Virus record (IMG/VR): IMGVR_UViG_3300020192_000009
Span: 1 to 64,000 of that record
Strand: one strand, 5' to 3'
DNA: 64,000 bases
Source of the DNA: a virus
The notes below the pieces were generated by a model that worked only from the letters and a program-made list of their open reading frames with translations, did no database searches and was not told where the DNA came from. This document shows, in pieces, positions 1 through 64,000 of the stretch. Position 1 is the first letter of the stretch; each line of letters starts with the position of its first letter. The position numbers were made by a program, and so were the translations under genes.

Positions 1-573
1 TCGGGTACACGGGTCGTGGTGAAAGCTGGAAAAACTGCGGTGCAGCTGCATAAGCTGGCGCTTAAGTTGGCGCTTGCGTTTGCAATTCGGCTTGGGAAGG
101 TTATCTGTGCGACGCCTGAAGGCGTTTTGCGCATCGGAGCTGCCTCCGCAGGTGTGAATTTTGATATTGTGCCGCTTTTCTGCCAAGCATTGCGGGTTCG
201 CAACATCGCTACGATTCGCGCAAACCTGCCAGCGATCATCAAGTTGGCTTTGAAGCTGACAGCCTCGTCGGCGGTTCCTGGTTTAGGCCCTGTGTTGGCA
301 ACCATGAAGTTTGTGCCGGGGTTGTCTAAGTTTGCAGGCGCGCCTTTGGCGGCTTCACTTGGGCACGCCGATGATACGTATTTGGGCAATTGGAGCGAAG
401 CCGAGATTGCCAACGAGATTGCAAGCATGGCGGATAGTGAGATCGCCGACGCGCTGGGGCTTCCTGGTGATGAGATTTTCGGCAGGACGCCCACCGTGGC
501 AGGCACCGTGGTGTTCTTCAGTCTTGCAGGGTTGGCTATCGGTTACAGCACTTATACCATCCTGCGTAAATAG
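1..573 (+). CDS. Hydrophobic membrane protein, 5' end cut by window edge
   Basis: The reading frame is open to the first base, so the gene may begin outside the window; in-frame GTG codons at 16 and 19 are possible starts. The product is Ala/Leu-rich with amphipathic or hydrophobic stretches in the first two thirds and a clear C-terminal membrane span (VVFFSLAGLAIGYSTYTIL) followed by a short basic tail. No family is recognised. The same tail-anchored style recurs in the virion cluster at 12-19 kb, so a virion membrane protein is the best guess. It is followed 49 bp later by a glycosyltransferase-like gene on the same strand. Confidence 0.6.
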   Translation, partial: SGTRVVVKAGKTAVQLHKLALKLALAFAIRLGKVICATPEGVLRIGAASAGVNFDIVPLFCQALRVRNIATIRANLPAIIKLALKLTASSAVPGLGPVLATMKFVPGLSKFAGAPLAASLGHADDTYLGNWSEAEIANEIASMADSEIADALGLPGDEIFGRTPTVAGTVVFFSLAGLAIGYSTYTILRK

Positions 574-622
574 CAAATTGCGCCTAGACACGGCCCTGTA
601 ATGGCGGTTACTGTTACCGTCC

Positions 623-1345
623 ATGCACAGTACCGTCGTTGTTTTGACGTGTCCCCGTAGTAAGGCCTACCTGTGGGATACGCTTGCATCCTTGAATCGG
701 GCTGGGGCCTGTGAAGCTTTCGCCCCGCAGCACCGTTGGGTGCTTTCCGATGGTGACGCAATTGATGGGCAGCGCGTACTTGATGCCGATTGGCAGCTAC
801 ACCGGTTAGGCGGCGACCCCCGAGGCAATCTGCGGGCCTTTCTCGCGGTGTTCGCTTTCGCGTTACGCGATGTAACCTGTGATCACTTATTGTTCTTCGA
901 GGATGACGTTGTGGCCTGTAAAGGTGCAATTGCGCGCATGCTGCAAACAGGTGTGCCGCACGATTGCGCGTTTACAAGCTTCTTCGATATGAAGGAATGT
1001 CCTTATGGAATGCCGCCACAATTGCACAAGGTCAGCACCATGGGCGCTGATGGTCGTGGTTATTGGGGTAGTCAAGCGATCCTGTGGCCCCGGCGCACAA
1101 TGGAGTATTTGGTAGCACGTGGGCCTGCAATGCTTGAAGGCGGCAGCGCTCACAGTTCAGATTGTTTGTTTGGCTCGCATTTGCTTTTCAGCGCGACGCC
1201 GCATTATGCGCTTCACGTACCTAACTTAGTGGAGCATGTAGGTGATGTGTCGGCGATCTGGACATGGATGCCGAAGGTCAATCGTAAGGCGACAAGCTTT
1301 TTAGGCGAAGACTTTGACGCGTCACTTTTGCCGGTTTGGGGATAG
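623..1345 (+). CDS. Glycosyltransferase-like protein (EDD motif)
   Basis: 240 residues starting at ATG. The N-terminus resembles a GT-A fold start (STVVVLTCPRSKAYLWDTL), and a hydrophobic strand ends in an acidic metal-binding-type motif (LLFFEDDVV, near residue 95), as in GT2/GT25-type enzymes. A closely similar motif (FLTVLEDDIV) occurs in the 370-residue protein encoded at 9245-10357, so the two are probably related. Expected role: sugar transfer onto the virion or a surface polymer. It opens a tight run of sugar-related genes; the next begins only a few bases after its stop. The exact family and sugar are unknown. Confidence 0.65.
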   Translation: MHSTVVVLTCPRSKAYLWDTLASLNRAGACEAFAPQHRWVLSDGDAIDGQRVLDADWQLHRLGGDPRGNLRAFLAVFAFALRDVTCDHLLFFEDDVVACKGAIARMLQTGVPHDCAFTSFFDMKECPYGMPPQLHKVSTMGADGRGYWGSQAILWPRRTMEYLVARGPAMLEGGSAHSSDCLFGSHLLFSATPHYALHVPNLVEHVGDVSAIWTWMPKVNRKATSFLGEDFDASLLPVWG

Positions 1346-1349
1346 CTTC

Positions 1350-2198
1350 GTGCCCTACCGATTTGTGCGGCTTTCACGGCCAGATGTAACACCGTTGCAA
1401 GTCTGGGATTTGCGGCTACCCGATGGCAATCCGCTTTGGAGCGCGTTGGGCGCAAGCCACTTGCGCCAAGCGCAAGCTATGGGGCAGACGCCGCATGAAA
1501 TTGCAAATGCGCTTGCACAACGCGTTTTTCGCGCCGTTGAGTGCATTCACGAGACATTCGGGATTCAGCAAGTGCCTACGTATTTGCGGCAAGGCTTCAA
1601 GAGCGTTTGCGTTTACGGGGGTCTTGCATTGCTGCCTTTTTTTCGTGAAGCGCTTGTACACCAGCGTAAACAATTTGGTTGGCATTTTCACGTCTCAAAG
1701 CAGGGGCGGGATTATGCGGCGTATGCCAAGCGTGCAATTTTTGGCAAAGATTGCACGATGCATGTGTGTGACGTGGGGCAAACAAGCCTAAAGCTCTACA
1801 CGCCCCAAAACACACGTGTCATTTGTACGCGGGATCCCGTTCTCGTTCCGTATGGGGCATGCTCCGACAAAGCAAGCTTGACCGCGCAATTCGTAGGCAG
1901 TGCACTTGCAGAATTGTTGTTAACAGCACGGCCAGGCGCGCCGTTGTTGCTTGCGTTGCCCTGCCCGATTGATAGCTCTTTTCGTTTTGGAGCAAACACG
2001 TATGGGTTTGAAGGGCAGGGTTTGCCGTTCGTTACAGAGATTCTTCGCATTGCTAAAGCGGCACCAAACACAACAGTGTATCTTGCAAACGATGCGGAGC
2101 TTGCAGCTGAATGTGCGCGAGAAGAAACGCTCACACTTGGTAATACGCTTGCGCTGACACTTGGACACGGGCCTGGGGCGGCGATCTTACACGGGTAA
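1350..2198 (+). CDS. ASKHA-fold (sugar kinase/actin-like) protein
   Basis: 282 residues from GTG 1350, chosen because it lies just after the upstream stop and is preceded by a GGGGA ribosome site; an in-frame ATG at 1314 would overlap the upstream gene. A phosphate-1-like loop VCDVGQTSLKLY (about residues 138-150) and a glycine-rich C-terminal loop LTLGHGPGAAIL resemble the nucleotide-binding loops of ROK sugar kinases and related ATPases. The usual ROK zinc motif was not seen. Position between a glycosyltransferase and a sugar nucleotidyltransferase suggests hexose phosphorylation for sugar-nucleotide synthesis. Another ASKHA activity is possible. Confidence 0.55.
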   Translation: MPYRFVRLSRPDVTPLQVWDLRLPDGNPLWSALGASHLRQAQAMGQTPHEIANALAQRVFRAVECIHETFGIQQVPTYLRQGFKSVCVYGGLALLPFFREALVHQRKQFGWHFHVSKQGRDYAAYAKRAIFGKDCTMHVCDVGQTSLKLYTPQNTRVICTRDPVLVPYGACSDKASLTAQFVGSALAELLLTARPGAPLLLALPCPIDSSFRFGANTYGFEGQGLPFVTEILRIAKAAPNTTVYLANDAELAAECAREETLTLGNTLALTLGHGPGAAILHG

Positions 2199-2202
2199 TT
2201 TT

Positions 2203-2913
2203 ATGACAGCAGCAGCGGTCTTAGCAGAAGCGCACACAGTTTTTTACAAGCAGCAAGCCATAACACTCGTAGGCCATGCGCACGATCACATTACGCGGAT
2301 TTGGCGTAATACTGGCAAGTTTTACGAGCATCAATTGTTAGAGGCAATTCATGCTTATGATTTGCCCGGCGTCTACGCTGACGTAGGCGCGCATGTTGGC
2401 AATCACGCTGTGTTTTTTGCAACTATGTGCCGGGCCACACAAGTCATTGCATGCGAAGCATCTGCCCGCAATTTACAGTTGTTGTCGCGCAATGTTGTCG
2501 CGCAATCTACAAGCGCAACGTTGCGTGGCGCTATTACTGTGGTGCCACAACCTATGGGCACAGGGCTCGACACTGTTGAGGTCTGCGAGCTTTCGACGAC
2601 AAATACCGGCATGGATTGTGTTTTGCAATCACAAAAAGCCACAGCCCGCCATACGTGGGCCTTAGACAATACGTTATCAGAAGTTGTACAAGGCCAAGAC
2701 CGCGTTGCAGTTCTAAAAATTGATGTCGAAGGCTTTGAGATGCCAGTGTTACATGGCGCACGGTTGACCATTGAAGCTGATAGACCTTTGATTGTTATTG
2801 AAGCCGCAACACCACGCGCGCACATTGCACAAAGTGAATGGCTGTTAGCGCGTGACTACAAGATTGTGGGTCAGTACAATGCCACACCGACTTTTATTTG
2901 GGAGCCTCGTTAA
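2203..2913 (+). CDS. FkbM-family SAM-dependent methyltransferase
   Basis: 236 residues from ATG 2203, 4 bp after the previous stop. The SAM-binding motif I is clear (YADVGAHVGNHAVFFA, about residues 58-73), followed by an acidic strand end (VIACEAS) and the FkbM hallmark KIDVEGFE with the downstream hydrophobic strand ending in E-A. FkbM enzymes O-methylate sugars or small molecules. Here the likely substrate is a sugar made or transferred by the flanking genes, capping or diversifying a glycan. The family is secure; the substrate is inferred from context. Confidence 0.85.
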   Translation: MTAAAVLAEAHTVFYKQQAITLVGHAHDHITRIWRNTGKFYEHQLLEAIHAYDLPGVYADVGAHVGNHAVFFATMCRATQVIACEASARNLQLLSRNVVAQSTSATLRGAITVVPQPMGTGLDTVEVCELSTTNTGMDCVLQSQKATARHTWALDNTLSEVVQGQDRVAVLKIDVEGFEMPVLHGARLTIEADRPLIVIEAATPRAHIAQSEWLLARDYKIVGQYNATPTFIWEPR

Positions 2914-2916
2914 AAA

Positions 2917-3675
2917 ATGCCTGCGCCAAGTGTTTGTGTTTTGCTTATGTGTGGTGGACAACAAACGCGCATGAACAGTGTGCTTACAACGCCTAAACAA
3001 CTTGTAGATGTTGCAGGCGAGCCCAATGTGTTGCGCACGGTTCGCATGTTGCACGAGTTGACAAGTCGGGCGCTTGTGACCATTGCAGCGCCAAAGACAA
3101 GCTTGTGGGAAAGCATTGCGCGTGATGCGCATGCAATACTCAAAGAGCCGACAACGCCGCTATTTCTTGAATCTGCGTTTGCAGCTTTGCCGCGTTTTCC
3201 GTTGCATGTTGTTGATCGCTATTTAGTCCTTTGCGGTGATACCGTTTTTTCGCATGATGCGCTTCGCGCACTTGTACAGCCCAACAACACGCAAGCGTTA
3301 ACATTCTGTGCGCGCTACGTGCCCCACATGTTCACGGGGCGAGACAGTGGTGAGTTGTATGGGTTTTCGTTTGAAGCTGCGAGCTATGGGCAAGTGGTCT
3401 ACTACGTACGCGAATGTCTGGAACGGCTCAAACGCCTAACCCAAGAGCTATCGCAAGTGACAACGGATCCTGAAATCATCGGTGCCGTTCGCGAGCGTAA
3501 CTGTTATTTGTGGTACTTCATGCATGTGTTGGAAGACTTGAATTTTGCGCATGTGCATGACGTAGCTGTCGATGACTACACGGATGACATTGACAGCCCG
3601 CAGGACCTAGCCAATTTGCCAAAGATCATTGCGGCTATGCAGCTGCAGGCCCAAGTGTTAGAAGGTGCCCTGTGA
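2917..3675 (+). CDS. Sugar nucleotidyltransferase-like protein (NTP_transferase)
   Basis: 252 residues. The N-terminus has the pyrophosphorylase signature: hydrophobic strand, then CGGQQTRM (about 12-19) and TPKQLVDVAG (25-34), where Arg and Lys contact the NTP. A middle strand ends CGDTVFS, matching the metal-binding Asp region, and the C-terminus has the DDIDSPQDL motif common in this family. Expected reaction: NTP plus sugar-1-phosphate gives NDP-sugar. It ends with a TGATG overlap with the next gene, indicating translational coupling. The sugar is unknown. Confidence 0.8.
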   Translation: MPAPSVCVLLMCGGQQTRMNSVLTTPKQLVDVAGEPNVLRTVRMLHELTSRALVTIAAPKTSLWESIARDAHAILKEPTTPLFLESAFAALPRFPLHVVDRYLVLCGDTVFSHDALRALVQPNNTQALTFCARYVPHMFTGRDSGELYGFSFEAASYGQVVYYVRECLERLKRLTQELSQVTTDPEIIGAVRERNCYLWYFMHVLEDLNFAHVHDVAVDDYTDDIDSPQDLANLPKIIAAMQLQAQVLEGAL

Positions 3676-4232
3676 TGCGTGAGGCTTTTATCAGTGCATA
3701 CGGGGATCGCGTTACTGGTGATTCGCTACTTGCATTGCGTTTTGTGCGTACACAAACATACGCAATAACGCTACCCCCCGAGCCGGTGTTTGTTCATGCA
3801 ACAGCGTTGACGCCCAATCGCTTAGTGGTCCTTGAACGGCAAGCTGACAGCCAGCACGCGCATTTGCATACGTACAATCTACGAGACGGCTACTACCCTG
3901 GTGCTGATTTGCGTGTGCGCGTTTACACGCTCGATGATCCGGATCTTCTTGCAATGGTAAGCACAGTGACAGGCACGACACTAAATTGCACACTGCAACA
4001 AGGAACGGCTCCCGGCACAACCGTTGTGCGATTTGATACCGCGCTTGATACCGCACAGGCCCAAGTGATCGTACAGCCTTACGCGGCGAGTTTTCGCATA
4101 GCAGAGACAACTTTCTTGCAGGCGAATGTATGCACCATTCGGACACTCATTACACGAACGCCGCCTGTGCCCATTGAAACAAATATTGAAGTTGCAATTG
4201 TGCGGCATCTGGGGCCTTTACGTGCGCGATAG
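3675..4232 (+). CDS. Hypothetical beta-rich protein in sugar operon
   Basis: 185 residues from ATG 3675, which overlaps the preceding TGA by one base; GTG 3672 is an alternative. The sequence alternates short hydrophobic strands and turns, with many Thr/Val residues, no signal peptide and no membrane span. No motif recognised. Its place inside the glycan operon suggests an accessory protein such as a sugar-binding or acceptor protein, but nothing in the sequence proves it. Confidence 0.6.
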   Translation: MREAFISAYGDRVTGDSLLALRFVRTQTYAITLPPEPVFVHATALTPNRLVVLERQADSQHAHLHTYNLRDGYYPGADLRVRVYTLDDPDLLAMVSTVTGTTLNCTLQQGTAPGTTVVRFDTALDTAQAQVIVQPYAASFRIAETTFLQANVCTIRTLITRTPPVPIETNIEVAIVRHLGPLRAR

Positions 4233-4246
4233 GTGCGGGTACTGCC

Positions 4247-5941
4247 ATGCAACTTAATTTCGTTTTGATTCAACGTTTGGTGGAGTACAACGCACCAAAT
4301 TGGCACGACGTAGATGATCTACAATGGCTCGCGGCAACGTTCGATAACATTTATGTTGAACCACTTGATAGCTGGTATGCAGCTGCGCAACGTGCGTTTG
4401 CAAACGGCGCCAATGTTGTTTGCTTTTTAGATATTGGCGAGCTTGGCCACAGTGTGGCTGAAGCGCCTGCATGGCGCGCTATTGCACAGCGGGCATTGGA
4501 TGAAAACCGTACAGCGGTATTTATGCCGCATACAGAGCACGCGACTGTGCCCGATGTAACCCTTCCTGCAATAATACGTACGTGCCGTACGTATCGCTTA
4601 CGCATGTTCGTTCGTGAAGTGCCGCAATGCTTGTTGTGGTTCGTTGGTCCCGGGCGTGATGCTTCATTGCTGCAGGGGGCATTGGCATATCGTGGTTTAC
4701 TGGTCGAAAACGTGGAGACTTACGATACATTGCCTCGCAGTGATCGTGTGACGTGGGACAACGTTGCAGATTCGATGTTTACGCGTGTGCCTGCGACGCT
4801 ATCAGATCGTGTGGCGCATACGCTTGTGGATTTCGCGGCTGCGCAAACTGCGGTATCCATCGCATACAAAGCAATGATGGTTACAACGGCGCAAAGCATG
4901 TGCTCAGCGCCAGAAATTATTTTAAAAGCGGAAGAAGTGGTAAAGCGCGATGGCATTACGGTACTCGAAGCGCATCAACGCTATATGCGCTTTTTTGCGT
5001 GGGATCCCGTTTGGTTTGCCAAGCGTTTGGTGTCCGCACAATCAAAATACACGGGGTTCTGCGCTCAACGCGCTTTTCAATTGTTTGCAAACCAATTGGG
5101 GTTCGACATTGAATTGCACGACGGTGCGGCGGCGCAAGCATTGACGGAAGTTACAGCGGCGGTTGCGCTTACTGCCCCTGCGATTGCACAGCAGGCAAGC
5201 GCAGCGTTGATCGCTTGTGGGGCGTTTACTTTCACACCTATAGACCAGCAGGCGCCTACACATGTGATTGCGGATGCCAAGACACACGACCCACGGCATT
5301 CGACAATTTTGGTGTTTGATACAATACCTGCGCGCGGCGACTTCCACGCTGTCACTGCTATTTTATGCGCGCGGTGTATTGTGGTTTTCTCGGAAGCACA
5401 ACGCATAGCATTTTTACGTGTGTTTTCTTTGTTTGATAAGGTTCACGTTGTCCGTTTGTCCGCAACGCCTTACGTAACGCCTGTAACAAAGTTGCCATTT
5501 CATGTGTTCATTGAAGCAGGTACAAATTTGCAGCTATGCGAAGCTTTGCGCGTTCGCTTGCCGCAGATTGTGTTTGTAACGGAGCCCGCGCAGCTTGGAA
5601 GCTGTGTGCTCTACATTGACGCACAATTAAATGAATGCGCGCCTGCAGCGTGGACACCGTTGCGGTTACTTGAAGCCCAAGTCAACGGCATTATTCCTGT
5701 CTGCGTTGGCGTTGGCGCGATACCTGAATACATTAAGTTTGGGTTCTTTTACAAAACGCCAGCGACCGCCGCCGCGTGTGTGTCCGCGATGGTTACGCGT
5801 TGTGCGGCATTGCTCGAAGACGATGGCGCGCGGCAAGCGTTACTTGATAATTTGCCGAACATGACAGCCTTGCACCCTGATATAACGCTGTGGTCCTGGC
5901 GGGCGTTATTCTGCGCATCTGACGGTTACGCAGGCTCGTGA
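4247..5941 (+). CDS. Large glycosyltransferase-like protein (GT4-like C-terminus)
   Basis: 564 residues. The C-terminal 100 residues carry a GT-B donor-site pattern: LLEAQVNGIIPVCVGVG (acidic Glu followed by a hydrophobic strand), then a short loop and AALLEDDGARQALLDN, as in GT4 enzymes. The N-terminal part has Rossmann-like strands (NGANVVCFLDIGELG) but no recognised domain. Expected to transfer a sugar from an NDP donor. It is the last gene of the + strand sugar run and overlaps the convergent gene at 5926 by 16 bp. Confidence 0.6.
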   Translation: MQLNFVLIQRLVEYNAPNWHDVDDLQWLAATFDNIYVEPLDSWYAAAQRAFANGANVVCFLDIGELGHSVAEAPAWRAIAQRALDENRTAVFMPHTEHATVPDVTLPAIIRTCRTYRLRMFVREVPQCLLWFVGPGRDASLLQGALAYRGLLVENVETYDTLPRSDRVTWDNVADSMFTRVPATLSDRVAHTLVDFAAAQTAVSIAYKAMMVTTAQSMCSAPEIILKAEEVVKRDGITVLEAHQRYMRFFAWDPVWFAKRLVSAQSKYTGFCAQRAFQLFANQLGFDIELHDGAAAQALTEVTAAVALTAPAIAQQASAALIACGAFTFTPIDQQAPTHVIADAKTHDPRHSTILVFDTIPARGDFHAVTAILCARCIVVFSEAQRIAFLRVFSLFDKVHVVRLSATPYVTPVTKLPFHVFIEAGTNLQLCEALRVRLPQIVFVTEPAQLGSCVLYIDAQLNECAPAAWTPLRLLEAQVNGIIPVCVGVGAIPEYIKFGFFYKTPATAAACVSAMVTRCAALLEDDGARQALLDNLPNMTALHPDITLWSWRALFCASDGYAGS

Positions 5942-6723
5942 ACAATACCCCAAAGCTGATGCGCGGGGTGGTTCGTTGCTTGTAAGGCTTGCGCAAGTTC
6001 AAAGTTTGTTGTGCATGTTACAGGCACAGCGTGCGCTGTTGCAGGTGAGACAATAACTGTTGCGCCGAACAGCGGTGTCCGCATGGGCATCTTAAACACA
6101 TGCACATGTGGTTCAAGATGCGGTGAACCATACGCAGGTACATGCAAACTTGGGTGTTGTGTGCTGATTAACGCCATGTTTGCAGGTACAGGCGCGATAT
6201 CGTGCAACGGTGGGCCCCACACAGTGCATTTGGCTGTGTCGCGCGCAGCCTGTAGTGTTTCAGGCAGCGTTGCAAAGTGTGCGAAGCTCGCAGCTTGTGC
6301 CAATGGCAGCGCTTGCCACAAGTCACGAGATTGCCAGTGTTCTCGCTGTTTGCGCAATAACGTACGGATCCGGTATTCGTGTGCTGCTGCTGTTAGCGGC
6401 GTTTCGTATTGGCGCACAGGTTGCGCTTTCCAGTATCCCGCAGCCGCGCGATACCAGCGTAGCGCATCTGTGAGAAAATCCAGTTGTTCGCAAATATCGC
6501 CAAGCAAGCAAAACGCTTCGTAAGACGCGCCATCATGCAATGCGCGTAATGCCCATGTCTCTGCCGTATCAAATGCGCCTTGCGCGTATGCTTGATGTGC
6601 CGCATTGAGCGCCAACCTGTGGTGCTCGTCGGCGTAAGCGCCATGCGACACAATGCGGTTTTTACGTGCATTCACAATGGTTGCAAGGCTGCTACTTGGG
6701 TCTTGTAAGGTTTCAACGAACAT
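5926..6723 (-). CDS. TPR-containing protein, companion of the upstream GT
   Basis: 265 residues from ATG 6723, which overlaps the upstream glycosyltransferase stop by 11 bp; a longer frame exists but would lie wholly inside that gene. Residues about 20-80 hold TPR-like helices (AYAQGAFDTAETWALRALHD, then EAFCLLGDICEQLDFL) almost identical in style to the TPR segments of the proteins encoded at 6713-7993 and 9245-10357. No catalytic glycosyltransferase motif was found in the rest. It may be a partner subunit, or a GT-TPR gene that lost its catalytic half. Confidence 0.65.
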   Translation of the reverse strand: MFVETLQDPSSSLATIVNARKNRIVSHGAYADEHHRLALNAAHQAYAQGAFDTAETWALRALHDGASYEAFCLLGDICEQLDFLTDALRWYRAAAGYWKAQPVRQYETPLTAAAHEYRIRTLLRKQREHWQSRDLWQALPLAQAASFAHFATLPETLQAARDTAKCTVWGPPLHDIAPVPANMALISTQHPSLHVPAYGSPHLEPHVHVFKMPMRTPLFGATVIVSPATAHAVPVTCTTNFELAQALQATNHPAHQLWGIVHEPA

Positions 6724-7993
6724 TGCGATGTGCCATTGAGGCTGTTGCTGTAACAAGTTCAGGTGCAATGCCTTCGAGTGCGCCGATAGCTTCTCGAATT
6801 TGCGTGCGTCGCGCCCAGCGAAGTTCACCGCCTTCGAGCCATCCGAAACTATCGATCATAGGTGCGCGGCATGCGCAATCGAACCAAAATAGCGCTGCAG
6901 GTAAGTCGCCGCGATCTTCTGCAATGTCGCCTAAGCGGTAGAAGGCTTCTAAGATAGGCCCATCAAGTAATGCGCGAAACGCCCAAAGCTCAGCTTGATC
7001 GAAGTTATCGTCACGGTAGTACAGTTCTGCAAGGCCGCAAGCCAAGACAGCGCGTTCGCCTGTAGCGGGGCCGCGTACTTCGGCAAAGCTGCGAAACTTT
7101 TCTGTGGCTTTTAGGGCTTCTGCAAGATTGCCTTCGCCTATGAAGTGCTTAGCGACGTGAAACGTTGCGTTCAAGTCACCTTGATCCGAATCCGCCACAA
7201 GGGCGGCATGCCCTTCTGCGCGTTGTGCGTCTCTGCGCGCACGTTCTAGGCGCGTTCGCAATGAAGTGTCATGCATGACGCAGATATCATCAGTGATCGC
7301 AACAACTTCGTCTGCAGCATACGAAAAATTCAATTGGTTATGTGTCGCTCGAAACCAGCGATAACGCGTGCGCGCAAGTCGCAATGTATCGCGCATAACA
7401 ACAGTGCCCAAGTTTACGTTGATCTCTATGGCCGTGTACTGCGGTTGCAAGGCAATGCGCAAATCGACGGGCACTTTGCTGAAGTACTCGTCAGTGTCTA
7501 AAATCAAAGCCCATGGTGTTTGCACTTTGGCGCGCCCAATGTTGCGTGCATTGGAAAAGTGCATTTTGTCAGCGGCCCAGTCTTCCGCGCTTAGGCCAAT
7601 GGCTTGCGCATCAAATACATGTACTTCATCCGCAAAAGCCGCTGCGGCTGTATGCGTTGCAGCATCCGAGCGTCCATCAATGCCAACGATGATGTAATCG
7701 ACGTGCACCATTGCCGAATGAATGGCGCGTTCTAGGCCTGCAGCATCAGACCTGACAATCATGTCCAATGTGACTATTGGCGTTTCTGGTGGGCCCGGTA
7801 CGATGTCCACAAAGACACTTGCGTGTGTGCAAGAAAAGCGCACTTTGCCATGTGGCGTGAAGCGTGCGCGTAAGTCGCGAAGCGCAGGCCCGCCGCGCAA
7901 AGGATGCGTAAAAGTGAAACGTGCGGGTGCTTCAAAAACAAAACCCGAAAGCTCTTCGAGCGTTTCGGGTCTGTAGCTTGCGTAAGGGGTCAT
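6713..7993 (-). CDS. GT2-type glycosyltransferase with C-terminal TPR repeats
   Basis: 426 residues. Residues about 75-180 are a GT2 catalytic domain: VTLDMIVRSDAAGLERAI, then VDYIIVGIDGRSDAAT, SNARNIGRAKVQTPWAL and the DxD-type motif LDTDEYF. The C-terminal part has at least two TPR units (AELYYRDDNFDQAELWAFRAL; EAFYRLGDIAEDRGDLPAAL). Family knowledge: such proteins glycosylate proteins or extend glycans. It heads a - strand pair with the overlapping TPR gene, and belongs to a set of related TPR-GT genes in this 6-kb block. Confidence 0.8.
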   Translation of the reverse strand: MTPYASYRPETLEELSGFVFEAPARFTFTHPLRGGPALRDLRARFTPHGKVRFSCTHASVFVDIVPGPPETPIVTLDMIVRSDAAGLERAIHSAMVHVDYIIVGIDGRSDAATHTAAAAFADEVHVFDAQAIGLSAEDWAADKMHFSNARNIGRAKVQTPWALILDTDEYFSKVPVDLRIALQPQYTAIEINVNLGTVVMRDTLRLARTRYRWFRATHNQLNFSYAADEVVAITDDICVMHDTSLRTRLERARRDAQRAEGHAALVADSDQGDLNATFHVAKHFIGEGNLAEALKATEKFRSFAEVRGPATGERAVLACGLAELYYRDDNFDQAELWAFRALLDGPILEAFYRLGDIAEDRGDLPAALFWFDCACRAPMIDSFGWLEGGELRWARRTQIREAIGALEGIAPELVTATASMAHRNVR

Positions 7994-8050
7994 GCGCGCA
8001 ATTTACAGCATTGCGTCTGCCGCTGTCTAGGCGGTTACGGGGCTGCGTGC

Positions 8051-8536
8051 TTAGATTTCGATATTGTGTTGCCGTTGGACGAACAAGCGCCCACGTACGG
8101 TGGGGCTGACATCGGTGGCGGAACCCGCGCCATCACGAGCGACAAGAATACCAAAGTGCCGTGTGCCTATTGGCGTGGTGCCAGAAGGTTGGCCTGCGAA
8201 TATTAGAATTTCTGCGGTGCCATTGTCCCTGACAGTTGCAACGGTAAATCGTACGTAAACGCGTTGATTGCGAAAAGGTGTTCCAATGCTGGTTACAACT
8301 TGGCCCGTAATTGGCTGAAACCAGGCCGTCACCTCATTGCGGCGTTTAAGCTCATCAGAAGATCCGAGGGTCAACGCTGCAAGGTCTTCTAACACAGAGC
8401 CGTAAACGTCTCCGGTGTAGCCTACCCTGAATTGCGTACAGGCAACGACTTGGCCAAACACAAGTGTGGCACCCAGGCCATTGTTGACTGTTGTCAGGTT
8501 GATGTTGAAATACAGTTTTTTTCGACGGGTTGCCAT
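8051..8536 (-). CDS. Beta-rich virion-type protein, paralogue 1
   Basis: 161 residues, clearly homologous along its length to the 170-residue product of 8644-9156: both begin with Lys/Arg then KKLYF, share ACTQFR..Y.GD.YG.VL.DL.AL, F.P..GQV, NQRVYV.F, GTTPIGTRHF (GSTPIGTRHF in the other), and end FVQRQHNIEI or YVQRQHSIEI. No signal peptide or membrane span. The conserved start and end and the beta-strand pattern fit a small capsid or spike subunit; the function is inferred. A tandem duplication is the simplest origin. Confidence 0.75.
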   Translation of the reverse strand: MATRRKKLYFNINLTTVNNGLGATLVFGQVVACTQFRVGYTGDVYGSVLEDLAALTLGSSDELKRRNEVTAWFQPITGQVVTSIGTPFRNQRVYVRFTVATVRDNGTAEILIFAGQPSGTTPIGTRHFGILVARDGAGSATDVSPTVRGRLFVQRQHNIEI

Positions 8537-8597
8537 TGCTTCAGCGTCGTCAATAAAGCGTGATCGGTCAAATATCGCACGGCGTTAGATGCACAAA

Positions 8598-8635
8598 AGC
8601 CCTTGGCGGCGCGCATTGCGCCTACACCAAGGGCT
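8598..8635 (-). terminator. Rho-independent-type terminator
   Basis: A 9-bp perfect inverted repeat, AGCCCTTGG and CCAAGGGCT, separated by 20 bp. Read on the minus strand it is followed by TTTTGTG. It lies just past the 3' end of the gene at 8644-9156 and separates it from its paralogue. Confidence 0.75.
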
Positions 8636-8643
8636 GAAAGGCT

Positions 8644-9156
8644 TTAGATTTCGATTGAGTGTTGGCGCTGCACGTACAGCACGCCGCGTACGGTGGCGCT
8701 GGTTACGAGATTTGCGGTACGATCTCGAATAACGAGAACGCTGAAGTGTCGAGTTCCAATAGGGGTTGAGCCTTGCAGCTGTGGCGCAAAGACCAAGCCA
8801 TCAGTGATTGCTAATGGAATTGACGCAGGGTTTTCTGTGCCGTTAACGAAACCGGTTGTTGCCGCGATAAACTTAACGTAAACCCGTTGGTTAATGCCTG
8901 TGTTGCCGGGGAATGCGGCAGTTGCAGCGTTTATGGCTACCTGCCCACTTAGCGGACTAAACCAAGCCGCAACACTGTGAAGCCGTTTGCGGGCCGCAGG
9001 GGATCCCGCTACGAGTGCGGGCAGGTCGTCGAGCACCCCGCCGTAAAGATCACCGTTGTAGGATTGGCGAAATTGCGTGCAAGGAAACGCGAGGCCGCGT
9101 GTCGCACCTATAAGGGCTACATCGAAATAAAGTTTCTTTTTGCGAATTGCGGGCAT
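8644..9156 (-). CDS. Beta-rich virion-type protein, paralogue 2
   Basis: 170 residues. The ATG at 9156 has a strong AAGGAG site about 8 bases upstream on the minus strand, stronger than for most genes here, suggesting high expression. Sequence blocks match the adjacent paralogue: CTQFRQSYNGDLYGGVL, FSPLSGQVAIN, NQRVYVKF, GSTPIGTRHFSVLVIRD and the terminal YVQRQHSIEI. It is longer by an insertion with Asn/Gly-rich turns. A capsid or spike subunit is likely; no named family recognised. A terminator follows it, so it can be expressed alone. Confidence 0.75.
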   Translation of the reverse strand: MPAIRKKKLYFDVALIGATRGLAFPCTQFRQSYNGDLYGGVLDDLPALVAGSPAARKRLHSVAAWFSPLSGQVAINAATAAFPGNTGINQRVYVKFIAATTGFVNGTENPASIPLAITDGLVFAPQLQGSTPIGTRHFSVLVIRDRTANLVTSATVRGVLYVQRQHSIEI

Positions 9157-9244
9157 TGCTCAAGCTCCTTGATATGGGAGCCTCAATTAGACCGGTAATT
9201 CGTTAATAAATCAAAATAGGGCAAACGCCTTGCGAAATACGGCC

Positions 9245-10357
9245 TTATTTCGTGAAAAGCGTTCTAGCGTCGGTGCAATGCGGGTACGACGGCGATTGCC
9301 GAGCACCGCTGTTGCCTGTCAATGACACAGCGCCTATATGCTGCACTGGGTTAGGGTACATTGTCGCCCAAAATTTGCCAGGCATTGCCAAGTTGAAAAT
9401 CCCATCACCCCCGTGGGTATCCGTCCACGCATTGTAGACTTCAGATGTTAGTAATTGGTCAATGGTCCGCCGGGTCATTGTCAATGCTACGCCGGTAGCA
9501 GCGCAAGGCATTTGCTGCATTACAATGCGCGATTGATTGCCAATGGAATGAAATGGTTGTGGTGCATTGGAGTACCACGCTAAAACCGCTGCATTTGCAG
9601 GGATTTCAATGTGTTGTAATGCCTCTAATGCATTGGGCGCTAACACAATGTCGTCTTCGAGTACGGTCAGAAAATCCCATTTAAGCATGTGCGCATGTTC
9701 GAGTGCGCGAAAGAACGTGCGGGCCTGCCCCTCGCGTTTCGGTGTTGCTGTCGGCAACCATGTCCAATCGCGTAAACATGTAGGCTGTGGGCCGTCCCCG
9801 TCGATAATGACAGTCGTTGGGCCCTGCCAAATGCCATTGGCGGCAATGCTTTCGGCTGTTGCTGCGAACGTTTCGCGATCTTGTACGGTCATTAGCACAA
9901 GCCCGTGCGTTGTTTGTGCACGAATTGGCCGCTGTTGCGGGTACAGTGTGAAAAACCGGGTTTGCAATTGCTTATGGCGTCTTGCAATGGTTTCCCAGAT
10001 AAGCCCTCCGGTGCAATGCGCGAGGATCTCGCCTGCCGCGTACCACGCTAAAGCGCCTTCAACGTTGTCGCTTAGCAGCGCTAACTCCCCAAGCAAGCAA
10101 AGCGCGTCCACGCGTGGTTGCGTTTGCATTGCGCGTAGGGCCCATGCTTCAGCGCGAGTGTACTCGCCTTGTGCGAAATACGTTGTTGCCAGTTGCGCGG
10201 CAACCTCACCGCGAAAGGCAACGGCTGTGCTGGTTTCGGGTAAAATGTTTGCTCGAAGCTTTGTAGCGCAATCATCGGCGCGTTCTAGTTGTACGTTAGC
10301 TAGGCTTTCACAGAATTGTTGATGCAGGTTTGTTTGCGCTGTTGTCAGGTTTGTCAT
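9245..10357 (-). CDS. TPR plus glycosyltransferase fusion
   Basis: 370 residues from ATG 10357, one base after the upstream stop at 10359. The N-terminal half has TPR units (TYFAQGEYTRAEAWALRAM; DALCLLGELALLSDNVEGAL). The C-terminal half begins with HGLVLMTVQDRETF and contains WDFLTVLEDDIVLAPNAL, the acidic motif also found in the protein encoded at 623-1345, then HGGDGIFN near the end as in GT25/GT2-like enzymes. The domain order is reversed relative to the GT-TPR protein at 6713-7993. Likely sugar transfer to a virion or surface target. Confidence 0.75.
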   Translation of the reverse strand: MTNLTTAQTNLHQQFCESLANVQLERADDCATKLRANILPETSTAVAFRGEVAAQLATTYFAQGEYTRAEAWALRAMQTQPRVDALCLLGELALLSDNVEGALAWYAAGEILAHCTGGLIWETIARRHKQLQTRFFTLYPQQRPIRAQTTHGLVLMTVQDRETFAATAESIAANGIWQGPTTVIIDGDGPQPTCLRDWTWLPTATPKREGQARTFFRALEHAHMLKWDFLTVLEDDIVLAPNALEALQHIEIPANAAVLAWYSNAPQPFHSIGNQSRIVMQQMPCAATGVALTMTRRTIDQLLTSEVYNAWTDTHGGDGIFNLAMPGKFWATMYPNPVQHIGAVSLTGNSGARQSPSYPHCTDARTLFTK

Positions 10358-10358
10358 G

Positions 10359-11720
10359 TTAAAGCGTTCCTTGCGAAAGGCTGTCTGCGAGCCTGAACCA
10401 TGCAAGCGCGTTTGCAGTGTGGCTATTCTGCTCTGCGATTTGTCCAAGGATCGTAAATGCAACACCGCAAGGCCCATGCGCAAGTGCGAGGTATACTAGG
10501 CCTGTTGCTGTTTGCGTGTCACTTTCACGCAAGAAGCTACGGGCAAGTGTTGTTGCCGCAGTAACGAAAGCGGGAACTTGTGCAGCATCATTTTGTGCAG
10601 TAGTGCGCCAGCTACTGATGACATCAATACAACTAGGCAAATTGTCGGCGGCAAACGCGTCATTGAATGCGGCTGCTTCATGGCCTTGTATAGGAATCAT
10701 CTCGGGTGCGTTGTTCACAAGGTCTGTGAAAAGTACGGCTGCAAACGCCTTGGTTTGCGCAACAGAATCGTAATTGAGTTCAACGAATCCGCGATTCGCC
10801 ATAGCATCGAATGCTGTTTGTGCGGGTGTTGTAAGCCCGCGGTGTAGGAGTACTTTTAAATCTGCAAATGATCGCCATTTAGGTAAATGCGGCCAATTGG
10901 TATCTCCCCCCGGGGCGTCGTGCAACAGCGGTATGATGCCCAGTGCGCATGCTTCAATGAGCGTGTAACCCAGGGTTTCCCAAACCGATGCCGAGAGTAG
11001 AAACTTAGCGTCAACCTCACGCAACCACACGGGTGTATTGACAGCGCCGTACATGCATACGTTGTCAGGTGCCGTATGTTCTAGGTAGCGTATCAAGCGT
11101 GGATTGTGCTCTTCCATTGCTGTCGCTACGTGCAACATTACGTTGGGCTGTGAACGCGCCCATTCAAACGCTAGCTGATAGCCTTTGTCGCTGATTACGC
11201 GCGCGACAAGCGCGACCGAGACACGTTGGTTATCTGCGGGGGGCGTCCACACCTGCATTGCAAGCGCGTCTAAGCAAACGCCTGCAGGAATGATGTGTGT
11301 TGCGATTTGCGGGTATGGCAGGTTCAGCCGTTTGAAATGGTCCCGAAATAGGTCTGCCAGGAAAGGGCTTTCAAACACAAGGGCATGCACGTTTTCCCAT
11401 GCAAAGTTTTCCAATGGACCCCAAACATCGAAACCCCGCATACGGATCACAAGGCGGTTGCAAAGCTTGCTGGCGGCGGCAGCGAAAGCGTCTTCATTGC
11501 ACCATTCAGTCCAAACAACATCGGCTTGGGTAGCGGCATAGGGATCAAAGGCACCGTGCAATGTCACCTCGTGACCTTGGCTGCGTAATGCATTTACGGT
11601 TGGCTTTGAGAACTGGGCCCGCCCGCCTACGCCATCTTCCGCAATGGCTGTGCTGTCAAAGACGGCAATGCGCCAATGGGGTGGGGGCGGGGGGACATTG
11701 GCAACATCAATGGTGAGCAT
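10359..11720 (-). CDS. GT4-like glycosyltransferase with C-terminal TPR-like helices
   Basis: 453 residues from ATG 11720, chosen because AGAAGG lies six bases upstream on the minus strand; ATG 11747 lacks such a site. After a proline run (VPPPPPHW) the GT-B N-lobe follows (IAVFDSTAIAEDGVGGRAQF, HEVTLHG). The C-lobe shows VALVARVISDKGYQLA and the donor-site pattern LSASVWETLGYTLIEACALGIIPLLHD, typical of GT4. The last 100 residues look like TPR helices. It is the first gene of the minus-strand sugar run. Confidence 0.8.
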   Translation of the reverse strand: MLTIDVANVPPPPPHWRIAVFDSTAIAEDGVGGRAQFSKPTVNALRSQGHEVTLHGAFDPYAATQADVVWTEWCNEDAFAAAASKLCNRLVIRMRGFDVWGPLENFAWENVHALVFESPFLADLFRDHFKRLNLPYPQIATHIIPAGVCLDALAMQVWTPPADNQRVSVALVARVISDKGYQLAFEWARSQPNVMLHVATAMEEHNPRLIRYLEHTAPDNVCMYGAVNTPVWLREVDAKFLLSASVWETLGYTLIEACALGIIPLLHDAPGGDTNWPHLPKWRSFADLKVLLHRGLTTPAQTAFDAMANRGFVELNYDSVAQTKAFAAVLFTDLVNNAPEMIPIQGHEAAAFNDAFAADNLPSCIDVISSWRTTAQNDAAQVPAFVTAATTLARSFLRESDTQTATGLVYLALAHGPCGVAFTILGQIAEQNSHTANALAWFRLADSLSQGTL

Positions 11721-11779
11721 TGCCAACCTTCTTACATCAATGGCCATTGCGCATTCAAGCGCAAAGCGGCATTTCGACG

Positions 11780-12037
11780 TTAGCGCATTGGTACGGGAAT
11801 GTGCTCTTTACGGTGCAACACGACCCAAAGGCCGCCCGCCACAGCCCAAAATGCAATGGTTCCTGCGACAATTCCAATCGTTTTGGAAGTTGTTGGGTGT
11901 TCCGCCTTCGCCAGCTTGCGGGCTAAATACCCGGCGCCAATGCCTGTTATGTTGCCCAATGCCAATGGAACGGCAAACCGCCAAAACGTAACAGGGCAGC
12001 GTCCAGGCGAAGGGGTCATTGCGGCAGGCGTTGGCAT
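11780..12037 (-). CDS. Small two-span membrane protein
   Basis: 85 residues with two hydrophobic segments (FAVPLALGNITGIGAGYLA and IGIVAGTIAFWAVAGGLWVVL) separated by a Lys-rich loop, ending in a short basic tail. ATG 12019 is an alternative start. No family recognised. It faces away from the structural operon and is next to the GT4 gene. Its shape resembles the many small membrane proteins of the virion cluster. Confidence 0.55.
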   Translation of the reverse strand: MPTPAAMTPSPGRCPVTFWRFAVPLALGNITGIGAGYLARKLAKAEHPTTSKTIGIVAGTIAFWAVAGGLWVVLHRKEHIPVPMR

Positions 12038-12236
12038 TTGTGCAATCTTAAGCGGGAATTTGACAGAAGAAAAACATCATGCACAAATAGTAATTGTGAA
12101 GGGGTTGGTGCATTGGCAACGGGGCCATTGCAATGTGACCGTACGAAACGGCGCTCTGTATGCATTTCGCTCACAAGGCATTATGCGTTTTGAGTGCCGT
12201 TTTTGCGTTTTACCGCTGTTTTCGGGGAAAACCACA
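12038..12236. promoter_or_regulatory. Divergent intergenic region before the virion genes
   Basis: About 200 bp without a convincing gene between a minus-strand membrane gene and the first + strand structural gene. It holds a TTGACA hexamer at 12059-12064 followed by A-rich sequence, a possible -35 element, but a matching -10 at normal spacing is poor (ACAAAT). It probably contains the promoter of the structural run; the exact start cannot be called by eye. Confidence 0.3.
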
Positions 12237-12749
12237 ATGACGATTAAAAGCAATTACAACCAATGGCAATACGGCGAAGACGGCCCCGGCGGCGGATCCG
12301 TGCCTTACAATGTAATGGCCACTGGGGCGATAGCGCCGTTCTCGCCATTGAATGCGCGTCGGGACATTCAGCAATCAAGCCTACAAGCGCGTACGCGGAT
12401 TCCTGTTGGAATGCGGCCTGGCATGGCTTCACAGGGGCCCTTCCCCGCCGCAGCGGCTGCGCCTTCGGTGGCTGACGCTTCCGATATGATGAATGGCAGC
12501 CTTGGTCGTGTCCTTGGTGCGGATGCTAGTGGCCGTCCCATACGTCATTTTGCAGCTGCCGGGGCGCCTTCAGTGCCTGAAGCATCACGCGCTGTTTCGG
12601 CTTTGCGCCAAATGGCGGAAGTTCTGCGGTCCAACAATGTAACGAATCTGGCGCCCCCTCTGGTGAGTGGGCCGCTTGCGGCGCTTGCGCGGGGCGAAGC
12701 AATCGTTCTGCGCTGGCCCAACGGTGTTGCCCTAACGGCAGCGCTGTAA
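12237..12749 (+). CDS. Hypothetical Pro/Arg/Ala-rich virion-type protein
   Basis: 170 residues from ATG 12237, preceded by GGGGA. The open frame continues upstream to 11799, but that part is antisense to another gene and is not counted. The N-terminal third is low complexity and Gln/Pro/Gly-rich (NYNQWQYGEDGPGGGSVPYN); a segment RTRIPVGMRPGMASQGP resembles MPAGMRPGNLPDSGGRGP in the protein encoded at 62265-62888. The C-terminus is more ordered. It is the first gene of the structural run. Function unknown. Confidence 0.6.
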   Translation: MTIKSNYNQWQYGEDGPGGGSVPYNVMATGAIAPFSPLNARRDIQQSSLQARTRIPVGMRPGMASQGPFPAAAAAPSVADASDMMNGSLGRVLGADASGRPIRHFAAAGAPSVPEASRAVSALRQMAEVLRSNNVTNLAPPLVSGPLAALARGEAIVLRWPNGVALTAAL

Positions 12750-12786
12750 CCACCAAAGGGCCTTTGGGTCACAGGGAGAATTGAAC

Positions 12787-12909
12787 ATGGCAAAGAAGAA
12801 AGCAAAGAAGGCCCGCAAGGTATGCGTGCGTCGCAAAGGCCGCGTCACTTGCGGCACGTTGGTCAAGGGTAAGAAGGCGACCAAGAAGCGCCGCAGGGCT
12901 CGCAAGTAG
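12787..12909 (+). CDS. Very basic 40-residue peptide
   Basis: A 40-residue frame: MAKKKAKKARKVCVRRKG, then a CGTL turn and a Lys/Arg-rich end (ATKKRRRARK). More than half the residues are Lys or Arg, with two cysteines. A GGGAGAA sequence precedes the ATG. It sits between two structural genes on the same strand. Small basic peptides of tailless phages condense DNA or line the membrane; this role is an inference from charge and position. Confidence 0.7.
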   Translation: MAKKKAKKARKVCVRRKGRVTCGTLVKGKKATKKRRRARK

Positions 12910-12965
12910 TCGCGCAAGCGGCACAACCTTTCGCACAAACCTTAAAGAAAAAACGGAGAATTCAC

Positions 12966-13559
12966 ATGGCACGTCGTCGTCGGCATCGGCTTGGTAATGA
13001 TGGTTTGGAAGGCGCTTTTAGCGATCCTTCTGTTGCAGGCCCCCTTCTGGGTGGCGGTTTGACGCAGGCAGCTTCTATGGCCACGCGGATGCTTTTCAAG
13101 AAAAAGCCATCCATGGTCAAGTGGTCGCCTGTCATTGGTTTGTTGGTTGGCGGCGGCGCTAGCGCTGCATTGCTTTTCACTCGCCACAAGCAGACCGGCT
13201 TGGCTGGTTTGATCACTTCGGCTCTCATTGCAATTCCAGCCCAGCTGGAAAGCGCTTTGAATATGCCTGCGCGGACCGCAGGGTATTTGGGCGTTATCAC
13301 ACCTGAACAAGAGATGGCTGGCGCCTTCGGTTACGAAGACGGCGGTTACTCAGATGACGGGATGAACGACGCGTTTGGCGCTGACATGTCGCAAGACATT
13401 CAGTTGCTTGACGGTGGTTCGGGTTCCACTGGCGTGTTGGGCGTTGTTACGCCTGAGCGTGAGATGGACGGAATGAGCGGCGCGTTTGGCGCTGGTGGTT
13501 TCGGCGCGAACAACGACGTTGAGTTGCTTGGTTTCGGCAGCAACTTCTTGTCGCAATAA
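12966..13559 (+). CDS. Membrane protein with internal duplicated C-terminal motif
   Basis: 197 residues. It starts with a basic stretch (MARRRRHRLG), has one or two membrane segments (SPVIGLLVGGGASAALLF; LAGLITSALIAIPAQL) and then an acidic Gly-rich tail holding a repeat: YLGVITPEQEMAGAFG and VLGVVTPEREMDGMSGAFG, each followed by an Asp/Gly run ending in IQLLD or VELLG. The ATG is preceded by CGGAGAATTCAC. A terminator follows, so it closes the transcription unit before the capsid gene. Likely a virion membrane protein; no family name recognised. Confidence 0.7.
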   Translation: MARRRRHRLGNDGLEGAFSDPSVAGPLLGGGLTQAASMATRMLFKKKPSMVKWSPVIGLLVGGGASAALLFTRHKQTGLAGLITSALIAIPAQLESALNMPARTAGYLGVITPEQEMAGAFGYEDGGYSDDGMNDAFGADMSQDIQLLDGGSGSTGVLGVVTPEREMDGMSGAFGAGGFGANNDVELLGFGSNFLSQ

Positions 13560-13582
13560 ACAGCAAGTGTTCTGAGTTCCGG

Positions 13583-13627
13583 CCCGTGTGTTTGGTGCGA
13601 CAAACAGCGACACACGGGTTGTTTTTT
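13583..13627 (+). terminator. Rho-independent terminator upstream of the capsid gene
   Basis: Stem CCCGTGTG (13583-13590) with CACACGGG (13611-13618), followed by TTGTTTTTT. It separates the membrane-protein gene from the capsid candidate. Confidence 0.85.
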
Positions 13628-13641
13628 CCATACTGTTAAGG

Positions 13642-13653
13642 CCTGGTACCAGG
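13642..13653. promoter_or_regulatory. 12-bp perfect palindrome upstream of capsid gene
   Basis: CCTGGTACCAGG lies between the terminator and the ATG at 13696, in the only space available for a capsid promoter. It could be an operator or part of the leader; no activity can be assigned. Confidence 0.35.
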
Positions 13654-13695
13654 ACCATACCGGCGACGCCGACCCTGGATGAAAGCAAAGTAAAA

Positions 13696-14454
13696 ATGTC
13701 TCGTGGAACACTGACCGTTCGAGTTCGTGGCGTGCCCTTTCCAATCGAGTTCGCTGACTGGACCCATGATCGCCTTTACCACACGGTAGAGCTTCAAGGC
13801 CTGGACAGCACCGAAATTCGCGCCTTCGTGGGCGGTGTTGGTTCTGCCATTCCTGGCGGATCCCGCACCTTGACTGAAGTTGACACCAACATTCCTCGTT
13901 CCGGTGACACCGGTCTGCAGGACGGTTGGGAAATGCTGATCTACAGCATTCAGGTCGGCATCACCCGCGAGACGATTACCACCACTGGTAACGCTGTTTC
14001 GTTGCAGGACACCGCAGGCACGGCAGTTTCGCGACCTGCTCACGTTGGTGGTTACGATCCAGCGTACACCGCTGGTGGCGTCATGTTCGACTTCCTTCGC
14101 AAGACCTTCCACCGCTTCGCAGTGAACCAAAAGGTTCAGAGCGAAGGACCTGTGGAAGAGTACCCACAGGGATCGGGCATTTCGGTGTTCGGTACCACGA
14201 CCAGCTTGGAAGTTGCCAACAACGGCAACCCTTCGCCTCGTGACCAAAGCGCTTTCGTGTTGCCAATTTGGCTGCGCCCAAACATCGCGTACACCTCGGT
14301 GCTGAAGCCCGCTGCCGCTCTCGGCTTGCAAGGTTCTCCTGGCGCTGGTTTCCTTCAGGGCTACACCAACTGGTCTGGCTTTGCTGATACCGGTTCGAGC
14401 ACGTTCGACGTGCGCGTGACGCTTGAAGGCTTGCTGAAACGCCCAGTCGTATAA
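13696..14454 (+). CDS. Candidate major capsid protein
   Basis: 252 residues from ATG 13696. The sequence is beta-rich with regular strands, no signal peptide and no membrane span (VRVRGVPFPIEFADW; GWEMLIYSIQVGITRETI; FVLPIWLRPNIAYTSVLKP; FDVRVTLEGLLKRPV). The gene stands alone between two strong terminators inside the structural run and is GC-rich and even in codon use, as expected for a highly expressed coat gene. Size and strand pattern fit the coat of PM2/FLiP-type viruses (double jelly-roll, about 270-300 residues), but the fold is inferred. It could also be another abundant virion protein. Confidence 0.6.
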   Translation: MSRGTLTVRVRGVPFPIEFADWTHDRLYHTVELQGLDSTEIRAFVGGVGSAIPGGSRTLTEVDTNIPRSGDTGLQDGWEMLIYSIQVGITRETITTTGNAVSLQDTAGTAVSRPAHVGGYDPAYTAGGVMFDFLRKTFHRFAVNQKVQSEGPVEEYPQGSGISVFGTTTSLEVANNGNPSPRDQSAFVLPIWLRPNIAYTSVLKPAAALGLQGSPGAGFLQGYTNWSGFADTGSSTFDVRVTLEGLLKRPVV

Positions 14455-14470
14455 CGTTTCACCTCCAAAG

Positions 14471-15166
14471 TTAAACGCTTAAAAGGGTCGCTGCGGAAAC
14501 GTAGCGACCCTTTATTTTTTGTGTGTTGGCAACTTTGAACAAGCGCAACAAAGGTTGTGATTTCAAAACGTGCAAGACGCCTACTGTAAGCCTGTTTTCT
14601 ACGTATTGCCGGTCACGTGAGATCCCTAGGTTTGTAAGCGCGACGGCGATTGCCTCTATCATAGCGGGCGCTGCGCTAGCCAAATTCCAGCCTGTTGCGG
14701 TGTCTGTTTGGGAGCCTTTGGCGCGATACAGGTCCAACAGCCATTCAAGCCCTTCGCCGCCGTAGCGATTGAGTGTGAAAGGCTCTTCGTGCCTTGACCA
14801 TAGCGTCAGCGTAGGCGCATCTGCGGTTACCAAATAGGCTTGGGAATCCGCAAAGCGTAACCAATCAAAAGGCGCATCGCTTGCGGTTGCTCGATACGGT
14901 ACGGTGTCTTCCACACGGGCTGTGATTGCGCTGCCAGGGCCTAGGGCAGGAAACGCCCACGACGGCAATGTGCATGTCACAGAAGGGCGCGACAATGGGT
15001 AACGCGCAATTACAAAGATCGGCGCAAAGCCCGCAATGGATAAACGCACCCAATCAGGCGGCGTAAAGCCCGTGGCCCGCAATTGCGCGACAATGGCCGC
15101 GGGGATTGTGATGCGTAAATTGCCTTTACTGCCTTCGGCGCGAACAATTGTTGAAAATGGCGTCAT
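14471..15166 (-). CDS. Hypothetical protein, AbrB-like start and possible LAGLIDADG-like core
   Basis: 231 residues, convergent with the capsid gene. Residues about 14-50 resemble an AbrB/SpoVT-type swapped-hairpin strand pattern (GNLRITIPAAIVAQLRATGF, VRLSIAG). The C-terminal half has a helix GLEWLLDLYRAKGSQ followed by WNLASAAPAMIEAIAVALTNLGI, which recalls the LAGLIDADG helix and following strand of homing endonucleases in degenerate form. It is the only minus-strand gene between the two capsid-type genes, a position that would fit a homing or mobile gene. Evidence is weak and the two acidic catalytic residues are not evident. Confidence 0.45.
   Translation of the reverse strand: MTPFSTIVRAEGSKGNLRITIPAAIVAQLRATGFTPPDWVRLSIAGFAPIFVIARYPLSRPSVTCTLPSWAFPALGPGSAITARVEDTVPYRATASDAPFDWLRFADSQAYLVTADAPTLTLWSRHEEPFTLNRYGGEGLEWLLDLYRAKGSQTDTATGWNLASAAPAMIEAIAVALTNLGISRDRQYVENRLTVGVLHVLKSQPLLRLFKVANTQKIKGRYVSAATLLSV
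14482..14520 (+). terminator. Strong rho-independent terminator after capsid gene
   Basis: Stem AAAGGGTCGCT (14482-14492) with AGCGACCCTTT (14503-14513), then ATTTTTT. It ends the capsid transcript and lies inside the last codons of the convergent gene at 14471-15166. Confidence 0.95.
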
Positions 15167-15236
15167 TGTTTAAGTAGACCTTCTTGCGCCCCATTGCCAA
15201 TAGGCGCAATGCTGAAAAGCGAGGTTTCACAAAAAA

Positions 15237-15761
15237 ATGCCCACCGCTGACGAACTTGCCGCAATGGCCCGTAACAATGCTGGCACCAATGCCATGCTAA
15301 TGCAGATCGCCCCAATCATTGCTAAGACATTGGCGCGGATTCAACCCCTGTTGGACCAGCCGATCATTCGGATGCCGTACAACTTCCCATTGGCCAACAC
15401 CGCGACGCTTTCTGCGGGGCAAACGGGCGTGCCATTGGCCGAAACGGATTTCTTGAACGCTCTCGAATGGCCGTTCGAGATTCACAAGATCAAGTTTTCT
15501 CAGGATGCATCGCACACGGCACGCGATTGGCGTGTGACGATTCAAGACCAGACGTTCAATCAGAACTTCATGAAGAATTCGACACTTGTTGCCGATTTGA
15601 TCGACAACAACACGGGTTCTTGGGATATCAGCAATTACCCCTGGATTGCGCGACCAAAGGGCGGCGGCATCAAGGTAACCGCTGACAATTTGGACACTAG
15701 CAACCCAATTCAAGTTGACATCAACTTCATTGGGTACCTGATGATTCCACGTTCCCGCTAA
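15237..15761 (+). CDS. Minor capsid-like beta protein
   Basis: 174 residues from ATG 15237, with a GAGG site upstream. A short Ala/Met-rich helix (residues about 5-35) is followed by beta strands with aromatic residues (LEWPFEIHKIKFSQDASH, DWRVTIQDQTFNQNFM, SWDISNYPWIARPKGGGI, PIQVDINFIGYLMIPRSR). No membrane span. It is next to the capsid candidate and is followed closely by other structural genes. A penton or minor coat protein is plausible. Confidence 0.6.
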   Translation: MPTADELAAMARNNAGTNAMLMQIAPIIAKTLARIQPLLDQPIIRMPYNFPLANTATLSAGQTGVPLAETDFLNALEWPFEIHKIKFSQDASHTARDWRVTIQDQTFNQNFMKNSTLVADLIDNNTGSWDISNYPWIARPKGGGIKVTADNLDTSNPIQVDINFIGYLMIPRSR

Positions 15762-15791
15762 AAAACCGTACGTTTCGTGTAAACTGGCACA

Positions 15792-16253
15792 ATGCGAACG
15801 ATGGAAGACATACTTGGCGGATCTGGATCCTTCGATGGGCCCAGCGCAGGCATTGCCCTTGCAGCATTGTCGTCGTCTGGGGTTTCAGGGCAAGTCAATT
15901 CAGAGCCGCTAGGTAGCCTTACCGGGGCACCTCCATGGGCCCGCCTTGAGCGTATTCAAGTGATCCCCTACACCGCTGTTGGTACCGCCGGGCGGCAAGC
16001 AACTGTACTTGCCCCTGCGCAGCGCCAAAACCGTGTGATTGTTTGCACAGCGCCAGCTGTCGGGTTTGCGGTTTACGTCGGAGATTCCGGCGTGCGTCCG
16101 GGGTTTGCGTTCCAGCTGCCACCAGGATTAGCGTATGACGTGATTATTCCTGGCGGTCAGATTTTGTACGCGGTAACCGATGCGCCAAGTTATTTGCCAG
16201 TGCAAGTCCAAAACGCAGCGTTGCTAATGGGCGGCACAGAGCGTCGTGCCTAA
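15792..16253 (+). CDS. Structural-type protein with C-terminal beta domain
   Basis: 153 residues. The N-terminal 45 residues are Gly/Ser-rich and probably flexible. The rest is a compact beta domain (RLERIQVIPYTAV, RVIVCTAPAVGFAVYVGDSG, FQLPPGLAYDVIIPGGQILY, LPVQVQNAALLMGG), like small phage head-decoration or spike domains. It overlaps the transglycosylase gene by 8 bp, so the two are probably co-translated. No family name can be given. Confidence 0.6.
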   Translation: MRTMEDILGGSGSFDGPSAGIALAALSSSGVSGQVNSEPLGSLTGAPPWARLERIQVIPYTAVGTAGRQATVLAPAQRQNRVIVCTAPAVGFAVYVGDSGVRPGFAFQLPPGLAYDVIIPGGQILYAVTDAPSYLPVQVQNAALLMGGTERRA

Positions 16254-16887
16254 ACGCAAAGGCAAGCGGCGCATTGCCGCGTGGCTGCGCCGCTTACCGC
16301 CTTGGGTTGCACCTGCAGGGCTTAGCGTATTAGCGTTGGGCGCTTTCGTAGCAGCTTTGGCCAGCACCAATACTAGGGTGCGGCGTCCAGGGGAAATCAC
16401 CCCTGCAATTTATAGCTTAGCTTTGAAATGGGCACAGGCGCGCGGATTACCGGCGTCTTGGGTGCTAGCGACAATTTTGGCAGAATCTAGTGGGAGTACA
16501 CAGGCTGAAGGTGATTGCACGAAAGATGGCGTACGGTTGTCCGAGTGCCGTTCAGTTGGCTTAATGCAAGTCAACTGGGCGGTGCACGGACCGCGGTTGC
16601 AACAATTAGGCATCGCAGCGTCTCGGGATGCGCTTTTTAGCCCTGCAGCCAATATCGAAGCTGGAACGCTCTTTTTGCGCGAGGCATACAACGCCGTGAA
16701 GAGCGCTTTGGCCGTTCGCGCATCTTCAGTGCCTCTGGATATGCTCGTTCGTTACGCTTACACAGGGCCTGCCCTTGCAGTCTCGGCTATCAAACGGGGC
16801 GTTGATCCCGCAGATGTTTACAAAAACAGCGATGCGCTTATGGCCACATGGAACCGTGCATTGACACGTGCTCAGGGCTTGGCTTAA
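16246..16887 (+). CDS. Membrane-anchored lytic transglycosylase (SLT)
   Basis: 213 residues from GTG 16246, overlapping the previous gene. A basic N-terminus (MPKRKGKRRI) precedes a membrane span (WVAPAGLSVLALGAFVAALA). The catalytic domain has the SLT signature: ILAESSGS with catalytic Glu about residue 80, GLMQVNW, and ANIEAGTLFLREAYNA, then YAYTGPA. It cleaves peptidoglycan between MurNAc and GlcNAc without hydrolysis. Virion-membrane anchoring fits a role in genome entry, as for PM2 P7, more than in lysis. The SLT family is secure. Confidence 0.9.
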   Translation: MPKRKGKRRIAAWLRRLPPWVAPAGLSVLALGAFVAALASTNTRVRRPGEITPAIYSLALKWAQARGLPASWVLATILAESSGSTQAEGDCTKDGVRLSECRSVGLMQVNWAVHGPRLQQLGIAASRDALFSPAANIEAGTLFLREAYNAVKSALAVRASSVPLDMLVRYAYTGPALAVSAIKRGVDPADVYKNSDALMATWNRALTRAQGLA

Positions 16888-16931
16888 ACGTCGAACTTTC
16901 AGCCCGGCTTTGATTGTGCCAATATAGGGCA

Positions 16932-17411
16932 ATGCTGAGCCGTACTTACACTGTTCTGATGCCTTCGGACGCAGGGACTTACCCCACGGTCGATATTCCT
17001 GTCGAAAACTTCAACCCCACGGCAGCTGTGGCTCCTGTGGTTGTCGGTGTAGACGGGTTCTACTCGGAATGGCGCAACTTGCCGATTCGAGTGCCTGTTA
17101 AGGCAGGTGCTGCCGCAACGCCTGCAGCTGGCTTCGTACCGCGCTTTAGGCTTGGTTACAGTTTGGCAGTTTCTCAAGTTGGTGGCATCGGGGCAGCTAA
17201 TTTGTTAGCTGTGCGCCTTTCACGGTCGCTTGTTGGCAACGTGATTTCAAACGCTGCGGGCACGACAACGCCGGGTGACGGGACCTTCCAAGACCCTTCG
17301 GGTGCGCCCACGATTCGGTTATTGAACACGGCAGCCGTGCAAGGCTTGACCTTCCGTGTGAGTTTGCTGGTTCCCACACAAATTGAAGATGCGCGTAACG
17401 GAGTGGGCTAA
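16932..17411 (+). CDS. Beta-rich virion-type protein
   Basis: 159 residues from ATG 16932. It has strands and Pro/Gly turns throughout (TYTVLMPSDAGTYPTVDIPV, VVVGVDGFYSEWRNLPIRVP, VRLSRSLVGNVISNAAG, LTFRVSLLVPTQIEDARNG) with no membrane span. Its closing strand followed by a polar tail recalls the coat-like proteins at 8.0-9.2 kb, without clear homology. It overlaps the next ATG by one base. A spike or minor capsid role is likely but unproven. Confidence 0.6.
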   Translation: MLSRTYTVLMPSDAGTYPTVDIPVENFNPTAAVAPVVVGVDGFYSEWRNLPIRVPVKAGAAATPAAGFVPRFRLGYSLAVSQVGGIGAANLLAVRLSRSLVGNVISNAAGTTTPGDGTFQDPSGAPTIRLLNTAAVQGLTFRVSLLVPTQIEDARNGVG

Positions 17412-17896
17412 TGCAAACGAACAGTGGTTTCGGGTATCTCGGTTATGGCGCACGCGTGTATCAAGAGCCCGAAAACGATCCTTCTGCAGAAAGCGGACCT
17501 GTTCGCAGGGCATCAGGCGCGCTCGTACGTATTACCGATCCACCACGCATGGTCTACAGGTCGCCACATGCCGTTGTGCCCGATGCTGAAAGCGGCGCGG
17601 TTTACAACAATCCTCCCGTGTGGCAAGACAAGTTTTTGCCTGATGGCCGACTTGTCTCAATGCACGGGGTAGAACTGACAGAAGAGGCTGAAAGCGCTGC
17701 TCAAAGTTTGGCGATATTCGCTACGCTTGGGTTTACTGTGTTTGGCGTCATAATCGGCGCAGGAACCGGCAAGAGTAATGAAAACCTCTGGAAACGCGCA
17801 GGCGTTGCAGGCTTACTCGGTGCAGGCGCAGGACTCTTGGTTACCGGCGTCGCAGGCCGTACAGCAAAACTCGCGACAATCTTGCGCAAAACATAG
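17411..17896 (+). CDS. Membrane protein with two C-terminal spans
   Basis: 161 residues from ATG 17411 in a TAATG overlap. The first 95 residues are soluble and polar; two Gly-rich spans follow (IFATLGFTVFGVIIGAGTG and AGVAGLLGAGAGLLVTGVAG), with a short basic tail. The GAGTGKS stretch looks like a P-loop but sits in a membrane segment and lacks the right spacing. Likely virion membrane protein; no homologue recognised. Confidence 0.65.
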   Translation: MQTNSGFGYLGYGARVYQEPENDPSAESGPVRRASGALVRITDPPRMVYRSPHAVVPDAESGAVYNNPPVWQDKFLPDGRLVSMHGVELTEEAESAAQSLAIFATLGFTVFGVIIGAGTGKSNENLWKRAGVAGLLGAGAGLLVTGVAGRTAKLATILRKT

Positions 17897-17908
17897 GCGG
17901 CACTTTCC

Positions 17909-19003
17909 ATGGCAACCAAATCCTCTACAACTATCGACGTTGTGACAGCCGCACAGTTCTTGCAAAAGCGTTACGCTGATTTGCAAATTCTGGCAGCAAA
18001 GCTTGTCGAAAGTGTCAATACCACTAAGCGGCCTTTGCCCTGCAAAGTTATCAGTAACTACAACCAGGCTGTCAAAGAGTACTTGAGTGCGGGCAAGCAA
18101 GTTTTCGATCAATTGGCAGCAAAGGGCATCGTTGTAGATCAAATTGTCTACCGTGATGGCAAGCCCGCGCAAGCGCCTGACGATGCTTCTAAAATCTTGG
18201 TGCAAACGCTTGTCAGCCCTTTACGCCCAGCGATCTTCGTTCCAGGACCTGAATGTCCTGCTGCTGTGCGTTTTGCAGGTCAAGACGAAGCGCCTTTAGG
18301 CATAGCACCTTTGGTTGTCGGAGTTATCGAAGCTAGCCTTGCTGCCGGGCGCGCTATTGGGCCTTGGTTAATGCGCACAGGTGGCGCAGCGGTCTTGCTG
18401 TATTTCACTGGTGAAGCTGTTAAAGCGACGGTGGGCCCTTTGACAATCGTTCGCGATACGGTTGTTGGCTACGATCCTGCCGCGTTGCCTACCGCGTACA
18501 CAAAGTGCATTGAAGTTGCAATCGCTGCAGGGATCTCTCCTGAAAAAGCGGGTAATGATTGCAATGCTAAAACCGCAGGCAATGCCCTTGGTATTTTTGG
18601 TTGGATTGGTTTAGGCGTTGTGACGTTGGGCGCTGGCGCGGGTTTGTATTGGTGGTTTAAGCGGCGCGGTGGCGGGGGTGGCGGCATGATTGACGACGCT
18701 GACGCTGACGCTGACGATGACGCTGACGCTGACGATGACGCCGACGAGGAATATATCGCGCCGCGTAAAAAGCAAAAACGCCTTGGGCGCGCTGCGCCGC
18801 AAGCTGCTGCAACTGACGAAGACGAAGATGTTGCCAACGACGTTGCCTCTGCTGTTGCCGATGCAACGCCACCAAAAGCCAAGCGTAAGCGCAAAGGCAG
18901 TGTGGCCGCAGAGGATTACACAGTGCCCGGCGGAGAATTGTCGATGTCCGATTTTGGGGACGTTGCCGCTTCTGATACGCTAGACGAATGTCCTACGATC
19001 TAA
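17909..19003 (+). CDS. Large membrane protein with Asp-Ala repeat and acidic/basic tail
   Basis: 364 residues. The first 115 are soluble and mostly helical (AAQFLQKRYADLQILAAKLV). Membrane segments follow (GIAPLVVGVIEASLAAG, GAAVLLYFTGEAV, and IFGWIGLGVVTLGAGAGLYW). A Gly run and a striking Asp/Ala/Glu repeat (residues about 262-280) lead to Lys/Arg clusters and an Asp-rich tail. Four Cys in the soluble parts could form disulfides. It is the largest protein of the membrane set and a candidate for a genome-delivery or spike-anchoring protein. No family recognised. Confidence 0.7.
   Translation: MATKSSTTIDVVTAAQFLQKRYADLQILAAKLVESVNTTKRPLPCKVISNYNQAVKEYLSAGKQVFDQLAAKGIVVDQIVYRDGKPAQAPDDASKILVQTLVSPLRPAIFVPGPECPAAVRFAGQDEAPLGIAPLVVGVIEASLAAGRAIGPWLMRTGGAAVLLYFTGEAVKATVGPLTIVRDTVVGYDPAALPTAYTKCIEVAIAAGISPEKAGNDCNAKTAGNALGIFGWIGLGVVTLGAGAGLYWWFKRRGGGGGGMIDDADADADDDADADDDADEEYIAPRKKQKRLGRAAPQAAATDEDEDVANDVASAVADATPPKAKRKRKGSVAAEDYTVPGGELSMSDFGDVAASDTLDECPTI
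18692..18748 (+). repeat. GACGCT/GACGAT tandem repeat inside coding sequence
   Basis: Hexamer-type repeat of GACGCT and GACGAT units encoding Asp-Ala and Asp-Asp pairs in the membrane protein. Such tracts change length easily by slippage in whole hexamers without shifting frame. Confidence 0.85.
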
Positions 19004-19182
19004 AAAGGCCAAAACAGCCCGTAAATGGTGCGTCTACGGGAAACGGGGCGGGTGCGCTTCTCGCAGGTGCGGGTATGGCTGCGCTTTTCGGCGGGTTAGC
19101 CGCGGCTTTTAGCGGCGGCGCTAAAAAACCGGGTCTTGGGCGTCCTGGCGTAAAAGCCAAGCCTTGCAAGTGCGGGCGGTAA
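18988..19182 (+). CDS. Small glycine-zipper membrane protein
   Basis: 64 residues, overlapping the previous gene by 16 bp. After a polar start it has a Gly/Ala membrane helix (GALLAGAGMAALFGGLAAAF) and a basic tail ending CKCGR. Gly/Ala-rich single-span peptides are typical of membrane-containing virions. It continues the structural run and is followed 4 bp later by a collagen-like gene. Confidence 0.65.
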   Translation: MSYDLKRPKQPVNGASTGNGAGALLAGAGMAALFGGLAAAFSGGAKKPGLGRPGVKAKPCKCGR

Positions 19183-19186
19183 TTCG

Positions 19187-19384
19187 ATGCCTACACATCA
19201 AGCGGGTGGTTCGTTTCGGCAAGGCCCTCAAGGGCTCCAAGGCGAAGCTGGCGCATTCGGTGGCCCTGCAGGCGCACAAGGTGCAATAGGTGAAACTGGC
19301 GCTGTGGGCCCGCACGGCTTTCAAGGCATAACCGGAACCAATGGCATTGCTGGCATCAATGGGGTCGCGAAGGCTCGACTGTGA
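19187..19384 (+). CDS. Short collagen-like protein
   Basis: 65 residues. After a short head the sequence is G-X-Y repeats (GPQGLQGEAGAFGGPAGAQG and on, roughly 14 triplets) with no ordered C-terminal domain, ending VAKARL. It resembles the triplet region of the much larger collagen-like protein encoded at 24735-26327. It could form a short trimer stalk. It is the last gene of this transcription unit and is followed by two hairpins. Confidence 0.7.
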   Translation: MPTHQAGGSFRQGPQGLQGEAGAFGGPAGAQGAIGETGAVGPHGFQGITGTNGIAGINGVAKARL

Positions 19385-19439
19385 TGAATTCACTATTGCA
19401 ATGCCATGTTCGCGTGCAATATTCCCGTAGCTTTTGAAG

Positions 19440-19520
19440 CCTAAGAGATTGCCTTAGGTTTCTGTTCTGACGCCTTTTGCGATGGTCTGTTAAACCCTTG
19501 CAAAAGGCGTTTCCTTTTTT
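19440..19520 (+). terminator. Tandem hairpins ending the structural operon
   Basis: First a small hairpin CCTAAG / CTTAGG (19440-19458), then a strong one: ACGCCTTTTGC (19470-19480) with GCAAAAGGCGT (19500-19510) followed by TTCCTTTTTT. It lies between the collagen-like gene and the convergent gene ending at 19538. Confidence 0.9.
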
Positions 19521-19537
19521 AGGCGCTTACGTCTTTT

Positions 19538-20080
19538 TTAGACGCTTACGTCAACGTCTTGGGTTTGCGTAGGTCGAAACACAAGCCCTTGCGCATACGG
19601 CACCTTGGCGCCTTGTTGCAAGGCGCGCATCGCTTGCCCAAAGTATAATCGCGCTTGCTGCCAATCACGGCGGCCCGTGATGATCTCGTGCGCTAGGTTG
19701 ATTGCAAGCAAGTTCATTGCGGGGGAATTGTGCCGGGCGGCTATAACGCCTTGGGTGCGGCGTAACGTCAGCGATCCGTCGAAAGCTGCCAGTTGGTCAT
19801 ATTTGCCAACGACGTTGCCCATGGGGTAGTAAACCGACTGTTCCAGCACATCAAAATGTGGCACCGGAAAGTTGTGCGGTGTTGCCTCCGCAGAAATTGT
19901 GCTTTCATGGAACACGCCGCCTTTGTTAAACCATGTCATGCGGGAAGCCGTGGCTTCGTCCGGCATGCCGTAAACGCGAAACAAATTGCGTGCCAGCATT
20001 TGCGATTCGGGGGCGTAGTTCCGAATGACAGCTTCGAGGTTTTGCGGCAAGGCTGCGGGGTTTTCGTTGTCGGCGAACAT
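19538..20080 (-). CDS. Hypothetical protein, no recognised domain
   Basis: 180 residues from ATG 20080, chosen because TAGGATGGGGC lies directly upstream on the minus strand; an upstream start at 20113 has none. Soluble, mixed alpha/beta (NLEAVIRNYAPESQMLARNL; HFDVLEQSVYYPMGNVVG; SPAMNLLAINLAHEIITGR; WQQARLYFGQAMRALQQGA). A C-terminal helix pair has a TPR-like look. It is isolated and convergent with the structural operon. Confidence 0.6.
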   Translation of the reverse strand: MFADNENPAALPQNLEAVIRNYAPESQMLARNLFRVYGMPDEATASRMTWFNKGGVFHESTISAEATPHNFPVPHFDVLEQSVYYPMGNVVGKYDQLAAFDGSLTLRRTQGVIAARHNSPAMNLLAINLAHEIITGRRDWQQARLYFGQAMRALQQGAKVPYAQGLVFRPTQTQDVDVSV

Positions 20081-20252
20081 GCCCCATCCTACCCTTAGAA
20101 ATACACCTTGCACAAATGCAAGCCGCTACGGTACAACAAGGCTGTTGCTTGGGGCCCCGGCGGGTACCACAGCGCGCGCTAAGGTCCGCCGGGGCAATTC
20201 TTGCGTAAATGTGTCCCTAAGGGCATCCTGGATGCAGGGGCAATAGGGCAAA

Positions 20253-20519
20253 ATGAGCAAGGTCAGCAAAAAGCAGCGAAAGCGCGTTATTAAGTGCGGC
20301 GCTCATGAACAGCGTTACACCGCTGTGCGCTTGGGGACCAATCGCAAGACCTTTGCAGCTGCCAGCTTTGAGACTGCTATGGATTTTGCACGTCCCGCCA
20401 AAGGCGCAACCGTCGAGGTTTACGCTGTTTGTGCCCGCGATATAACAACAGCGAAACGCAAAGTTGCACGCCAAGACGCACAACTGTTGCGCCATTTCAC
20501 GTTCAAAGGAAAGCGCTAG
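20253..20519 (+). CDS. Small basic protein
   Basis: 88 residues, Lys/Arg-rich at both ends (MSKVSKKQRKRVIKCG; AKRKVARQDAQLLRHFTFKGKR), with a mixed middle. First of a run of six closely spaced small genes at 20.2-21.9 kb, nearly all basic. Nucleic-acid binding is likely from charge only. No family recognised. Confidence 0.6.
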   Translation: MSKVSKKQRKRVIKCGAHEQRYTAVRLGTNRKTFAAASFETAMDFARPAKGATVEVYAVCARDITTAKRKVARQDAQLLRHFTFKGKR

Positions 20520-20523
20520 GACT

Positions 20524-20742
20524 ATGCCTGTAAAACGCCTTTATCAAGTTTATGTGTACGAAGGCTCACATTCTGAAATTTACGAAACCAAAAGTCGTAA
20601 AATTGCAAAGCAAGTTTTCAAACGTGTGTGTGCGCGTACAGGGCAGTCTGCAACATTGCTAAGCGGTCGTATCAACGCAGAGATGCGGCTGCAAGCGGTT
20701 TGTGGGTTTGGCGGGGGCAAAGCACCGCGAAAGCTTTGGTAA
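20524..20742 (+). CDS. Small basic protein
   Basis: 72 residues from ATG 20524, four bases after the previous stop. It starts VKRLYQVYVYEGSHSEIYET, a beta-hairpin-like pattern, followed by a basic helix (KSRKIAKQVFKRVCARTG). Part of the run of small basic genes. Function unknown. Confidence 0.55.
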   Translation: MPVKRLYQVYVYEGSHSEIYETKSRKIAKQVFKRVCARTGQSATLLSGRINAEMRLQAVCGFGGGKAPRKLW

Positions 20743-20746
20743 GTTT

Positions 20747-20941
20747 ATGCAAAAGTGCAACCGAACAGTTCACGCTAAGAAAGTGCAAGCGCTTCGCGCG
20801 CTTCGCAGCAGCGTGCCCAAAGATTTACGGCCTTTGTTTAACCACGTTCTGAAGCTGTCTATTGACAGTGTAAAACACGGTTATTGCCAACGCGCAGGCC
20901 AAGAGCTACGCCACGCGCGTAAACTCACGAAAGCAAAGTAG
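20747..20941 (+). CDS. Small basic helical protein
   Basis: 64 residues from ATG 20747. Predominantly helical and basic (HAKKVQALRALRSSVPKDLR, AGQELRHARKLTKAK). Spacing of four bases to the gene before and eight to the next shows operon membership. The C-terminal KLTKAK and the helical pattern recall the basic proteins near 56-59 kb, without clear homology. Confidence 0.55.
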   Translation: MQKCNRTVHAKKVQALRALRSSVPKDLRPLFNHVLKLSIDSVKHGYCQRAGQELRHARKLTKAK

Positions 20942-20949
20942 GCATTCAC

Positions 20950-21324
20950 ATGGCACGCCAACGCTACGGAGTGGATCGGTACACCAATCCTCTACAGTTT
21001 GATAAGCGTGGGCATCAGATCCTCAAGATTGCCTACGGGGCTGTGCCTAACACAAACAAGATGCGTGGCCCGCATGACGGCTTTTCACCTGTTGTGTGGT
21101 TCAACGGAACACCTCATGACAGTGGTTGGTCGGCGCGGGGGCTGGACCGCGAAACCGCATGTCTTGTTGCCAAAGCGCAGGCCCTTGATGAGGCAGATCA
21201 TTATATCGGCGACTGGGTTATCAAAGTGATTCCAGGTTGTGCACGCGGGACGCAAAAAGATCTCACACACGGGCTTAAACGTGTGAAAGCAAAAACGAAA
21301 GCAAAAACGAAAGCGAAGCGGTAA
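20950..21324 (+). CDS. Hypothetical protein with Lys-Ala-Lys tail
   Basis: 124 residues. A globular part with aromatic residues (YGVDRYTNPLQFDKRGHQIL, FSPVVWFNGTPHDSGWSARG, YIGDWVIKVIPGCARG) ends in a repeated basic tail KAKTKAKTKAKR. The tail repeat is encoded by GCAAAAACGAAA units (21288-21322) and may vary in length. No family recognised; a nucleic-acid-associated role is a guess. Confidence 0.6.
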   Translation: MARQRYGVDRYTNPLQFDKRGHQILKIAYGAVPNTNKMRGPHDGFSPVVWFNGTPHDSGWSARGLDRETACLVAKAQALDEADHYIGDWVIKVIPGCARGTQKDLTHGLKRVKAKTKAKTKAKR

Positions 21325-21326
21325 GT

Positions 21327-21653
21327 ATGGCACGAAAACAAGGCTGTCTTCTGTTACTTAAGCGTTGGGCCAATGAACGCAAAGCATCCGTAAAAGACAT
21401 GGTAAGCGTCAAAGTGCCAAGCTTCATGAAGCATGCACCGGCATCCGAAATGTGCATGCGTTCGCGCTGCGCGGATCGTCGCATTCGCGCATTCGCGATT
21501 GATAAACGACACAACACCGCTGCAATCGCCTTTACCGATGAACGCGGTTGTCATTTCGCGGCTGGCCGCGTTACGGAAGTTTTGTCTGCGGATCTACGGC
21601 AGACTGCCAATCTTGGCGGCGTAAAAAAGTCAGTAAAGAAACGAAAGCGGTAA
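21327..21653 (+). CDS. Basic cysteine-containing protein
   Basis: 108 residues, starting 2 bases after the previous stop. Basic at both ends (MARKQGCLLLLKRWANERK; KKSVKKRKR), with four or five Cys in the middle (SEMCMRSRCADRR, ERGCHF), possibly a metal site although spacing matches no known finger. Part of the same small-gene operon. Confidence 0.55.
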   Translation: MARKQGCLLLLKRWANERKASVKDMVSVKVPSFMKHAPASEMCMRSRCADRRIRAFAIDKRHNTAAIAFTDERGCHFAAGRVTEVLSADLRQTANLGGVKKSVKKRKR

Positions 21654-21657
21654 TCCA

Positions 21658-21891
21658 ATGGCAAAACGAGTTTGTTTACGGTCGGGATACAAGTATGAAT
21701 TTGAAGGCACACGCAATTGGCGATCTTCTAAATCTGATGCTTGGGAAACCGTTATGGCGAAAACCATGTGCGGCAAGCAAATGGGCTCGCGTCGTATTGA
21801 TGGTAGCGTTGTTGTTGTCGTCAAAGCTCGGGGAAAGTTCTTTGCAGCTTTGCCTCACGCCGTTATCAGCGCCAAGCCTTCGCGGCGCTAG
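21658..21891 (+). CDS. Small basic beta protein
   Basis: 77 residues from ATG 21658, overlapped in another frame by an open stretch upstream of the transglycosylase. Two Cys (VCLRSGYKYEF; TMCGKQMGSRR), then a hydrophobic strand run IDGSVVVVVKARGKFF. Four bases separate its stop from the transglycosylase ATG. Unknown function. Confidence 0.5.
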   Translation: MAKRVCLRSGYKYEFEGTRNWRSSKSDAWETVMAKTMCGKQMGSRRIDGSVVVVVKARGKFFAALPHAVISAKPSRR

Positions 21892-21895
21892 CATC

Positions 21896-22486
21896 ATGCT
21901 TTCTGCAGCGCCTAAAATACCTGAAAGCTTCCCGCCGCCACCTAAGCGAATAGTCGCGGCGCTGAAAAAATGGGGTACGGTTTTTGATGTTCCGTGGTCG
22001 TGGCTTGCTGTTGCGAGCTTCATCGAATCCACGCACACCCCAAGCAAAGTCAACCGTACACCAGCGGCAGCGCGCAAGGGTGGCGCTTGGGGTTTACTGC
22101 AGCAGATGGCGGACGAAGCTGATTACAAAACGAACTTGATTCGTAAGTTTTACAGTAAGCCTAACAAAGCTGCAGCGGCGTTTTGGAAGGGAACCACAGC
22201 GCGACATGCGGCGATCAAAGCGGCACTCGCGCATTGGCGTGGCAGCCCTTCGAACCTGCTAAATCTTGACTTAAACGTTATGCTGGCCGCCTGGCAGTTT
22301 GCGCGACTACGCCGGGTATTTGGCAACGATTTCAGCACGGTTATGGCCGCGTACCATCAAGGGGAGGCGGCGGTGCGGCGGCGCATGTCTGCGGGGGAAA
22401 TGCCTGTTGACCCTATGATGCAACCTGCAGGGTACGCGTACGTTGCGAAGGCTTTAGCCGTTCGTAATCAATACGCGACCCTGTAA
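21896..22486 (+). CDS. Second lytic transglycosylase-like protein
   Basis: 196 residues from ATG 21896; an open frame continues upstream to 21548 but lies over two other genes. It has no signal peptide. The SLT-type core is recognisable: WLAVASFIESTHTPSKVN with likely catalytic Glu at residue 44, GAWGLLQQM in place of the usual GLMQ loop, and AYHQGEAAVRRRM near the end. It differs from the 16246-16887 enzyme in lacking a membrane anchor, so it may be a virion-internal muralytic enzyme or a lysin. Last gene of the small-gene operon. Confidence 0.75.
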   Translation: MLSAAPKIPESFPPPPKRIVAALKKWGTVFDVPWSWLAVASFIESTHTPSKVNRTPAAARKGGAWGLLQQMADEADYKTNLIRKFYSKPNKAAAAFWKGTTARHAAIKAALAHWRGSPSNLLNLDLNVMLAAWQFARLRRVFGNDFSTVMAAYHQGEAAVRRRMSAGEMPVDPMMQPAGYAYVAKALAVRNQYATL

Positions 22487-22500
22487 AGGGCCGCGTACGT

Positions 22501-22782
22501 CTAATCACAATTGTCAGCGGCAGTGCAATTGGCGGCCATGGTCACGCAAGTCAAATCCCACGCGACAATCCCGCTGGTTTGCATGTTACCGCACACAGTT
22601 TCGCATGTTGCGCCTGCTGGTGTGGGCTCGCCGCCTGGGCAACGCATGATGCGGAGGCGTTCACAGGCTGTGCCGCATGTGGCAGGCCCGTCGATAGGCG
22701 TTGGGCTTGGGGGTGTTGGTATGGGCTTGGGGCATGCCGTGAAGGCGCACACCACAAAACCAAGAACGATGCGCTTAATCAT
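22501..22782 (-). CDS. Cysteine-rich small lipoprotein
   Basis: 93 residues with a lipoprotein signal peptide: MIKRIVLGFVVCAFTAC, the lipobox FTAC predicting lipidation of the Cys near residue 17. A Pro-rich linker (KPIPTPPSPTPIDGP) leads to a compact domain with about eight Cys (TCGTACERLRIMRC, ATCETVCGNM, LTCVTMAANCTAADNC), presumably disulfide-bonded. This architecture is frequent in Myxococcota lipoproteins, a hint of host. The ATG overlaps the end of the protease gene by 4 bp, so the two are co-translated. Possible outer-membrane role in superinfection exclusion or lysis. Confidence 0.8.
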   Translation of the reverse strand: MIKRIVLGFVVCAFTACPKPIPTPPSPTPIDGPATCGTACERLRIMRCPGGEPTPAGATCETVCGNMQTSGIVAWDLTCVTMAANCTAADNCD

Positions 22783-23597
22783 TTGTCCACTTTCGTTGTC
22801 TCGTTTTCACTGAAGTTGGGTGCAACATCGACAACCCAGAAGTCGTTGGATCTGTACCATTCTAAATAGTCTGCGGAAAACAGACAGCGCCCGCTATCGC
22901 CCCAATCTGTGCCCCAGCTGTTAACGATGCTGAAATTGTCACCATTGTAGGCGTCAATGCACATGGCATGGCCGCCCATCCAAGTGCCCGCGTCCGGGGG
23001 CCCTAGTGGCACATTAGGCTTGATATGCGAGGATCCGAAGGCTTGGCCTACTGTTGTGCCGAAAACAACTAAATGCTTTTCCGCTATGGCGCGTTTGATA
23101 TCGCGGATCCTCTCACTGCCTGTCGAAGTGATGCGGTAATATTTTGTCGGCGCTAGCTGGTCAAATGCCATGCGAATGGCATTTTTGCTCGGCATTTTGT
23201 TCACCAAGGCTTCGTTATAAGGCCAGAATTGTTCTTGCGGAAAGCCGAACGTGTTCATGGCCTGGAAGAACAAACGAATGTAAGTGCCTTGGTCTTCTTT
23301 TGTTGCCGCGTGGATGGCGCGGGCAAAGAAGTAGCCGAACAGGCGGCTAGCTGTGGCGGCGGTAGCGCCCGCGCGGATTTGGGCGGCACGTATCGCTTGA
23401 AAGCCTGCATTCGCAACGCATGATGAAAGCGCGCCTTGATTGAAAATGCCTGCAACCAAGTGGCTTGCGCTAGCCGCCACGGGGGGTATTGAAGCGCCTA
23501 ACAAGGGTTCGGCATCGTAGTCGGGTTTGTCGCCGATGGCTTTTACGGGGTCAGGGTGCCACCCAAGGTGGTAGACGCGTGCGGAAGTTGTAGGCAT
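22779..23597 (-). CDS. Papain-family (C1) cysteine peptidase-like protein
   Basis: 272 residues without a signal peptide. The papain catalytic set is visible: oxyanion Gln and Cys in FNQGALSSCVANAG (Gln54, Cys60), His in WMGGHAMCIDAY (His210) and Asn-Trp in SIVNSWGTDWGDSGRC (Asn226, Trp228). The FFARAIHA and LFFQAMNTFGFPQEQFWPY segments fit the C1A fold between. In a virus it could process virion proteins, cut host surface proteins or act in lysis. It is coupled to the downstream lipoprotein gene. Confidence 0.85.
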   Translation of the reverse strand: MPTTSARVYHLGWHPDPVKAIGDKPDYDAEPLLGASIPPVAASASHLVAGIFNQGALSSCVANAGFQAIRAAQIRAGATAATASRLFGYFFARAIHAATKEDQGTYIRLFFQAMNTFGFPQEQFWPYNEALVNKMPSKNAIRMAFDQLAPTKYYRITSTGSERIRDIKRAIAEKHLVVFGTTVGQAFGSSHIKPNVPLGPPDAGTWMGGHAMCIDAYNGDNFSIVNSWGTDWGDSGRCLFSADYLEWYRSNDFWVVDVAPNFSENETTKVDK

Positions 23598-23720
23598 GGG
23601 CCCAGCTTAACGCAAGTCGCAAGAGCTTGTCTCGTAATTTGACGAATTCGGGCAGCTTGCGGCAAACTGGTTGTTGACTTCCAAATTTGATTTTGCATCT
23701 CTCATAAAGGATTTTTTGTA

Positions 23721-24083
23721 ATGGCTACAACATTTGAGTCATCTGTCGCAACCCCGAATACGCTGCGTTACCTGGTTAGGGGTGACGGCACACCATCTAA
23801 CGCCGCTCGCACACAAGCACAGGTTGTTGCATCTTGCGCCGCAGGGCCTTTGAAGCAGTTCCTGCAAGGGCTTACAACCGCAAACTTTAACTTGCTAGGC
23901 GCGGGTACGGTTGGCACGCCTTTGCAAGTTAGCGTAGTGAGCATTACAGCCACGGCAAACGTGCCCGCTGGCCCATTTGGCGTAGCATTTGGCGTTGTGT
24001 CCGGCAGCCTCACGGCTTACAGCGGTGCTGTTGTAGGCGATGCAGCAGTGACGCTTCGCTTTATCCAAAGCGACGACCGATAA
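23721..24083 (+). CDS. Small beta-rich virion-type protein
   Basis: 120 residues. The ATG follows AAAGGATTTTTTGTA, a good ribosome site. Thr/Val/Ala-rich strands (LQVSVVSITATANVPAGPFG; VAFGVVSGSLTAYSGAVVGD) and no membrane span; the ending LRFIQSDDR is strand-like. Single gene with its own terminator, so probably an abundant virion protein. Confidence 0.6.
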   Translation: MATTFESSVATPNTLRYLVRGDGTPSNAARTQAQVVASCAAGPLKQFLQGLTTANFNLLGAGTVGTPLQVSVVSITATANVPAGPFGVAFGVVSGSLTAYSGAVVGDAAVTLRFIQSDDR

Positions 24084-24116
24084 CACCGATAACACGGCGC
24101 CCATTAGCGGAAGCCT

Positions 24117-24174
24117 TCACCCCTCACCCCTCACCCCTCACCAAAAAGCCCGTGCTTAATTGCGCGGGCTTTTT
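24117..24174 (+). terminator. Terminator preceded by TCACCCC tandem repeat
   Basis: Three and a half copies of TCACCCC (24117-24142) run directly into a hairpin AAAAAGCCCG (24143-24152) / CGGGCTTTTT (24165-24174), whose A and T arms make it bidirectional. It serves both the gene ending at 24083 and the convergent gene ending at 24189. Confidence 0.9.
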
Positions 24175-24188
24175 GTTTTCGCTTACGC

Positions 24189-24632
24189 TTACTTACGTGA
24201 ACTGAGCGTCAACGCCATTGGTTCGGGCACATAGAGCCCGCCAGGTGTGGCGCGCAAACTATCGCCCGTTGTCACGCCCAAAGGGGTCACAAGGACAAGC
24301 AAATCCGCATAGGCTTGGCGAAAGTCGGCAAAAGCGGCATTGACTTGCTCTTGCGTGAGCTTCTCGGTGCCTTGTGTAATGTGCAACGCCGTGTTCAACG
24401 CTTGCTTGGCGCGCGTAAGCGCAGCGATCACTTTGTCTTGCAAAACCGTGTTGGGCTGGACTTTGAAATAAGTGTCAGTGAATTCTTTGATGGCATCGAC
24501 AACCATCAAACCGTCTGTAACAGCGGCGATGATAGCGGGCAGTGTCGCGACAATGGCACCGCAGCCAACAGCCACAGGGCTTAGCAACAGTGCAAAACTC
24601 ACAATTTGTAGGATCCGGGAAAGTTTCGTCAT
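24189..24632 (-). CDS. Lipoprotein, helical
   Basis: 147 residues from ATG 24632, the first start that gives a clean signal peptide: MTKLSRILQIVSFALLLSPVAVGCG, lipobox AVGC. The rest is helical (IVATLPAIIAAVTDGLMVVD, ALTRAKQALNTALHITQG, QVNAAFADFRQAYADLLVL) and ends in a short beta-like tail. Longer starts up to 24734 would bury the signal. Two-component spanin-type outer-membrane lipoproteins are shorter, so that role is only a possibility. Confidence 0.7.
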   Translation of the reverse strand: MTKLSRILQIVSFALLLSPVAVGCGAIVATLPAIIAAVTDGLMVVDAIKEFTDTYFKVQPNTVLQDKVIAALTRAKQALNTALHITQGTEKLTQEQVNAAFADFRQAYADLLVLVTPLGVTTGDSLRATPGGLYVPEPMALTLSSRK

Positions 24633-24734
24633 GGGGCCATGATCGCGCAAGTGGCGCGGAAGGGCAATTTGGCCGTGGGCCGGGCAGGCGTCCCTTATTT
24701 TACAGGTGTTGTAAGGCCGGATAGGCTGTAACAC

Positions 24735-26327
24735 ATGAGTCTTGCCAACATTATTGTCGATTCATTGCGCAATGGCGCTGTAGAGCTTCCCCATGGTGCG
24801 GTTGTTCGCGTGTCCAGCGCAGGCACCGTCGTTGTTGCGCAATCAAATGCCGCCCCCAATTACAAAGGCTTGGTAGGCGTTGCGCGTGCGACAAATGCAA
24901 TCGCTGCCGGTGGTGCCGTTAACGTTGTCAACGCGGGTTTGACCGAAGTTTTGCTTGATGCAAGCCTGGCTCCCGCGCCTGGCGATGATTTGTATTTGTC
25001 AGCGATCACTGCGGGCCGCGCAACAACAACAGTCACGGCTGTCAAAATCGGCGTTGTGCGTTCGGTTGCGCTGTATGCAACGCGGTCGCTTGTGCTCGCA
25101 ACTGTTACAGGTTTCGGTGGGGGTGGCGGTGGCGCACAGGGTTCGCAAGGCTCGCAGGGTTCACAGGGCAATCAGGGCAATCAGGGATCGCAAGGTAATC
25201 AAGGCGTTGGCGGCATAAACGGCACTAACGGCATTAACGGCTCGCAAGGTTCGCAAGGCACAACGGGCACACAAGGCGCAACCGGTGCGCAAGGCACAAC
25301 CGGTACAGGCTCGCAGGGCGCACAGGGTTTACAGGGCTTAGGCGGCGGCGCTCAGGGTTTTCAAGGTGCTACAGGTCCACAGGGTTTTCAGGGCTTAGGC
25401 GGCGGCGCTCAGGGTTTTCAAGGTGCTACAGGCACAATTGGCGTTCAGGGTTTACAGGGTTCGCAAGGTACACAAGGCAGCAATGGCGTAAATGGCACTA
25501 ACGGCATTAACGGCTCACAGGGCTCGCAAGGCGTTGTTGGTGCGCAAGGCACAACGGGCACGCAAGGCACTACAGGTGCACAGGGTGTTGTTGGTGCACA
25601 GGGTGTTGTCGGTGCACAAGGCGCAACAGGTACACAGGGTAGTGTCGGTGTACAAGGCACAACCGGTGCGCAAGGCGTTGTAGGGGCGCAAGGCGTTGTT
25701 GGTGCGCAAGGCGCAACAGGTGCACAAGGCATAACAGGTGCACAAGGCATAACAGGTGCACAAGGTACGGCGGGAAGTCAAGGCGCACAAGGCAGCGGCG
25801 GGATCGCTGTTCTTAGCAGCACAGGCGTACGCGTTGTAAACGCAACAACCAGCGCAGACGAAACGTTACGTACGTACACTGTTCCCGCGAATACATTTAC
25901 AACGAATGGTGACGTGATTCGCATTCAACAAGCAGTGAAATTCATCACTGTTGGCGACGATACACAATCGCTGTTCAAACTGCTTGTCTTTGAATCTGCA
26001 ATAAGCATATTCGGGTGGGATTCATCATTGCCACGAACCCCCGAAGGCAACACAACCCTGCATTGGCCACGTGCTGTAGGCACGTTGCTTGTTACGTTGG
26101 ACATCATACGTATCTCTGCAACAAGTGTGCGCTTTGTATTGGGTGTGCAAAATTCACCAAATCAAGTGGACACTGCCTTTAGTTTTACAGAGACGTTTGT
26201 GGAAACTTCACCTTTTGGGTTCCCTTTCGATTCGACACTTGCACATGAAATTCGTTTGGTAGGCAATGCACCCGTCGCCTCGTATGTTGGCGTGTACCAA
26301 TCGTCAGTAATGCTTATTAAGGCCTAA
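24735..26327 (+). CDS. Collagen-like fibre protein with shared anchor domain
   Basis: 530 residues in three parts. Residues 1-125 are a beta domain homologous in pattern to the N-termini of the spikes encoded at 53752-55749 and 56454-58487 ([61 protein letters not shown]). Residues about 131-356 are some 75 G-X-Y triplets dominated by GSQ, GTQ, GAQ, GTT and GVV. A C-terminal beta domain (about 170 residues) follows, likely the trimerisation and receptor-binding head. The glycine triplets, poor in proline, fit bacterial/phage collagen. A fibre or host-binding role is expected. Confidence 0.85.
25130..25800 (+). repeat. G-X-Y coding repeat tract
   Basis: Nine-base units such as GGTTCGCAA and GGCACAACG encode the collagen triplets. 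Several blocks recur almost unchanged: GGCTTAGGCGGCGGCGCTCA occurs at 25339 and 25396, and GGTGCACAAGGCATAACA near 25720 and 25738. Recombination between these units would change fibre length. Confidence 0.9.
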
Positions 26328-26340
26328 ACCGAAACGCGAA

Positions 26341-26374
26341 ACGGCTAATGTACAACACTGTGCACATTAGCCGT
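26341..26374. terminator. Hairpin downstream of collagen-like gene
   Basis: An 11-bp perfect inverted repeat ACGGCTAATGT / ACATTAGCCGT. It has no T-tract, but lies between convergent genes, and tandem AACCGTGAAACCGT units follow to about 26400. Likely a termination or mRNA-end structure. Confidence 0.55.
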
Positions 26375-26422
26375 AACCGTGAAACCGTAACCGTGAAACC
26401 ATGCAGCGTAGGCTGCCGCCGT

Positions 26423-26578
26423 TTAGGCTTTGCAGCGATGGAACTGCTTCATGCACGCAGACGACTTGGCCCGGGAACCTTTGCCAGTCATGCATTTGGA
26501 CAACTGAATGCGGCATTTTTTCGGAGCTTTCGCTGAAGATTTTGCCGCGCCTTTAAGACTTCGTTTGCGTTTTGCCAT
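26423..26578 (-). CDS. Very basic 51-residue cysteine-containing peptide
   Basis: 51 residues from ATG 26578: MAKRKRSLKGAAKSSAKAPK, then KKCRIQLSKCM and a C-terminal CMKQFHRCKA with four Cys overall. The Cys spacing (C-x6-C, C-x6-C) could form a small disulfide or metal knot. Another member of the Lys-rich small proteins of this element, and a candidate DNA-condensing or virion-internal peptide. It ends convergently with the collagen-like gene. Confidence 0.6.
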   Translation of the reverse strand: MAKRKRSLKGAAKSSAKAPKKCRIQLSKCMTGKGSRAKSSACMKQFHRCKA

Positions 26579-26726
26579 GGTGAGTACAAGCGTAAACGTG
26601 AATACCAGTAACGGTCAAATTATGGGATCCCTTGCAGCGGCTCGGACCTGATACGTAGCCTTAAGCGCCGCCGATACCCCTAAATTGTAGGGGATGCGCT
26701 GCCCTTCTATACTGGGGCAAGCGCGG

Positions 26727-26762
26727 CATTGCCATTGGCATTGGCATTGGCATTACCATTGA
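26727..26762 (+). repeat. CATTGG hexanucleotide tandem repeat
   Basis: Six 6-bp units: CATTGC, CATTGG three times, CATTAC, CATTGA, located 25 bp before the start of the GT2-methyltransferase gene. Shorter CCATTGCC and CAATGGC strings recur in other intergenic stretches (for example near 11745, 12115 and 15190). Confidence 0.8.
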
Positions 26763-26786
26763 CACGACGGGGCCCATATCGCTACG

Positions 26787-28100
26787 ATGCGCGGCATGGG
26801 CTCTACGTTGCCGATTTTTTCGATCATCACACCCACGCATAACACCAAATACTTGGCTGAAGCTTACGCAAGCCTGCAAGCGCAAACGTACACACAATGG
26901 GAATGGGTGGTTGTCTGCAACGGCCCCGAGGCGGCGGCAGTTCGCACGCAGGTCGTAGCGCTTGTAAATGAAGATCCCCGGGTCAAGCTTTGGACCGCTC
27001 CTGAATCTGAAATTCCTGTGGGGACCATTGGCGCCCTAAAGCGCTTTGGCTTTATGCGCGGCATTGGGGATTTCTTGGTCGAATTTGACCACGATGATTT
27101 GCTCGTACCGCATGCGCTGCAGGCGCTTGCTGATGCTGCTGAAGCGGAGCCTGATGCAGGTTTTTTCTTTTCAGACTTTGTTGATTTTGAGGGGCAAACC
27201 TACGGCAATAATTTGAGTGCATGGATTGCTTCGGGCTGGCGCTTTCGCTTTGCTGTGGAAGGCACCCTTGATGCAACGGTTATTGACGTTGGTGAAGTGG
27301 TGCCGTGTATGTTTCCTCCAAGCGCTGCAAGCTTGTCACGCATTTTATGGGCACCGAACCATGTTCGCGTGTGGCGTACAGAGACGTATCACGCGCTTGA
27401 CGGCCACGATGCAGCGCTTAGCGTTTGCGACGATCATGAATTGCTAATACGTACATATCTCGAAACGCGCATGCATCACATTCCGCAAGTGCTTTACAAA
27501 TATCGGGTGCATGCAGCAAATACATGGACTCCGCGCGCGGCTGAAATTGCAAAGCTATCGGCAGACATCGGTGCACGCCATATTGAATCGCTTGTCTTAC
27601 GCGAAGCAAGCTTGACCGGCTTACCTGCTATTGATCTTGGAGCTTCCAAGAGCCCTCGCCTAGGTTGGGTTTCGTGCGATATTCGTGATGATGCCGCCAT
27701 CGTGCATGACTTGCGCGTTACACCGTGGCCCTGGGCCGACAACAGCGTGCAAGCGTTTCGTGCGAATGACCTGCTCGAACACTTGCCTGACAAGCAAGCG
27801 ACAATGAAAGAGATTTGGCGTTGTCTCGCGCCTGGCGGTTGGCTTTTGGCTGAAACACCTAGCACTGATGGTCGCGGCGCTTTCATGGATCCGACACATG
27901 TCAGCTACTGGAATGAGCCTGCTTTTTGGTATTGGATTCGTGACGAACAAGCGCACTTTATCGACAACACCGACATGCGCTTTCAAGTTAGCGAGTTAGG
28001 CACGTACTTTCCTGGCGATTGGCATAAAACGCACAACATTTCGTATGTACGTGCAAGACTTTGGAAACCCGGCAAGGCCTTTCCTCGTGCCACCATCTAG
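26787..28100 (+). CDS. GT2 glycosyltransferase fused to methyltransferase
   Basis: 437 residues. Residues about 10-230 are a GT2 domain: FSIITPTHNTKYLAEAYASL, the DxD-type EFDHDDLLVPHAL, and CDDHELLIRTYLE near its end. Residues about 280-437 are a class-I methyltransferase-like domain: AIDLGASKSPRLGWVSCDI, then VQAFRANDLLEHLPDKQATM and CLAPGGWLLAETPSTDGRG. Such fusions build and methylate glycans, with methylation often ending chain growth. It is separate from the main sugar clusters and preceded by the CATTGG repeat. ATG 26796 is an alternative start. Confidence 0.85.
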   Translation: MRGMGSTLPIFSIITPTHNTKYLAEAYASLQAQTYTQWEWVVVCNGPEAAAVRTQVVALVNEDPRVKLWTAPESEIPVGTIGALKRFGFMRGIGDFLVEFDHDDLLVPHALQALADAAEAEPDAGFFFSDFVDFEGQTYGNNLSAWIASGWRFRFAVEGTLDATVIDVGEVVPCMFPPSAASLSRILWAPNHVRVWRTETYHALDGHDAALSVCDDHELLIRTYLETRMHHIPQVLYKYRVHAANTWTPRAAEIAKLSADIGARHIESLVLREASLTGLPAIDLGASKSPRLGWVSCDIRDDAAIVHDLRVTPWPWADNSVQAFRANDLLEHLPDKQATMKEIWRCLAPGGWLLAETPSTDGRGAFMDPTHVSYWNEPAFWYWIRDEQAHFIDNTDMRFQVSELGTYFPGDWHKTHNISYVRARLWKPGKAFPRATI

Positions 28101-28530
28101 CGCCAACGGCAGTAGCCCTAAAGCGGTCAAGCATTTCGCAAGGCATTTACCCGCACCCACGCACCGCCCAAAGGTTGTGCAATATCTTCGCGGCATTGCA
28201 ACCACATGGCGAAACGCAACTTGCGAAGATCCACGTTGGCTAGAGTGGACCGCGCCGCTGTTGGCTTTTTGTACAAATGCCAAAAAGCCGATTGTGTGGG
28301 AAGTGCTCACTGTGTGGTACGTGGCTACGTGGCCGAACTACCCGGCAGAGTTTCTACAGCATCAAATTGCGTATCTGTCTTTGACGGGTCGGTTACGCTA
28401 CGACGCAGTTACCACCAGTTGGCATGCAAGCAACGGCGCGAACGCGCTTGTTGTGCCTGCTAAAAATTATTCTGTGGATAGCTCATCTAGCTGCAACCCA
28501 CAGAACAATCACACGTTTCGACGTGAGTAG
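28045..28530 (+). CDS. Hypothetical protein, start uncertain
   Basis: 161 residues if the ATG at 28045 is used, which overlaps the end of the glycosyltransferase by 56 bp; no in-frame ATG follows, so a non-ATG start after 28100 may apply. The middle is Trp-rich and helical (WRNATCEDPRWLEWTAPLLA; IVWEVLTVWYVATWPNYPAE; FLQHQIAYLSLTGRLRYDA), which looks like real protein. The stop falls inside a tandem hairpin repeat. Confidence 0.45.
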   Translation: MYVQDFGNPARPFLVPPSSANGSSPKAVKHFARHLPAPTHRPKVVQYLRGIATTWRNATCEDPRWLEWTAPLLAFCTNAKKPIVWEVLTVWYVATWPNYPAEFLQHQIAYLSLTGRLRYDAVTTSWHASNGANALVVPAKNYSVDSSSSCNPQNNHTFRRE

Positions 28531-28567
28531 TTCACGTTTCGACGTGGGTAGTTCACGTTTCGACGTG
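28512..28567. repeat. Three tandem TTCG-loop hairpins, 21-bp period
   Basis: Perfect copies of CACGTTTCGACGTG at 28512-28525, 28533-28546 and 28554-28567, each a 5-bp stem with a TTCG loop, spaced exactly 21 bp with (A/G)GTAGTT between. They lie between the convergent genes ending at 28530 and 28579. As RNA each would give a stable UUCG tetraloop; as DNA they could bind a protein on one helix face every two turns. Confidence 0.8.
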
Positions 28568-28578
28568 GGTCGCAGGGC

Positions 28579-30750
28579 TTAACGCCACATGCTGAAAGTG
28601 CCGCTTAGCGCTTTACCGCTTGCGACAATAGGCAACAGCTTGCCGCTCTTCGGATCTTTGCGTAACAAAGGTTGCCCCTTTGCATTGCGTGCAAGTGCAT
28701 TGATCGGCACTGTGGTGTAAGCATTGCGCGCGTCTAGCGCCAACACCATCAACTTGCTGTCAACTTCACGTTTTGCTGCAGTAAGTGCCCACCCCATAAG
28801 TTTGCGAATGGTGTCTGTTGATTGCGCCCAGAAAGGCACCGGGGAGCTTAATTCGGTGTACACCGGCACTGTAGGCGCACCAGGGAACGCCGAAGATCCC
28901 TTGATAAACGGTTGCGCGATAATATTGAAAGCAGCTTGTCGCGTTAACGTTTGTTTTTGGTCAGATGCGGCGCGCGCAATTGCATACGCAATAGCTGCTT
29001 CCCAAGCATTGCGCGCTAGTGCCAACTTATCAGCGGGCACAATGGTTCGCACACTTGGGGCCTTCACCTTTGGCGCAGACTTTGATTTTGGCGCAGGCTT
29101 TGCCTTTGGTGCAGGTGGTGTGTACGAATTGACGGCTGTTGTGACTTTCTCGCGAAAGGCATCGTCAGGCATCTGCCAAAAGGACACGGCGGGGTTTGGT
29201 GCATCAAGCACAATGCCAGCGGCTTTCAAGACCGCCGCAGCTTTGTTGATTGCCGCTTGTCGCGATAATCCGGGCTCTGCAGCTTTTACGCGTGCAAGCG
29301 TTTCTTGAAATGCGCCTGCGACCAATTGGCGTTTCATTTCCATACTGGCCGTGGCCGTGTTGGCTTTCGTTGTCGCTTCGTTTGCGGCTACAACATTGCT
29401 TTGGACAGCCGCTTTCGCTTCTTCACGTTGTGCCACCGCTTGCGTCACAGCCTCTGTTGCGGCTTGCACGGTGGTAGCTTGTGCTGCCGCTGCTGTGGTC
29501 GCTGTTTGCTGTACTTGCTGCGCTTGTGCGGCACGCGCTTGTAATTGTTTGGCGTGTTGCGCTTGTAACGCAGCTTCGCGTTCAAGGCCGCGGCGTCGAG
29601 TCGCATTGGCTTCTTCACGGGCTGCGGTTGCAAGGCCCGTAGCTTGGGCAGCCGCAGCTTCAGCGGCTGCAATGGCAGCAGCAGCAGCCGATCCCGCATT
29701 GGTCGCAAGCGTTTCAGCTGCTATTTGCCGACGTTGCGCATCAGCGGCAGCACCGCTTGCAGCAGCTGCGCGCGCGTTGGCAGCATCTACCGATGCCGCA
29801 GCGGCCCGTGCTGCGCCTGCGGAAACATCGGCATCTTTACGCAATTTATCAATTGCAAAATCATCCGCGCGCGCTTTGCGTGCAATGAAGAATGCCGCCA
29901 ACCCAGCAAGGCTGGCAAGGCCGAGGCTCAATGCGACCTTTTTCTTTGGTGACACTGGCATACCAAGTTTGCTGCGTGTGGCGCGAGCGCGAGCGCCTTC
30001 GAGTCTCATGGGATATTTGTACACGTTGTCAACTCCTGCGGAAAAGCCCAAGTCTAAAATTTTCCAAGTGCCGTCGTCTGCAACGCCGACATTCTTGATA
30101 TGCAAATCGTTCGTGGGCACAAGGCCCGTGTCGGATTGTACCGTTTCAATGTTGTCACGAAACACTTCAAGCGCTTCGCGGCAAGCGTTATCGCCAACGC
30201 CTTTCTTATTCGTACAGCATGTTTCAGGTGCTGTGAGGTCACCGCGTTGAAAACGCCCCCATGCTTTACGGTCAAAACCGGTGGCGACCAAACAAGCTAA
30301 GGGTTTTTTCCAACGTGCGGCCAATGGTGCAAGGCGTTCAACTTCAACAGCGTACACAGTAGGAGGTGCATACCCTGTTGCGCCTTTCGGACGCCCTAAC
30401 CAGCGCGTTCGCGCCGGTTGCAATTCGTAAACGTCAATCATCTCGGGGATCACGTCATAGCTTTGACCCTGTTGCAAACTGGCAATGTCTGACACATCGG
30501 TTGTCAGCTTGACGACGGTCTTGGCCGTGGGCCCATCGTAAGCGCAGGCAAACGCACCACAACCGATAACCACGGGGGGCCCTTCGGGGAATAAGCGCGC
30601 TTGCTGGGTCGGTGAGAGGCACACAGAGTACTTGCCGCTAGTGGGCAACCATGCGCGTGATACGCCTTGCCGTAAGCACACTTCAGCGCCGGGTGGCGCC
30701 GCAGGGCCCCTGCCAAGGGTTTTCACACGCTTTAGTTTTGGGTAGGCCAC
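28579..30750 (-). CDS. Kinase-like domain fused to membrane span and alanine-rich coiled coil
   Basis: 723 residues. Residues 60-240 are protein-kinase-like: glycine loop GCGAFACAY (63-71), likely ATP Lys81 in VVKLTT, catalytic-loop-like NDLHIKN (Asp215, Asn220), and KILDLGFS with DLG in place of DFG (233-235). A membrane span (VALSLGLASLAGLAAFFIA) follows at 272-290. Residues about 300-480 are an Ala/Gln-rich coiled coil with few prolines. Two similar helical blocks end the protein, separated by a Pro/Lys linker. The same kinase-like domain is encoded alone at 34768-35478. A membrane-tethered virion or host-membrane signalling protein is possible; activity is unproven. Confidence 0.75.
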   Translation of the reverse strand: MAYPKLKRVKTLGRGPAAPPGAEVCLRQGVSRAWLPTSGKYSVCLSPTQQARLFPEGPPVVIGCGAFACAYDGPTAKTVVKLTTDVSDIASLQQGQSYDVIPEMIDVYELQPARTRWLGRPKGATGYAPPTVYAVEVERLAPLAARWKKPLACLVATGFDRKAWGRFQRGDLTAPETCCTNKKGVGDNACREALEVFRDNIETVQSDTGLVPTNDLHIKNVGVADDGTWKILDLGFSAGVDNVYKYPMRLEGARARATRSKLGMPVSPKKKVALSLGLASLAGLAAFFIARKARADDFAIDKLRKDADVSAGAARAAAASVDAANARAAAASGAAADAQRRQIAAETLATNAGSAAAAAIAAAEAAAAQATGLATAAREEANATRRRGLEREAALQAQHAKQLQARAAQAQQVQQTATTAAAAQATTVQAATEAVTQAVAQREEAKAAVQSNVVAANEATTKANTATASMEMKRQLVAGAFQETLARVKAAEPGLSRQAAINKAAAVLKAAGIVLDAPNPAVSFWQMPDDAFREKVTTAVNSYTPPAPKAKPAPKSKSAPKVKAPSVRTIVPADKLALARNAWEAAIAYAIARAASDQKQTLTRQAAFNIIAQPFIKGSSAFPGAPTVPVYTELSSPVPFWAQSTDTIRKLMGWALTAAKREVDSKLMVLALDARNAYTTVPINALARNAKGQPLLRKDPKSGKLLPIVASGKALSGTFSMWR

Positions 30751-30786
30751 CTACCGATGGTACGCCACCCGGCGCAGAGGCTCAAT

Positions 30787-31368
30787 TTACAGCCTGGCGC
30801 GCTTGCGGCCCCGTTTTGCGCTGGTGGCGAAATCCGCGCCAAAAACGGCATCCATAACATCGCCCACTTGGCGCAGACTATGACATTGTGGCGCGTTTTG
30901 CTCGGTGCCCACAATAACGTGGTCAAGCACGGGAATGCCCATCATCTTTCCGATTTCCCCAAGGCGCTTTGTCAGGTCTATGTCGGCTTTTGAAGGCGTG
31001 ACCAAGCCCGATGGATGGTTGTGTGCCAGGATGATCCGGCTAGCGTTGTTCAAGATGGCGCCTTTGAACACCTCACGGGGGTGGACTTCAACGCTGTCAA
31101 GTGTGCCAATGGCGACCCGTTCAGAACCAATCACCCGGTTGCGCACATCTAAATGCAGCACATGCATGTTTTCGCGATCTGAAGTCGCTATTCCACGCAC
31201 GTAATTGCAGGCGTCTTGCCCGCTTGTGACTGGTTGGCTTGGGCGACGCCCCGTCTTGCGCATGCACAATGTGATCGCCTGGTCGTCACGTTCCGGGGTG
31301 CAAATGCTGCCACCGGCACTAGCACGAGATGCGCGAGGCTTTTTCACGGGGTTGCTGCTGCTGCTCAT
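30787..31368 (-). CDS. radC: RadC-like JAB/MPN protein
   Basis: 193 residues. The RadC (DUF2466) zinc-protease-type motif is intact: ILAHNHPSGLVTPSKADID, with His116, His118 and Asp129, and HVLHLDVRNRVIG upstream and LDHVIVG downstream as in the family. The usual N-terminal HhH part is missing and replaced by a basic Ser-rich stretch. RadC-like proteins are common on mobile elements and phages; their activity is poorly known despite the DNA-repair name. It lies just downstream of the kinase-like gene's start, on the same strand and next upstream. Confidence 0.9.
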   Translation of the reverse strand: MSSSSNPVKKPRASRASAGGSICTPERDDQAITLCMRKTGRRPSQPVTSGQDACNYVRGIATSDRENMHVLHLDVRNRVIGSERVAIGTLDSVEVHPREVFKGAILNNASRIILAHNHPSGLVTPSKADIDLTKRLGEIGKMMGIPVLDHVIVGTEQNAPQCHSLRQVGDVMDAVFGADFATSAKRGRKRARL

Positions 31369-31396
31369 GCTTTCAAGCTATCACGCAACGTGCGGC

Positions 31397-31666
31397 CTAG
31401 CGAAAAAGCCAAGCCAGCGTAATGCCAAGGCCCAGAGCACTAACAGCGACAATTGCGCCTACAGCAACGCTTACAGCATGCCCATAGCCACGAGCGTCAA
31501 CCAACCGTTCTTCACAACGCCGGTCGGTTTCTATGACGCCCCGGTATTTCGCCGCAACCAACGCGTCTAATTGCGCTGTAACGGGGATTTCCATCCGAGT
31601 AGGGATCACCCCTTCAGGGTCGGTGTCCCCCGTGTCATCGGGGTCGGGTGGTAAACGAAAGGCCAT
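31397..31666 (-). CDS. Tail-anchored small membrane protein
   Basis: 89 residues from ATG 31666. An acidic Pro-rich start (FRLPPDPDDTGDTDPEGV) leads to a helical segment (TAQLDALVAAKYRGVIETDR) and a C-terminal span (AVSVAVGAIVAVSALGLGIT) ending WLFR. No homologue recognised. Lies between RadC and a small gene on the same strand. Confidence 0.6.
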   Translation of the reverse strand: MAFRLPPDPDDTGDTDPEGVIPTRMEIPVTAQLDALVAAKYRGVIETDRRCEERLVDARGYGHAVSVAVGAIVAVSALGLGITLAWLFR

Positions 31667-31735
31667 GTACAAGCCTGCAACGGCACACTATAGCTGTCAA
31701 TTTGAGCTATATAACAGCCTAACGCGTGAGGCGGC

Positions 31736-31963
31736 TTACGCCTTACAGATGCGTGCGCGATGCTTGCGGAGCCAACGAAGCTGATGCGCTGCAGAGTTTC
31801 GCGCGTCTTGCTTGCTTTCGGTGAAGTCGCCGCCACCGCTTTTGCCACCAACCACTTTGCCTTTGACTGTGGTTGTGACCACAAACTCACCTGCGTAGTT
31901 GTCCTTGTAAATTTGGACTTTGCAAGTGCCGTACTTAGTTGTGTGCAAAAGTTTTCGAGCCAT
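31736..31963 (-). CDS. Small basic beta protein
   Basis: 75 residues from ATG 31963; a TTG six codons upstream is possible. MARKLLHTTKYGTCKVQIYK then a strand pair VVTTTVKGKVVGGKSGGGDF and a basic helix SAAHQLRWLRKHRARICKA, resembling double-stranded-RNA-binding or other alpha/beta nucleic-acid-binding minidomains in layout, without a firm match. Same strand and spacing as its neighbours. Confidence 0.55.
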   Translation of the reverse strand: MARKLLHTTKYGTCKVQIYKDNYAGEFVVTTTVKGKVVGGKSGGGDFTESKQDARNSAAHQLRWLRKHRARICKA

Positions 31964-31986
31964 GTACTGACTTTCGCCCAAATAGG

Positions 31987-32781
31987 CTAAAACGGCAAAT
32001 CGGCGTTCGCACGGGCTTTCTTGGCATCGCGTTTGGCGCTGGCTTTGGCGCGGGTCAACCGTGCGGCCAAAGCTTTAGCTTTTGGCGTATGCTTTTTACA
32101 GGATTCAACAGCTTGATCGGTGAGTAGCAACCTGGCCAAAGCTTCGGGCGCAACCACATCAGCCCGCAAGCCTGCAGCTGTTACCTGTTCTTCAAAGAAA
32201 GCCAGTCGTTCGGGGAGGTCCCGCCAACGTCGAGAACTTGGTAGGGTGCGGTACAAGGCTTCGACCCAGGTACCAACTTGATTGCGTCCGCGCAGATCCC
32301 ACCGAATGTCGAAGGCATCTAGGCCAACCTCGCGTTGCCCCGGCATTGGCTTAGGCCCTACGCGGCCATTGCGCACCCAGGCCCGGTAATTGGGTTCACC
32401 CAAGCTTTGCAGCCACGCCGACAGGCGGGGGTTTTCGTCCAACAACTCTTTCACAGCATCGGTTTTGGTACGAAACCCTTGAGGGCATTTGCCCTTCCGC
32501 CCATCGCGCCGCGTGACTCGGCAGTAAAGCGGCTTGCAGTACCGCCCAGCTTTGACGGCGGCCAACGCCTTGCGTAATTCAGCAAGACGTTGCCGGGTTT
32601 CGGGCAACATAGGCGCACCGAGCGTGCCGAACGCGTCACCTAGGTTGCTTGGTAGGGTGTAGGGCTGGATCTGCATGGCGGCGCTTTTGCGCAATGCCAG
32701 TAACAGTCCGCCCAAGCCCGCAACCCCAGCACCAACCAAAAGTGCAATCTGCCCTGCCTGCTGTTTTTCCGCCGCGTCCAT
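31987..32781 (-). CDS. Membrane-anchored hypothetical protein
   Basis: 264 residues from ATG 32781. A single span lies near the N-terminus (IALLVGAGVAGLGGLLLALR), followed by a helical soluble part with a Cys-containing basic motif (YCKPLYCRVTRRDGRKGKC), then RWDLRGRNQVGTWVEALYRT and a strongly basic tail (AARLTRAKASAKRDAKKARA). No family recognised. The N-terminal anchor plus a basic tail suggests contact with nucleic acid at a membrane, as in packaging or delivery. The thioredoxin gene is just upstream. Confidence 0.6.
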   Translation of the reverse strand: MDAAEKQQAGQIALLVGAGVAGLGGLLLALRKSAAMQIQPYTLPSNLGDAFGTLGAPMLPETRQRLAELRKALAAVKAGRYCKPLYCRVTRRDGRKGKCPQGFRTKTDAVKELLDENPRLSAWLQSLGEPNYRAWVRNGRVGPKPMPGQREVGLDAFDIRWDLRGRNQVGTWVEALYRTLPSSRRWRDLPERLAFFEEQVTAAGLRADVVAPEALARLLLTDQAVESCKKHTPKAKALAARLTRAKASAKRDAKKARANADLPF

Positions 32782-32813
32782 CCTCTGAGCTTGACGGCAA
32801 CCGGCTATCGGTG

Positions 32814-33206
32814 TCAAACAGCGATGAAAGGCTTCAAGAAGGCCGCCAGGCCAGCACGCGACAGCGCGCCTTCGCTACGCGCAAGCTGTTTGCCATTCTT
32901 GTACAGCAACAAAGTAGGGATCGCCTGTACGTTGCACTTTGCAACTTGCTTTTCGCCATCGTCGAGATTGTATTTAAGACAAGCAATCGCGGCATAGGGT
33001 GGCGTTGCTAGCAACGCGTCTAGAACTTTGCCCATGCTTTTGCAGGGCGCGCACCATGGGGCCCAAAAGTCTACAAGGATGAGCGCGCCCGTAGGTGCGC
33101 CTGTCACTTGGGCTTTCCAAGTTTTGTCGGTAACAACGTTTTCAGCGTCGTGCGCTGTTGGTGCGAGTTTAGTGCTCGCGGCTTTTGCTTTAGGTTTGGT
33201 GGGCAT
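32814..33206 (-). CDS. Thioredoxin
   Basis: 130 residues. The active site is canonical: DFWAPWCAPCKSMGKVLD with Cys52 and Cys55, then ACLKYNLDDGEKQVAKCNVQ and the cis-proline AIPTLLLYKNGKQLARSEG. An extra 25-residue Lys/Ala-rich N-terminus precedes the fold. It reduces protein disulfides in the cytoplasm; in phages it can serve nucleotide reduction or the fold of Cys-containing virion proteins. A hairpin repeat begins 26 bp before the ATG, so the repeat array lies in its 5' region. Confidence 0.93.
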   Translation of the reverse strand: MPTKPKAKAASTKLAPTAHDAENVVTDKTWKAQVTGAPTGALILVDFWAPWCAPCKSMGKVLDALLATPPYAAIACLKYNLDDGEKQVAKCNVQAIPTLLLYKNGKQLARSEGALSRAGLAAFLKPFIAV

Positions 33207-33231
33207 TGCTTGAACTCGTAACTTTTATAAT

Positions 33232-33475
33232 GTTGCAATTTTGAAAGGCATTGCACAGCCTTTATCGCGAAATCGCAAGCGGCGTTCGCCAAGCCGATGC
33301 ACGGGTTGCAATTTTGAAAGGCATTGCACAGCCTTTGTCACAAGAAGGAGGGCCAAGAGAATCGAGTTGCAATTTTGAAAGGCATTGCACAGCCTTTGGC
33401 ACGCACAGGCCGTACGTCTTTCACACTATTTTCGTCTCGTTGCAATTTTGAAAGGCATTGCACAGCCTTTGTCAC
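33232..33475 (+). CRISPR. CRISPR-like repeat array 1 (four units)
   Basis: Four near-identical 37-bp repeats start at 33232, 33305, 33366 and 33439. On this strand each begins GTTGCAATTTTGAAAGGC and ends CAGCCTTT plus GTCAC, GGCAC or ATCGC. The arms AAAGGC and GCCTTT form a hairpin. Intervening unique segments are 36, 24 and 36 bp. The first (33269-33304) is visibly GC-rich. AT-rich sequence with TATAAT lies directly before the first unit and could be a leader. No cas gene is in the window. The alternative is a recombinase cassette array. Confidence 0.6.
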
Positions 33476-33726
33476 AACGCTAGGGCTGCAGCTGCGTACG
33501 CGTGCGCGAAATCGTAAAACCCAGTGAACCACGGGGCGCTGCTGTATTGCCCGAAGTCTGTCATGAAAGTGTCGCTGCCGATACAGTGTATAACATGACA
33601 ACTGTTGTGGATCCGCAAAAAGAAACGAAATAGCTCGGCTTGTGGTGCTGCTGTTGTGAGGAAAAACACACGTTGTGGTGGTAGCTGAAACAGTCGGTAG
33701 ATCGCTACGTCTGCAAGTGCATTCAT
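33472..33726 (-). CDS. Small hypothetical protein between two repeats
   Basis: 84 residues from ATG 33726, beginning 12 bp after a repeat (33739-33775, read on the minus strand), and its TGA stop lies inside the next repeat. Sequence ALADVAIYRLFQLPPQRVFF, then ELFRFFLRIHNSCHVIHCIG and SSAPWFTGFYDFAHAYAAAA: aromatic-rich, plausibly globular, unknown. The gene-between-repeats layout looks like a cassette. Confidence 0.45.
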   Translation of the reverse strand: MNALADVAIYRLFQLPPQRVFFLTTAAPQAELFRFFLRIHNSCHVIHCIGSDTFMTDFGQYSSAPWFTGFYDFAHAYAAAALAL

Positions 33727-33738
33727 GGCAGCATCCGT

Positions 33739-33775
33739 GTTGCAATTTTGTAAGGCATTGCACAGCCTTTGTCAC
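33739..33775 (+). repeat. Single array repeat, TTAC subtype
   Basis: One 37-bp unit 263 bp past array 1, same orientation, with GTAAGGC in place of GAAAGGC. The same variant is seen in several units of array 2 and in the last unit at the right window edge. Its GTCAC end supplies the TGA stop of the minus-strand gene at 33772-33969. Confidence 0.8.
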
Positions 33776-33969
33776 AAATATACCGACGCCGAACTCGTAA
33801 CTTTTTCAATGTTGCAATTTTGAGCTTGCAACTCAAGCGGCGCGCGGTCTTCTTGCAATGCCACAAATACAGCTGTAACGCCGCAAGCTTCAAACGCTGC
33901 AACGATTTCACAAGCTAACTTGTAATGCGCTTTGTCGGCTTGCGGCCAATACGTGATTGCAACATGCAT
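33772..33969 (-). CDS. Short protein with 3' end built from repeat sequence
   Basis: 65 residues. The first 45 (HVAITYWPQADKAHYKLACE, IVAAFEACGVTAVFVALQED) look like part of a Rossmann-type alpha/beta domain. The last 16 (QNCNIEKVTSSASVYL) are encoded by the leader/repeat copy, and the stop is in the full repeat, which suggests a gene truncated by a recombination event. It begins four bases after the dioxygenase-like gene stop on the same strand. Confidence 0.45.
   Translation of the reverse strand: MHVAITYWPQADKAHYKLACEIVAAFEACGVTAVFVALQEDRAPLELQAQNCNIEKVTSSASVYL
33791..33823 (+). repeat. Second copy of the array-1 leader with truncated repeat
   Basis: 33 bp match the sequence at 33212-33244 with two mismatches (GAACTCGTAACTTTT shared, then ATAAT or TCAAT, then GTTGCAATTTTGA). 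The repeat is cut after 13 bases and continues as GCTTGCAAC, forming a GTTGCAA/TTGCAAC inverted repeat. It makes up the 3' end of the gene at 33772-33969, so it looks like a rearrangement junction. Confidence 0.8.
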
Positions 33970-33972
33970 GCA

Positions 33973-34605
33973 TTACGCTTTTTTACGTTTTGCGTTTACA
34001 GGCTCGGGCGCAGGCGCTGCCGTGGGCACGGGCTCGGGCGCAGCAAAGCGCTTCATGTCGAAAAAGAACATCCAGAATAACCGTGCATTGGTTGGGTGAT
34101 GCCCAAAGTATGACGATGCTGCATGAATGAGCGCCCCATCCCAAATCACCAATCGATTGTAGACATTGCCGATCTTGTCTACCAATTCCCATTTGCTCGG
34201 GTCTAGCAAGTTGTTGTCGAACGTAGCGCTTGCCAGTGTTGGATTCAAAGGCGCGCGTCGTGCACCTGTGATCTTGCTGCGGTAAAGCGAAAGGCCCGCT
34301 TCCACAGGTGCATTGGGCGTTAGGTAAAGCGTTGCTGCATGCGTCTGCAAATCCGCGTGATAGACAATGGGGTCAAGCGGCGTGCAAATTTGAAAGCGGC
34401 CATTCATGCCGTGGCGATCCCAATCATCAACTTGCAGGCCTAGGGCGTCTTCCATCACCTGAGGATCAACCATGTGATGGAAACGCGCGGCGCTACGCAA
34501 ACCCTTGTGGTAGTCGCTTGGCCCAAATTCTTGCGAAAGCGCAAGCGCTCGCACGGCATCGGGATCGGGCAAGAAATCGTCAATAACGGTGATAACCCTA
34601 GGCAT
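33973..34605 (-). CDS. 2OG-Fe(II) dioxygenase-like protein (DUF6445-type)
   Basis: 210 residues from ATG 34605; a longer frame has no better start. VITVIDDFLPDPDAVRALAL at the N-terminus is the typical opening of this group. Iron-ligand-type residues appear in VYHADLQTHAATLYLTP (His-x-Asp) and IWDGALIHAASSYFG (distal His), with Arg in NRLVIWDG region. Such enzymes hydroxylate amino acids or small molecules; the substrate is unknown. A Pro/Ala/Lys tail follows. A structured hairpin separates it from the kinase-like gene upstream. Confidence 0.65.
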   Translation of the reverse strand: MPRVITVIDDFLPDPDAVRALALSQEFGPSDYHKGLRSAARFHHMVDPQVMEDALGLQVDDWDRHGMNGRFQICTPLDPIVYHADLQTHAATLYLTPNAPVEAGLSLYRSKITGARRAPLNPTLASATFDNNLLDPSKWELVDKIGNVYNRLVIWDGALIHAASSYFGHHPTNARLFWMFFFDMKRFAAPEPVPTAAPAPEPVNAKRKKA

Positions 34606-34711
34606 GCCGCGCAGCTTGCCAGCGTTTTGTACAGGAGGCAACGCTTTTGCTAAGCTTACACCCGTACGGTGTCTCGAAGGCCGGTAGCGCACTTAGGCAA
34701 ACCGTACATTG

Positions 34712-34754
34712 AGCGGACTCAGCCAAGGGTAGTGCCTTGGCGTGCTGGTCCGCT
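34712..34754. terminator. Nested hairpin between kinase-like and dioxygenase-like genes
   Basis: Outer stem AGCGGAC (34712-34718) with GTCCGCT (34748-34754) and inner stem GCCAAGG (34722-34728) with CCTTGGC (34735-34741). On the + strand a T-rich TTTCTTATTT follows; on the minus strand, where the flanking genes lie, there is no T-tract. It may be a terminator, an mRNA stabiliser or a small structured RNA. Confidence 0.55.
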
Positions 34755-34767
34755 TTCTTATTTGTAG

Positions 34768-35478
34768 CTACAGCATCGCAAGATTGAGCTTGCGGCGTCT
34801 TTTACGAGAACGCGCCCCTTTGAGAACTGGCCGGTCTGCGACGTAATCCACGTTGTAACCAAGGTCGAGAATCTTCCACTTGCCTTTGGCGTTGCGCCCT
34901 AGGTTGGCGGCATGCCAGTCGAAGAACAACAGCTTACGTTCGCGAAACGCATCGCTTGTCTGTTGCACCATGGCCATTAGGCTGAGACAAGAAGACACCG
35001 TGTCAGCAACGGGTATGCGCGCAGCTGTCTTCAATGCGCGTACAATTTGCATATCACAACATTGCGCATGTACTTTTACAGCCGGGGTTCTACGGGCGCA
35101 TTTCAAACCGTCAGAAAGTGTTTCTGAAGCGGCTGTAGGTGTTAGCTTTTCGACGCGCATCGCCCAACGCTCGTCATTGCCTGCAATTTGCAGGGCACTA
35201 TACAGTGTCACAACACCGGGGATCCCCTGTGCGCCCATTGTGGTGTGCACGTCACCAGGATCGGTAGTCAACTTAATGACTTTGCCAGCCTCATCAGACT
35301 CGTAAACACAGGCATAACTGCCGCAACCGTAACGCTTGGGCTTTGTCATGCGCCGCCCGAACAACTTGACCCACTGGGTGTCTGTCAAGCAAGTTAGGCT
35401 GTACGAGGCTCCCGTGCGTAAGCAGCGGCGGCCAGCGTCATCAATGGTTACGGTGTAGTTTCGCGTGGGAGCGCTCAT
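34768..35478 (-). CDS. Stand-alone kinase-like protein
   Basis: 236 residues from ATG 35478, a short homologue of the kinase-like part of the 723-residue protein: YGCGSYACVY (50-59) matches IGCGAFACAY, VIKLTTDPGD matches VVKLTTDVSD, and GKWKILDLGY matches GTWKILDLGF. The catalytic loop reads FDWHAANLG (Asp187, Asn192); the metal motif is DLG (205-207). It ends in a basic tail (GARSRKRRRKLNL). A protein-kinase fold is likely. It may phosphorylate host or virion targets, or be a pseudokinase. Confidence 0.7.
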   Translation of the reverse strand: MSAPTRNYTVTIDDAGRRCLRTGASYSLTCLTDTQWVKLFGRRMTKPKRYGCGSYACVYESDEAGKVIKLTTDPGDVHTTMGAQGIPGVVTLYSALQIAGNDERWAMRVEKLTPTAASETLSDGLKCARRTPAVKVHAQCCDMQIVRALKTAARIPVADTVSSCLSLMAMVQQTSDAFRERKLLFFDWHAANLGRNAKGKWKILDLGYNVDYVADRPVLKGARSRKRRRKLNLAML

Positions 35479-35503
35479 CAGTAAACCAGTGTACGCCCAC
35501 GTC

Positions 35504-35767
35504 TTAGGGCTTGTCGAACACGCCTGCCATGCGTGATCTGAATTGCTTGTTGGCTTCCGCCCAGCCCGCGGCCCGGCCTTCGTAGTAGCCCGCATCAAAG
35601 TCTAGGGGAATCGCGCAGGCGATTCGTAGATGATTGCGCAGCCATTCGGTTAACGCGGCTTTACCGCCGCAACGCTCATGGGCCTGGGCAAGCAATTCGT
35701 TGGGCACCCGTAACGCTATCGGTGTGGAATCCCGAACATTGTACAAACCGCCTTTAGGTCGCGCCAT
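35504..35767 (-). CDS. Ribbon-helix-helix-like DNA-binding protein
   Basis: 87 residues from ATG 35767. DSTPIALRVPNELLAQAHER followed by KAALTEWLRNHLR matches a strand-helix-helix layout of CopG/Arc-type repressors. A C-terminal segment follows (AGYYEGRAAGWAEANKQFRS). It probably controls the nearby operon or the divergent recombinase gene, whose start lies 224 bp away across a hairpin-bearing region. Confidence 0.65.
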   Translation of the reverse strand: MARPKGGLYNVRDSTPIALRVPNELLAQAHERCGGKAALTEWLRNHLRIACAIPLDFDAGYYEGRAAGWAEANKQFRSRMAGVFDKP

Positions 35768-35818
35768 GCTGCTTACCGTACCACTTTTCGCAATTGAAGG
35801 CGCCATTTCGACAGGTTG

Positions 35819-35860
35819 GGGCCCAAAAACGACGGCTATTTTGGCCTTCGTTTTGGGCCC
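35819..35860. terminator. Imperfect large hairpin between RHH and recombinase genes
   Basis: GGGCCCAAAA (35819-35828) pairs with TTTTGGGCCC (35851-35860), with partly matching inner arms around a TATTTT loop. It occupies the divergent intergenic region and could be an operator or terminator. Promoter elements for the recombinase must lie between it and 35991 but are not obvious. Confidence 0.55.
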
Positions 35861-35990
35861 AGGCCTAACCCCCTGTTTTTATTGTGTTTTCTTAGGTAAC
35901 ATTTTGCTTGTCATCCTTACAAGGATGCCGTATGCTGGTTTCAATGGGGCGGCAAATTAACGCCGAAAACCCTCAGGTTAGGACGGTATT

Positions 35991-36707
35991 GTGGCGCATA
36001 AAGATGTCGATTCCGAAGCGGTCTATACCGTGCAAGAGATCCAACAGGTTTTGCGTACGGCACGCACTATAGGCACGCTTGCTTTCACATTGACAGCATG
36101 GTGCTACGAATTTGGCGCACGCACCGCAGAGCCGGGCCAACAGTTGTTGCGTGACGTGGACTTGCCGAACAATCGCGCACGGCCTACGCACCTCAAAGGT
36201 GGTGCTAGCAAGGCCTGGCAGTTCCTGATGCCCAATTGCCAAGCAGCCTTACCCCTGTGGCTTGCAGAACGCGAAACGCATATCAGCCAACCCACCCAAG
36301 CGCTTTATCTGTTTCCGGCACGCAAGCCAGGCAAGTGCCTTACTTGTGAAGGGACCGGCCAACGCGCAAAGCAAATGCGCGATGGTGAACGGCGCTTCAA
36401 GGGCCCACGTGTGCCTTGCCATCATTGCGCGGCTACGGGCAAACGATGGGGCATGGACCGCCGCGAAGTGTACGCAATCGTTGCGCCCGTGTTACGCGCA
36501 GCGGGTATGCCAAAGGGCCGCCAGCATCCACACGTTCTGCGCCACAGTGTGATCACACATATGCTTGACGCAGGCGTGGCTCCCAAAGTAATTCAAGAAC
36601 GTGTAGGGCATCGCAGTCTGCAAACGACACTCGACTATGTGAAAGCGACCGATGCGGGTCGTGCTGAAGTCATGGGCAAAATGAATGCCCTATTCGCAAA
36701 GCAATAA
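35991..36707 (+). CDS. Tyrosine recombinase with inserted zinc-knuckle, no N-terminal arm
   Basis: 238 residues from GTG 35991. The catalytic set is complete: Arg44 in FGARTAE, Lys69 in HLKGG, His181 and Arg184 in HPHVLRHS, His207 in VGHRSLQ, Tyr216 in TLDYVK. Two CxxC pairs are inserted between Lys and the His-x-x-Arg box: CLTCEGTGQ (116/119) and CHHCAATG (143/146), like DnaJ-type zinc knuckles. The usual SAM-like DNA-binding N-domain is absent, so the finger may replace it. It cuts and rejoins DNA via phosphotyrosine. Array 2 starts 90 bp downstream. Confidence 0.9.
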   Translation: MAHKDVDSEAVYTVQEIQQVLRTARTIGTLAFTLTAWCYEFGARTAEPGQQLLRDVDLPNNRARPTHLKGGASKAWQFLMPNCQAALPLWLAERETHISQPTQALYLFPARKPGKCLTCEGTGQRAKQMRDGERRFKGPRVPCHHCAATGKRWGMDRREVYAIVAPVLRAAGMPKGRQHPHVLRHSVITHMLDAGVAPKVIQERVGHRSLQTTLDYVKATDAGRAEVMGKMNALFAKQ

Positions 36708-36732
36708 CAACAACAACAACAACAACAACAAA
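36706..36732 (+). repeat. AAC microsatellite
   Basis: About eight AAC trinucleotides directly after the recombinase stop codon, before the repeat array. Prone to slippage. Confidence 0.9.
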
Positions 36733-36795
36733 AGCCAGAAAGTGAAAGTGCCTCCGACCAAGACTTTGGTGTACCAACGACTAAAGCGACAATTT

Positions 36796-37549
36796 GCCGC
36801 AAAGGCTGTGCAATGCCTTTCAAAATTGCAACAGCGCGCAGCCTTGCGTGCCAAAGGCTGTGCAATGCCTTACAAATTGCAACTGCGCGTATATCTTCAC
36901 TGCGCAACAAAGGCCGTGCAATGCCTTTCAAAATTGCAACTTCGCACGCGCAGTCTGTGCATGGCCGGTGGCAAAGGCTGTGCAATGCCTTACAAAATTG
37001 CAACCATGGGGAAAGGCCAGCGCGCGATCTGCTGTGTGACAAAGGCCGTGCAATGCCCTACAAAATTGCAACGTGCGCGTGGTGTTGACCGCGCTACCGC
37101 AGCTTATGCTGTAACAAAGGCTGTGCAATGCCTTTCAAAATTGCAACTTGGACCCGCGGGCGTGGCGCCTGCTGGGCCTGTGACAAAGGCTGCGCAATGC
37201 CTTTCAAAATTGCAACGGATCACCAGCTACCTCTACACCAACGGGTGCGCCCGTGACAAAGGCCGTGCAATGCCTTTCAAAATTGCAACGCGAACTGCGT
37301 TCGCGCCTTGGCGCCAAAGAGGATAGCGTGACAAAGGCTGTGCAATGCCTTTCAAAATTGCAACCGGCATACCACGTCGGCCGCCGCCTCCGGTTTAAGG
37401 GTGACAAAGGCCGTGCAATGCCTTTCAAAATTGCAACGCGCAAGCATAAGCTGCGCCTCTACGGTCAACACTACGTGACAAAGGCCGTGCAATGCCTTAC
37501 AAAATTGCAAGACGAACGGGCAATATCCAATGTCTTTCAAAATTGTAAC
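36796..37549 (-). CRISPR. CRISPR-like repeat array 2 (11 units plus one decayed)
   Basis: On the + strand, hairpin cores (AAAGGC-Y-GTGCAAT-GCCTT, then CAAAATTGCAAC) begin at 36801, 36853, 36909, 36973, 37041, 37116, 37185, 37258, 37333, 37406 and 37480; a decayed copy abuts the last at 37513-37549. From the fifth on they carry a 5' GTGAC or GTAAC, giving 37 bp. Start-to-start distances are 52, 56, 64, 68, 75, 69, 73, 75, 73 and 74. Later unique segments are about 32-38 bp and several are GC-rich. Orientation is opposite to array 1. Units end in CTTTC or CTTAC in mixed order. No cas genes are visible. Confidence 0.6.
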
Positions 37550-37561
37550 AAAGACGTAAAC

Positions 37562-37936
37562 ATGCCCACTAAAAAACCCCGCAAACAATGCACACATTGC
37601 CCTTGGCGTGTGGACGTTGACCCCCACGAGATCCCTAATGGGTATTGCCCCACAAAACACGCCGGACTTAAACGCACGATTGCGCAAGACGCGCATCTTA
37701 TGCGAGGGTTACATGTTTTCGTATGCCACGAAACCACTAAGCTGCCGTGTGTCGGTTGGTTGCACAATCAACTTGGCGCGGGCAATAACATCACATTGCG
37801 TGTAGCCGTAATTGAAGGCCGAGTTAACGCCAACTACAAAACCGTTGGCGAGCAACATGAAACATTCGAAGACACTTTACCGGAGCCGCAAAATGGACAT
37901 GGACATGACCGAAACACCAACAACAACGACAGCTGA
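37562..37936 (+). CDS. DUF6283-like cysteine protein
   Basis: 124 residues from ATG 37562, 12 bp after the last, decayed array repeat. Basic start (MPTKKPRKQCTHCPWRVDVD), with the C-x2-CPWR motif typical of DUF6283 phage proteins, then FVCHETTKLPCVGWLHNQLG, giving further Cys for a likely metal site. It ends in an Asn/His-rich tail. It opens the long early-type operon; the next gene starts inside its 3' end. Confidence 0.75.
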   Translation: MPTKKPRKQCTHCPWRVDVDPHEIPNGYCPTKHAGLKRTIAQDAHLMRGLHVFVCHETTKLPCVGWLHNQLGAGNNITLRVAVIEGRVNANYKTVGEQHETFEDTLPEPQNGHGHDRNTNNNDS

Positions 37937-38651
37937 AGAACTGCAAGTGATGCTCAGCGAAATGCACAACGCTAGCATGGCGTTTTACTACACCGCCACG
38001 CACATCGGTGTGCATGCATTTATCGAGTTTGCAGGTTTGATGAACGAATTCATTAAAATCTGCAATGACAATTACAAGGCGCACGGCACAAACTTCGCGC
38101 ATGCCTCGAAGCACACAGGCAAAGCGTTAGAAATGCAAGCGTACCAAGCGGCGTATCTAGGAGAGAAGTTTGGTTGCATTTTTGGTAACGCCATTACGCC
38201 CCATTGGGCCGCGTTCGTTACTGCGACGTTTGACGGGCCCGCGCCGGTTGTGCCTTGGACCCCGGTTGCACCTTGGGCGCCTACGCCTGCGGATGTAGTG
38301 AGCTTCTCCCCGCCTTGTCCAGCGTACGACACCGCGCAAACTACCGTTACCGAACAGCAACAAGCTGCACCGCAATTTTTGCCCAAAAGCATTGCGGCCA
38401 TCCGCGCAAAACTGAGTGTTGCATTCGATGCTTTTGAAATGGAACAGAACTTTGATTTGCTTGATGATGCGCTCGGTGCCGCGTACCCAGATGGTGAAGC
38501 GTCTGAAAGCGGCTATCAGCCGGGGGCCACAAGGTTGCAGCTTGATTGCTTGATTACGCAATTAACCGACTTTGCAGACGCCGCGAATTCGGCGGCAAGC
38601 AACCTTGTCAACCTTCGTGAAAAACATTTGAACACACCATGCGCGTCATGA
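37893..38651 (+). CDS. Hypothetical helical protein
   Basis: 252 residues from ATG 37893, with GGAG upstream, overlapping the previous gene by 44 bp. Helical N-terminal half (EELQVMLSEMHNASMAFYYT; FIEFAGLMNEFIKICNDNYK), a Pro/Trp linker (VVPWTPVAPWAPTPADVV), and a helical C-terminal half (SIAAIRAKLSVAFDAFEMEQ; LDCLITQLTDFADAANSAAS). No signal or span. No family name recognised. Confidence 0.65.
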   Translation: MDMDMTETPTTTTAEELQVMLSEMHNASMAFYYTATHIGVHAFIEFAGLMNEFIKICNDNYKAHGTNFAHASKHTGKALEMQAYQAAYLGEKFGCIFGNAITPHWAAFVTATFDGPAPVVPWTPVAPWAPTPADVVSFSPPCPAYDTAQTTVTEQQQAAPQFLPKSIAAIRAKLSVAFDAFEMEQNFDLLDDALGAAYPDGEASESGYQPGATRLQLDCLITQLTDFADAANSAASNLVNLREKHLNTPCAS

Positions 38652-38875
38652 CACGCGCAGCGGCAAGGCAACGTGTGTGGCAAAGGCTGGCGGCCCTGCT
38701 GAAACACGATATCTGCGTAGACGTAGATGTTGAATGGCTGGAAAAGCATGCAAGCCCTGACGGCAAAGGCACGCTGTGCAATCAGCCGCCGTTAAACAGT
38801 ATGGATCGCGCATGCTTACGCGCGGCAGCTAGAGACGTGCTCGAAGAATTGACCAAAAAGGCAGAAAAACTATGA
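38639..38875 (+). CDS. Small hypothetical protein
   Basis: 78 residues; start ATG overlaps the previous stop by 13 bp, and its end overlaps the next start by 4 bp. Basic helix (RAAARQRVWQRLAALLKHD) then an acidic part and a C-terminal helix (AARDVLEELTKKAEKL). Typical compact early phage gene; function unknown. Confidence 0.6.
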   Translation: MRVMTRAAARQRVWQRLAALLKHDICVDVDVEWLEKHASPDGKGTLCNQPPLNSMDRACLRAAARDVLEELTKKAEKL

Positions 38876-39126
38876 AACTTTGGGATTCCCTTAAAAAAGT
38901 GTTCACAAAACAAACGCCAAGATTTGCATTGGGTACGCCCATTCAGTTAACGAAAGACTGTGGGTGCTCGCTACGTTTTGCGGGCCGCATGGGCATTGTG
39001 GAAGGCCAGATCAACCCCAATACATTTTTGGTGCACATTCCCAGTTTACACGCCGAAACCGAAATCGTTATTGTCTGCGCTGCCGGGCTGGCCCCCTTCA
39101 CAAACAACACTGCACTGTTGCACTAG
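38872..39126 (+). CDS. Small beta-barrel-like protein
   Basis: 84 residues with an ATGA overlap at its start. KLWDSLKKVF helix, then strands (FALGTPIQLTKDCGCSLRFA; GRMGIVEGQINPNTFLVHIP; TEIVIVCAAGLAPF) like an SH3/KOW-type small barrel. No firm family. Confidence 0.55.
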   Translation: MKLWDSLKKVFTKQTPRFALGTPIQLTKDCGCSLRFAGRMGIVEGQINPNTFLVHIPSLHAETEIVIVCAAGLAPFTNNTALLH

Positions 39127-39135
39127 GATTTTTAA

Positions 39136-40155
39136 ATGGCATTTTCAGTTCGTATTCTTGCAGACTCGGTAAGCCCTACAGGCGACCGGCTAACAACGAT
39201 GCTCGCGACGTATCCACGCATGATTCATAGCGAGAACATGACGCATCGGATTTTGTCCAAATGCTCGGCATCTTCGCGCGCGATTCCCGTTGAGAAGATG
39301 TTGAGCGCCATCGAAACGGATCCTGTGGTTCCGATCTGGTGGGGCGCAAACCAATCCGGCATGCAAGCCTTGGCAGAGATTGACGACAAAGCCGCCGCTG
39401 AAGCTTGGTGGCGCGAAGGCGTAAACCAATCAGTAGCGCATGCGCGCAAAGGCATCGCGCTCGGATTGCACAAACAAATTGTCAATCGTGTCGTGGAACC
39501 CGGAATGTGGATCACAGTGGTCATGTCGGGCACAAGCTGGACCAACTTTGCAGGCTTACGTTGCCACAAAGACGCAGAACCCCATATGCACCGGTTCGCC
39601 GATATGGCGATGGAGTCTGTTGGAAAGTCTGTGCCGATGCCGCTTGCCGCGGGTCAATGGCATTTGCCGTTTATCGGTCCTGAAGACGTTGAGCTTGCTA
39701 CCAAATGGATCGAAGATGGCTACGATTCAACAACACGGCCTGATAGCCAATTCATCAAACATGAAATCGAAACCGTCTTGTGCAAAGTTTCGGTTGGCCG
39801 TTGCGCCCGCGTCTCGTACTTAACACATGATGGCAAACGTGACTTGATGGAAGACATCAGGCTACACGACAGGTTGATTGCACAGGTGCCGCTTCATGCG
39901 ACGCCTGCAGAGCACGTAGCCATGGCAATGCCGTATCCAGCATGGTTCCAATCCGCGCATTTATCGACACACGAGCTTAACAACATGCGCATGGCATATC
40001 GCCAACAGCGCGAAGCTGCGCCGCAAACACAGATCACACAACTTGAGCTTGAAATCGAAACCTGCCTTGCACAGCTTCAAAGCGGCAATTTCCGAGGCTT
40101 TCGGCAATACCGCAAAATGAAAATGAATGAACACATCGGGGAGCCCATGCCATGA
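39136..40155 (+). CDS. thyX: ThyX-like FAD-dependent thymidylate synthase
   Basis: 339 residues. ThyX-type sequence throughout: MTHRILSKCSASSRAIPVEK, then WGANQSGMQALAEIDD, LHKQIVNRVVEPGMWITVVM, WTNFAGLRCHKDAEPHMHRF, WHLPFI and KVSVGRCARVSYLTHDGKRD. The RCARVSYL box corresponds to the family substrate-binding region. It is the longer phage form of ThyX. It methylates dUMP to dTMP with methylene-tetrahydrofolate and FADH2, raising thymidylate for replication. The C-terminal 50 residues are a helical extension (TQITQLELEIETCLAQLQSG). Confidence 0.88.
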   Translation: MAFSVRILADSVSPTGDRLTTMLATYPRMIHSENMTHRILSKCSASSRAIPVEKMLSAIETDPVVPIWWGANQSGMQALAEIDDKAAAEAWWREGVNQSVAHARKGIALGLHKQIVNRVVEPGMWITVVMSGTSWTNFAGLRCHKDAEPHMHRFADMAMESVGKSVPMPLAAGQWHLPFIGPEDVELATKWIEDGYDSTTRPDSQFIKHEIETVLCKVSVGRCARVSYLTHDGKRDLMEDIRLHDRLIAQVPLHATPAEHVAMAMPYPAWFQSAHLSTHELNNMRMAYRQQREAAPQTQITQLELEIETCLAQLQSGNFRGFRQYRKMKMNEHIGEPMP

Positions 40156-40220
40156 ACGTTGCGCGCACGGGCTTACGCGCACGCATTACTATCAACACAA
40201 TCGAGTAGAAAGGGGCACAC

Positions 40221-40802
40221 ATGGCTTGGTACGTTCAAACATTTGAAAACTACATCGAAGTCTTCGAGACAGCCGCCAAAGCTGAAGCGTTCGCTAACAG
40301 TGCATTGCAAGAGGTACGCGATACCGCAAGCGATGGTTGGCCCGAATCTATGACAACTCTCGAATGGGGCGAATTGCAGTGCCACGCGCATTGTCGGCAA
40401 ATTTGCGAAATGCTTGCGCCACAAAATTCCGGCTTCGACACGGTAGCGGATTTTGGCCTTCTATCCGCAATCGTACCTGAAATGTCACGTGTCGCGCAGC
40501 TTGAAGCCTTGCTGACAACAATGACTGAGATGCTTGATGTCGATTTAGACGACCATGCTGAAATTCAAACGGCAGTGCAAACAGCGCGCGAACTCCTTGC
40601 AAAACCGCTTGAGGGTTGGCAACCCATGGCGCCAGGCGCAGCGCTAAAGGCTGCGATGGAAGGCAAGATTGTCGAAGCCAGCCCGGGCGGCGATTTCCCT
40701 TGGCACCGAGTGACGTTCACGCCTGCAGGCTTCGCCTGTTATTATGATGCCATGCCAACAGTAACACGCTTGTATCGTGTGAAAGCTGCACGCGCACCAT
40801 GA
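40221..40802 (+). CDS. Hypothetical protein
   Basis: 193 residues with an AAAGGGG site 7 bases before the ATG. Starts WYVQTFENYIEVFETAAKAE, a pattern like small alpha/beta domains with a conserved aromatic start, then acidic helices (ALLTTMTEMLDVDLDDHAEI). Ends in FACYYDAMPTVTRLYRV. No family recognised. Its last codons overlap the next gene by 4 bp. Confidence 0.6.
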   Translation: MAWYVQTFENYIEVFETAAKAEAFANSALQEVRDTASDGWPESMTTLEWGELQCHAHCRQICEMLAPQNSGFDTVADFGLLSAIVPEMSRVAQLEALLTTMTEMLDVDLDDHAEIQTAVQTARELLAKPLEGWQPMAPGAALKAAMEGKIVEASPGGDFPWHRVTFTPAGFACYYDAMPTVTRLYRVKAARAP

Positions 40803-41158
40803 CAACGCTCAAAGAAAATCACATAGCGGGCCTTGAAACATCAGTTCAACGCTTGGCGGCGCAGGTTGAAACGCTTACTGCCGCAAATGCCAAACTCGTA
40901 GCAGCGGCGGCTGAGAGCGACAACGAATACTTTCGTATTTACACACATGTGCAACGGCTCGAAGGTGTTCTCGGCCAAGCGATCAAATCCGGCTTCACCT
41001 GCGAAGACCTTGTAAAATTGCAAGCGCATTTGCGAGGTGAGTTACCTTGGGCACCGATAGCGCAAGTTAAACGAATTGAACTCGAAACAGAAATTGCCAC
41101 GCTTAAAGCCGTCATTGCTATAGCGCGAAAAGCGCAAGAAGATGAATGGCCAGAGTAA
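40799..41158 (+). CDS. Small coiled-coil protein
   Basis: 119 residues. A long helix with heptad-like Leu/Ala spacing (ETSVQRLAAQVETLTAANAK LVAA region, residues about 12-36) and a second coiled segment (RIELETEIATLKAVIAIARK). No catalytic motif. Typical of small phage coiled-coil proteins (adaptor or inhibitor roles); unknown here. Confidence 0.6.
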   Translation: MTTLKENHIAGLETSVQRLAAQVETLTAANAKLVAAAAESDNEYFRIYTHVQRLEGVLGQAIKSGFTCEDLVKLQAHLRGELPWAPIAQVKRIELETEIATLKAVIAIARKAQEDEWPE

Positions 41159-41196
41159 AACACACACGAGATTTACAACACTGCAAAAGATAGCCA

Positions 41197-41880
41197 ATGC
41201 GCACAATACACACAATGACCGCATGGTCCACGGGGCAACATGAAACAGTACGAGCGCGCATCGCCGCGCATCGTGCTGCTGACGAAATCATCCAGGGTAT
41301 TGGGTGGAACGGCAAGCGCGGTTGCGCAATCGGCTGCAGCCTAGACGTTTACGACCACGAGGAATTTGCGACTGTGGTGATTGGCAACAACGCGCGAAAC
41401 GACGGCATCAAGATCGCACGCCTTGTGGATCGGCTACACGAATTGTTGCCCCTCGATCTGGCGCTCGACTGGCCCGGTCGTGTAGCGAACGCGCTTACGC
41501 CGGGAGCGGACACAACGCACGTACTGGCTCGCTGGTTCGTATGGTTCTTACGTGTCGAGCTTCATGAACGCGATATTACTACGTACGGCGAACAGATCGC
41601 GGTGCTGTACGAGCGCCGAATTGCAGGCGACGAACCTGATGCTAACGAATGGACCGACGCCGCCGATGCCGCCTATGACGCAGTGAGTGCCATCTACGAC
41701 GCAGCTGTTGCCGCCACCAGCAACGCCACCGGTTACGGCGCATACTCCGACTATCCCGTCAGAGTCAACGCCACCTATGGCAGCGCTACACGAATGGCAG
41801 ATGCTTTGATCGAAATCATGGCTGCAACAACTCCTTGGGCTTCACGCAAGCCTATCGCTACAGCGATGAAGGGCGGCTAA
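41197..41880 (+). CDS. Hypothetical alpha-helical protein
   Basis: 227 residues from ATG 41197 (ATG 41215 possible). VRARIAAHRAADEIIQGIGW followed by GCAIGCSLDVYDHEEFATVV recalls a conserved phage protein whose signature is a GCAxG-like turn, but no name can be given. The C-terminal half has an Ala/Asp/Tyr-rich helix (TDAADAAYDAVSAIYDAAVA). Ends in a TAATG overlap. Confidence 0.6.
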   Translation: MRTIHTMTAWSTGQHETVRARIAAHRAADEIIQGIGWNGKRGCAIGCSLDVYDHEEFATVVIGNNARNDGIKIARLVDRLHELLPLDLALDWPGRVANALTPGADTTHVLARWFVWFLRVELHERDITTYGEQIAVLYERRIAGDEPDANEWTDAADAAYDAVSAIYDAAVAATSNATGYGAYSDYPVRVNATYGSATRMADALIEIMAATTPWASRKPIATAMKGG

Positions 41881-42197
41881 TGTATTTAAGCCCTAGAATT
41901 CGCGGCGTAGCCGGGCTGATTCAGCGCCTCGGCTACAGTGTTATCGACGACGGCACGTGCAAGCCTGCAACCGAACGCGAGTGCGACGTGCCTTATTTGG
42001 TCGTTCAAGTCGAATTCCCTAACATGATGTTTCAAAGGGCCTGGCAATTACGCCACGGGCTATTTGATGCTGGGCACAAGGACGTGGTTGTTGAAATCTC
42101 GTACTCGACAATAGACAACGTGGCTACGTTAATTGTATTCCCAGAAGGGTTGGCTTCATGCAAGCCTAGCGACACAGTAACGGAGGGCGGACAATGA
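41880..42197 (+). CDS. Hypothetical protein
   Basis: 105 residues from ATG 41880. Starts YLSPRIRGVAGLIQRLGYSV, then strands (DVPYLVVQVEFPNMMFQRAW; VVVEISYSTIDNVATLIVFP), an alternating alpha/beta layout. No Cys cluster or known motif. Overlaps its neighbours at both ends. Confidence 0.6.
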   Translation: MYLSPRIRGVAGLIQRLGYSVIDDGTCKPATERECDVPYLVVQVEFPNMMFQRAWQLRHGLFDAGHKDVVVEISYSTIDNVATLIVFPEGLASCKPSDTVTEGGQ

Positions 42198-42457
42198 GGA
42201 TCAATGTCTACAGCCAAGAGATCACGGCAGAAACATCACTGATAAGCAAGGGCAGTAATACGGGAATCACTTACCATGCAGTACAACTTATCCTGCATTC
42301 ATCACCGATGCTGCATCATCCGCCAGAAGATGATGATCGAAGTGCCGTGACCTTCTGGCTCCCAAAGTCGCGAAGCCGCAGGGAGGCGTTCGCCGCCGCC
42401 CTTGAAAATATGGCGCGCCTGGTGCGCACTGCCCCGGAAGAAACGGGATTGGATTAG
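42194..42457 (+). CDS. Hypothetical protein
   Basis: 87 residues. Beta-type first half (RINVYSQEITAETSLISKGS; YHAVQLILHSSPMLHHPPED), basic helix after (SRSRREAFAAALENMARLVR). Starts in an ATGA overlap. Function unknown. Confidence 0.6.
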   Translation: MRINVYSQEITAETSLISKGSNTGITYHAVQLILHSSPMLHHPPEDDDRSAVTFWLPKSRSRREAFAAALENMARLVRTAPEETGLD

Positions 42458-42460
42458 GCA

Positions 42461-42625
42461 GTGAAACGCCCACACCGAATCAAAAAGAGTAAATGGAATT
42501 GGGACAGGTCACACACTGCGCTCACGTACTGGTGGAAACGAGAAGACCGTTGGGCGGACCACATGACCAACTTGGGAACGACCGCTGCTGGAAACCGATG
42601 GCGCGCTGAGGTTGCGAAAGGCTAA
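42461..42625 (+). CDS. Small Trp-rich basic protein
   Basis: 54 residues from GTG 42461, three bases after the previous stop. MKRPHRIKKSKWNWDRSHTA then YWWKREDRWADHM: unusually rich in Trp (six) and Lys/Arg. It fills the gap between two operon genes on the same strand, and the next ATG follows its stop by three bases. A nucleic-acid or protein-inhibitor role is possible; unproven. Confidence 0.55.
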   Translation: MKRPHRIKKSKWNWDRSHTALTYWWKREDRWADHMTNLGTTAAGNRWRAEVAKG

Positions 42626-42628
42626 ATC

Positions 42629-43111
42629 ATGACCACCGAACTCGAAGTGCAACCCGAAGTGCTCCCGCCCGTGGCCGAACAACTGCTGATCGATCTAGCG
42701 AAAATGCGTGCTCATAGTGAAGCCATACGCAACGCATTCGCAGCCGTGAGCCATGAACGAAGAAACAAAGTTAAACACACAGAAAAGGAACAGCCAATGA
42801 CCGACCGCAAATACAAATACGAAGTGGGGCAACATGTGATCTACGTTGATCCGCTGGGAACTCCACGAGATGCCTTAGTCACAGTTTGGTGGGGCGATGT
42901 TCGAACCTGCGGCGATATCGTCGATGAATCGGGATGCAACGTAGCATTTGTCGAAGGTGACGCCGCCAAAAAAGACGCTAATGGCCGTCAGGTAAGTCAC
43001 GCCGCGTCTGTAGTGCACAGGAGTAAGAAAGCCGCTCACGGGCACTATTGGTGTTGGGATTACGAGTTGGACGTAGGTCAAAAATCTATGTTGAACACAG
43101 ACCATAGGTAG
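42629..43111 (+). CDS. Hypothetical protein with SH3-like region
   Basis: 160 residues. A helical N-terminal 50 residues (PVAEQLLIDLAKMRAHSEAI) precedes a beta part (YKYEVGQHVIYVDPLGTPRD, ALVTVWWGDVRTCGDIVDES) resembling small barrels that read HVIYVDPxGxxRxALV in phage proteins. An internal ATG with an AAAAGGA site at 42797 could give a shorter product of 104 residues. Ends before an inverted repeat. Confidence 0.55.
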   Translation: MTTELEVQPEVLPPVAEQLLIDLAKMRAHSEAIRNAFAAVSHERRNKVKHTEKEQPMTDRKYKYEVGQHVIYVDPLGTPRDALVTVWWGDVRTCGDIVDESGCNVAFVEGDAAKKDANGRQVSHAASVVHRSKKAAHGHYWCWDYELDVGQKSMLNTDHR

Positions 43112-43128
43112 CGCGCTTGTTTTAAGCC

Positions 43129-43169
43129 TCAGACGTAGCGGAGCCTTGAACTGGGACCGCTACGTCTGA
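43129..43169. promoter_or_regulatory. 13-bp perfect inverted repeat between operon genes
   Basis: TCAGACGTAGCGG (43129-43141) pairs exactly with CCGCTACGTCTGA (43157-43169) around a 15-bp spacer. No T-tract follows, so a simple terminator is unlikely. It lies in the largest gap of the early operon (43112-43243). A 27-codon open frame (43171-43254) after it is probably not a gene. It may be an operator, an RNA-processing site or a replication signal. Confidence 0.6.
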
Positions 43170-43243
43170 AATGGACGTAGTGTTCGACGCGCACTGGCGC
43201 GGATGGTGCGCGAGATTTACGCGACAACGACGGAGGACGGACA

Positions 43244-43633
43244 GTGAACATTGAAGACACACAAGAATGGACCGCGTACGAAAGGACCAAACTTGAAAGT
43301 ATAAAGTCTGCGGCGTACCTTGCCCGCTGGACGCACGAAGGGCATCTGCAACTCGGTGAATCGCCGGGGGCCTTAATGCTGGACCACGCGCGCGCCTCGG
43401 CTGCGACTGAACGTTGCCTCGAAAGTGTGAGGCGCAAGCGCTTGGAGTTAGCACCACAGGCACCCGATGCCGATGCCCTCGTGATTGAAGCACATACGCA
43501 GGCGCTAATTCGATACACGAAAACCAACGACGCGACCTTGGCGGCGATACAGACAATGCTCGCGCGGTTGGCTGCGCTTGAGGAGGCAAACCCACATGCA
43601 GGGTTCAACATCGTGCTCGGGGTGAAGCCATGA
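43244..43633 (+). CDS. Helical protein, paralogue of the 52514 product
   Basis: 129 residues from GTG 43244 with GGAGGA upstream. Helical: TQEWTAYERTKLESIKSAAY, RASAATERCLESVRRKRLEL, ATLAAIQTMLARLAALEE. Its order of features (T-x-EW start, AAT.. helix, RK..ELAP-x-AP, terminal coiled helix) matches the protein encoded at 52514-52924 (TPEWAAVREAETQ, RKTQELAPTAPSD), so they appear to be diverged paralogues. Unknown function. Confidence 0.6.
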   Translation: MNIEDTQEWTAYERTKLESIKSAAYLARWTHEGHLQLGESPGALMLDHARASAATERCLESVRRKRLELAPQAPDADALVIEAHTQALIRYTKTNDATLAAIQTMLARLAALEEANPHAGFNIVLGVKP

Positions 43634-43839
43634 GCACCATCAGAGTACTCGAAGGCGCTTGGGCAATCGAGAAGGGGGGTACGCCGGATATCCTGTTGAC
43701 ATGCAACGGCGCGGTCATGTGCGCCATAGACAGCCGTGGAATGCTGACGCACCACGGGCGATCATCCATGGTTCCCATTGATCACGTCGAGGCGCTTATA
43801 GCTGCGTGGCGCGAACACCAAGTGTTGGCCAAACTGTGA
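43630..43839 (+). CDS. Small hypothetical protein
   Basis: 69 residues, ATGA overlap at its start and GTGA overlap with the methyltransferase at its end. Strands first (STIRVLEGAWAIEKGG; ILLTCNGAVMCAIDSRGMLT), then a helix (DHVEALIAAWREHQVLAKL). Function unknown. Confidence 0.6.
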   Translation: MSTIRVLEGAWAIEKGGTPDILLTCNGAVMCAIDSRGMLTHHGRSSMVPIDHVEALIAAWREHQVLAKL

Positions 43840-44603
43840 GCACTAACGCGGCGCTAGGAATCGACGGCATGTTTCGGGCTTTGCTAGGGGACACCTTTGC
43901 ACGCATGGCTGAAATACCAGACGGCTCAATCGACATGGTGTTAGCCGATCTGCCCTACGGCACATCAAAATGTAAGTGGGATTCAGTTATCCCATTCGAG
44001 CCGTTATGGGCTGCGTACAAACGGGTCTGCAAACCCAATGCAGCGATTGTACTCACGGCTGCTCAACCATTTACAAGCGCTTTGGTGATGAGCAACACCC
44101 GAATGTTTAAGTATTCATGGATATGGAAAAAAACGAAGGCACGCGGGCATCTGAACGCTTGGAAAATGCCCATGCGCGATCACGAAGACGTTCTTGTGTT
44201 TTACAGCAAGCAGACTACGTATAACCCGCAAATCACTGATAAGCCTAAAGAGCGCATTCGCCCTCAGACAGCAAGATCCGCGGGATCAGACTGTTACGGA
44301 AAATTCGGCCTAAGTGCATATAGATGCCCTGCAGATAAGAGCATGCCTAAATCTGTCTTAACATTCACAAATGCCCAGAACACCGTGCACCCCACGCAGA
44401 AGCCCGTGGCGCTCATGGAGTACTTGATCCGGACATACACGAATCCAGGCGATCTAGTGCTCGACAATGTTATGGGCAGCGGCACAACGGGAGTCGCTGC
44501 AATTCGGGCAAGCCGCCGCTTCGTAGGTATTGAGCGCGACAAAAAGTATTTTGAGATTGCTTGTAAGCGATTGCGAAATGAAAAGGTTGAGGTGACACCA
44601 TGA
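43836..44603 (+). CDS. DNA methyltransferase (N6-A or N4-C, DLPYG type)
   Basis: 255 residues from GTG 43836. Catalytic motif DLPYGTSKCKWD (DLPY 38-41) comes before the SAM motif LDNVMGSGTTGVAAIRAS (about 208-225), the beta-class order IV then I. HPTQKPVALMEYLIRTYTNP before motif I is typical of this class. It methylates adenine N6 or cytosine N4 in a specific site not predictable here. No restriction nuclease is nearby, so it is probably an orphan protecting the element or changing expression. Its last codon overlaps the next ATG by 4 bp. Confidence 0.92.
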   Translation: MSTNAALGIDGMFRALLGDTFARMAEIPDGSIDMVLADLPYGTSKCKWDSVIPFEPLWAAYKRVCKPNAAIVLTAAQPFTSALVMSNTRMFKYSWIWKKTKARGHLNAWKMPMRDHEDVLVFYSKQTTYNPQITDKPKERIRPQTARSAGSDCYGKFGLSAYRCPADKSMPKSVLTFTNAQNTVHPTQKPVALMEYLIRTYTNPGDLVLDNVMGSGTTGVAAIRASRRFVGIERDKKYFEIACKRLRNEKVEVTP

Positions 44604-45025
44604 AACGCTATAGCATCCAAAAGAAAACATCATCGGATGGGTTGTACACAACCGCCGCAATGGTCGAAGACCCTGAAGGCAAATACTGCGAATTTGAGAG
44701 CTTTGACATCGGGGATTACGCCACTGATTGCATTGATGCTCTTAAAGTGGCCATTGCCAAAGCCTTTACCACCATTGCCGAGCTTGACGAAATCATCGAC
44801 AAGCTACACGCGCCTAGCGCCGCGTACCCTGCAGCCGAATACCACGAGGATTATGGATGCGTGTTGTGGTGGCGCTTTCCTCTCGAAGAACCGCCATGGG
44901 TTGGCAGCCCGTTGGACGATGATTTTACGCCCGACTACTACACGCATTGGTCAAGATTGCGGCTACCCGCGCCCCCGCCGGAATGCGCGCAAGCTGACAG
45001 CGAGAAAGTTGAGGTGAAACCGTGA
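44600..45025 (+). CDS. Hypothetical acidic protein
   Basis: 141 residues. Strands then a helix (TDCIDALKVAIAKAFTTIAE, LDEIIDKLHAPSAAYPAAEY), and a Pro/Trp-rich C-terminal half (GCVLWWRFPLEEPPWVGSPL). The gene ends EKVEVKP; the upstream methyltransferase ends EKVEVTP and the next gene ends TEVKP. These shared 3' ends come from a repeated intergenic ribosome-site segment (GAGGTGAAGCC-type). Function unknown. Confidence 0.55.
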   Translation: MKRYSIQKKTSSDGLYTTAAMVEDPEGKYCEFESFDIGDYATDCIDALKVAIAKAFTTIAELDEIIDKLHAPSAAYPAAEYHEDYGCVLWWRFPLEEPPWVGSPLDDDFTPDYYTHWSRLRLPAPPPECAQADSEKVEVKP

Positions 45026-45213
45026 AACGCAAGATCATCCAAATTACATCGTGTGGCGTACCTAGCGTGCCAGGCTCCTTTAGCGAAATGCTATTCACCC
45101 TGTATGCACTTTGTGACGATGGCACTGTGTTTCGCCTTTGGGACAACCGTCCAGATAATTGGAAACGTGTGGTGCCCATTCCACAAGACGACACGACGGA
45201 GGTGAAGCCATGA
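45022..45213 (+). CDS. Small beta protein (repeat-like)
   Basis: 63 residues. RKIIQITSCGVPSVPGSFSE, then LFTLYALCDDGTVFRLWDNR and WKRVVPIP: a pattern of one WD/Kelch-type blade seen in many small phage proteins of the YALCDDGTVW kind. Likely protein-protein contact; role unknown. Overlaps neighbours by 4 bp at both ends. Confidence 0.65.
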   Translation: MKRKIIQITSCGVPSVPGSFSEMLFTLYALCDDGTVFRLWDNRPDNWKRVVPIPQDDTTEVKP

Positions 45214-46118
45214 CCGCTGCCGAAATAGCGGACATCCTCCACCTGCATGCACTGTGGCGGCATGGGAAGGGCGAGGGATCCCGCGCAGACCTTCACGGCG
45301 TAGATCTTCGCGGCGTAGATCTTCGCAACGCGGATCTACGCAACGCAGATTTTCGTAGCGCAGATCTACGCAACGCAGACATCAGCCGCGCAAACTTCAG
45401 CGGTGCAAATATCCGCTATGCAGACCTTCGCAATGCAAACCTCAGCTGCATCGATCTCTGCAATGCAAACCTTAGCGGCGCAAACCTCAGCGACGCCGAC
45501 CTTAGCGGCGCGTATCTTATCGACGCCGACCTTAGCGCCGCAAGCCTCCGCAACACAGATCTTCGCGGCGCAAACCTCAGCAGCGCGAATTTCAGCGACG
45601 CCGACCTTAGCGGCGCGTGTCTTATCGACGCCGATCTTAGCGGGGCAAAAACAATGATGGAATCGAAAAGCATCAATGAAATCATTGAGAGCGGTGCCAT
45701 GTCGAACGAAATAAACGAATTTGTTGCCCCTCGCTCGAATCGATGGGCGGACTTCGCTTGGCCGCAATGGGTCCCACAAAACGAGCGCAAGCTAATCGCG
45801 GAGCATTACCCAACGGGCGGACCGCGCCAATGGATTGCGTTGGGCAAGCTGGAAGCTCACAGGGTGAAGCCGGAATTGCCGAGTGGTTCGACTGCGACCG
45901 CGTGGGTGTATGACGCGAGTGTCCCTGTACGGGGGCGGCTACTACACCAATGGAACAGCGTTCATGCGGTGATCGTAAATGGCAAAAGCGCCGGGATATT
46001 CAGTCACCTTGCGACAAGCAAGGGCATCGCAGCGCGTAGGCTCGAACTGCAAGACGCGCGCGCGGAAATCGATCTTGAGTTGGCGGCGTTGGACGCGGTG
46101 ACGTTATGCTCAATTTAA
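45210..46118 (+). CDS. Pentapeptide-repeat protein with extra C-terminal domain
   Basis: 302 residues from ATG 45210. After a short helix, residues about 24-148 are some 25 A(D/N)LxX pentapeptides (ADLHGVDLRGVDLRNADLRN and on), forming a right-handed quadrilateral beta-helix. The remaining 150 residues are a separate globular part (RWADFAWPQWVPQNERKLIA; WNSVHAVIVNGKSAGIFSHL). Pentapeptide proteins can mimic DNA and block gyrase, but many have no known role. The gene overlaps the next start. Confidence 0.85.
   Translation: MTAAEIADILHLHALWRHGKGEGSRADLHGVDLRGVDLRNADLRNADFRSADLRNADISRANFSGANIRYADLRNANLSCIDLCNANLSGANLSDADLSGAYLIDADLSAASLRNTDLRGANLSSANFSDADLSGACLIDADLSGAKTMMESKSINEIIESGAMSNEINEFVAPRSNRWADFAWPQWVPQNERKLIAEHYPTGGPRQWIALGKLEAHRVKPELPSGSTATAWVYDASVPVRGRLLHQWNSVHAVIVNGKSAGIFSHLATSKGIAARRLELQDARAEIDLELAALDAVTLCSI
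45284..45650 (+). repeat. Pentapeptide coding repeats (15-bp units)
   Basis: Tandem 15-bp units (GCAAACCTCAGCGGC, GCCGACCTTAGCGGC types) encode the pentapeptides; a longer block around GACCTTAGCGGCGCGTATCT and GACCTTAGCGGCGCGTGTCT is repeated at 45499 and 45604, showing recent duplication. Confidence 0.85.
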
Positions 46119-46882
46119 TAATCAACTACGGAGGCGGTGTTAACAGTCTCGCTATCCTGTGCGGTCTGTACGAACGAGGTATCAAGCCCGCGATCATCGT
46201 GTTCGCCGACACGGGCGGAGAAAAGCCAGAGACTTACGAGAGCATTTCACGTGTTGATGAATGGCTGGCATCTATAGACTGGCCACCCGTTACCCGTGTG
46301 ACAAACGCGGGCCGCACCATCAAACGGCGCGATGGCACAACCGTTGTGTATTCGTCGCTCGAAGACGAATGCTTAAAGACTGAGACGCTACCCTCGCGCG
46401 CGTATGGTTTTGGCCGGTGCGCGGATCACTGGAAGCGTCGCCCCATTGAACGATACTTGCGCAAAGCAGTCACAGGCGAATACACGCAAGCCATTGGCTA
46501 CGATGCGGGGGAAACTGCGCGCGTGAAACACGCGTCAAATCCACGTTCAACACTGTGGTTCCCGCTGATTGATTGGGGTTGGGATCGGGCCGCGTGCTCC
46601 GCAGCCATTGAGCGCCAGGGGTTAAGTATACCTGCTAAATCGGCGTGCTTTTTTTGCCCGTCGTCGAAGAAATCGGAAATACTGGCGTTACCTCTGGACT
46701 TGCGAAAACGTTCGCTAGCAATCGAAGACACGGCCCGCCCCGGTTTCGGCCCTACACTGCACGGCCTGGGACGCCGATTCTCTTGGTCCACGTTTTTGCA
46801 GGCAGACAAGCAGCAACAAGATGCTGCACCTGAATCAATTGTAGAAAGTTGTCTAATGTGCACTGACAGCGAGGATACTTAG
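46106..46882 (+). CDS. PAPS-reductase-like PP-loop protein
   Basis: 258 residues. An adenine-nucleotide alpha-hydrolase P-loop lies at the N-terminus (IINYGGGVNSLAILCGL, SGGxxS type), followed by IIVFADTGGEKPETYESI, as in PAPS reductases. ACFFCPSSKKSE (about 180-190) and a second C-x2-C near the end (SCLMCTDSE) could hold an Fe-S cluster or metal. In phages these proteins may modify nucleotides or sulfur in DNA, or lack any sulfate role. The gene overlaps the previous one by 13 bp. The family is secure; the reaction is not. Confidence 0.85.
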   Translation: MLNLIINYGGGVNSLAILCGLYERGIKPAIIVFADTGGEKPETYESISRVDEWLASIDWPPVTRVTNAGRTIKRRDGTTVVYSSLEDECLKTETLPSRAYGFGRCADHWKRRPIERYLRKAVTGEYTQAIGYDAGETARVKHASNPRSTLWFPLIDWGWDRAACSAAIERQGLSIPAKSACFFCPSSKKSEILALPLDLRKRSLAIEDTARPGFGPTLHGLGRRFSWSTFLQADKQQQDAAPESIVESCLMCTDSEDT

Positions 46883-46884
46883 TT

Positions 46885-47100
46885 ATGATCGACCGAACCA
46901 GCAATCGTTCGCGGGACTGGGACATGCAAAAGCGCCAGTGTCGCGACAGGTGGCCAGGGGATCGCGTGTTCACTAGACGCGGTGTTGGCGGCTACGACCC
47001 ATCCGTTGGTGGGTATGTAGTTCCACACTTTTTTTCAAGGGTGCCACGCGGCGGCGCAAACTTGAAGGCTTACAAAAACCGAAAGAACATAGGAACCTAA
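46885..47100 (+). CDS. Small basic protein
   Basis: 71 residues, two bases after the previous stop. Arg/Gly-rich (RTSNRSRDWDMQKRQCRDRW; TRRGVGGYDPSVGGYVVPHF). Probably largely unstructured. Unknown function. Confidence 0.5.
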   Translation: MIDRTSNRSRDWDMQKRQCRDRWPGDRVFTRRGVGGYDPSVGGYVVPHFFSRVPRGGANLKAYKNRKNIGT

Positions 47101-47105
47101 GAGCC

Positions 47106-47432
47106 ATGGACACTGCAACCACTAAAAAAGTTGAATACGAAACGCAGCTATTTATAGAAAGCTTCATGGTGCAAATCCGCCGCCGTATGGAAGAGGCAGG
47201 TTTCAGCACCGTACAAGTTGCTCGACGCATCGGCTGGACACCTGATTTATTGCTTAGCGTTTTAGAAGGCGATGAGCGCAATCTGACATTGCGTGACTTG
47301 GCGGATCTCGCTTATGCTGTCAACGCGCGTTGTAACGTCAATTTGTTGCGTGCTGCGATGGCACCGCAAACGGCTTTAGTGGCAGAAACAGGCAATGCTG
47401 CGAGCGGCGTCCCACAACGCAAACGTAAGTAG
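47106..47432 (+). CDS. XRE-type helix-turn-helix regulator
   Basis: 108 residues. RRRMEEAGFSTVQVARRIGW followed by TPDLLLSVLEGDERNLTLRD and LADLAYAVNARCNVNL is a recognisable HTH_3 layout with the recognition helix around TPDLLLSVLEG. Likely transcription regulator of the early region. The C-terminal tail is basic (QRKRK). Preceded by TAAGAGCC at the ATG. Confidence 0.75.
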   Translation: MDTATTKKVEYETQLFIESFMVQIRRRMEEAGFSTVQVARRIGWTPDLLLSVLEGDERNLTLRDLADLAYAVNARCNVNLLRAAMAPQTALVAETGNAASGVPQRKRK

Positions 47433-47469
47433 ATATTTCTGTCACTGCCACGAACTGCCACAAACTGTT

Positions 47470-47694
47470 ATGAACCACCAACAAGCAGACCTTGATACGC
47501 TCTTGAATGATCCCGTGTTCGCAGCGCGCTTTGCGCAGCTTGAACGCGATTTGTGCGGGCCCCGCAAACCCAGCGCAGCGAACAAGCCCAACAATAAAAC
47601 ATGCGCCAAATGCTTACGCGTAAATCGTATTCCACACATTGCCCCTGTAGGCGCGCAGCCTCGTTGTGGTGCATGCAAAGCTCCCTTGCTGTAA
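47470..47694 (+). CDS. Small zinc-ribbon-like protein
   Basis: 74 residues from ATG 47470. A helical start (DLDTLLNDPVFAARFAQLER) and a C-terminal CAKCLRVNRI and CGACKAPLL pair of C-x2-C, a probable zinc ribbon. Such small fingers often contact RNA polymerase or DNA. Unknown target. Confidence 0.65.
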   Translation: MNHQQADLDTLLNDPVFAARFAQLERDLCGPRKPSAANKPNNKTCAKCLRVNRIPHIAPVGAQPRCGACKAPLL

Positions 47695-47703
47695 GGCTTG
47701 TCA

Positions 47704-48177
47704 ATGTTCCAATACCAAGTACCCAGCGGCACCACAAACCGCAATTACATGACAGCCGCACGCGCATACGTGAAAGCGCGTGGCATACAAGTACTGCTGC
47801 TATTGTCTACCGGCGTGCTGCTTTATGGCATCACAGCCCTGTGGCCCGCCACAAGTTTCTTGTGCCTTGTGATCATGGTTTATCTATTGTACGGCGAAGG
47901 GCCACCACGTTGTGTGCTGTGGGTACAGCGTTTCTGGCCTGTGCGTCCAGTAGACACACGCTTGCGCATCGTTCACCAAAACAGCACATGCACTATAAGC
48001 AGCTTTCGCGAAGGCACAGCCTCAAATTGCCTCGTAGTCGCGCTACGATCTGAAAGACAAACCAACATGGGAGACTCTATTGTAGTGTTTCACCGCGATA
48101 GCGAATCCCTTGCCGATCTTAAAGAGTTTGAAAATGTTTTGCGCAGCTGGCGCACAACTGGAACTTTGAAACCCTAG
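47704..48177 (+). CDS. Two-span membrane protein
   Basis: 157 residues from ATG 47704 (a TTG two codons upstream is possible). Two adjacent membrane helices (QVLLLLSTGVLLYGITALWP; TSFLCLVIMVYLLYGEGPP) are followed by a soluble beta domain (LRIVHQNSTCTISSFREGTA, SIVVFHRDSESLADLKEF). Fits an inner-membrane protein of unknown role. Confidence 0.65.
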   Translation: MFQYQVPSGTTNRNYMTAARAYVKARGIQVLLLLSTGVLLYGITALWPATSFLCLVIMVYLLYGEGPPRCVLWVQRFWPVRPVDTRLRIVHQNSTCTISSFREGTASNCLVVALRSERQTNMGDSIVVFHRDSESLADLKEFENVLRSWRTTGTLKP

Positions 48178-48212
48178 AACACTTCACTTCACTTCACTCA
48201 AGGAGCACTACG

Positions 48213-48395
48213 TTGACCGTTACAATCACTATCGAAGCGCGTGCTGCAAAACTCTACGCAGCCTTGAAAACTCGCATGAAACGCCTGAGCCTTGGTGACC
48301 AAATGAAATTGGCAACCGTTGAAAGTTTCGACAAACTGCCAACGACACTCAAGACTGCATTAACTGAAGCGCTTGCGGAATCGGATACTGTCTAA
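48213..48395 (+). CDS. Small hypothetical protein, TTG start
   Basis: 60 residues from TTG 48213, supported by AAGGAG seven bases upstream; a CACTT tandem repeat (48180-48195) lies before it. Helical (ARAAKLYAALKTRMKRLSLG; LPTTLKTALTEALAESDTV). Its stop overlaps the next ATG (TAATG). Function unknown. Confidence 0.65.
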   Translation: MTVTITIEARAAKLYAALKTRMKRLSLGDQMKLATVESFDKLPTTLKTALTEALAESDTV

Positions 48396-49042
48396 TGCCC
48401 CTAGAGATAGACTCAACAGCAGCGTTATTACAAGCTTTGCGGGTGGGGCGCATATCTGTTGCCAAAGACGACTTGCAGTGCGCAATCAACACACACAGCA
48501 CTACAAACTATGCCGGTGACAAGGTTGCGATTCTGGAAATCGCAATGAACGATAACCAACAGGGCTCAAGCAGTCTGCGCACCGATCTACGAAACGGCGT
48601 ATTGCTATTTGAAAGTTTGAACATGCTGTTTGGGGGCAAAATCCCTGTTGACAACAGCCGCAGCGCCGCCGTGCTCCCTAGCTATCCAATGCCAATATTG
48701 CTTCGCCAAGCAGAAGCACGTGCGCAGCAAGACGTGGCATTGCAGGCGCAACAGATGGCGTGGACGGTAACGCCTGATTGCCTAAAATTGATTTGCGACG
48801 AGCACCACTGCGCGAGTGTTATACCTTTTGAAGCTGAATTGTTCGCATGGTTTGTGTACGCCTATGCGTATGTTGAAAACCCAAAACTACTCCACCAAAA
48901 AGGCATTTGCCTTACACAAACACAAGCCATTCTAGAAGCCTCTAAATACGCTGTTGAGTATCGGCTTGAAATTCTCGAAACCACACGTATTGCGCTTGAA
49001 AAACTCGCAGCAGCCACAACACTCGTAAAACCAAAAAGGTAA
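48395..49042 (+). CDS. Hypothetical helical protein
   Basis: 215 residues. Mixed start (LEIDSTAALLQALRVGRISV) then helical segments (AEARAQQDVALQAQQMAWTV; FEAELFAWFVYAYAYVENPK; EYRLEILETTRIALEKLAAA). No recognised motif. Co-translated with the previous gene. Confidence 0.55.
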   Translation: MPLEIDSTAALLQALRVGRISVAKDDLQCAINTHSTTNYAGDKVAILEIAMNDNQQGSSSLRTDLRNGVLLFESLNMLFGGKIPVDNSRSAAVLPSYPMPILLRQAEARAQQDVALQAQQMAWTVTPDCLKLICDEHHCASVIPFEAELFAWFVYAYAYVENPKLLHQKGICLTQTQAILEASKYAVEYRLEILETTRIALEKLAAATTLVKPKR

Positions 49043-49046
49043 ATTT

Positions 49047-49352
49047 ATGCCAACGTTCCACTTCACATTCAGAGGCATGACCCTCGCGCGATACATAGTC
49101 GCCGACCTGGAACAATACGTAAGCACCGGAAAGCCGCAAGGCGCATTCATACATGCAGTGCTTTGCAACGATCTGAAAGCCGCGTGCGACCGCGCCGACG
49201 ACAACAACATGCAAATCCTGCCCGCGTATGTTGCGTATTTATATAACAAGTGCCCTCTCGCGTGTTGGGGATCACCTGCAGCGGTAGACGCTTGGATGGC
49301 CGCTGGTGGGCTGACGGGCTTGCAAGCGGCAGCGCCGACAGAGCCCGCATGA
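49047..49352 (+). CDS. Conserved-type phage hypothetical protein
   Basis: 101 residues. ARYIVADLEQYVSTGKPQGA then IHAVLCNDLKAACDRADDNN and LPAYVAYLYNKCPLACWGSP: a layout seen in many phage hypotheticals of the FL.AVL.NDL..A...AD type ending in a WGS motif. Function unknown. Overlaps the next start by 4 bp. Confidence 0.65.
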   Translation: MPTFHFTFRGMTLARYIVADLEQYVSTGKPQGAFIHAVLCNDLKAACDRADDNNMQILPAYVAYLYNKCPLACWGSPAAVDAWMAAGGLTGLQAAAPTEPA

Positions 49353-49510
49353 AAATCGTTGCGATAGCCCCGACAGAAACAACCCCCTTTTGGGTGCCGC
49401 TACTCACGGTTGGCCTTGTGGTTGCGATTGCGTTCTTGCTTTTTGCAGGCCTTGACTACATCCGCAAGCAACGTGATGCGCGCGGCCCGGACGACAGCGA
49501 CGAATTGTAA
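49349..49510 (+). CDS. Small single-span membrane protein
   Basis: 53 residues in an ATGA overlap: short N-terminus, span WVPLLTVGLVVAIAFLLFAG, then a charged tail (LDYIRKQRDARGPDDSDEL). The shape fits a small holin-like or membrane anchor protein. It ends the early operon, just before the convergent M15 peptidase gene. Confidence 0.65.
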   Translation: MKIVAIAPTETTPFWVPLLTVGLVVAIAFLLFAGLDYIRKQRDARGPDDSDEL

Positions 49511-49515
49511 CCGGG

Positions 49516-50007
49516 CTACGCACCCTGCCAAGTGATCAACGTATCAGTTTCACGTGTATCAAGATGCGCCCAACGCGGGTACGTCCCGAAACCACCAAGC
49601 ATCGGCAATTTGCCTTGCGCATACAATTGCCCGATCACTGCAATAAACTGCCGCATTGTCGCATAATCGGCAAGTGTCCAGCGACTGACCTTAGCTGGCA
49701 AGCTTGCCGGGCAGATATCAAGCGCCCGCCCTTCCATGTGCTGTGACTTCCGCGCAACGCCGCTTTCACGTTCGGCTTGTGCCGGTGTGCGCCCCGCTGC
49801 AATCAAGCGTCGGACCGAATCGGCGCGTCGCTGCGCGTTGTATGCGGGATCGCGGTAAGCGGAAACCACACGTATTGCTGCGCCATGCGCCTCGCGTACG
49901 ATGTTGAAACCGTTGCGCAACGGGGGCAAGCGAGTCTCCCGCCATTCAAGGGGATACACCACACCGCTTTGACACGCGAGTTCAACGTCAGCGAGATAGT
50001 TTTGCAC
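49516..50007 (-). CDS. Peptidase M15-like murein endopeptidase
   Basis: 163 residues. Zinc-site motif order matches M15A: SAYRDPAYNAQRR, SQHMEGRALDI (His90, Asp97) and YPRWAHLDTRET (His148). No signal peptide, so it needs a holin or is a virion component. It would cut peptide stems of peptidoglycan. The membrane protein encoded immediately upstream on the same strand may be its export partner. Confidence 0.88.
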   Translation of the reverse strand: MQNYLADVELACQSGVVYPLEWRETRLPPLRNGFNIVREAHGAAIRVVSAYRDPAYNAQRRADSVRRLIAAGRTPAQAERESGVARKSQHMEGRALDICPASLPAKVSRWTLADYATMRQFIAVIGQLYAQGKLPMLGGFGTYPRWAHLDTRETDTLITWQGA

Positions 50008-50013
50008 TTTGTC

Positions 50014-50457
50014 TTATGTCCGAATCAGGGCGCGACCCGCAAGCGGTACGGCAAGCAGTACACCTAAGCTGACCACGCCTGGCAAGGTTTTGTTGGTAGG
50101 CCACAATTGCCGTGTCGCCACGCCTACGGCGCCTGCAATGGCGGTTTTGACAACAGTGTATCCAAAAAGCGCTGCAAGACTGGGTGCCGCGCAATCTGGG
50201 GTCCGCGTGCCTGCGCGCTGTGCAAGCAACGAAGGGTAGATGCCGCCAATGGCACCCACACCCGCGCCTACGATTGCGCCCACTGTGGCTCTGCTAGGCG
50301 CAAACGCTTTGCTGGCCACAAAGCCCACACCGGCACCCCCGGCAACAAACGCAAGCTGCGCAAGGCCGCCCATCAAATCGCCTGCAAGCACACCACCATA
50401 AGTTGGTCGCGTGCAAGAAGGTAAAGATCCGTCCCCAAGTCTGCGGCGTTTGGCCAT
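50014..50457 (-). CDS. Multi-span membrane protein
   Basis: 147 residues from ATG 50457; basic start (MAKRRRLGDGS). At least three Gly/Ala-rich hydrophobic segments (GGLAQLAFVAGGAGVGFVAS; AIVGAGVGAIGGIYPSLLA; GVVSLGVLLAVPLAGRALI). It precedes the M15 peptidase gene by six bases. A virion membrane protein or holin is plausible. Confidence 0.65.
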   Translation of the reverse strand: MAKRRRLGDGSLPSCTRPTYGGVLAGDLMGGLAQLAFVAGGAGVGFVASKAFAPSRATVGAIVGAGVGAIGGIYPSLLAQRAGTRTPDCAAPSLAALFGYTVVKTAIAGAVGVATRQLWPTNKTLPGVVSLGVLLAVPLAGRALIRT

Positions 50458-50520
50458 TCCCAAAGCTTGCGCGTATGCTGCGTTTTCGTCAAATTCAGCG
50501 TTTCGGTCTACACTCGAAGT

Positions 50521-50964
50521 ATGGGCAATACCCTAGACGATTTGACAAACCCTGGCGCTATTCCGCAGCGCCACAACACCGGGGCGTATTCAAGTCCGTA
50601 CGCCATTGCAGTACAAGCACCACAGCAAGGCTACTTGCCCTATAACGCCGGAAATGGTGGGAACGGCAACAATAACAGCCCGTCAATCATGCAAACTTGG
50701 CAGGTAATCACAGCTGCCATCGCCATGGGCGCAACGCTTGTTGCCGGAGGCTGGTTTGTGGCTGCTCGCGTCTTTGTCACCCAAGATGTCTACAGCACAC
50801 ACAGAACTGAGCAGGTCGAAATCAACACAAGCCTAAAAAGCACAGCAGCACAGAACATTGCGACAGCAAACAGGCTCGAAACCTTGGTCGAAAAGCTAAA
50901 CAACAAACTAGACACTTTGTTGAACGCCAAACTAGACGAACACAACGAACGGCGACGGCGCTAA
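50521..50964 (+). CDS. Single-span protein with coiled-coil tail
   Basis: 147 residues. A Gly/Asn/Pro-rich soluble start (YAGNGGNGNNNSPS-like region), a membrane span (ITAAIAMGATLVAGGWFVAA) and a C-terminal coiled coil (LETLVEKLNNKLDTLLNAK) with a basic end. It resembles membrane-tethered spanin- or haemolysin-XhlA-type proteins in layout only. Divergent from the 50457 gene, so the 63-bp gap holds both promoters. Confidence 0.6.
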   Translation: MGNTLDDLTNPGAIPQRHNTGAYSSPYAIAVQAPQQGYLPYNAGNGGNGNNNSPSIMQTWQVITAAIAMGATLVAGGWFVAARVFVTQDVYSTHRTEQVEINTSLKSTAAQNIATANRLETLVEKLNNKLDTLLNAKLDEHNERRRR

Positions 50965-51494
50965 GGCTGCAAAAGTTTCGGTAACGCTGCAAGTGCCTCG
51001 GGATCCTTGTTGAGCATCCGCCGGTTAAACCAGCCCGTGAAACTTGCCAACCGCACCCCGTGTAAGTTTTCCAGCACGAAGCAGTTGAACACTTGGCAAT
51101 CGACCGCGCGGGTATTGAACTTAGCGGCTGTTTGCGTGATTTCCACCAGCAGCGTTTGAATCCGCCTGGCGTCTGCGGGATCCACGAGGGCCCCAAACGG
51201 CGTCTTAAGCAACCGCAAGGTTCGCGTAATTGACCGCGAATACTTAGAGGCTATGGCATTCGCCCGCTTGCGCGCATCAGATACGCTTTGGTGCATGGTG
51301 ACTTGCGCATCGGTCGCACTTTGCGCCACACGAACGGCCTTGGATGTCATGCCGCCTTCGATATGCACGGTGCCCGTGAGAACGAGCAAAGGCCGAAAAT
51401 TCGTGATGAACTTGAACGCCACTGTGTCAGGCGCAGCGGGCAAAATAGACGGCGATTCAGATTGCAAAGTCACGGTGCTAATTATATAACACAT
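50961..51494 (-). CDS. Hypothetical helical protein
   Basis: 177 residues from ATG 51494; convergent with the previous gene by 4 bp. Beta-type start (ISTVTLQSESPSILPAAPDT), then helices (ATDAQVTMHQSVSDARKRAN; RIQTLLVEITQTAAKFNTRA) and GWFNRRMLNKDPEAL at the end. No family assigned; the helical layout recalls DUF3150-like phage proteins. Starts 4 bp from the divergent Dam-like gene. Confidence 0.55.
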   Translation of the reverse strand: MCYIISTVTLQSESPSILPAAPDTVAFKFITNFRPLLVLTGTVHIEGGMTSKAVRVAQSATDAQVTMHQSVSDARKRANAIASKYSRSITRTLRLLKTPFGALVDPADARRIQTLLVEITQTAAKFNTRAVDCQVFNCFVLENLHGVRLASFTGWFNRRMLNKDPEALAALPKLLQP

Positions 51495-51498
51495 TTCC

Positions 51499-52398
51499 GT
51501 GACACCTGCCACCCAAGCGCGCACCCGCCCGACTACGCAGCCAACAGGGGCATTTTTGCGCTGGGTCGGCGGTAAACGCAAGCTTGTGCCACAGCTATTG
51601 GCCCGCGTGCCTGCCCACACGCATTACATTGAGCCGTTTCTGGGCGCAGGCAGTCTGTTTTTTGCGCTAAGCCAAAAAGCGCAAAAAGCGCCCATACCCG
51701 CACTTATCGCCGATTTGAATTGGGAGCTAATCGAAACGTACCAGGCCCTAGGGAGCCAAACCGAAGCCGTGATCCGGACACTGCAAGCCTGTGTGGCGCG
51801 GTTACGCGATGCCGATTGCACCGTGCCGGTGTTCTACGAAGAGATGCGCAGCATGACGCCTCAGGGCCTGCCCCCCGCAGCGATTGCCGCCCGCTTCGTC
51901 GTCCTGAACAAATTGTGTTTCAACGGCATTTACCGTGTGAACAAGAAAGGGACCTTCAATGTCCCTTTGGGTAAATTCACTACATTTCCCAACTTGTGCG
52001 ATGTCGTGCAATTGCGGCACACAGCAAACGTACTGCAAACTTCACGTGCCGAGATTTTGCACCAATCATTTGAAGAGTCGCTAGAAGCTGCAGATCGCGG
52101 TAGTTTTGTGTATTGCGACCCGCCTTACGCGCCTGTGAGCGCCACCGCGGACTTTACGAGTTACACCAAAGAAGCCTTCGACGACGCCGCGCAAACACGG
52201 CTACGCGATTGTTTGGTAAAGGCCCGCGAACGGGGTGCGCATGTCTTGGTGTCCAACTCGAACGCACCGCTGATTCACAAACTGTACGACACAACCTCAT
52301 GGCGCATTGAGAAAATTCAAGTCGGACGCGCGGTCAACAGTGATATAAGCAAGCGGCAACCCGTGACAGAGCTACTCATTGCAGGAGATCCCAGCTAA
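51499..52398 (+). CDS. dam: Dam-type (D12) DNA adenine methyltransferase
   Basis: 299 residues from GTG 51499. Hallmarks in order: FLRWVGGKRKLVPQLLARVP (SAM motif), YIEPFLGAGSLFFAL, LNKLCFNGIYRVNKKGTFNV, VYCDPPYAPVSATADFTSYT (catalytic DPPY near 205). D12-family enzymes methylate adenine, commonly in GATC. No restriction enzyme nearby. Likely epigenetic protection, replication timing or escape from host restriction. A second, unrelated methyltransferase is at 43836-44603. Confidence 0.95.
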   Translation: MTPATQARTRPTTQPTGAFLRWVGGKRKLVPQLLARVPAHTHYIEPFLGAGSLFFALSQKAQKAPIPALIADLNWELIETYQALGSQTEAVIRTLQACVARLRDADCTVPVFYEEMRSMTPQGLPPAAIAARFVVLNKLCFNGIYRVNKKGTFNVPLGKFTTFPNLCDVVQLRHTANVLQTSRAEILHQSFEESLEAADRGSFVYCDPPYAPVSATADFTSYTKEAFDDAAQTRLRDCLVKARERGAHVLVSNSNAPLIHKLYDTTSWRIEKIQVGRAVNSDISKRQPVTELLIAGDPS

Positions 52399-52491
52399 AT
52401 GCGTTTTTTGAAAACTTGGATCGCATTTGTTGTATTTGCACTTGCAGTTGGCTTCTGCATCGCTGAAATTGAAAACTTGTTGGGCCAATAA
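52399..52491 (+). CDS. 30-residue membrane peptide
   Basis: ATG directly follows the previous stop. MRFLKTWIAFVVFALAVGFC is a complete membrane span with a positive start, ending AEIENLLGQ. Size and shape fit a small toxin-like or holin-like peptide. Its position between the methyltransferase and the next gene suggests co-translation. Confidence 0.5.
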   Translation: MRFLKTWIAFVVFALAVGFCIAEIENLLGQ

Positions 52492-52513
52492 CTCGGAAAA
52501 ACGGAAACGAAAC

Positions 52514-52924
52514 ATGACAACCTTGATCGAACAGACACCTGAGTGGGCAGCCGTACGCGAGGCCGAAACGCAAAGCATTGTGACACGCTCGAAACTCGAA
52601 GCGCTTTTGCATGCAACGCGGCCCTTGTGCGAAATTGAGAAAGCGGCGCAATTGTACGCCGCTGCACATGTCACCGCGCAAGCTTGTCATGAAGCGCTCG
52701 TACGCAAGACGCAAGAGCTTGCACCTACCGCGCCGAGCGACACACGGATGGAAGGCGCGCTTGATCGGTTGCTTGAATTAGTCACAAACCAACACACACG
52801 CGCAACCCGCTTTGAAACACACATCGAAACGCTTTTGACCGAGTTACGCCAAAACGTAGCGGAGTTGCAAGCGCGAACGCAAGCCACCGAAGACACAAAA
52901 CGCATACCCGCGTTAAAAGCGTAA
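52514..52924 (+). CDS. Helical protein, paralogue of the 43244 product
   Basis: 136 residues from ATG 52514. LIEQTPEWAAVREAETQSIV, then EKAAQLYAAAHVTAQACHEA, RKTQELAPTAPSDTRME and a C-terminal coiled coil (IETLLTELRQNVAELQAR). Feature order and short matches link it to the 43244-43633 product. Function unknown. Confidence 0.6.
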   Translation: MTTLIEQTPEWAAVREAETQSIVTRSKLEALLHATRPLCEIEKAAQLYAAAHVTAQACHEALVRKTQELAPTAPSDTRMEGALDRLLELVTNQHTRATRFETHIETLLTELRQNVAELQARTQATEDTKRIPALKA

Positions 52925-52939
52925 CGCAGCTACAACCTT

Positions 52940-53203
52940 ATGAAAAAGGCACAACGCAAGCGCATCAAAGCGAAACAACGTTCGCACCAAAAGGCGCGCA
53001 CGAAAATAAAACGCATTGAAAACATCCGTGCGGCGTTGTGTCGTTTTACAGAGCCACCTGCAGCAGAATGGACGTTTGTTAAAAGACCACAAATCGACGA
53101 GTCCCCTGGGCTGCAGGCAGGCGATACGTGGGTTTCTGGCGGGAATCGCTGTGTGTGCATGGCTGATGGCACCATCAAACGTGCACCGATCTCTGAAGTG
53201 TAA
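52940..53203 (+). CDS. Small basic protein
   Basis: 87 residues. Very basic N-terminus (MKKAQRKRIKAKQRSHQKAR) then a compact beta part (AGDTWVSGGNRCVCMADGTI). Likely nucleic-acid binding by charge. Unknown family. Confidence 0.5.
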   Translation: MKKAQRKRIKAKQRSHQKARTKIKRIENIRAALCRFTEPPAAEWTFVKRPQIDESPGLQAGDTWVSGGNRCVCMADGTIKRAPISEV

Positions 53204-53212
53204 GGAACACGC

Positions 53213-53512
53213 ATGTCGCATTTGTGCGTACAACAGCGTAAGCAGCGCCGTACTGCGGCCCGCAAACGCGCACGATTGCAACACACACTGCAAGCGCTGC
53301 GAGAGCCCTACGTTGCCGCGAAGCTTTCAGGCGTTGCAGGCTTTTGGTTCCCGCCGCCCGCCCTCCGCATCATCGCAATTGCCACTAACGACCCGATCAG
53401 CGTCCAAGCTGCGATAGCTGCTATCCGAGCGCTTCCGTCAGAACCTTGTCAAGCCGAGCCGCCGTCACACTGCCCTCAAGCTTCTTTACGCGACCCTCGC
53501 GGTTCACAATAA
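53213..53512 (+). CDS. Small basic protein, overlaps convergent gene
   Basis: 99 residues; Arg-rich helix (QQRKQRRTAARKRARLQHTL) then a hydrophobic region (VAGFWFPPPALRIIAIATND). Its last 92 bp overlap the convergent thioredoxin-like gene, so the true end or existence is less sure. Confidence 0.4.
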   Translation: MSHLCVQQRKQRRTAARKRARLQHTLQALREPYVAAKLSGVAGFWFPPPALRIIAIATNDPISVQAAIAAIRALPSEPCQAEPPSHCPQASLRDPRGSQ

Positions 53513-53723
53513 CCGTCGTGGGTGTTGCTTGGATCTTGAAGTGATCCGCAGCTTTCTGCGTCTCGTGGTCGAAACGGCGTGAAACATCCGGTGCGAATAC
53601 ACGAACACCGCAACGTTTGTATTTCGCAGTAGCTTGCAAAAAACGCGGCATGAATTCGTGACAGGCCGGACAATGGGCCTGCACGAATGTAATGACGAAC
53701 GGTGGTTTCATGGAAGGCGACAT
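53421..53723 (-). CDS. Thioredoxin-fold protein (CPAC)
   Basis: 100 residues, leaderless. FVITFVQAHCPACHEFMPRF holds the C-P-A-C redox pair, then VRVFAPDVSRRFDHETQKAA and the cis-proline strand QATPTTVIVNREGRVKKLEG. A cytoplasmic thiol oxidoreductase, distinct from the WCAPC thioredoxin at 32814-33206. Two thioredoxins suggest control of disulfides in virion or Cys-rich proteins. Confidence 0.8.
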   Translation of the reverse strand: MSPSMKPPFVITFVQAHCPACHEFMPRFLQATAKYKRCGVRVFAPDVSRRFDHETQKAADHFKIQATPTTVIVNREGRVKKLEGSVTAARLDKVLTEALG

Positions 53724-53751
53724 GCGCCTAAGACTAACGCAGGCAACAAGC

Positions 53752-55749
53752 CTACGTCAATGTAGTCCTGTAGGTAGTGCCTCCCATACGAACGCACATG
53801 CTGCGCACGCCAGCGATGTTGGTGGCCCAAACGTCACCGTCAATAACACCAGCGGGATCGGCCCCAAGAATCGGGGTGTTAGCGAGTGACCCAGCCGTCA
53901 ATTTTTTAAGTGGACCGCCATTTGCTTCAGCTACCAGAATGTTGCCGTTCGTATCGGCAAACCCTTCGGCGACAACCTCAGCCCATGTCTTGACCGCAAC
54001 ACCTACCGGTTTAACATCGCCCAAAGTTCCCGTGACAGTATTACCGCTGCCAAACCGAATTGTGGAACCAACGGCAAGCGTAGCGTCTACGCCATAGCCG
54101 ACGTTGCCTGTAGAGCCGATGATGTTCTTAAGCATCACAATGCAAGTGCCCTGCAATTGAATTGCGCCTGGACTCGCGGCATTGTTAATCTCTACCCCAT
54201 CAAGCTGCCCCATGTATTGGCGCAAGATAAGCGTTGAACCGAAATAGACTTTTGGAAAGCTTGTTACACTTGTGCCAGGTCCGATTTGCTGTGCGCTTGA
54301 AGCCGCTGCTATACCGGCCACTACAGGAGGGAGAATAGACCCGCCAGCAATAATAGCCGCGCCGAAAAATGCCCCAAGAAATTGATACTGAATTTTTTCA
54401 GGTGTAGTTATCAGCAGACCCTTGACAATAGCCACGATAACGCCGTCGCCTTTGACCGCGCAAGTGAGGTTAGCTTCACAAGTTATCCCGACCCTGGACG
54501 CGATTGTAACTGCTCCTTCATCAGCATATGACAACGCAAAAGCCTTACCCAATAACAGCGAGATACTAGCGGCGAATTCAAGTGTATTTAGATTTGTAGG
54601 TTGCTGGTTCGTAACTATGTTGCCCACAGACCGATAACGAAATCCCGCAAGCAAAACCGTACGAACAAAATTCCCCGCTGCGCTTAGTCCAATAAGCGTT
54701 TGGGATCCGTCTCCAATGTAACCGTCAAACTCAATGGAAGGCGCGCGTATGGTGAACGTGTCTCCTGCTACTGGAACGATAGAAGGCGAAACGTTAGTAA
54801 CCTCAAACACCGTTGCACTTATAATCCGCTGGATTTGCCACCCTTGAGTGCGCAGCAACGTAGTTACATTACCAGCCCATTGAACCTTTTTACCCGCAAG
54901 TGTGGTCCCCGTGGTCAACGCCCCCGCAGCGATTGTCACGCGTAAAAGTGCTGCATCGTAGCTCTGGACGGTAAACGAATTGTCACCGTTTGGTCCATTA
55001 AATATTGTGTAACAAGCAAAATCCACTTTGTCGTTTGCGTTGTTTGTGAAGTCCGACGCACGAACCCATATAGACTTGTAGCCTGTAATGCCTGCAAGCG
55101 TTTGAACATCAATTGTTCCCGCTGGATTGTTGTATGTGGTTAGTGCGCTGTAGCCTCTGACAAGGATACACATACTGCGTCCAAGTCCATTGCCAGGAAT
55201 TGCGCCTGAAAGGCCAAGCCAGGTTTTTTTCGCGACCGCTTCAAGCGCAGTTGATACGAAAATTGTATTTGGCGCGGCGTCGATGTACCCGACATTTGCA
55301 TCGTTGCCGTTTACGGCATCAACTGCGTAGTACCTAACAATATTCAAAGGCCATGTTGCCTGCCCTGCGCGTTGCACACCCGCCTCTTGCACACTGGCGA
55401 GCACGATTGAACGTGCGGTGTATGCGCCAGCATTTGCAACCGTGCCAACAAGAACTCCCGATGCGGGATCCGTTGTTGCGCTACCCGCTGTACCGGATAA
55501 GTACAAAGGCGCCCCAGGCAACAACGTTGCAGACAAACCCGCAACGCACAAAACATCTGCTTGTCCGCTGGTGGCAATGTTTACGCGAGAACCCGCAGCT
55601 GCAGCACTACCATTATTTTGAACAACGCCTAGCATTGCGGTTGTCGCAAGCGCAACTGTGCCCGCAGCCACAAGCTGTACAATGCTGCCATCAACGGCTG
55701 TAGCTGCGAGCCGGGCAGTTGTGATCAAATTCAATGCAGAGTTAGACAT
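53752..55749 (-). CDS. Spike-like protein 1 with shared anchor domain
   Basis: 665 residues. The N-terminal about 120 residues match the anchor of the collagen-like fibre and of spike 2: VQLVAAGTVALATTAMLGVV, VNIATSGQADVLCVAGLSAT, GAPLYLSGTAGSATTDPASG, VLVGTVANAGAYTARSIVLA. WPLNIVRYYAVDAVNGNDAN follows, as in spike 2. The rest is beta-helix-like with many Asn/Gly turns and short strands, typical of tail-spike or polysaccharide-binding proteins. Close homologue of the 56454-58487 product. A host-recognition or glycan-degrading spike is likely; no catalytic motif was identified. Confidence 0.8.
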   Translation of the reverse strand: MSNSALNLITTARLAATAVDGSIVQLVAAGTVALATTAMLGVVQNNGSAAAAGSRVNIATSGQADVLCVAGLSATLLPGAPLYLSGTAGSATTDPASGVLVGTVANAGAYTARSIVLASVQEAGVQRAGQATWPLNIVRYYAVDAVNGNDANVGYIDAAPNTIFVSTALEAVAKKTWLGLSGAIPGNGLGRSMCILVRGYSALTTYNNPAGTIDVQTLAGITGYKSIWVRASDFTNNANDKVDFACYTIFNGPNGDNSFTVQSYDAALLRVTIAAGALTTGTTLAGKKVQWAGNVTTLLRTQGWQIQRIISATVFEVTNVSPSIVPVAGDTFTIRAPSIEFDGYIGDGSQTLIGLSAAGNFVRTVLLAGFRYRSVGNIVTNQQPTNLNTLEFAASISLLLGKAFALSYADEGAVTIASRVGITCEANLTCAVKGDGVIVAIVKGLLITTPEKIQYQFLGAFFGAAIIAGGSILPPVVAGIAAASSAQQIGPGTSVTSFPKVYFGSTLILRQYMGQLDGVEINNAASPGAIQLQGTCIVMLKNIIGSTGNVGYGVDATLAVGSTIRFGSGNTVTGTLGDVKPVGVAVKTWAEVVAEGFADTNGNILVAEANGGPLKKLTAGSLANTPILGADPAGVIDGDVWATNIAGVRSMCVRMGGTTYRTTLT

Positions 55750-55809
55750 GCGTTTGTTGCCTTAAGTAAGAAGCGTTCGTGCAATTGCAGCTGTAATGTA
55801 CAGATCGCT

Positions 55810-56118
55810 TTACACTCGACACTTTTTACGCAACTTCCGCGTTACCGCTTCCGCGTTACGATCCACGCGGGCATACAATGGCTCCCAATAATCGCTACGA
55901 GCAGCCGAAGGGCCAAGCGCCGCCAAACTTGTGGCAGCCTTACCGTTTGCGTACACAGCATCAAGCAAATTATCAAATGCAGCTTTGCATGTTGCAGCTT
56001 CACTTGCAGCCGTTATGTCACGTTCTACAGCTTTCAACGCCTTGGACAATGCTACAAAGTGAGAGTCTTGGGAGCCGCCGAGACGGCTTACTTTTCGTTT
56101 TCGTTTTTTCGTTGCCAT
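55810..56118 (-). CDS. Basic protein, MATKKRKRKVS family copy 1
   Basis: 102 residues. MATKKRKRKVSRLGGSQ then a helical core (DSHFVALSKALKAVERDITA; RKLRKKCRV at the end). It shares its first 16 residues, its layout and the ending K-C-R-V with the neighbouring gene. A conserved leader with AAGGAATTTTCTCAC lies just before the ATG. Likely nucleic-acid binding or virion-internal; unknown. Confidence 0.65.
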   Translation of the reverse strand: MATKKRKRKVSRLGGSQDSHFVALSKALKAVERDITAASEAATCKAAFDNLLDAVYANGKAATSLAALGPSAARSDYWEPLYARVDRNAEAVTRKLRKKCRV

Positions 56119-56134
56119 GTGAGAAAATTCCTTT

Positions 56135-56440
56135 TTAATACACTCGACACTTTATGAGCGCTGCCTTCGTTATTGCAGCCAGTTCACGGTTCACACTGCG
56201 ATTTTCATCCCGCCAACGGTTACGGGCGGCAAGATTAAGCGAAGTCAAACTTGCAGATACGCGACCTTTCACAAAAGCAGCGTGAAGCAAATGATCAATT
56301 ACGTCTTTGCATGTTGAAGCCTTACTTGCATCTACTACAGCACGTCGTTCAGCAGCAAATGCCAAGAGCAAGTCTTTGGCGTGCAAAGCTTGGGAGCCGC
56401 CTAGAGAGCTTACTTTTCGTTTTCGTTTTTTCGTTGCCAT
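56135..56440 (-). CDS. Basic protein, MATKKRKRKVS family copy 2
   Basis: 101 residues, paralogue of the previous gene (MATKKRKRKVSSLGGSQALH, helical core with Ala/Arg, ending KCRVY). Same conserved leader with AAGGAATTTTCTCAC before the ATG. Tandem duplication followed by divergence. Function unknown. Confidence 0.65.
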   Translation of the reverse strand: MATKKRKRKVSSLGGSQALHAKDLLLAFAAERRAVVDASKASTCKDVIDHLLHAAFVKGRVSASLTSLNLAARNRWRDENRSVNRELAAITKAALIKCRVY

Positions 56441-56453
56441 GTGAGAAAATTCC

Positions 56454-58487
56454 TTACGTAAGAAGTGTGCGAACGGTTAACGGACCTGCAACCCGCACAC
56501 ACAAATTGCGGGCGCCTCCATTGTCGGTGATCCACATGTCACCTATTGCAGGTGAAGGGGGATCTGCAGAGAGGGCGGGAAAGTTGGCAAGTGTTCCAGC
56601 GGTGATGCGCGTGACGGTTACACCGCTTGCATCTTGGTAGTTGTTCCCTTGCACGTCTACGTAGTTGTTCGCACTCGCAAACGTAGTGAAAGGAATGACT
56701 ACAGGGCCAGCAACGCGCAAATCTCCGAGCGTTGCCATTCCAGCGGCAATGCCAGTACTGAAAACGATTGACCCAGAACGCATTCCGGTGGAATCAATAA
56801 CAACATCAGTGTTGCCTCCCCCGCTAGAAGAAAGGTTTCCTATGTTCATAGGGAGAAGCCCCATCGTAGATGCCGTCCTAATCGTTAAGCAAGGGAATGC
56901 ACCAGCGGAAATTAGATCAATGCCATTTACAAGTAGCGGGCTGTCACTAAGTTGACAACGGCCTACCAGCGCCATAAGGAACGTTGGCCCGGAAGCGTTA
57001 GCGCCAAAAACCCCACTTCTAGATGCATTAGATCCGTTTATTGATAAAAGGAATCCCGAAGTATTTAGGTAACACGCGACTCCTATCGTCAGCGCTAGTG
57101 CGCGATTTATAGTGCTTGCCAATCCCATTGCTAACAGCGCGCAATCTTGCATGAAAAGATTCACACTGAAGTTGTTAAACATTAGCGAAATATCATTTTG
57201 CGTCCAACGTAAACCAGAACCGGGGGACGCTAATACAGACGCCTCATCGTAGTAAGAAAATAAGCATTGTAAATTCGCAACATTAGTAACCGATGCGCGC
57301 CTATCGAATTGGAAGAAGCTTAAACGTAAGTTATTCGACATTGTAGCGAGGAACTGTACTAAGAACGTATTTTGTCGCGCTCTAAAGCCGACAACGTTAG
57401 TGCTACTAACACCGCCAGCATTGGTTATGCCACCTGCGCCGCTCAAGTCTGAATTTATGAAAATGTTGTCAACCGATACACCGGGAACTTCAATTGTGAA
57501 CGTATCCCCATCAGCGGGTGCTACGGTGAGCGTTCGACCGAGCGTGATCTGTGTGGAGGTATTGCGCCAGATCACGAGAGCTTGGTTCGTAAGCGCAGCG
57601 GTAACGTTACCAGTGAACCGAACGCGCATACCATTAAGCGAAGTTATGCCAAGCAATTCCGCTGTAAGTGTTCCGCTAGCTACCGTGAAGATGCTAGTGG
57701 TACCTCCCGCCGCACATGTCCAAACGCCGCCAGTACCGGGACCTGCTTGACCTTGCGCAGGGGCCAAAACCTTTTTGTCGGTAGCGCTGTTTGCGAAGTC
57801 CCGGGTTGTACGGCAGACCCAAAACCTGTATCCAGAAATGTCACGCAAATCCAGATCGTCTAACGTTACACCATCAGGTTTGAGGTATTGCACGTCGGTA
57901 ATGCCAAGAGGATCGCCCTTGACTGCAATGACAATTGATCGTCCTAGGCCGTTGCTAGGCACAATCGCGCGAAGGCGCGTAAGCGTCTTGATTGCAACGG
58001 TCCCCGCTGCGGCCATGCTTACGTCACTGAAACCAATATTCGTGTCAGAGCCGCCCACATAATCGACAGCGTAATAACGAGTAGTCGCAAGCGGCCAAAG
58101 AGCTTGTGTGTTCTGACTCGTGCCAGAAGCCGCAAGACTTGTAACAACAAGATCCGCCGTTGCATATTTTGCAATGCTGACAACTGTGCCTACAAAAATG
58201 CCTGAACTTGCATCGGTTGTCGCACGGCCCGCCGTCGCAGACAACCAAAGCAACGATACACCGGGCGTGAGCGTCAAACCCGCTACACACAGCACATTCG
58301 CTACTCCCGCCAACACAACGTTCGCAGGAGATCCGCTAGCGAGATTCAAACTCGAAGCTACAACGCCCGCAAACGCTGTTGTGGCGGCCCCCGCGGTGCC
58401 CGCACCCGATAGCTGCACAACTGTGCCGTTTTGCGCGACTGTGGTCAGGCGTAGAGTTTCAACAATTTGTTCTGCAGCGTTTGCCAT
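56454..58487 (-). CDS. Spike-like protein 2 with shared anchor domain
   Basis: 677 residues, closely similar in layout to spike 1. Anchor: VVQLSGAGTAGAATTAFAGV, NVVLAGVANVLCVAGLTLTP, VSLLWLSATAGRATTDASSG, IFVGTVVSIAKYATADLVVT; then WPLATTRYYAVDYVGGSDTN. The body has repeated Ser/Asn/Gly turns and strands. It has its own AAGGAATTTTCTCAC leader, shared with the upstream basic genes, so expression level may be coordinated. Probably the second of two host-range spikes, or a hetero-trimer partner. Confidence 0.8.
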   Translation of the reverse strand: MANAAEQIVETLRLTTVAQNGTVVQLSGAGTAGAATTAFAGVVASSLNLASGSPANVVLAGVANVLCVAGLTLTPGVSLLWLSATAGRATTDASSGIFVGTVVSIAKYATADLVVTSLAASGTSQNTQALWPLATTRYYAVDYVGGSDTNIGFSDVSMAAAGTVAIKTLTRLRAIVPSNGLGRSIVIAVKGDPLGITDVQYLKPDGVTLDDLDLRDISGYRFWVCRTTRDFANSATDKKVLAPAQGQAGPGTGGVWTCAAGGTTSIFTVASGTLTAELLGITSLNGMRVRFTGNVTAALTNQALVIWRNTSTQITLGRTLTVAPADGDTFTIEVPGVSVDNIFINSDLSGAGGITNAGGVSSTNVVGFRARQNTFLVQFLATMSNNLRLSFFQFDRRASVTNVANLQCLFSYYDEASVLASPGSGLRWTQNDISLMFNNFSVNLFMQDCALLAMGLASTINRALALTIGVACYLNTSGFLLSINGSNASRSGVFGANASGPTFLMALVGRCQLSDSPLLVNGIDLISAGAFPCLTIRTASTMGLLPMNIGNLSSSGGGNTDVVIDSTGMRSGSIVFSTGIAAGMATLGDLRVAGPVVIPFTTFASANNYVDVQGNNYQDASGVTVTRITAGTLANFPALSADPPSPAIGDMWITDNGGARNLCVRVAGPLTVRTLLT

Positions 58488-58506
58488 GTGAGAAAATTCC
58501 TTTCGA

Positions 58507-58821
58507 TTACCGTAAACACTTTTTCGCGAACAGTTCTTGCGTCTTTGTCACTTGCTTGTCCAAGCGGCTAACGACGGCAAACATTTTGCCCTTGCGCCCT
58601 CGTAGTGCTTTGTCGTGGCCTACAGAGGCTTCGACAAGCGACGTGCGTACCGCTTGCAGACTGCGACTTGCCTTAATCAGCGCCTTAAGGGTCGTTGCCC
58701 CACAATCAATCTGAGCGCCTCCTATGCCGCGCAGCATTCTTTGTGCGGTTTGGATATTGGACGCCCGCAAATACTCGACAACATTGCGAGTCTGCTTACG
58801 CGCTGTTTTTGATGTTGGCAT
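58507..58821 (-). CDS. Small basic protein, related layout to the MATKK family
   Basis: 104 residues from ATG 58821. MPTSKTARKQTRNVVEYLRA, helices (RSLQAVRTSLVEASVGHDKA; VVSRLDKQVTKTQELFAKKC) and the C-terminal K-K-C-L-R. The Lys/Arg-rich start, helical core and terminal Cys-Arg repeat the design of the two MATKKRKRKVS proteins, without strong sequence identity. Unknown role. Confidence 0.6.
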   Translation of the reverse strand: MPTSKTARKQTRNVVEYLRASNIQTAQRMLRGIGGAQIDCGATTLKALIKASRSLQAVRTSLVEASVGHDKALRGRKGKMFAVVSRLDKQVTKTQELFAKKCLR

Positions 58822-58825
58822 CGGC

Positions 58826-59272
58826 TTACGCTTTCTTAAGTGGTTGTGTAACCGGCGTTGTGTCGGCCACAGCAGCCAATTCGGGAACCGCAGACGGCAA
58901 GGCCATCTTGTTTTTGAAACGCCAAACGTTGTACCCAAGCGCTACGGCTGCGGTTGCGACCATACTTGCTATCTGGGTGACTCTTGGGGACAACCCGGGA
59001 AGCTGTAGATCGGACAACGCCGCTGCGATGCTGGCCCCCACGCTGGCCAGTGCAACCCAAAAGGCCTTGGTCTGAACGCCAGGCCGATCAGTGCTCGCAA
59101 GCCCTGTGCTGAACACCGAATAGACGGCTGCCAGAATGATAGCCACTCCGGCGGCAACCCATTTCTCAGAACCCGTAAACCCCTGCAGGTACGTTGTCAG
59201 CAATGCGCCGATAACCACAATGGCCGAAAGCCATGCTTCCGACTTTTGAACCGCATTCTTTTCGTTTGCCAT
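58826..59272 (-). CDS. Holin-like multi-span membrane protein
   Basis: 148 residues. About four membrane segments (EAWLSAIVVIGALLTTYLQG, WVAAGVAIILAAVYSVFSTG, FWVALASVGASIAAALSDL, VTQIASMVATAAVALGYNVW), with short charged tails. It could be a class I/III-type holin or a virion membrane protein. Four bases from the 58507-58821 gene. Confidence 0.7.
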   Translation of the reverse strand: MANEKNAVQKSEAWLSAIVVIGALLTTYLQGFTGSEKWVAAGVAIILAAVYSVFSTGLASTDRPGVQTKAFWVALASVGASIAAALSDLQLPGLSPRVTQIASMVATAAVALGYNVWRFKNKMALPSAVPELAAVADTTPVTQPLKKA

Positions 59273-59362
59273 TCTTCGATACTAACGGAAGCGCACGACC
59301 TTGAAAAATTAGGGAAAACCCACAACTTGACCCAAGGCCGCGCGAAGCGGTACGCTGTGGCA

Positions 59363-59839
59363 ATGTTTCGCCGCTTTCCAGCATCTGTACGCAGCACCGT
59401 TGCAGGCATCGTTCTAGGGGACGCGCCCTTGCCCCGGGTGCCCGGCTTTTGCAAGCAATCACCTATGCAAGGTGCAACCCTCGGAAGCGTGCAAGCCATG
59501 CCGCCTGCAATGCGGGCAGCGTTTGTACGCAAAGCGGCCCAACGCCGCGCACGCCAAACATCAGCGCAGTCGCCTACCCATCAGCTGGAACAGGGGATCT
59601 TGCACTTGATGTCCAACGCCAGCGAAAAAGGCCTTGAGCCCACAATCACACGCGTCACGAATTTGGCATTGGCTGCCGGATTGACGCGCCTTGGACTGCT
59701 TGTGAAAGTTGCCGGGCACCGCTTACGCCTGCATGACATGCCTGCCGACGAGAACTGGCCGGGAACCCAGACCAGCATTCGCGATTACATTCGGCCTAAA
59801 TGGTTGCCGATTGAAGCGAAGCAAGTCCGGTATTACTAG
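59363..59839 (+). CDS. Hypothetical protein, start chosen at 59363
   Basis: 158 residues from ATG 59363; the longer open stretch from 59246 has no support. RRFPASVRSTVAGIVLGDAP, then an Ala/Arg-rich helical middle (MRAAFVRKAAQRRARQTSAQ) and a C-terminal helix-turn region (LEPTITRVTNLALAAGLTRL) that slightly resembles a helix-turn-helix. Isolated on the + strand within a minus-strand cluster, so it may be a separate control gene. Confidence 0.5.
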   Translation: MFRRFPASVRSTVAGIVLGDAPLPRVPGFCKQSPMQGATLGSVQAMPPAMRAAFVRKAAQRRARQTSAQSPTHQLEQGILHLMSNASEKGLEPTITRVTNLALAAGLTRLGLLVKVAGHRLRLHDMPADENWPGTQTSIRDYIRPKWLPIEAKQVRYY

Positions 59840-59882
59840 GCTAGGCTCGGCTAGGCGCGGCGCGCCTCACCTGCGTTTTGCC

Positions 59883-60416
59883 TTATGCTTTCAAAATAGA
59901 GTACGCGCCAAAAGCAGCTGCCGCGAGATTCAGGCCAACCAGCGACCAACCGACCTGCGGAGTCAATTCGCCGATTTCGACAGGTGTTGCATCGTTGCTA
60001 GGCGGCAAAGGCGTACGCACTACTTTGACAAGCGGTGCAATGTTGCCGCCTCGACGGCCTACCTCAGCGGCAATCAAGCCGCCAAGTTGCGTGGCGTTTT
60101 GCGCGACTTGCACAAGCATGAGGCTTCCTGTGCGCAACGCCTGCGGTGCCTGCCCACTACCCACATGGCGGGTTAGCGCACGGTTAACAGCAGCAACCGT
60201 CGAAGGGCCGACAACACCGTCAATCGTAACGGCCAACACCTTGTCGCCTACGAGCTTACCTAGCGCGTTGATCGCGTTCTGCAGCACTTCTGCTGCCGGT
60301 GCACGATACCCAGCGCCAGGGCCCCCGCAATTGCCGTTTGGCGTTTGAACCCAACCGGTCGGACACGCATTGGTTGCGCCCAATGGCGCGCCACTGATTG
60401 AGAAAACTTCAGACAT
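59883..60416 (-). CDS. Peptidoglycan-binding-like protein with C-terminal span
   Basis: 177 residues. A Gly/Pro-rich start with three Cys is followed by VLQNAINALGKLVGDKVLAV and TIDGVVGPSTVAAVNRALTR, a PG_binding_1 pattern (DGxxGPxT). A C-terminal segment (VGLNLAAAAFGAYSILKA) may be a tail anchor. Such proteins hold cell-wall enzymes or virion spikes on murein. A virion-bound wall-binding protein fits the context. Confidence 0.7.
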   Translation of the reverse strand: MSEVFSISGAPLGATNACPTGWVQTPNGNCGGPGAGYRAPAAEVLQNAINALGKLVGDKVLAVTIDGVVGPSTVAAVNRALTRHVGSGQAPQALRTGSLMLVQVAQNATQLGGLIAAEVGRRGGNIAPLVKVVRTPLPPSNDATPVEIGELTPQVGWSLVGLNLAAAAFGAYSILKA

Positions 60417-60457
60417 GCACTCAGATTACCGCGGAACGCCTCCACACGGCAAATTGC

Positions 60458-60862
60458 CTATGGGGAGACGACAGCCAAGCCAAACGGCGCTGTGATCAAC
60501 ATGCTCGAAACGGTTCCTGCGGGAGTCCGAATCTGTAGACGCGCGTATTGATGCTTACGTATTAGCTGTGTGCTAACCGCATACGTTCCGGCAGCAAACG
60601 TGCCAGAACCATTGGTTTGCAACGTACGAATAACAAGCGGCATAGCAACAACGCCCGCGCCTGCGGCTTCTTCTGCAATTTCACGAAACCAAAGCGTCGC
60701 CGCCGGATCGCTTGAAAATTCAAGGTACCAGGCGATTGAAGTGCCTACGCCACCTGTGACGGTAAACAGAAAATCGAGCGTCAACGTCTCGCCGACCATC
60801 AAAATAGGCCGCGTTGGCTGAAATACGTTGGTTAGATTGCTGTTGTAAAGCTGCACAGACAT
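60458..60862 (-). CDS. Small beta protein
   Basis: 134 residues. Strands and turns (MVGETLTLDFLFTVTGGVGT; TLWFREIAEEAAGAGVVAMP; RKHQYARLQIRTPAGTVSSM) like a small immunoglobulin- or jelly-roll-type domain. No membrane span. Likely virion decoration or spike base; no homologue recognised. Confidence 0.55.
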   Translation of the reverse strand: MSVQLYNSNLTNVFQPTRPILMVGETLTLDFLFTVTGGVGTSIAWYLEFSSDPAATLWFREIAEEAAGAGVVAMPLVIRTLQTNGSGTFAAGTYAVSTQLIRKHQYARLQIRTPAGTVSSMLITAPFGLAVVSP

Positions 60863-60882
60863 GGGGCCAGCCTATCACACGT

Positions 60883-61266
60883 TCAAGTTTTCGTAGAAAC
60901 CGTTCGCGTCAACGCCCATGTAACGCCGCCAAGTAAGCCGACAAACAAAGTGCCGTAAAGCAACGCCTCTGTGGCCCCGAGAGTCGCACCTTTATGTGCA
61001 GCCTTGTAAGCGGCTTTGGTTGCAGCTGTGGTCGCTGCTGTACCTGCGGCTTTACGGACCGCTGCTGTAATTGCAGGGATCGCAGCCTCACCGGCAGCCA
61101 AAGCCGAATTCATGACGGTCGCGATAATTTGCTTGGCCGTACTTGTAGAGATCAAAGCATTGCTAGCAAGATCTTTGACTTCGGCTACGTACGTCGCTTG
61201 TAGCTCAGGATCCATAAAGGGCGGTCCGTAGGGCCCATAACGCCCAAGCGATGCCGTAGCGAGCAT
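60883..61266 (-). CDS. Single-span Ala-rich membrane protein
   Basis: 127 residues. Pro/Gly start (LGRYGPYGPPFMDPE), long Ala-rich helix (AVRKAAGTAATTAATKAAYK), then a membrane span (ATEALLYGTLFVGLLGGVTW). Its stop is one base from the previous gene boundary on the upstream side. Virion membrane protein likely. Confidence 0.65.
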   Translation of the reverse strand: MLATASLGRYGPYGPPFMDPELQATYVAEVKDLASNALISTSTAKQIIATVMNSALAAGEAAIPAITAAVRKAAGTAATTAATKAAYKAAHKGATLGATEALLYGTLFVGLLGGVTWALTRTVSTKT

Positions 61267-61668
61267 TTAAACTGGTGCCCAACCCACACGGCCATCAGCG
61301 GCAACGACAAGCTTGTAGCCATCGGCGGCAGCTTCTCGCACACGCGCTGCATTGGTCTGTGGAATGCTGACTGCCGTGTAGCGCCTGCTGTCAATCATGT
61401 GCCAAGGAATTGGATCCCCAATAAGGTGGCTAACCGTGATGGTTCCCCCTGTATTGTCGATAAGTACCGTGCTCCACCCCTTGGCATTTGGCCAAGCCAT
61501 GACAACGCTATTTTTGAGGTGGCGCGCCAACACTTCCGCAGCGAGCGCCGCATTGTGCGCTAACACAGGGCCCGAGCTTACAAAGTATTTGCGACGGCGC
61601 ACAAGTGCAACCGTTCTGACGGTGGTAACACCTGCAAGCAGCCCAAGCCCTAAGAGCGTCAAAATCAT
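61267..61668 (-). CDS. N-anchored membrane protein
   Basis: 133 residues from ATG 61668; the longer frame would overlap another gene. Hydrophobic N-terminal anchor (MILTLLGLGLLAGVTTVRTV), basic flank (ALVRRRKYF), then a soluble domain (WSTVLIDNTGGTITVSHLIG; YKLVVAADGRVGWAPV). No family. Likely virion. Confidence 0.6.
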   Translation of the reverse strand: MILTLLGLGLLAGVTTVRTVALVRRRKYFVSSGPVLAHNAALAAEVLARHLKNSVVMAWPNAKGWSTVLIDNTGGTITVSHLIGDPIPWHMIDSRRYTAVSIPQTNAARVREAAADGYKLVVAADGRVGWAPV

Positions 61669-61682
61669 TGTGCGATGCCTTT

Positions 61683-61934
61683 TTAACGTGCAATTTGCAA
61701 AACACTGCGCACATCGGTAAGCGCTAAATAAGGCTTCAAATTGGCGGCCAGCCGCATTGCAAGCTTTCGACGCAAAGGCTGCAATTGACGTGTTTGCCAC
61801 GGTGACAACTCTGTATCGCCACGCACGATTTTGACTAAATGCCCTAGCATTTCATCAGCTTTTGCCAAATGCGATTTCCCGTAGGAAACGATACGTGCTG
61901 CGGGCTTTTGGCCGAGTCCAGATTGTGTCATCAT
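61683..61934 (-). CDS. Small helical protein
   Basis: 83 residues. Helical with basic patches (SYGKSHLAKADEMLGHLVKI; LQPLRRKLAMRLAANLKPYL). Starts M-M-T. Next to virion-type genes. Unknown. Confidence 0.55.
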   Translation of the reverse strand: MMTQSGLGQKPAARIVSYGKSHLAKADEMLGHLVKIVRGDTELSPWQTRQLQPLRRKLAMRLAANLKPYLALTDVRSVLQIAR

Positions 61935-61963
61935 TTGAATGCTGCCTTACGAAATGTGTAAAA

Positions 61964-62236
61964 TTAACCCGCGCCGCTGGGCAGCCCAGTCAACCCGTGC
62001 GTGTGGCCATCCGAGTCATTAACTTGGACTTTGCCGTACTTCACGCGATGAAAGTGACTTGCAACAACATCGGTTACGCCATTGCCCTCGAAGTCGAGGA
62101 ATGCACTGTGGTCGTGAACCGGCGAAAGGCGTCCTGATGCGCGCGTTGTTAGCTGTGGGGCGTACGCCGGGGGTGCCGTCGTAAGCCTTAAAGCGTCAAC
62201 GCGCTCAGGATCTGGGTATGATCGTTGTCGAGACAT
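61964..62236 (-). CDS. Small His-containing hypothetical protein
   Basis: 90 residues, His-rich in the second half (SPVHDHSAFLDFEGNGVTDV; ASHFHRVKYGKVQVNDSDGH). A cluster like VHDHSAF plus HFH may bind metal. The HVH/GHTHGL features recall phage baseplate/spike tip or collar proteins, speculative. Confidence 0.55.
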   Translation of the reverse strand: MSRQRSYPDPERVDALRLTTAPPAYAPQLTTRASGRLSPVHDHSAFLDFEGNGVTDVVASHFHRVKYGKVQVNDSDGHTHGLTGLPSGAG

Positions 62237-62264
62237 GGCCCTAGTGTATGCCGGTTACGGCAGA

Positions 62265-62888
62265 CTAGTAAGACTTGTTGCCGTTGTAGACGTTCTGAAT
62301 CTGGCGATTGCGCGCCGTGAACGCCTGTGGCATCAACTGATTAATCATGGACGAAGAGTCCACAACACCTGCCCGAATGCCAGCGGCAGTTGACCGAACT
62401 TGGGGCCACATGCCTTCGCGCATGGTCCGCGCTGGGAAAGCGTTGTTGCTTCCGTACGCAGGCCCGCGTCGTGGGCCTTGAGGAATCTGCGCTTGTGGTT
62501 GCGGCATAGAAGGTGTCAAAGAGGCAACAACCATTGATCCAGGACCAGGACCCCTGGCCCCGAGACGCCCAAACTGTGGTTTGCCCGATCCGTAGCGCGG
62601 GGTAAACCCGAAGCCACGAATTTGAGCGGGAGCGGCATCGCCGCCCGCGTCCATCGCAGGACCACGCCCACCGCTGTCAGGCAAATTGCCGGGACGCATG
62701 CCAGCAGGCATACGCGGCAAATTTGGCCGAAAGGCTGCCATTGGCTGCATCGTCTGCTGAAACGGTGAAATGTTGGAGAAGAAACCGGTCGGTGCCAGTG
62801 AAGGCCGAAACGACGGCTTTGCTGGATCGGGCCGTGTGAACGGCATCCGGTAATTGTAAGGAACACCTTGGCCTAATGAAACGATCAT
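62265..62888 (-). CDS. Pro/Gly/Met-rich hypothetical protein
   Basis: 207 residues, low-complexity: PFTRPDPAKPSFRPSLAPTG, MPAGMRPGNLPDSGGRGPAM, ARTMREGMWPQVRSTAAGIR. It resembles in style and in the segment M-R-P-G the 12237-12749 protein. Unstructured linker proteins of this kind occur in virions. No catalytic motif seen. Confidence 0.55.
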   Translation of the reverse strand: MIVSLGQGVPYNYRMPFTRPDPAKPSFRPSLAPTGFFSNISPFQQTMQPMAAFRPNLPRMPAGMRPGNLPDSGGRGPAMDAGGDAAPAQIRGFGFTPRYGSGKPQFGRLGARGPGPGSMVVASLTPSMPQPQAQIPQGPRRGPAYGSNNAFPARTMREGMWPQVRSTAAGIRAGVVDSSSMINQLMPQAFTARNRQIQNVYNGNKSY

Positions 62889-62976
62889 GTTGTTTATCCT
62901 CTGTTAGTTCCGAATGCTTTGCAAGAACACGCCCGATTTGCGTCAAGCGCGAGGGCCCTATATCCTGAAAATAGAC

Positions 62977-63282
62977 ATGGCCGCCCGCAAACCCCCAGCA
63001 ACAACTGCATTCGATAACGACGACACGCCAACGCTTGTCGGGCCCCCCATAGGCCACAGTGCAAACCGGGAAATGCTGGCAATCATTGGCAATTACTCGC
63101 TCGAAGCCAAAGCCCATGGTGATAAACTGCAAGGGCTTTATGAAAGCCTACGCATGTTTGAGCGCCCTGTAGCGGGCGCATGGGGCGAGCGTCTATTAGA
63201 AGAGCAAACGCGCCATCACAATGCCAATACGGGCAACCTACGACAGCTTGAACAAGTCGTTGGCCGCCTGGCAGTAGGCTAG
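62977..63282 (+). CDS. Small helical protein
   Basis: 101 residues from ATG 62977. Basic start (MAARKPPATTAFDNDDTPTL), helices (REMLAIIGNYSLEAKAHGDK; LLEEQTRHHNANTGNLRQLE). Convergent with the RRM gene by 4 bp. Unknown. Confidence 0.5.
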   Translation: MAARKPPATTAFDNDDTPTLVGPPIGHSANREMLAIIGNYSLEAKAHGDKLQGLYESLRMFERPVAGAWGERLLEEQTRHHNANTGNLRQLEQVVGRLAVG

Positions 63283-63896
63283 CCGTCGCGGCGCCCGCCA
63301 CCTTTAAAAGGTGTATCGTCGCGGTGCCGAAACACACGAGGCGCTTTTTCAACAGGTACACGGGCCCGCGTATCCGCGCCTGCGACGTAAACAGCGCTTA
63401 CCTTGTAAGGCCGCACAACAGACGCACCGGCATCGGCAGGGGCGCCGCTTACCGGGGGTTTACGGTCTTCGGCCCAAATATCACGAGCTTTGGACATTTT
63501 TGAGAACTTAGCGCCAGGAGGCGATCCCGCGGTTGGCCGCGCTTTAGACACTTTGCCTTTGCGGGCAGCGCGCGCATTCGCAGCCCGCTTTACTTCACGT
63601 CGAGAGCCCACCGCTGTTTGACTTTCGGCAAGTTCAGCGCGCAATGTCCGACCCGCGACAGCTTGGTTTTCGATGGCCTTCACGGCTTCAACAGGACTGC
63701 CGGTCACCTCAACAAAGCCGAACCCGCGAGAAATCCCGGTTGCGCGTTCACGCATGATTTTGGGGTTGATTGCAACAACCCCCATGGATAACAACGCTGC
63801 CAGCAACGTTCGTTCGTCAAAGGTTTGGGGCACATTGCCAATGAACAGCCGGGCGGGTGGCTGCTGTGCGGGTTTGCGCTGTGGTTTTGGAAGCAT
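63279..63896 (-). CDS. RRM-type RNA-binding protein
   Basis: 205 residues from ATG 63896. An RRM occupies residues about 16-90: RNP2 LFIGNV (17-22) and RNP1 RGFGFVEV (57-64), typical of bacterial glycine-rich RNA-binding proteins. The remaining 110 residues are a basic, disordered tail (SRREVKRAANARAARKGKVS; AGADTRARVPVEKAPRVFRH). Expected to bind single-stranded RNA or DNA. The third repeat array begins 25 bp before its ATG, so an RNA-binding protein lies next to repeats. Confidence 0.85.
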   Translation of the reverse strand: MLPKPQRKPAQQPPARLFIGNVPQTFDERTLLAALLSMGVVAINPKIMRERATGISRGFGFVEVTGSPVEAVKAIENQAVAGRTLRAELAESQTAVGSRREVKRAANARAARKGKVSKARPTAGSPPGAKFSKMSKARDIWAEDRKPPVSGAPADAGASVVRPYKVSAVYVAGADTRARVPVEKAPRVFRHRDDTPFKGGGRRDG

Positions 63897-63920
63897 TGTG
63901 TAGCCTTTGCTAGTGTTCAC

Positions 63921-64000
63921 GTTGCAATTTTAAAGGCATTGCAGAACCTTTTGGCATCGCTACGATCATCGTCAACATTGCAATTTTGTAAGGCATTGCA
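63921..64000 (+). repeat. Start of repeat array 3, cut by window edge
   Basis: A degenerate repeat begins at 63921 (GTTGCAATTTTAAAGGCATT, then AACCTTT in place of AGCCTTT), and a second begins about 63977 (ATTGCAATTTTGTAAGGCAT, then TGCA) and runs out of the window. Start-to-start distance is about 56 bp. Same strand orientation as array 1. The array must continue to the right. Confidence 0.75.

Follow-up and report, generated by a model that had tools for sequence, protein, structure and literature searches.

Dispersed arrays of a 37-nt repeat with a predicted pseudoknot fold in a virus genome, and their possible functions

Two arrays of a short repeat, lying on opposite strands and facing each other across a 3-kb interval that holds a tyrosine recombinase gene, raise the question of whether the DNA between them can be inverted, or whether the repeats have a function to which their opposite orientation is incidental. 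The window, which is the whole stretch of DNA analysed here, corresponds to bases 1-64000 of a 98,503-bp IMG/VR virus record, and the arrays have been followed through the entire record. In this report, we describe the distribution of the repeat and its orientation relative to the neighbouring genes, the local duplication seen in one array, and the predicted structure of the repeat unit. We then weigh the readings that these features allow, among which we tentatively favour an RNA-level decoy or antitoxin-like array, a possibility that we would not yet call probable.

The record carries phage-type replication genes, including those for DNA polymerase A, Dda-like and SNF2-type helicases, a Sak4-like ATPase, an exonuclease and a resolvase, as well as genes of nucleotide metabolism. 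No capsid or terminase family is among the matches listed for its ~105 proteins, and the structural genes of the virus may be very divergent. Searches of IMG/VR with four proteins (the kinase-like proteins, the Dda-like helicase and the SNF2-type helicase) returned no relatives. The 37-nt repeat itself was not found in IMG/VR, INPHARED phages or plasmid collections, nor in 84,980 GTDB species genomes; relaxed repeat patterns yielded only isolated single matches in the collections, without arrays. On the scale of the whole record, divergent transcription switches occur at ~35.9 kb, near arrays 1 and 2, and at ~85.4 kb, near array 4, almost exactly half the record apart, and the cumulative GC skew peaks broadly at ~28-47 kb and is lowest at ~82-88 kb; the spacing of the switches and the skew possibly mark a terminus and an origin, if the genome is circular.

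Distribution and orientation of the repeat

Arrays 1 and 2 belong to one repeat family on opposite strands, as the preliminary description had stated, with the numbers of units given below. That description had dealt with these two arrays only, whereas the 98.5-kb record contains 50 strong copies of the 37-nt unit, arranged in five clusters and one single copy, which are listed here with their transcript sense.

33232-33775, minus: array 1, five units (in transcript order 33739-33775, 33439-33475, 33366-33402, 33305-33341 and 33232-33268)
36796-37511, plus: array 2, eleven units
63.92-64.07 kb, minus: array 3, three units (63921-64000 in the window, continuing to 64066 in the record)
66.28 kb of the record, minus: single unit
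87.01-87.65 kb of the record, plus: array 4, eleven units
92.07-93.20 kb of the record, minus: array 5, the largest, nineteen units

Within the window, a 20-bp core of the unit was matched 17 times with at most three mismatches, against 0.04 matches expected by chance. The 50 copies align at 93% mean column identity, their variation being mostly restricted to the first four bases and to columns 12 and 25-27, and the variants are intermixed along the arrays without forming runs. Decayed copies beyond the 50 strong ones were obtained from a covariance model.

33811-33832, minus: decayed sixth unit of array 1 (E = 0.006)
87.93 kb of the record: decayed copy (E = 4e-5)
37517-37549, plus: degenerate unit at the 3' end of array 2, 12 nt ahead of the start of the DUF6283 gene (E = 0.17, weak)
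28165-28202, plus: possible decayed unit within a 161-aa ORF (E = 0.07, weak)
64424: weak decayed copy

In the sense GTGACAAAGGCTGTGCAATGCCTTTCAAAATTGCAAC, arrays 1-4 and the single unit at 66.3 kb read in the same direction as the ORFs on both of their flanks, and array 5, which lies between convergent genes, has the direction of its right-hand neighbour. All five placements with unambiguous neighbours agree with this rule, for which the chance probability is 1 in 32 over few independent loci; the weak decayed copy at 64424 is opposite to it. That the repeats point along transcription, its direction being taken from the ORFs, is thus suggestive. Because transcription diverges in the stretch that separates arrays 1 and 2, no inversion is needed for them to be opposite-facing, and such an arrangement of two arrays is not in itself evidence of flipped DNA. 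An inversion across 33.2-37.5 kb would leave the orientation rule intact and is therefore still conceivable on the basis of one sequence.

The genes that follow the arrays encode thioredoxin, a DUF6283 protein, an RRM protein and a small unknown ORF. Those of further interest outside array 1 are the following.

35991-36707, plus: tyrosine recombinase of 238 aa, upstream of array 2
34768-35598, minus: stand-alone kinase-like protein, a paralogue of the N-terminal part of the protein at 28579-30750
63279-63896: RRM-domain protein after array 3, with RNP1 and RNP2 motifs

The recombinase starts straight with its catalytic domain, in which a zinc-finger-like insertion of the DnaJ type (CxxCxGxG) precedes the HxxR box, and it appears on inspection of its sequence to keep a complete catalytic set. 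Among its solved relatives, XerC-like proteins and the integron integrase IntI4 come nearest in sequence. Ten CAA triplets run through 36702-36731 after its stop codon. The two kinase-like proteins have a common domain with 30% identity, the larger one being fused to a long alanine-rich coiled region. The start codon of the RRM protein lies 24 nt past array 3, and this protein, as predicted from its motifs, is unusual for a phage-like virus and a natural candidate partner of the repeats.

The duplicated 33-mer and the ORFs of array 1

Array 1 contains, or is bordered by, the features listed here, on some of which a proposed rearrangement through the repeats had been based.

33212-33244, minus: first copy of a 33-mer, comprising the end of the last unit and the 20 nt up to the thioredoxin start codon
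33791-33823, minus: second copy of the 33-mer, comprising the end of the decayed unit and 20 nt from the start of the 39-nt filler behind it
33472-33726, minus: ORF of 84 aa, filling a 267-nt gap between two units
33772-33969, minus: ORF of 65 aa upstream of array 1, with the decayed unit inside its 3' end
32814-33206, minus: thioredoxin gene directly after array 1 (PF00085, E = 4e-21), start codon at 33206

The recurrence of the 33-bp sequence was confirmed at 33212 and 33791, the copies matching at 31 of 33 positions (two mismatches); no other occurrence is found in the 98.5-kb record, and the pair constitutes a direct repeat on both sides of a 579-bp segment. It had been described as leader-like and as preceding the first unit, but in the transcript sense it flanks the array behind its last unit. 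The second copy, said to be a cut repeat fused to the end of a gene, does fall within the 3'-terminal part of the 65-aa ORF, an ORF that terminates at the TGA in the GTGA of the first intact unit, but the repeat is rather a decayed sixth unit followed by its 39-nt filler, whose length is normal for the fillers here. Likewise, the supposed inserted gene exists as the 84-aa ORF in the 267-nt gap, its stop codon being the TGA of the next unit's GTGA, but its coding signal is only marginal, and it is without a Pfam match.

When the flanks are joined without the 579-bp segment, the 65-aa ORF and the thioredoxin gene overlap by 17 nt. Such an overlap is within the range for neighbouring ORFs in this record, which agrees with the segment having been inserted or duplicated at a later time. 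Only two groups of related fillers exist in the genome, namely the 33-mer pair of array 1 and three fillers of array 5, and the so-called leader, since it is a copied filler, is one sign of local duplication through the repeats. The pattern of array 1 would be accounted for by a unit end that was copied locally, along with the 20 nt behind it, plus a segment bearing the 84-aa ORF. The proposal of rearrangement is therefore supported as far as local duplication is concerned, by the 33-mer around the 579 bp and the filler copies, but not with regard to inversion or excision between 33.2 and 37.5 kb.

Structure of the unit and properties of the fillers

In the transcript sense, the unit reads 5'-GUGACAAAGGCUGUGCAAUGCCUUUCAAAAUUGCAAC (37 nt) and contains two interlocking 6-bp inverted repeats, AAAGGC..GCCTTT and TGCAAT..ATTGCA, in the order of an H-type pseudoknot. 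Each unit would fold into stem 1 (AAAGGC/GCCUUU), a 2-nt loop, stem 2 (UGCAAU/AUUGCA) and an A-rich last loop of 3-4 nt. Interlocking stems as good as these were found in 59 of 20,000 dinucleotide shuffles, in 8 of 20,000 mononucleotide shuffles and in 82 of 20,000 random 37-mers of the genome, and stacking contributes about -10.6 and -9.7 kcal/mol to the two stems, a figure that does not include the cost of the loops. Over all copies, 94% of the pair counts are standard pairs; no compensatory base changes occur in the stems among the copies, covariation being at the level of shuffles, and the simple hairpin of the unit is no more stable than those of shuffles. The variable core columns (12 and 25-27) coincide with predicted loops or with the terminal pair of stem 1, and a 1-nt length change is tolerated in the last loop, which would be easier to reconcile with an RNA loop than with a rigid dimer site. 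Loops of 2 and 3-4 nt presumably match the groove geometry of a pseudoknot on the transcript-sense strand, and under the same assumption the antisense RNA would have to cross a 6-bp stem with a last loop of 2 nt. Pairing within the unit is thus possible and non-random, and a pseudoknot is predicted from it; the inverted repeats could also serve a DNA-binding protein.

The statistics of the fillers refer to 43 of them, without the 267-nt filler that holds the 84-aa ORF. They range from 4 to 39 nt (sd 10.3), and 16 are found in the top six lengths (P = 0.001 versus uniform), with none longer; the unit periods accumulate at 71-76, the latter being the maximum. Apart from the two related groups mentioned above, the fillers are mutually unrelated; they are GC-richer than intergenic DNA, and none is common to two arrays. 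In phage records, the fillers of arrays 1, 2 and 5 gave only one weak match at chance level (E = 3), and those of array 5 gave none in plasmids.

Several other explanations of fillers or units were tried and rejected. As pieces of the virus's own genome, the fillers have longest self-matches equal to those of shuffles, and as hairpins they are unconvincing (mean z -0.33). Mini-ORFs reading from the SD-like AAAGG of the unit and an ATG would leave a frame preference, whereas the periods have no clear one (mod 3 counts 13/18/12). Intrinsic terminators were discarded, there being no T-run past the hairpin in either direction and terminator-like sites being rarer than in shuffles, as were Rfam families, none of which reached the gathering threshold, with only chance-level matches below it. 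Promoter-like sites are not in excess near the arrays. A strong minus-strand terminator-like hairpin (12 pairs and a T-run) is located at 87692-87719 of the record, just beyond the end of array 4, as if blocking antisense reading of that array.

Competing readings and comparison with known systems

In the tentatively favoured reading, the arrays would be non-coding, transcribed strings of 37-nt structured RNA units, produced together with the neighbouring genes from several operons, and would titrate or recruit an RNA-binding partner. Their transcription, their pseudoknot fold and any such partner are what we infer from the sequence. Selection would keep the unit and treat the fillers as disposable; that the unit is kept at 93% mean identity between unrelated fillers was counted in favour of a selected unit. 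One candidate partner is a ribonuclease toxin of the host that belongs to a type III toxin-antitoxin system, and another is the virus's own RRM protein, whose gene comes after array 3. The more specific proposal that ~50 pseudoknots with throw-away fillers act in trans as a sponge, soaking up a defence RNase of the host or some other factor that binds RNA, is doubtful. An RNA decoy leaves the unrelated fillers and their length limit without explanation.

The main rival of the RNA reading is that the units are double-stranded DNA binding sites, forming a multi-site operator or a replication-origin or partition array to which a virus protein binds, in the manner of baculovirus homologous regions or of the SPbeta repeated element with its recombinase-like repressor MrpR; the tyrosine recombinase beside array 2 is a protein that could bind them. 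We regard this as rather unlikely, but not negligible, since the inverted half-sites TGCAAT/ATTGCA are nearly invariant in the 50 copies, the dispersal over several clusters and the periods of ~70 bp recall homologous regions, the compensatory changes that would demand RNA are absent, and a recombinase-fold repressor, MrpR, is known to bind dispersed phage repeats. On the other hand, the distance between the half-sites varies by 1 bp, helical phasing of the units is not clear, orientation along transcription is needless for symmetric sites, and the recombinase, with its apparently complete catalytic set, differs from MrpR. A captured, decaying CRISPR array, or repeat mimics acting as a Racr-like RNA anti-CRISPR decoy with spacers free to shrink, would give the best account of the unrelated fillers, as their mutual unrelatedness and GC-richness are expected of acquired spacers. 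The 37-nt repeat with its central hairpin, its 3' end ATTGCAAC, which we take to resemble many crRNA handles, the concentration of the periods at 71-76 with none above 76, and the fact that CRISPR-blocking solitary repeats on viruses are already known all speak for this reading as well. It is nevertheless improbable, given spacer lengths of 4-39 nt (sd 10.3), repeat variants that are mixed rather than in runs, and conserved units with non-conserved fillers, unlike an active CRISPR array; moreover, no Cas1 was found in the virus record, the repeat was not found in the species genomes, spacer matches in phages or plasmids do not exceed chance for the arrays searched, and known Racrs are solitary while mini-arrays have one or two spacers.

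The least supported reading, and in our judgement a very improbable one, returns to the recombinase and treats the units as its recombination sites, bounding an invertible 3-kb segment or forming integron-like cassette arrays. The recombinase gene adjoins array 2, the units of arrays 1 and 2 are mutually inverted with perfectly complementary arms of up to 38 bp, the 33-bp sequence is directly duplicated around 579 bp in array 1, and fillers have been duplicated within arrays. However, the direction of transcription already accounts for the opposite orientation, three further clusters lie at least 27 kb from the recombinase gene, and no two arrays share a filler, although fillers ought to be exchanged if arrays recombined with each other; the length of the unit is variable at its centre, and the cassettes would be 4-39 nt without a gene. 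Whichever of the RNA and DNA readings applies, it corrects the idea that the two arrays bound an invertible segment. Flanking inverted repeats and a nearby recombinase, by which such a segment is recognised, are both present here, but the same repeats also occur elsewhere in the record.

Among known elements, baculovirus homologous regions (hrs), whose palindromic repeats act as replication origins and enhancers, are similar in layout, the feature compared here, in having several dispersed arrays of an imperfectly palindromic ~30-bp unit with intervening DNA; they differ in that the units here follow the transcription direction and accompany phage-type replication genes. If the repeats are DNA sites, a virus with such genes would carry a multi-cluster element resembling hrs. 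The SPbeta repeated element (SPBRE) is likewise one motif family repeated across the genome of a phage that also encodes a recombinase-fold protein, but SPBRE is a 15-bp promoter site and is not organised in arrays, and MrpR is without the catalytic residues that the present recombinase appears to keep. CRISPR arrays have spacers of near-constant length and nearby cas genes or a repeat matched in a host array, in contrast to the irregular spacers and the lack of both Cas1 and a GTDB match described here. Racrs and viral CRISPR mini-arrays are comparable as virus-borne, Cas-less repeats with a hairpin and a ATTGNAAC-like end, but the present arrays have many copies, irregular spacer lengths and mixed variants, and no host repeat was found for them.

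The closest working precedent, by analogy, is phage phiTE, in which expanded intergenic 36-nt pseudo-ToxI repeats neutralise a type III toxin (PMC3475682), the type III antitoxins being repeated H-type pseudoknots (PMC5086642). As in ToxI and the phiTE pseudo-ToxI, units of ~36 nt are repeated between genes of a phage with small length variation in one base run, and a potential H-type pseudoknot, as in ToxI, has a first hairpin loop of 8 nt with CCUUU and an A-rich sequence after it. Type III antitoxin repeats are contiguous, however, whereas the units here are split by unrelated fillers of 4-39 nt, and in contrast to phiTE there are ~50 units in several clusters, with no significant sequence in common with phiTE. 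Nor was the type III layout of a Rho-independent terminator and then a ToxN-like RNase gene found downstream of the arrays; a search of the record for a ToxN-like gene was empty, its own control being silent too. Because the units are non-contiguous and no toxin follows, membership in type III is not claimed. If the arrays do act as RNA, a virus without close relatives in the collections searched would possess an RNA decoy or regulator in heavily amplified form, and would join the few viruses known to counter defence by repeated small RNAs; as a sponge, the arrays would have far more copies and another layout than the pseudo-ToxI and Racr cases.
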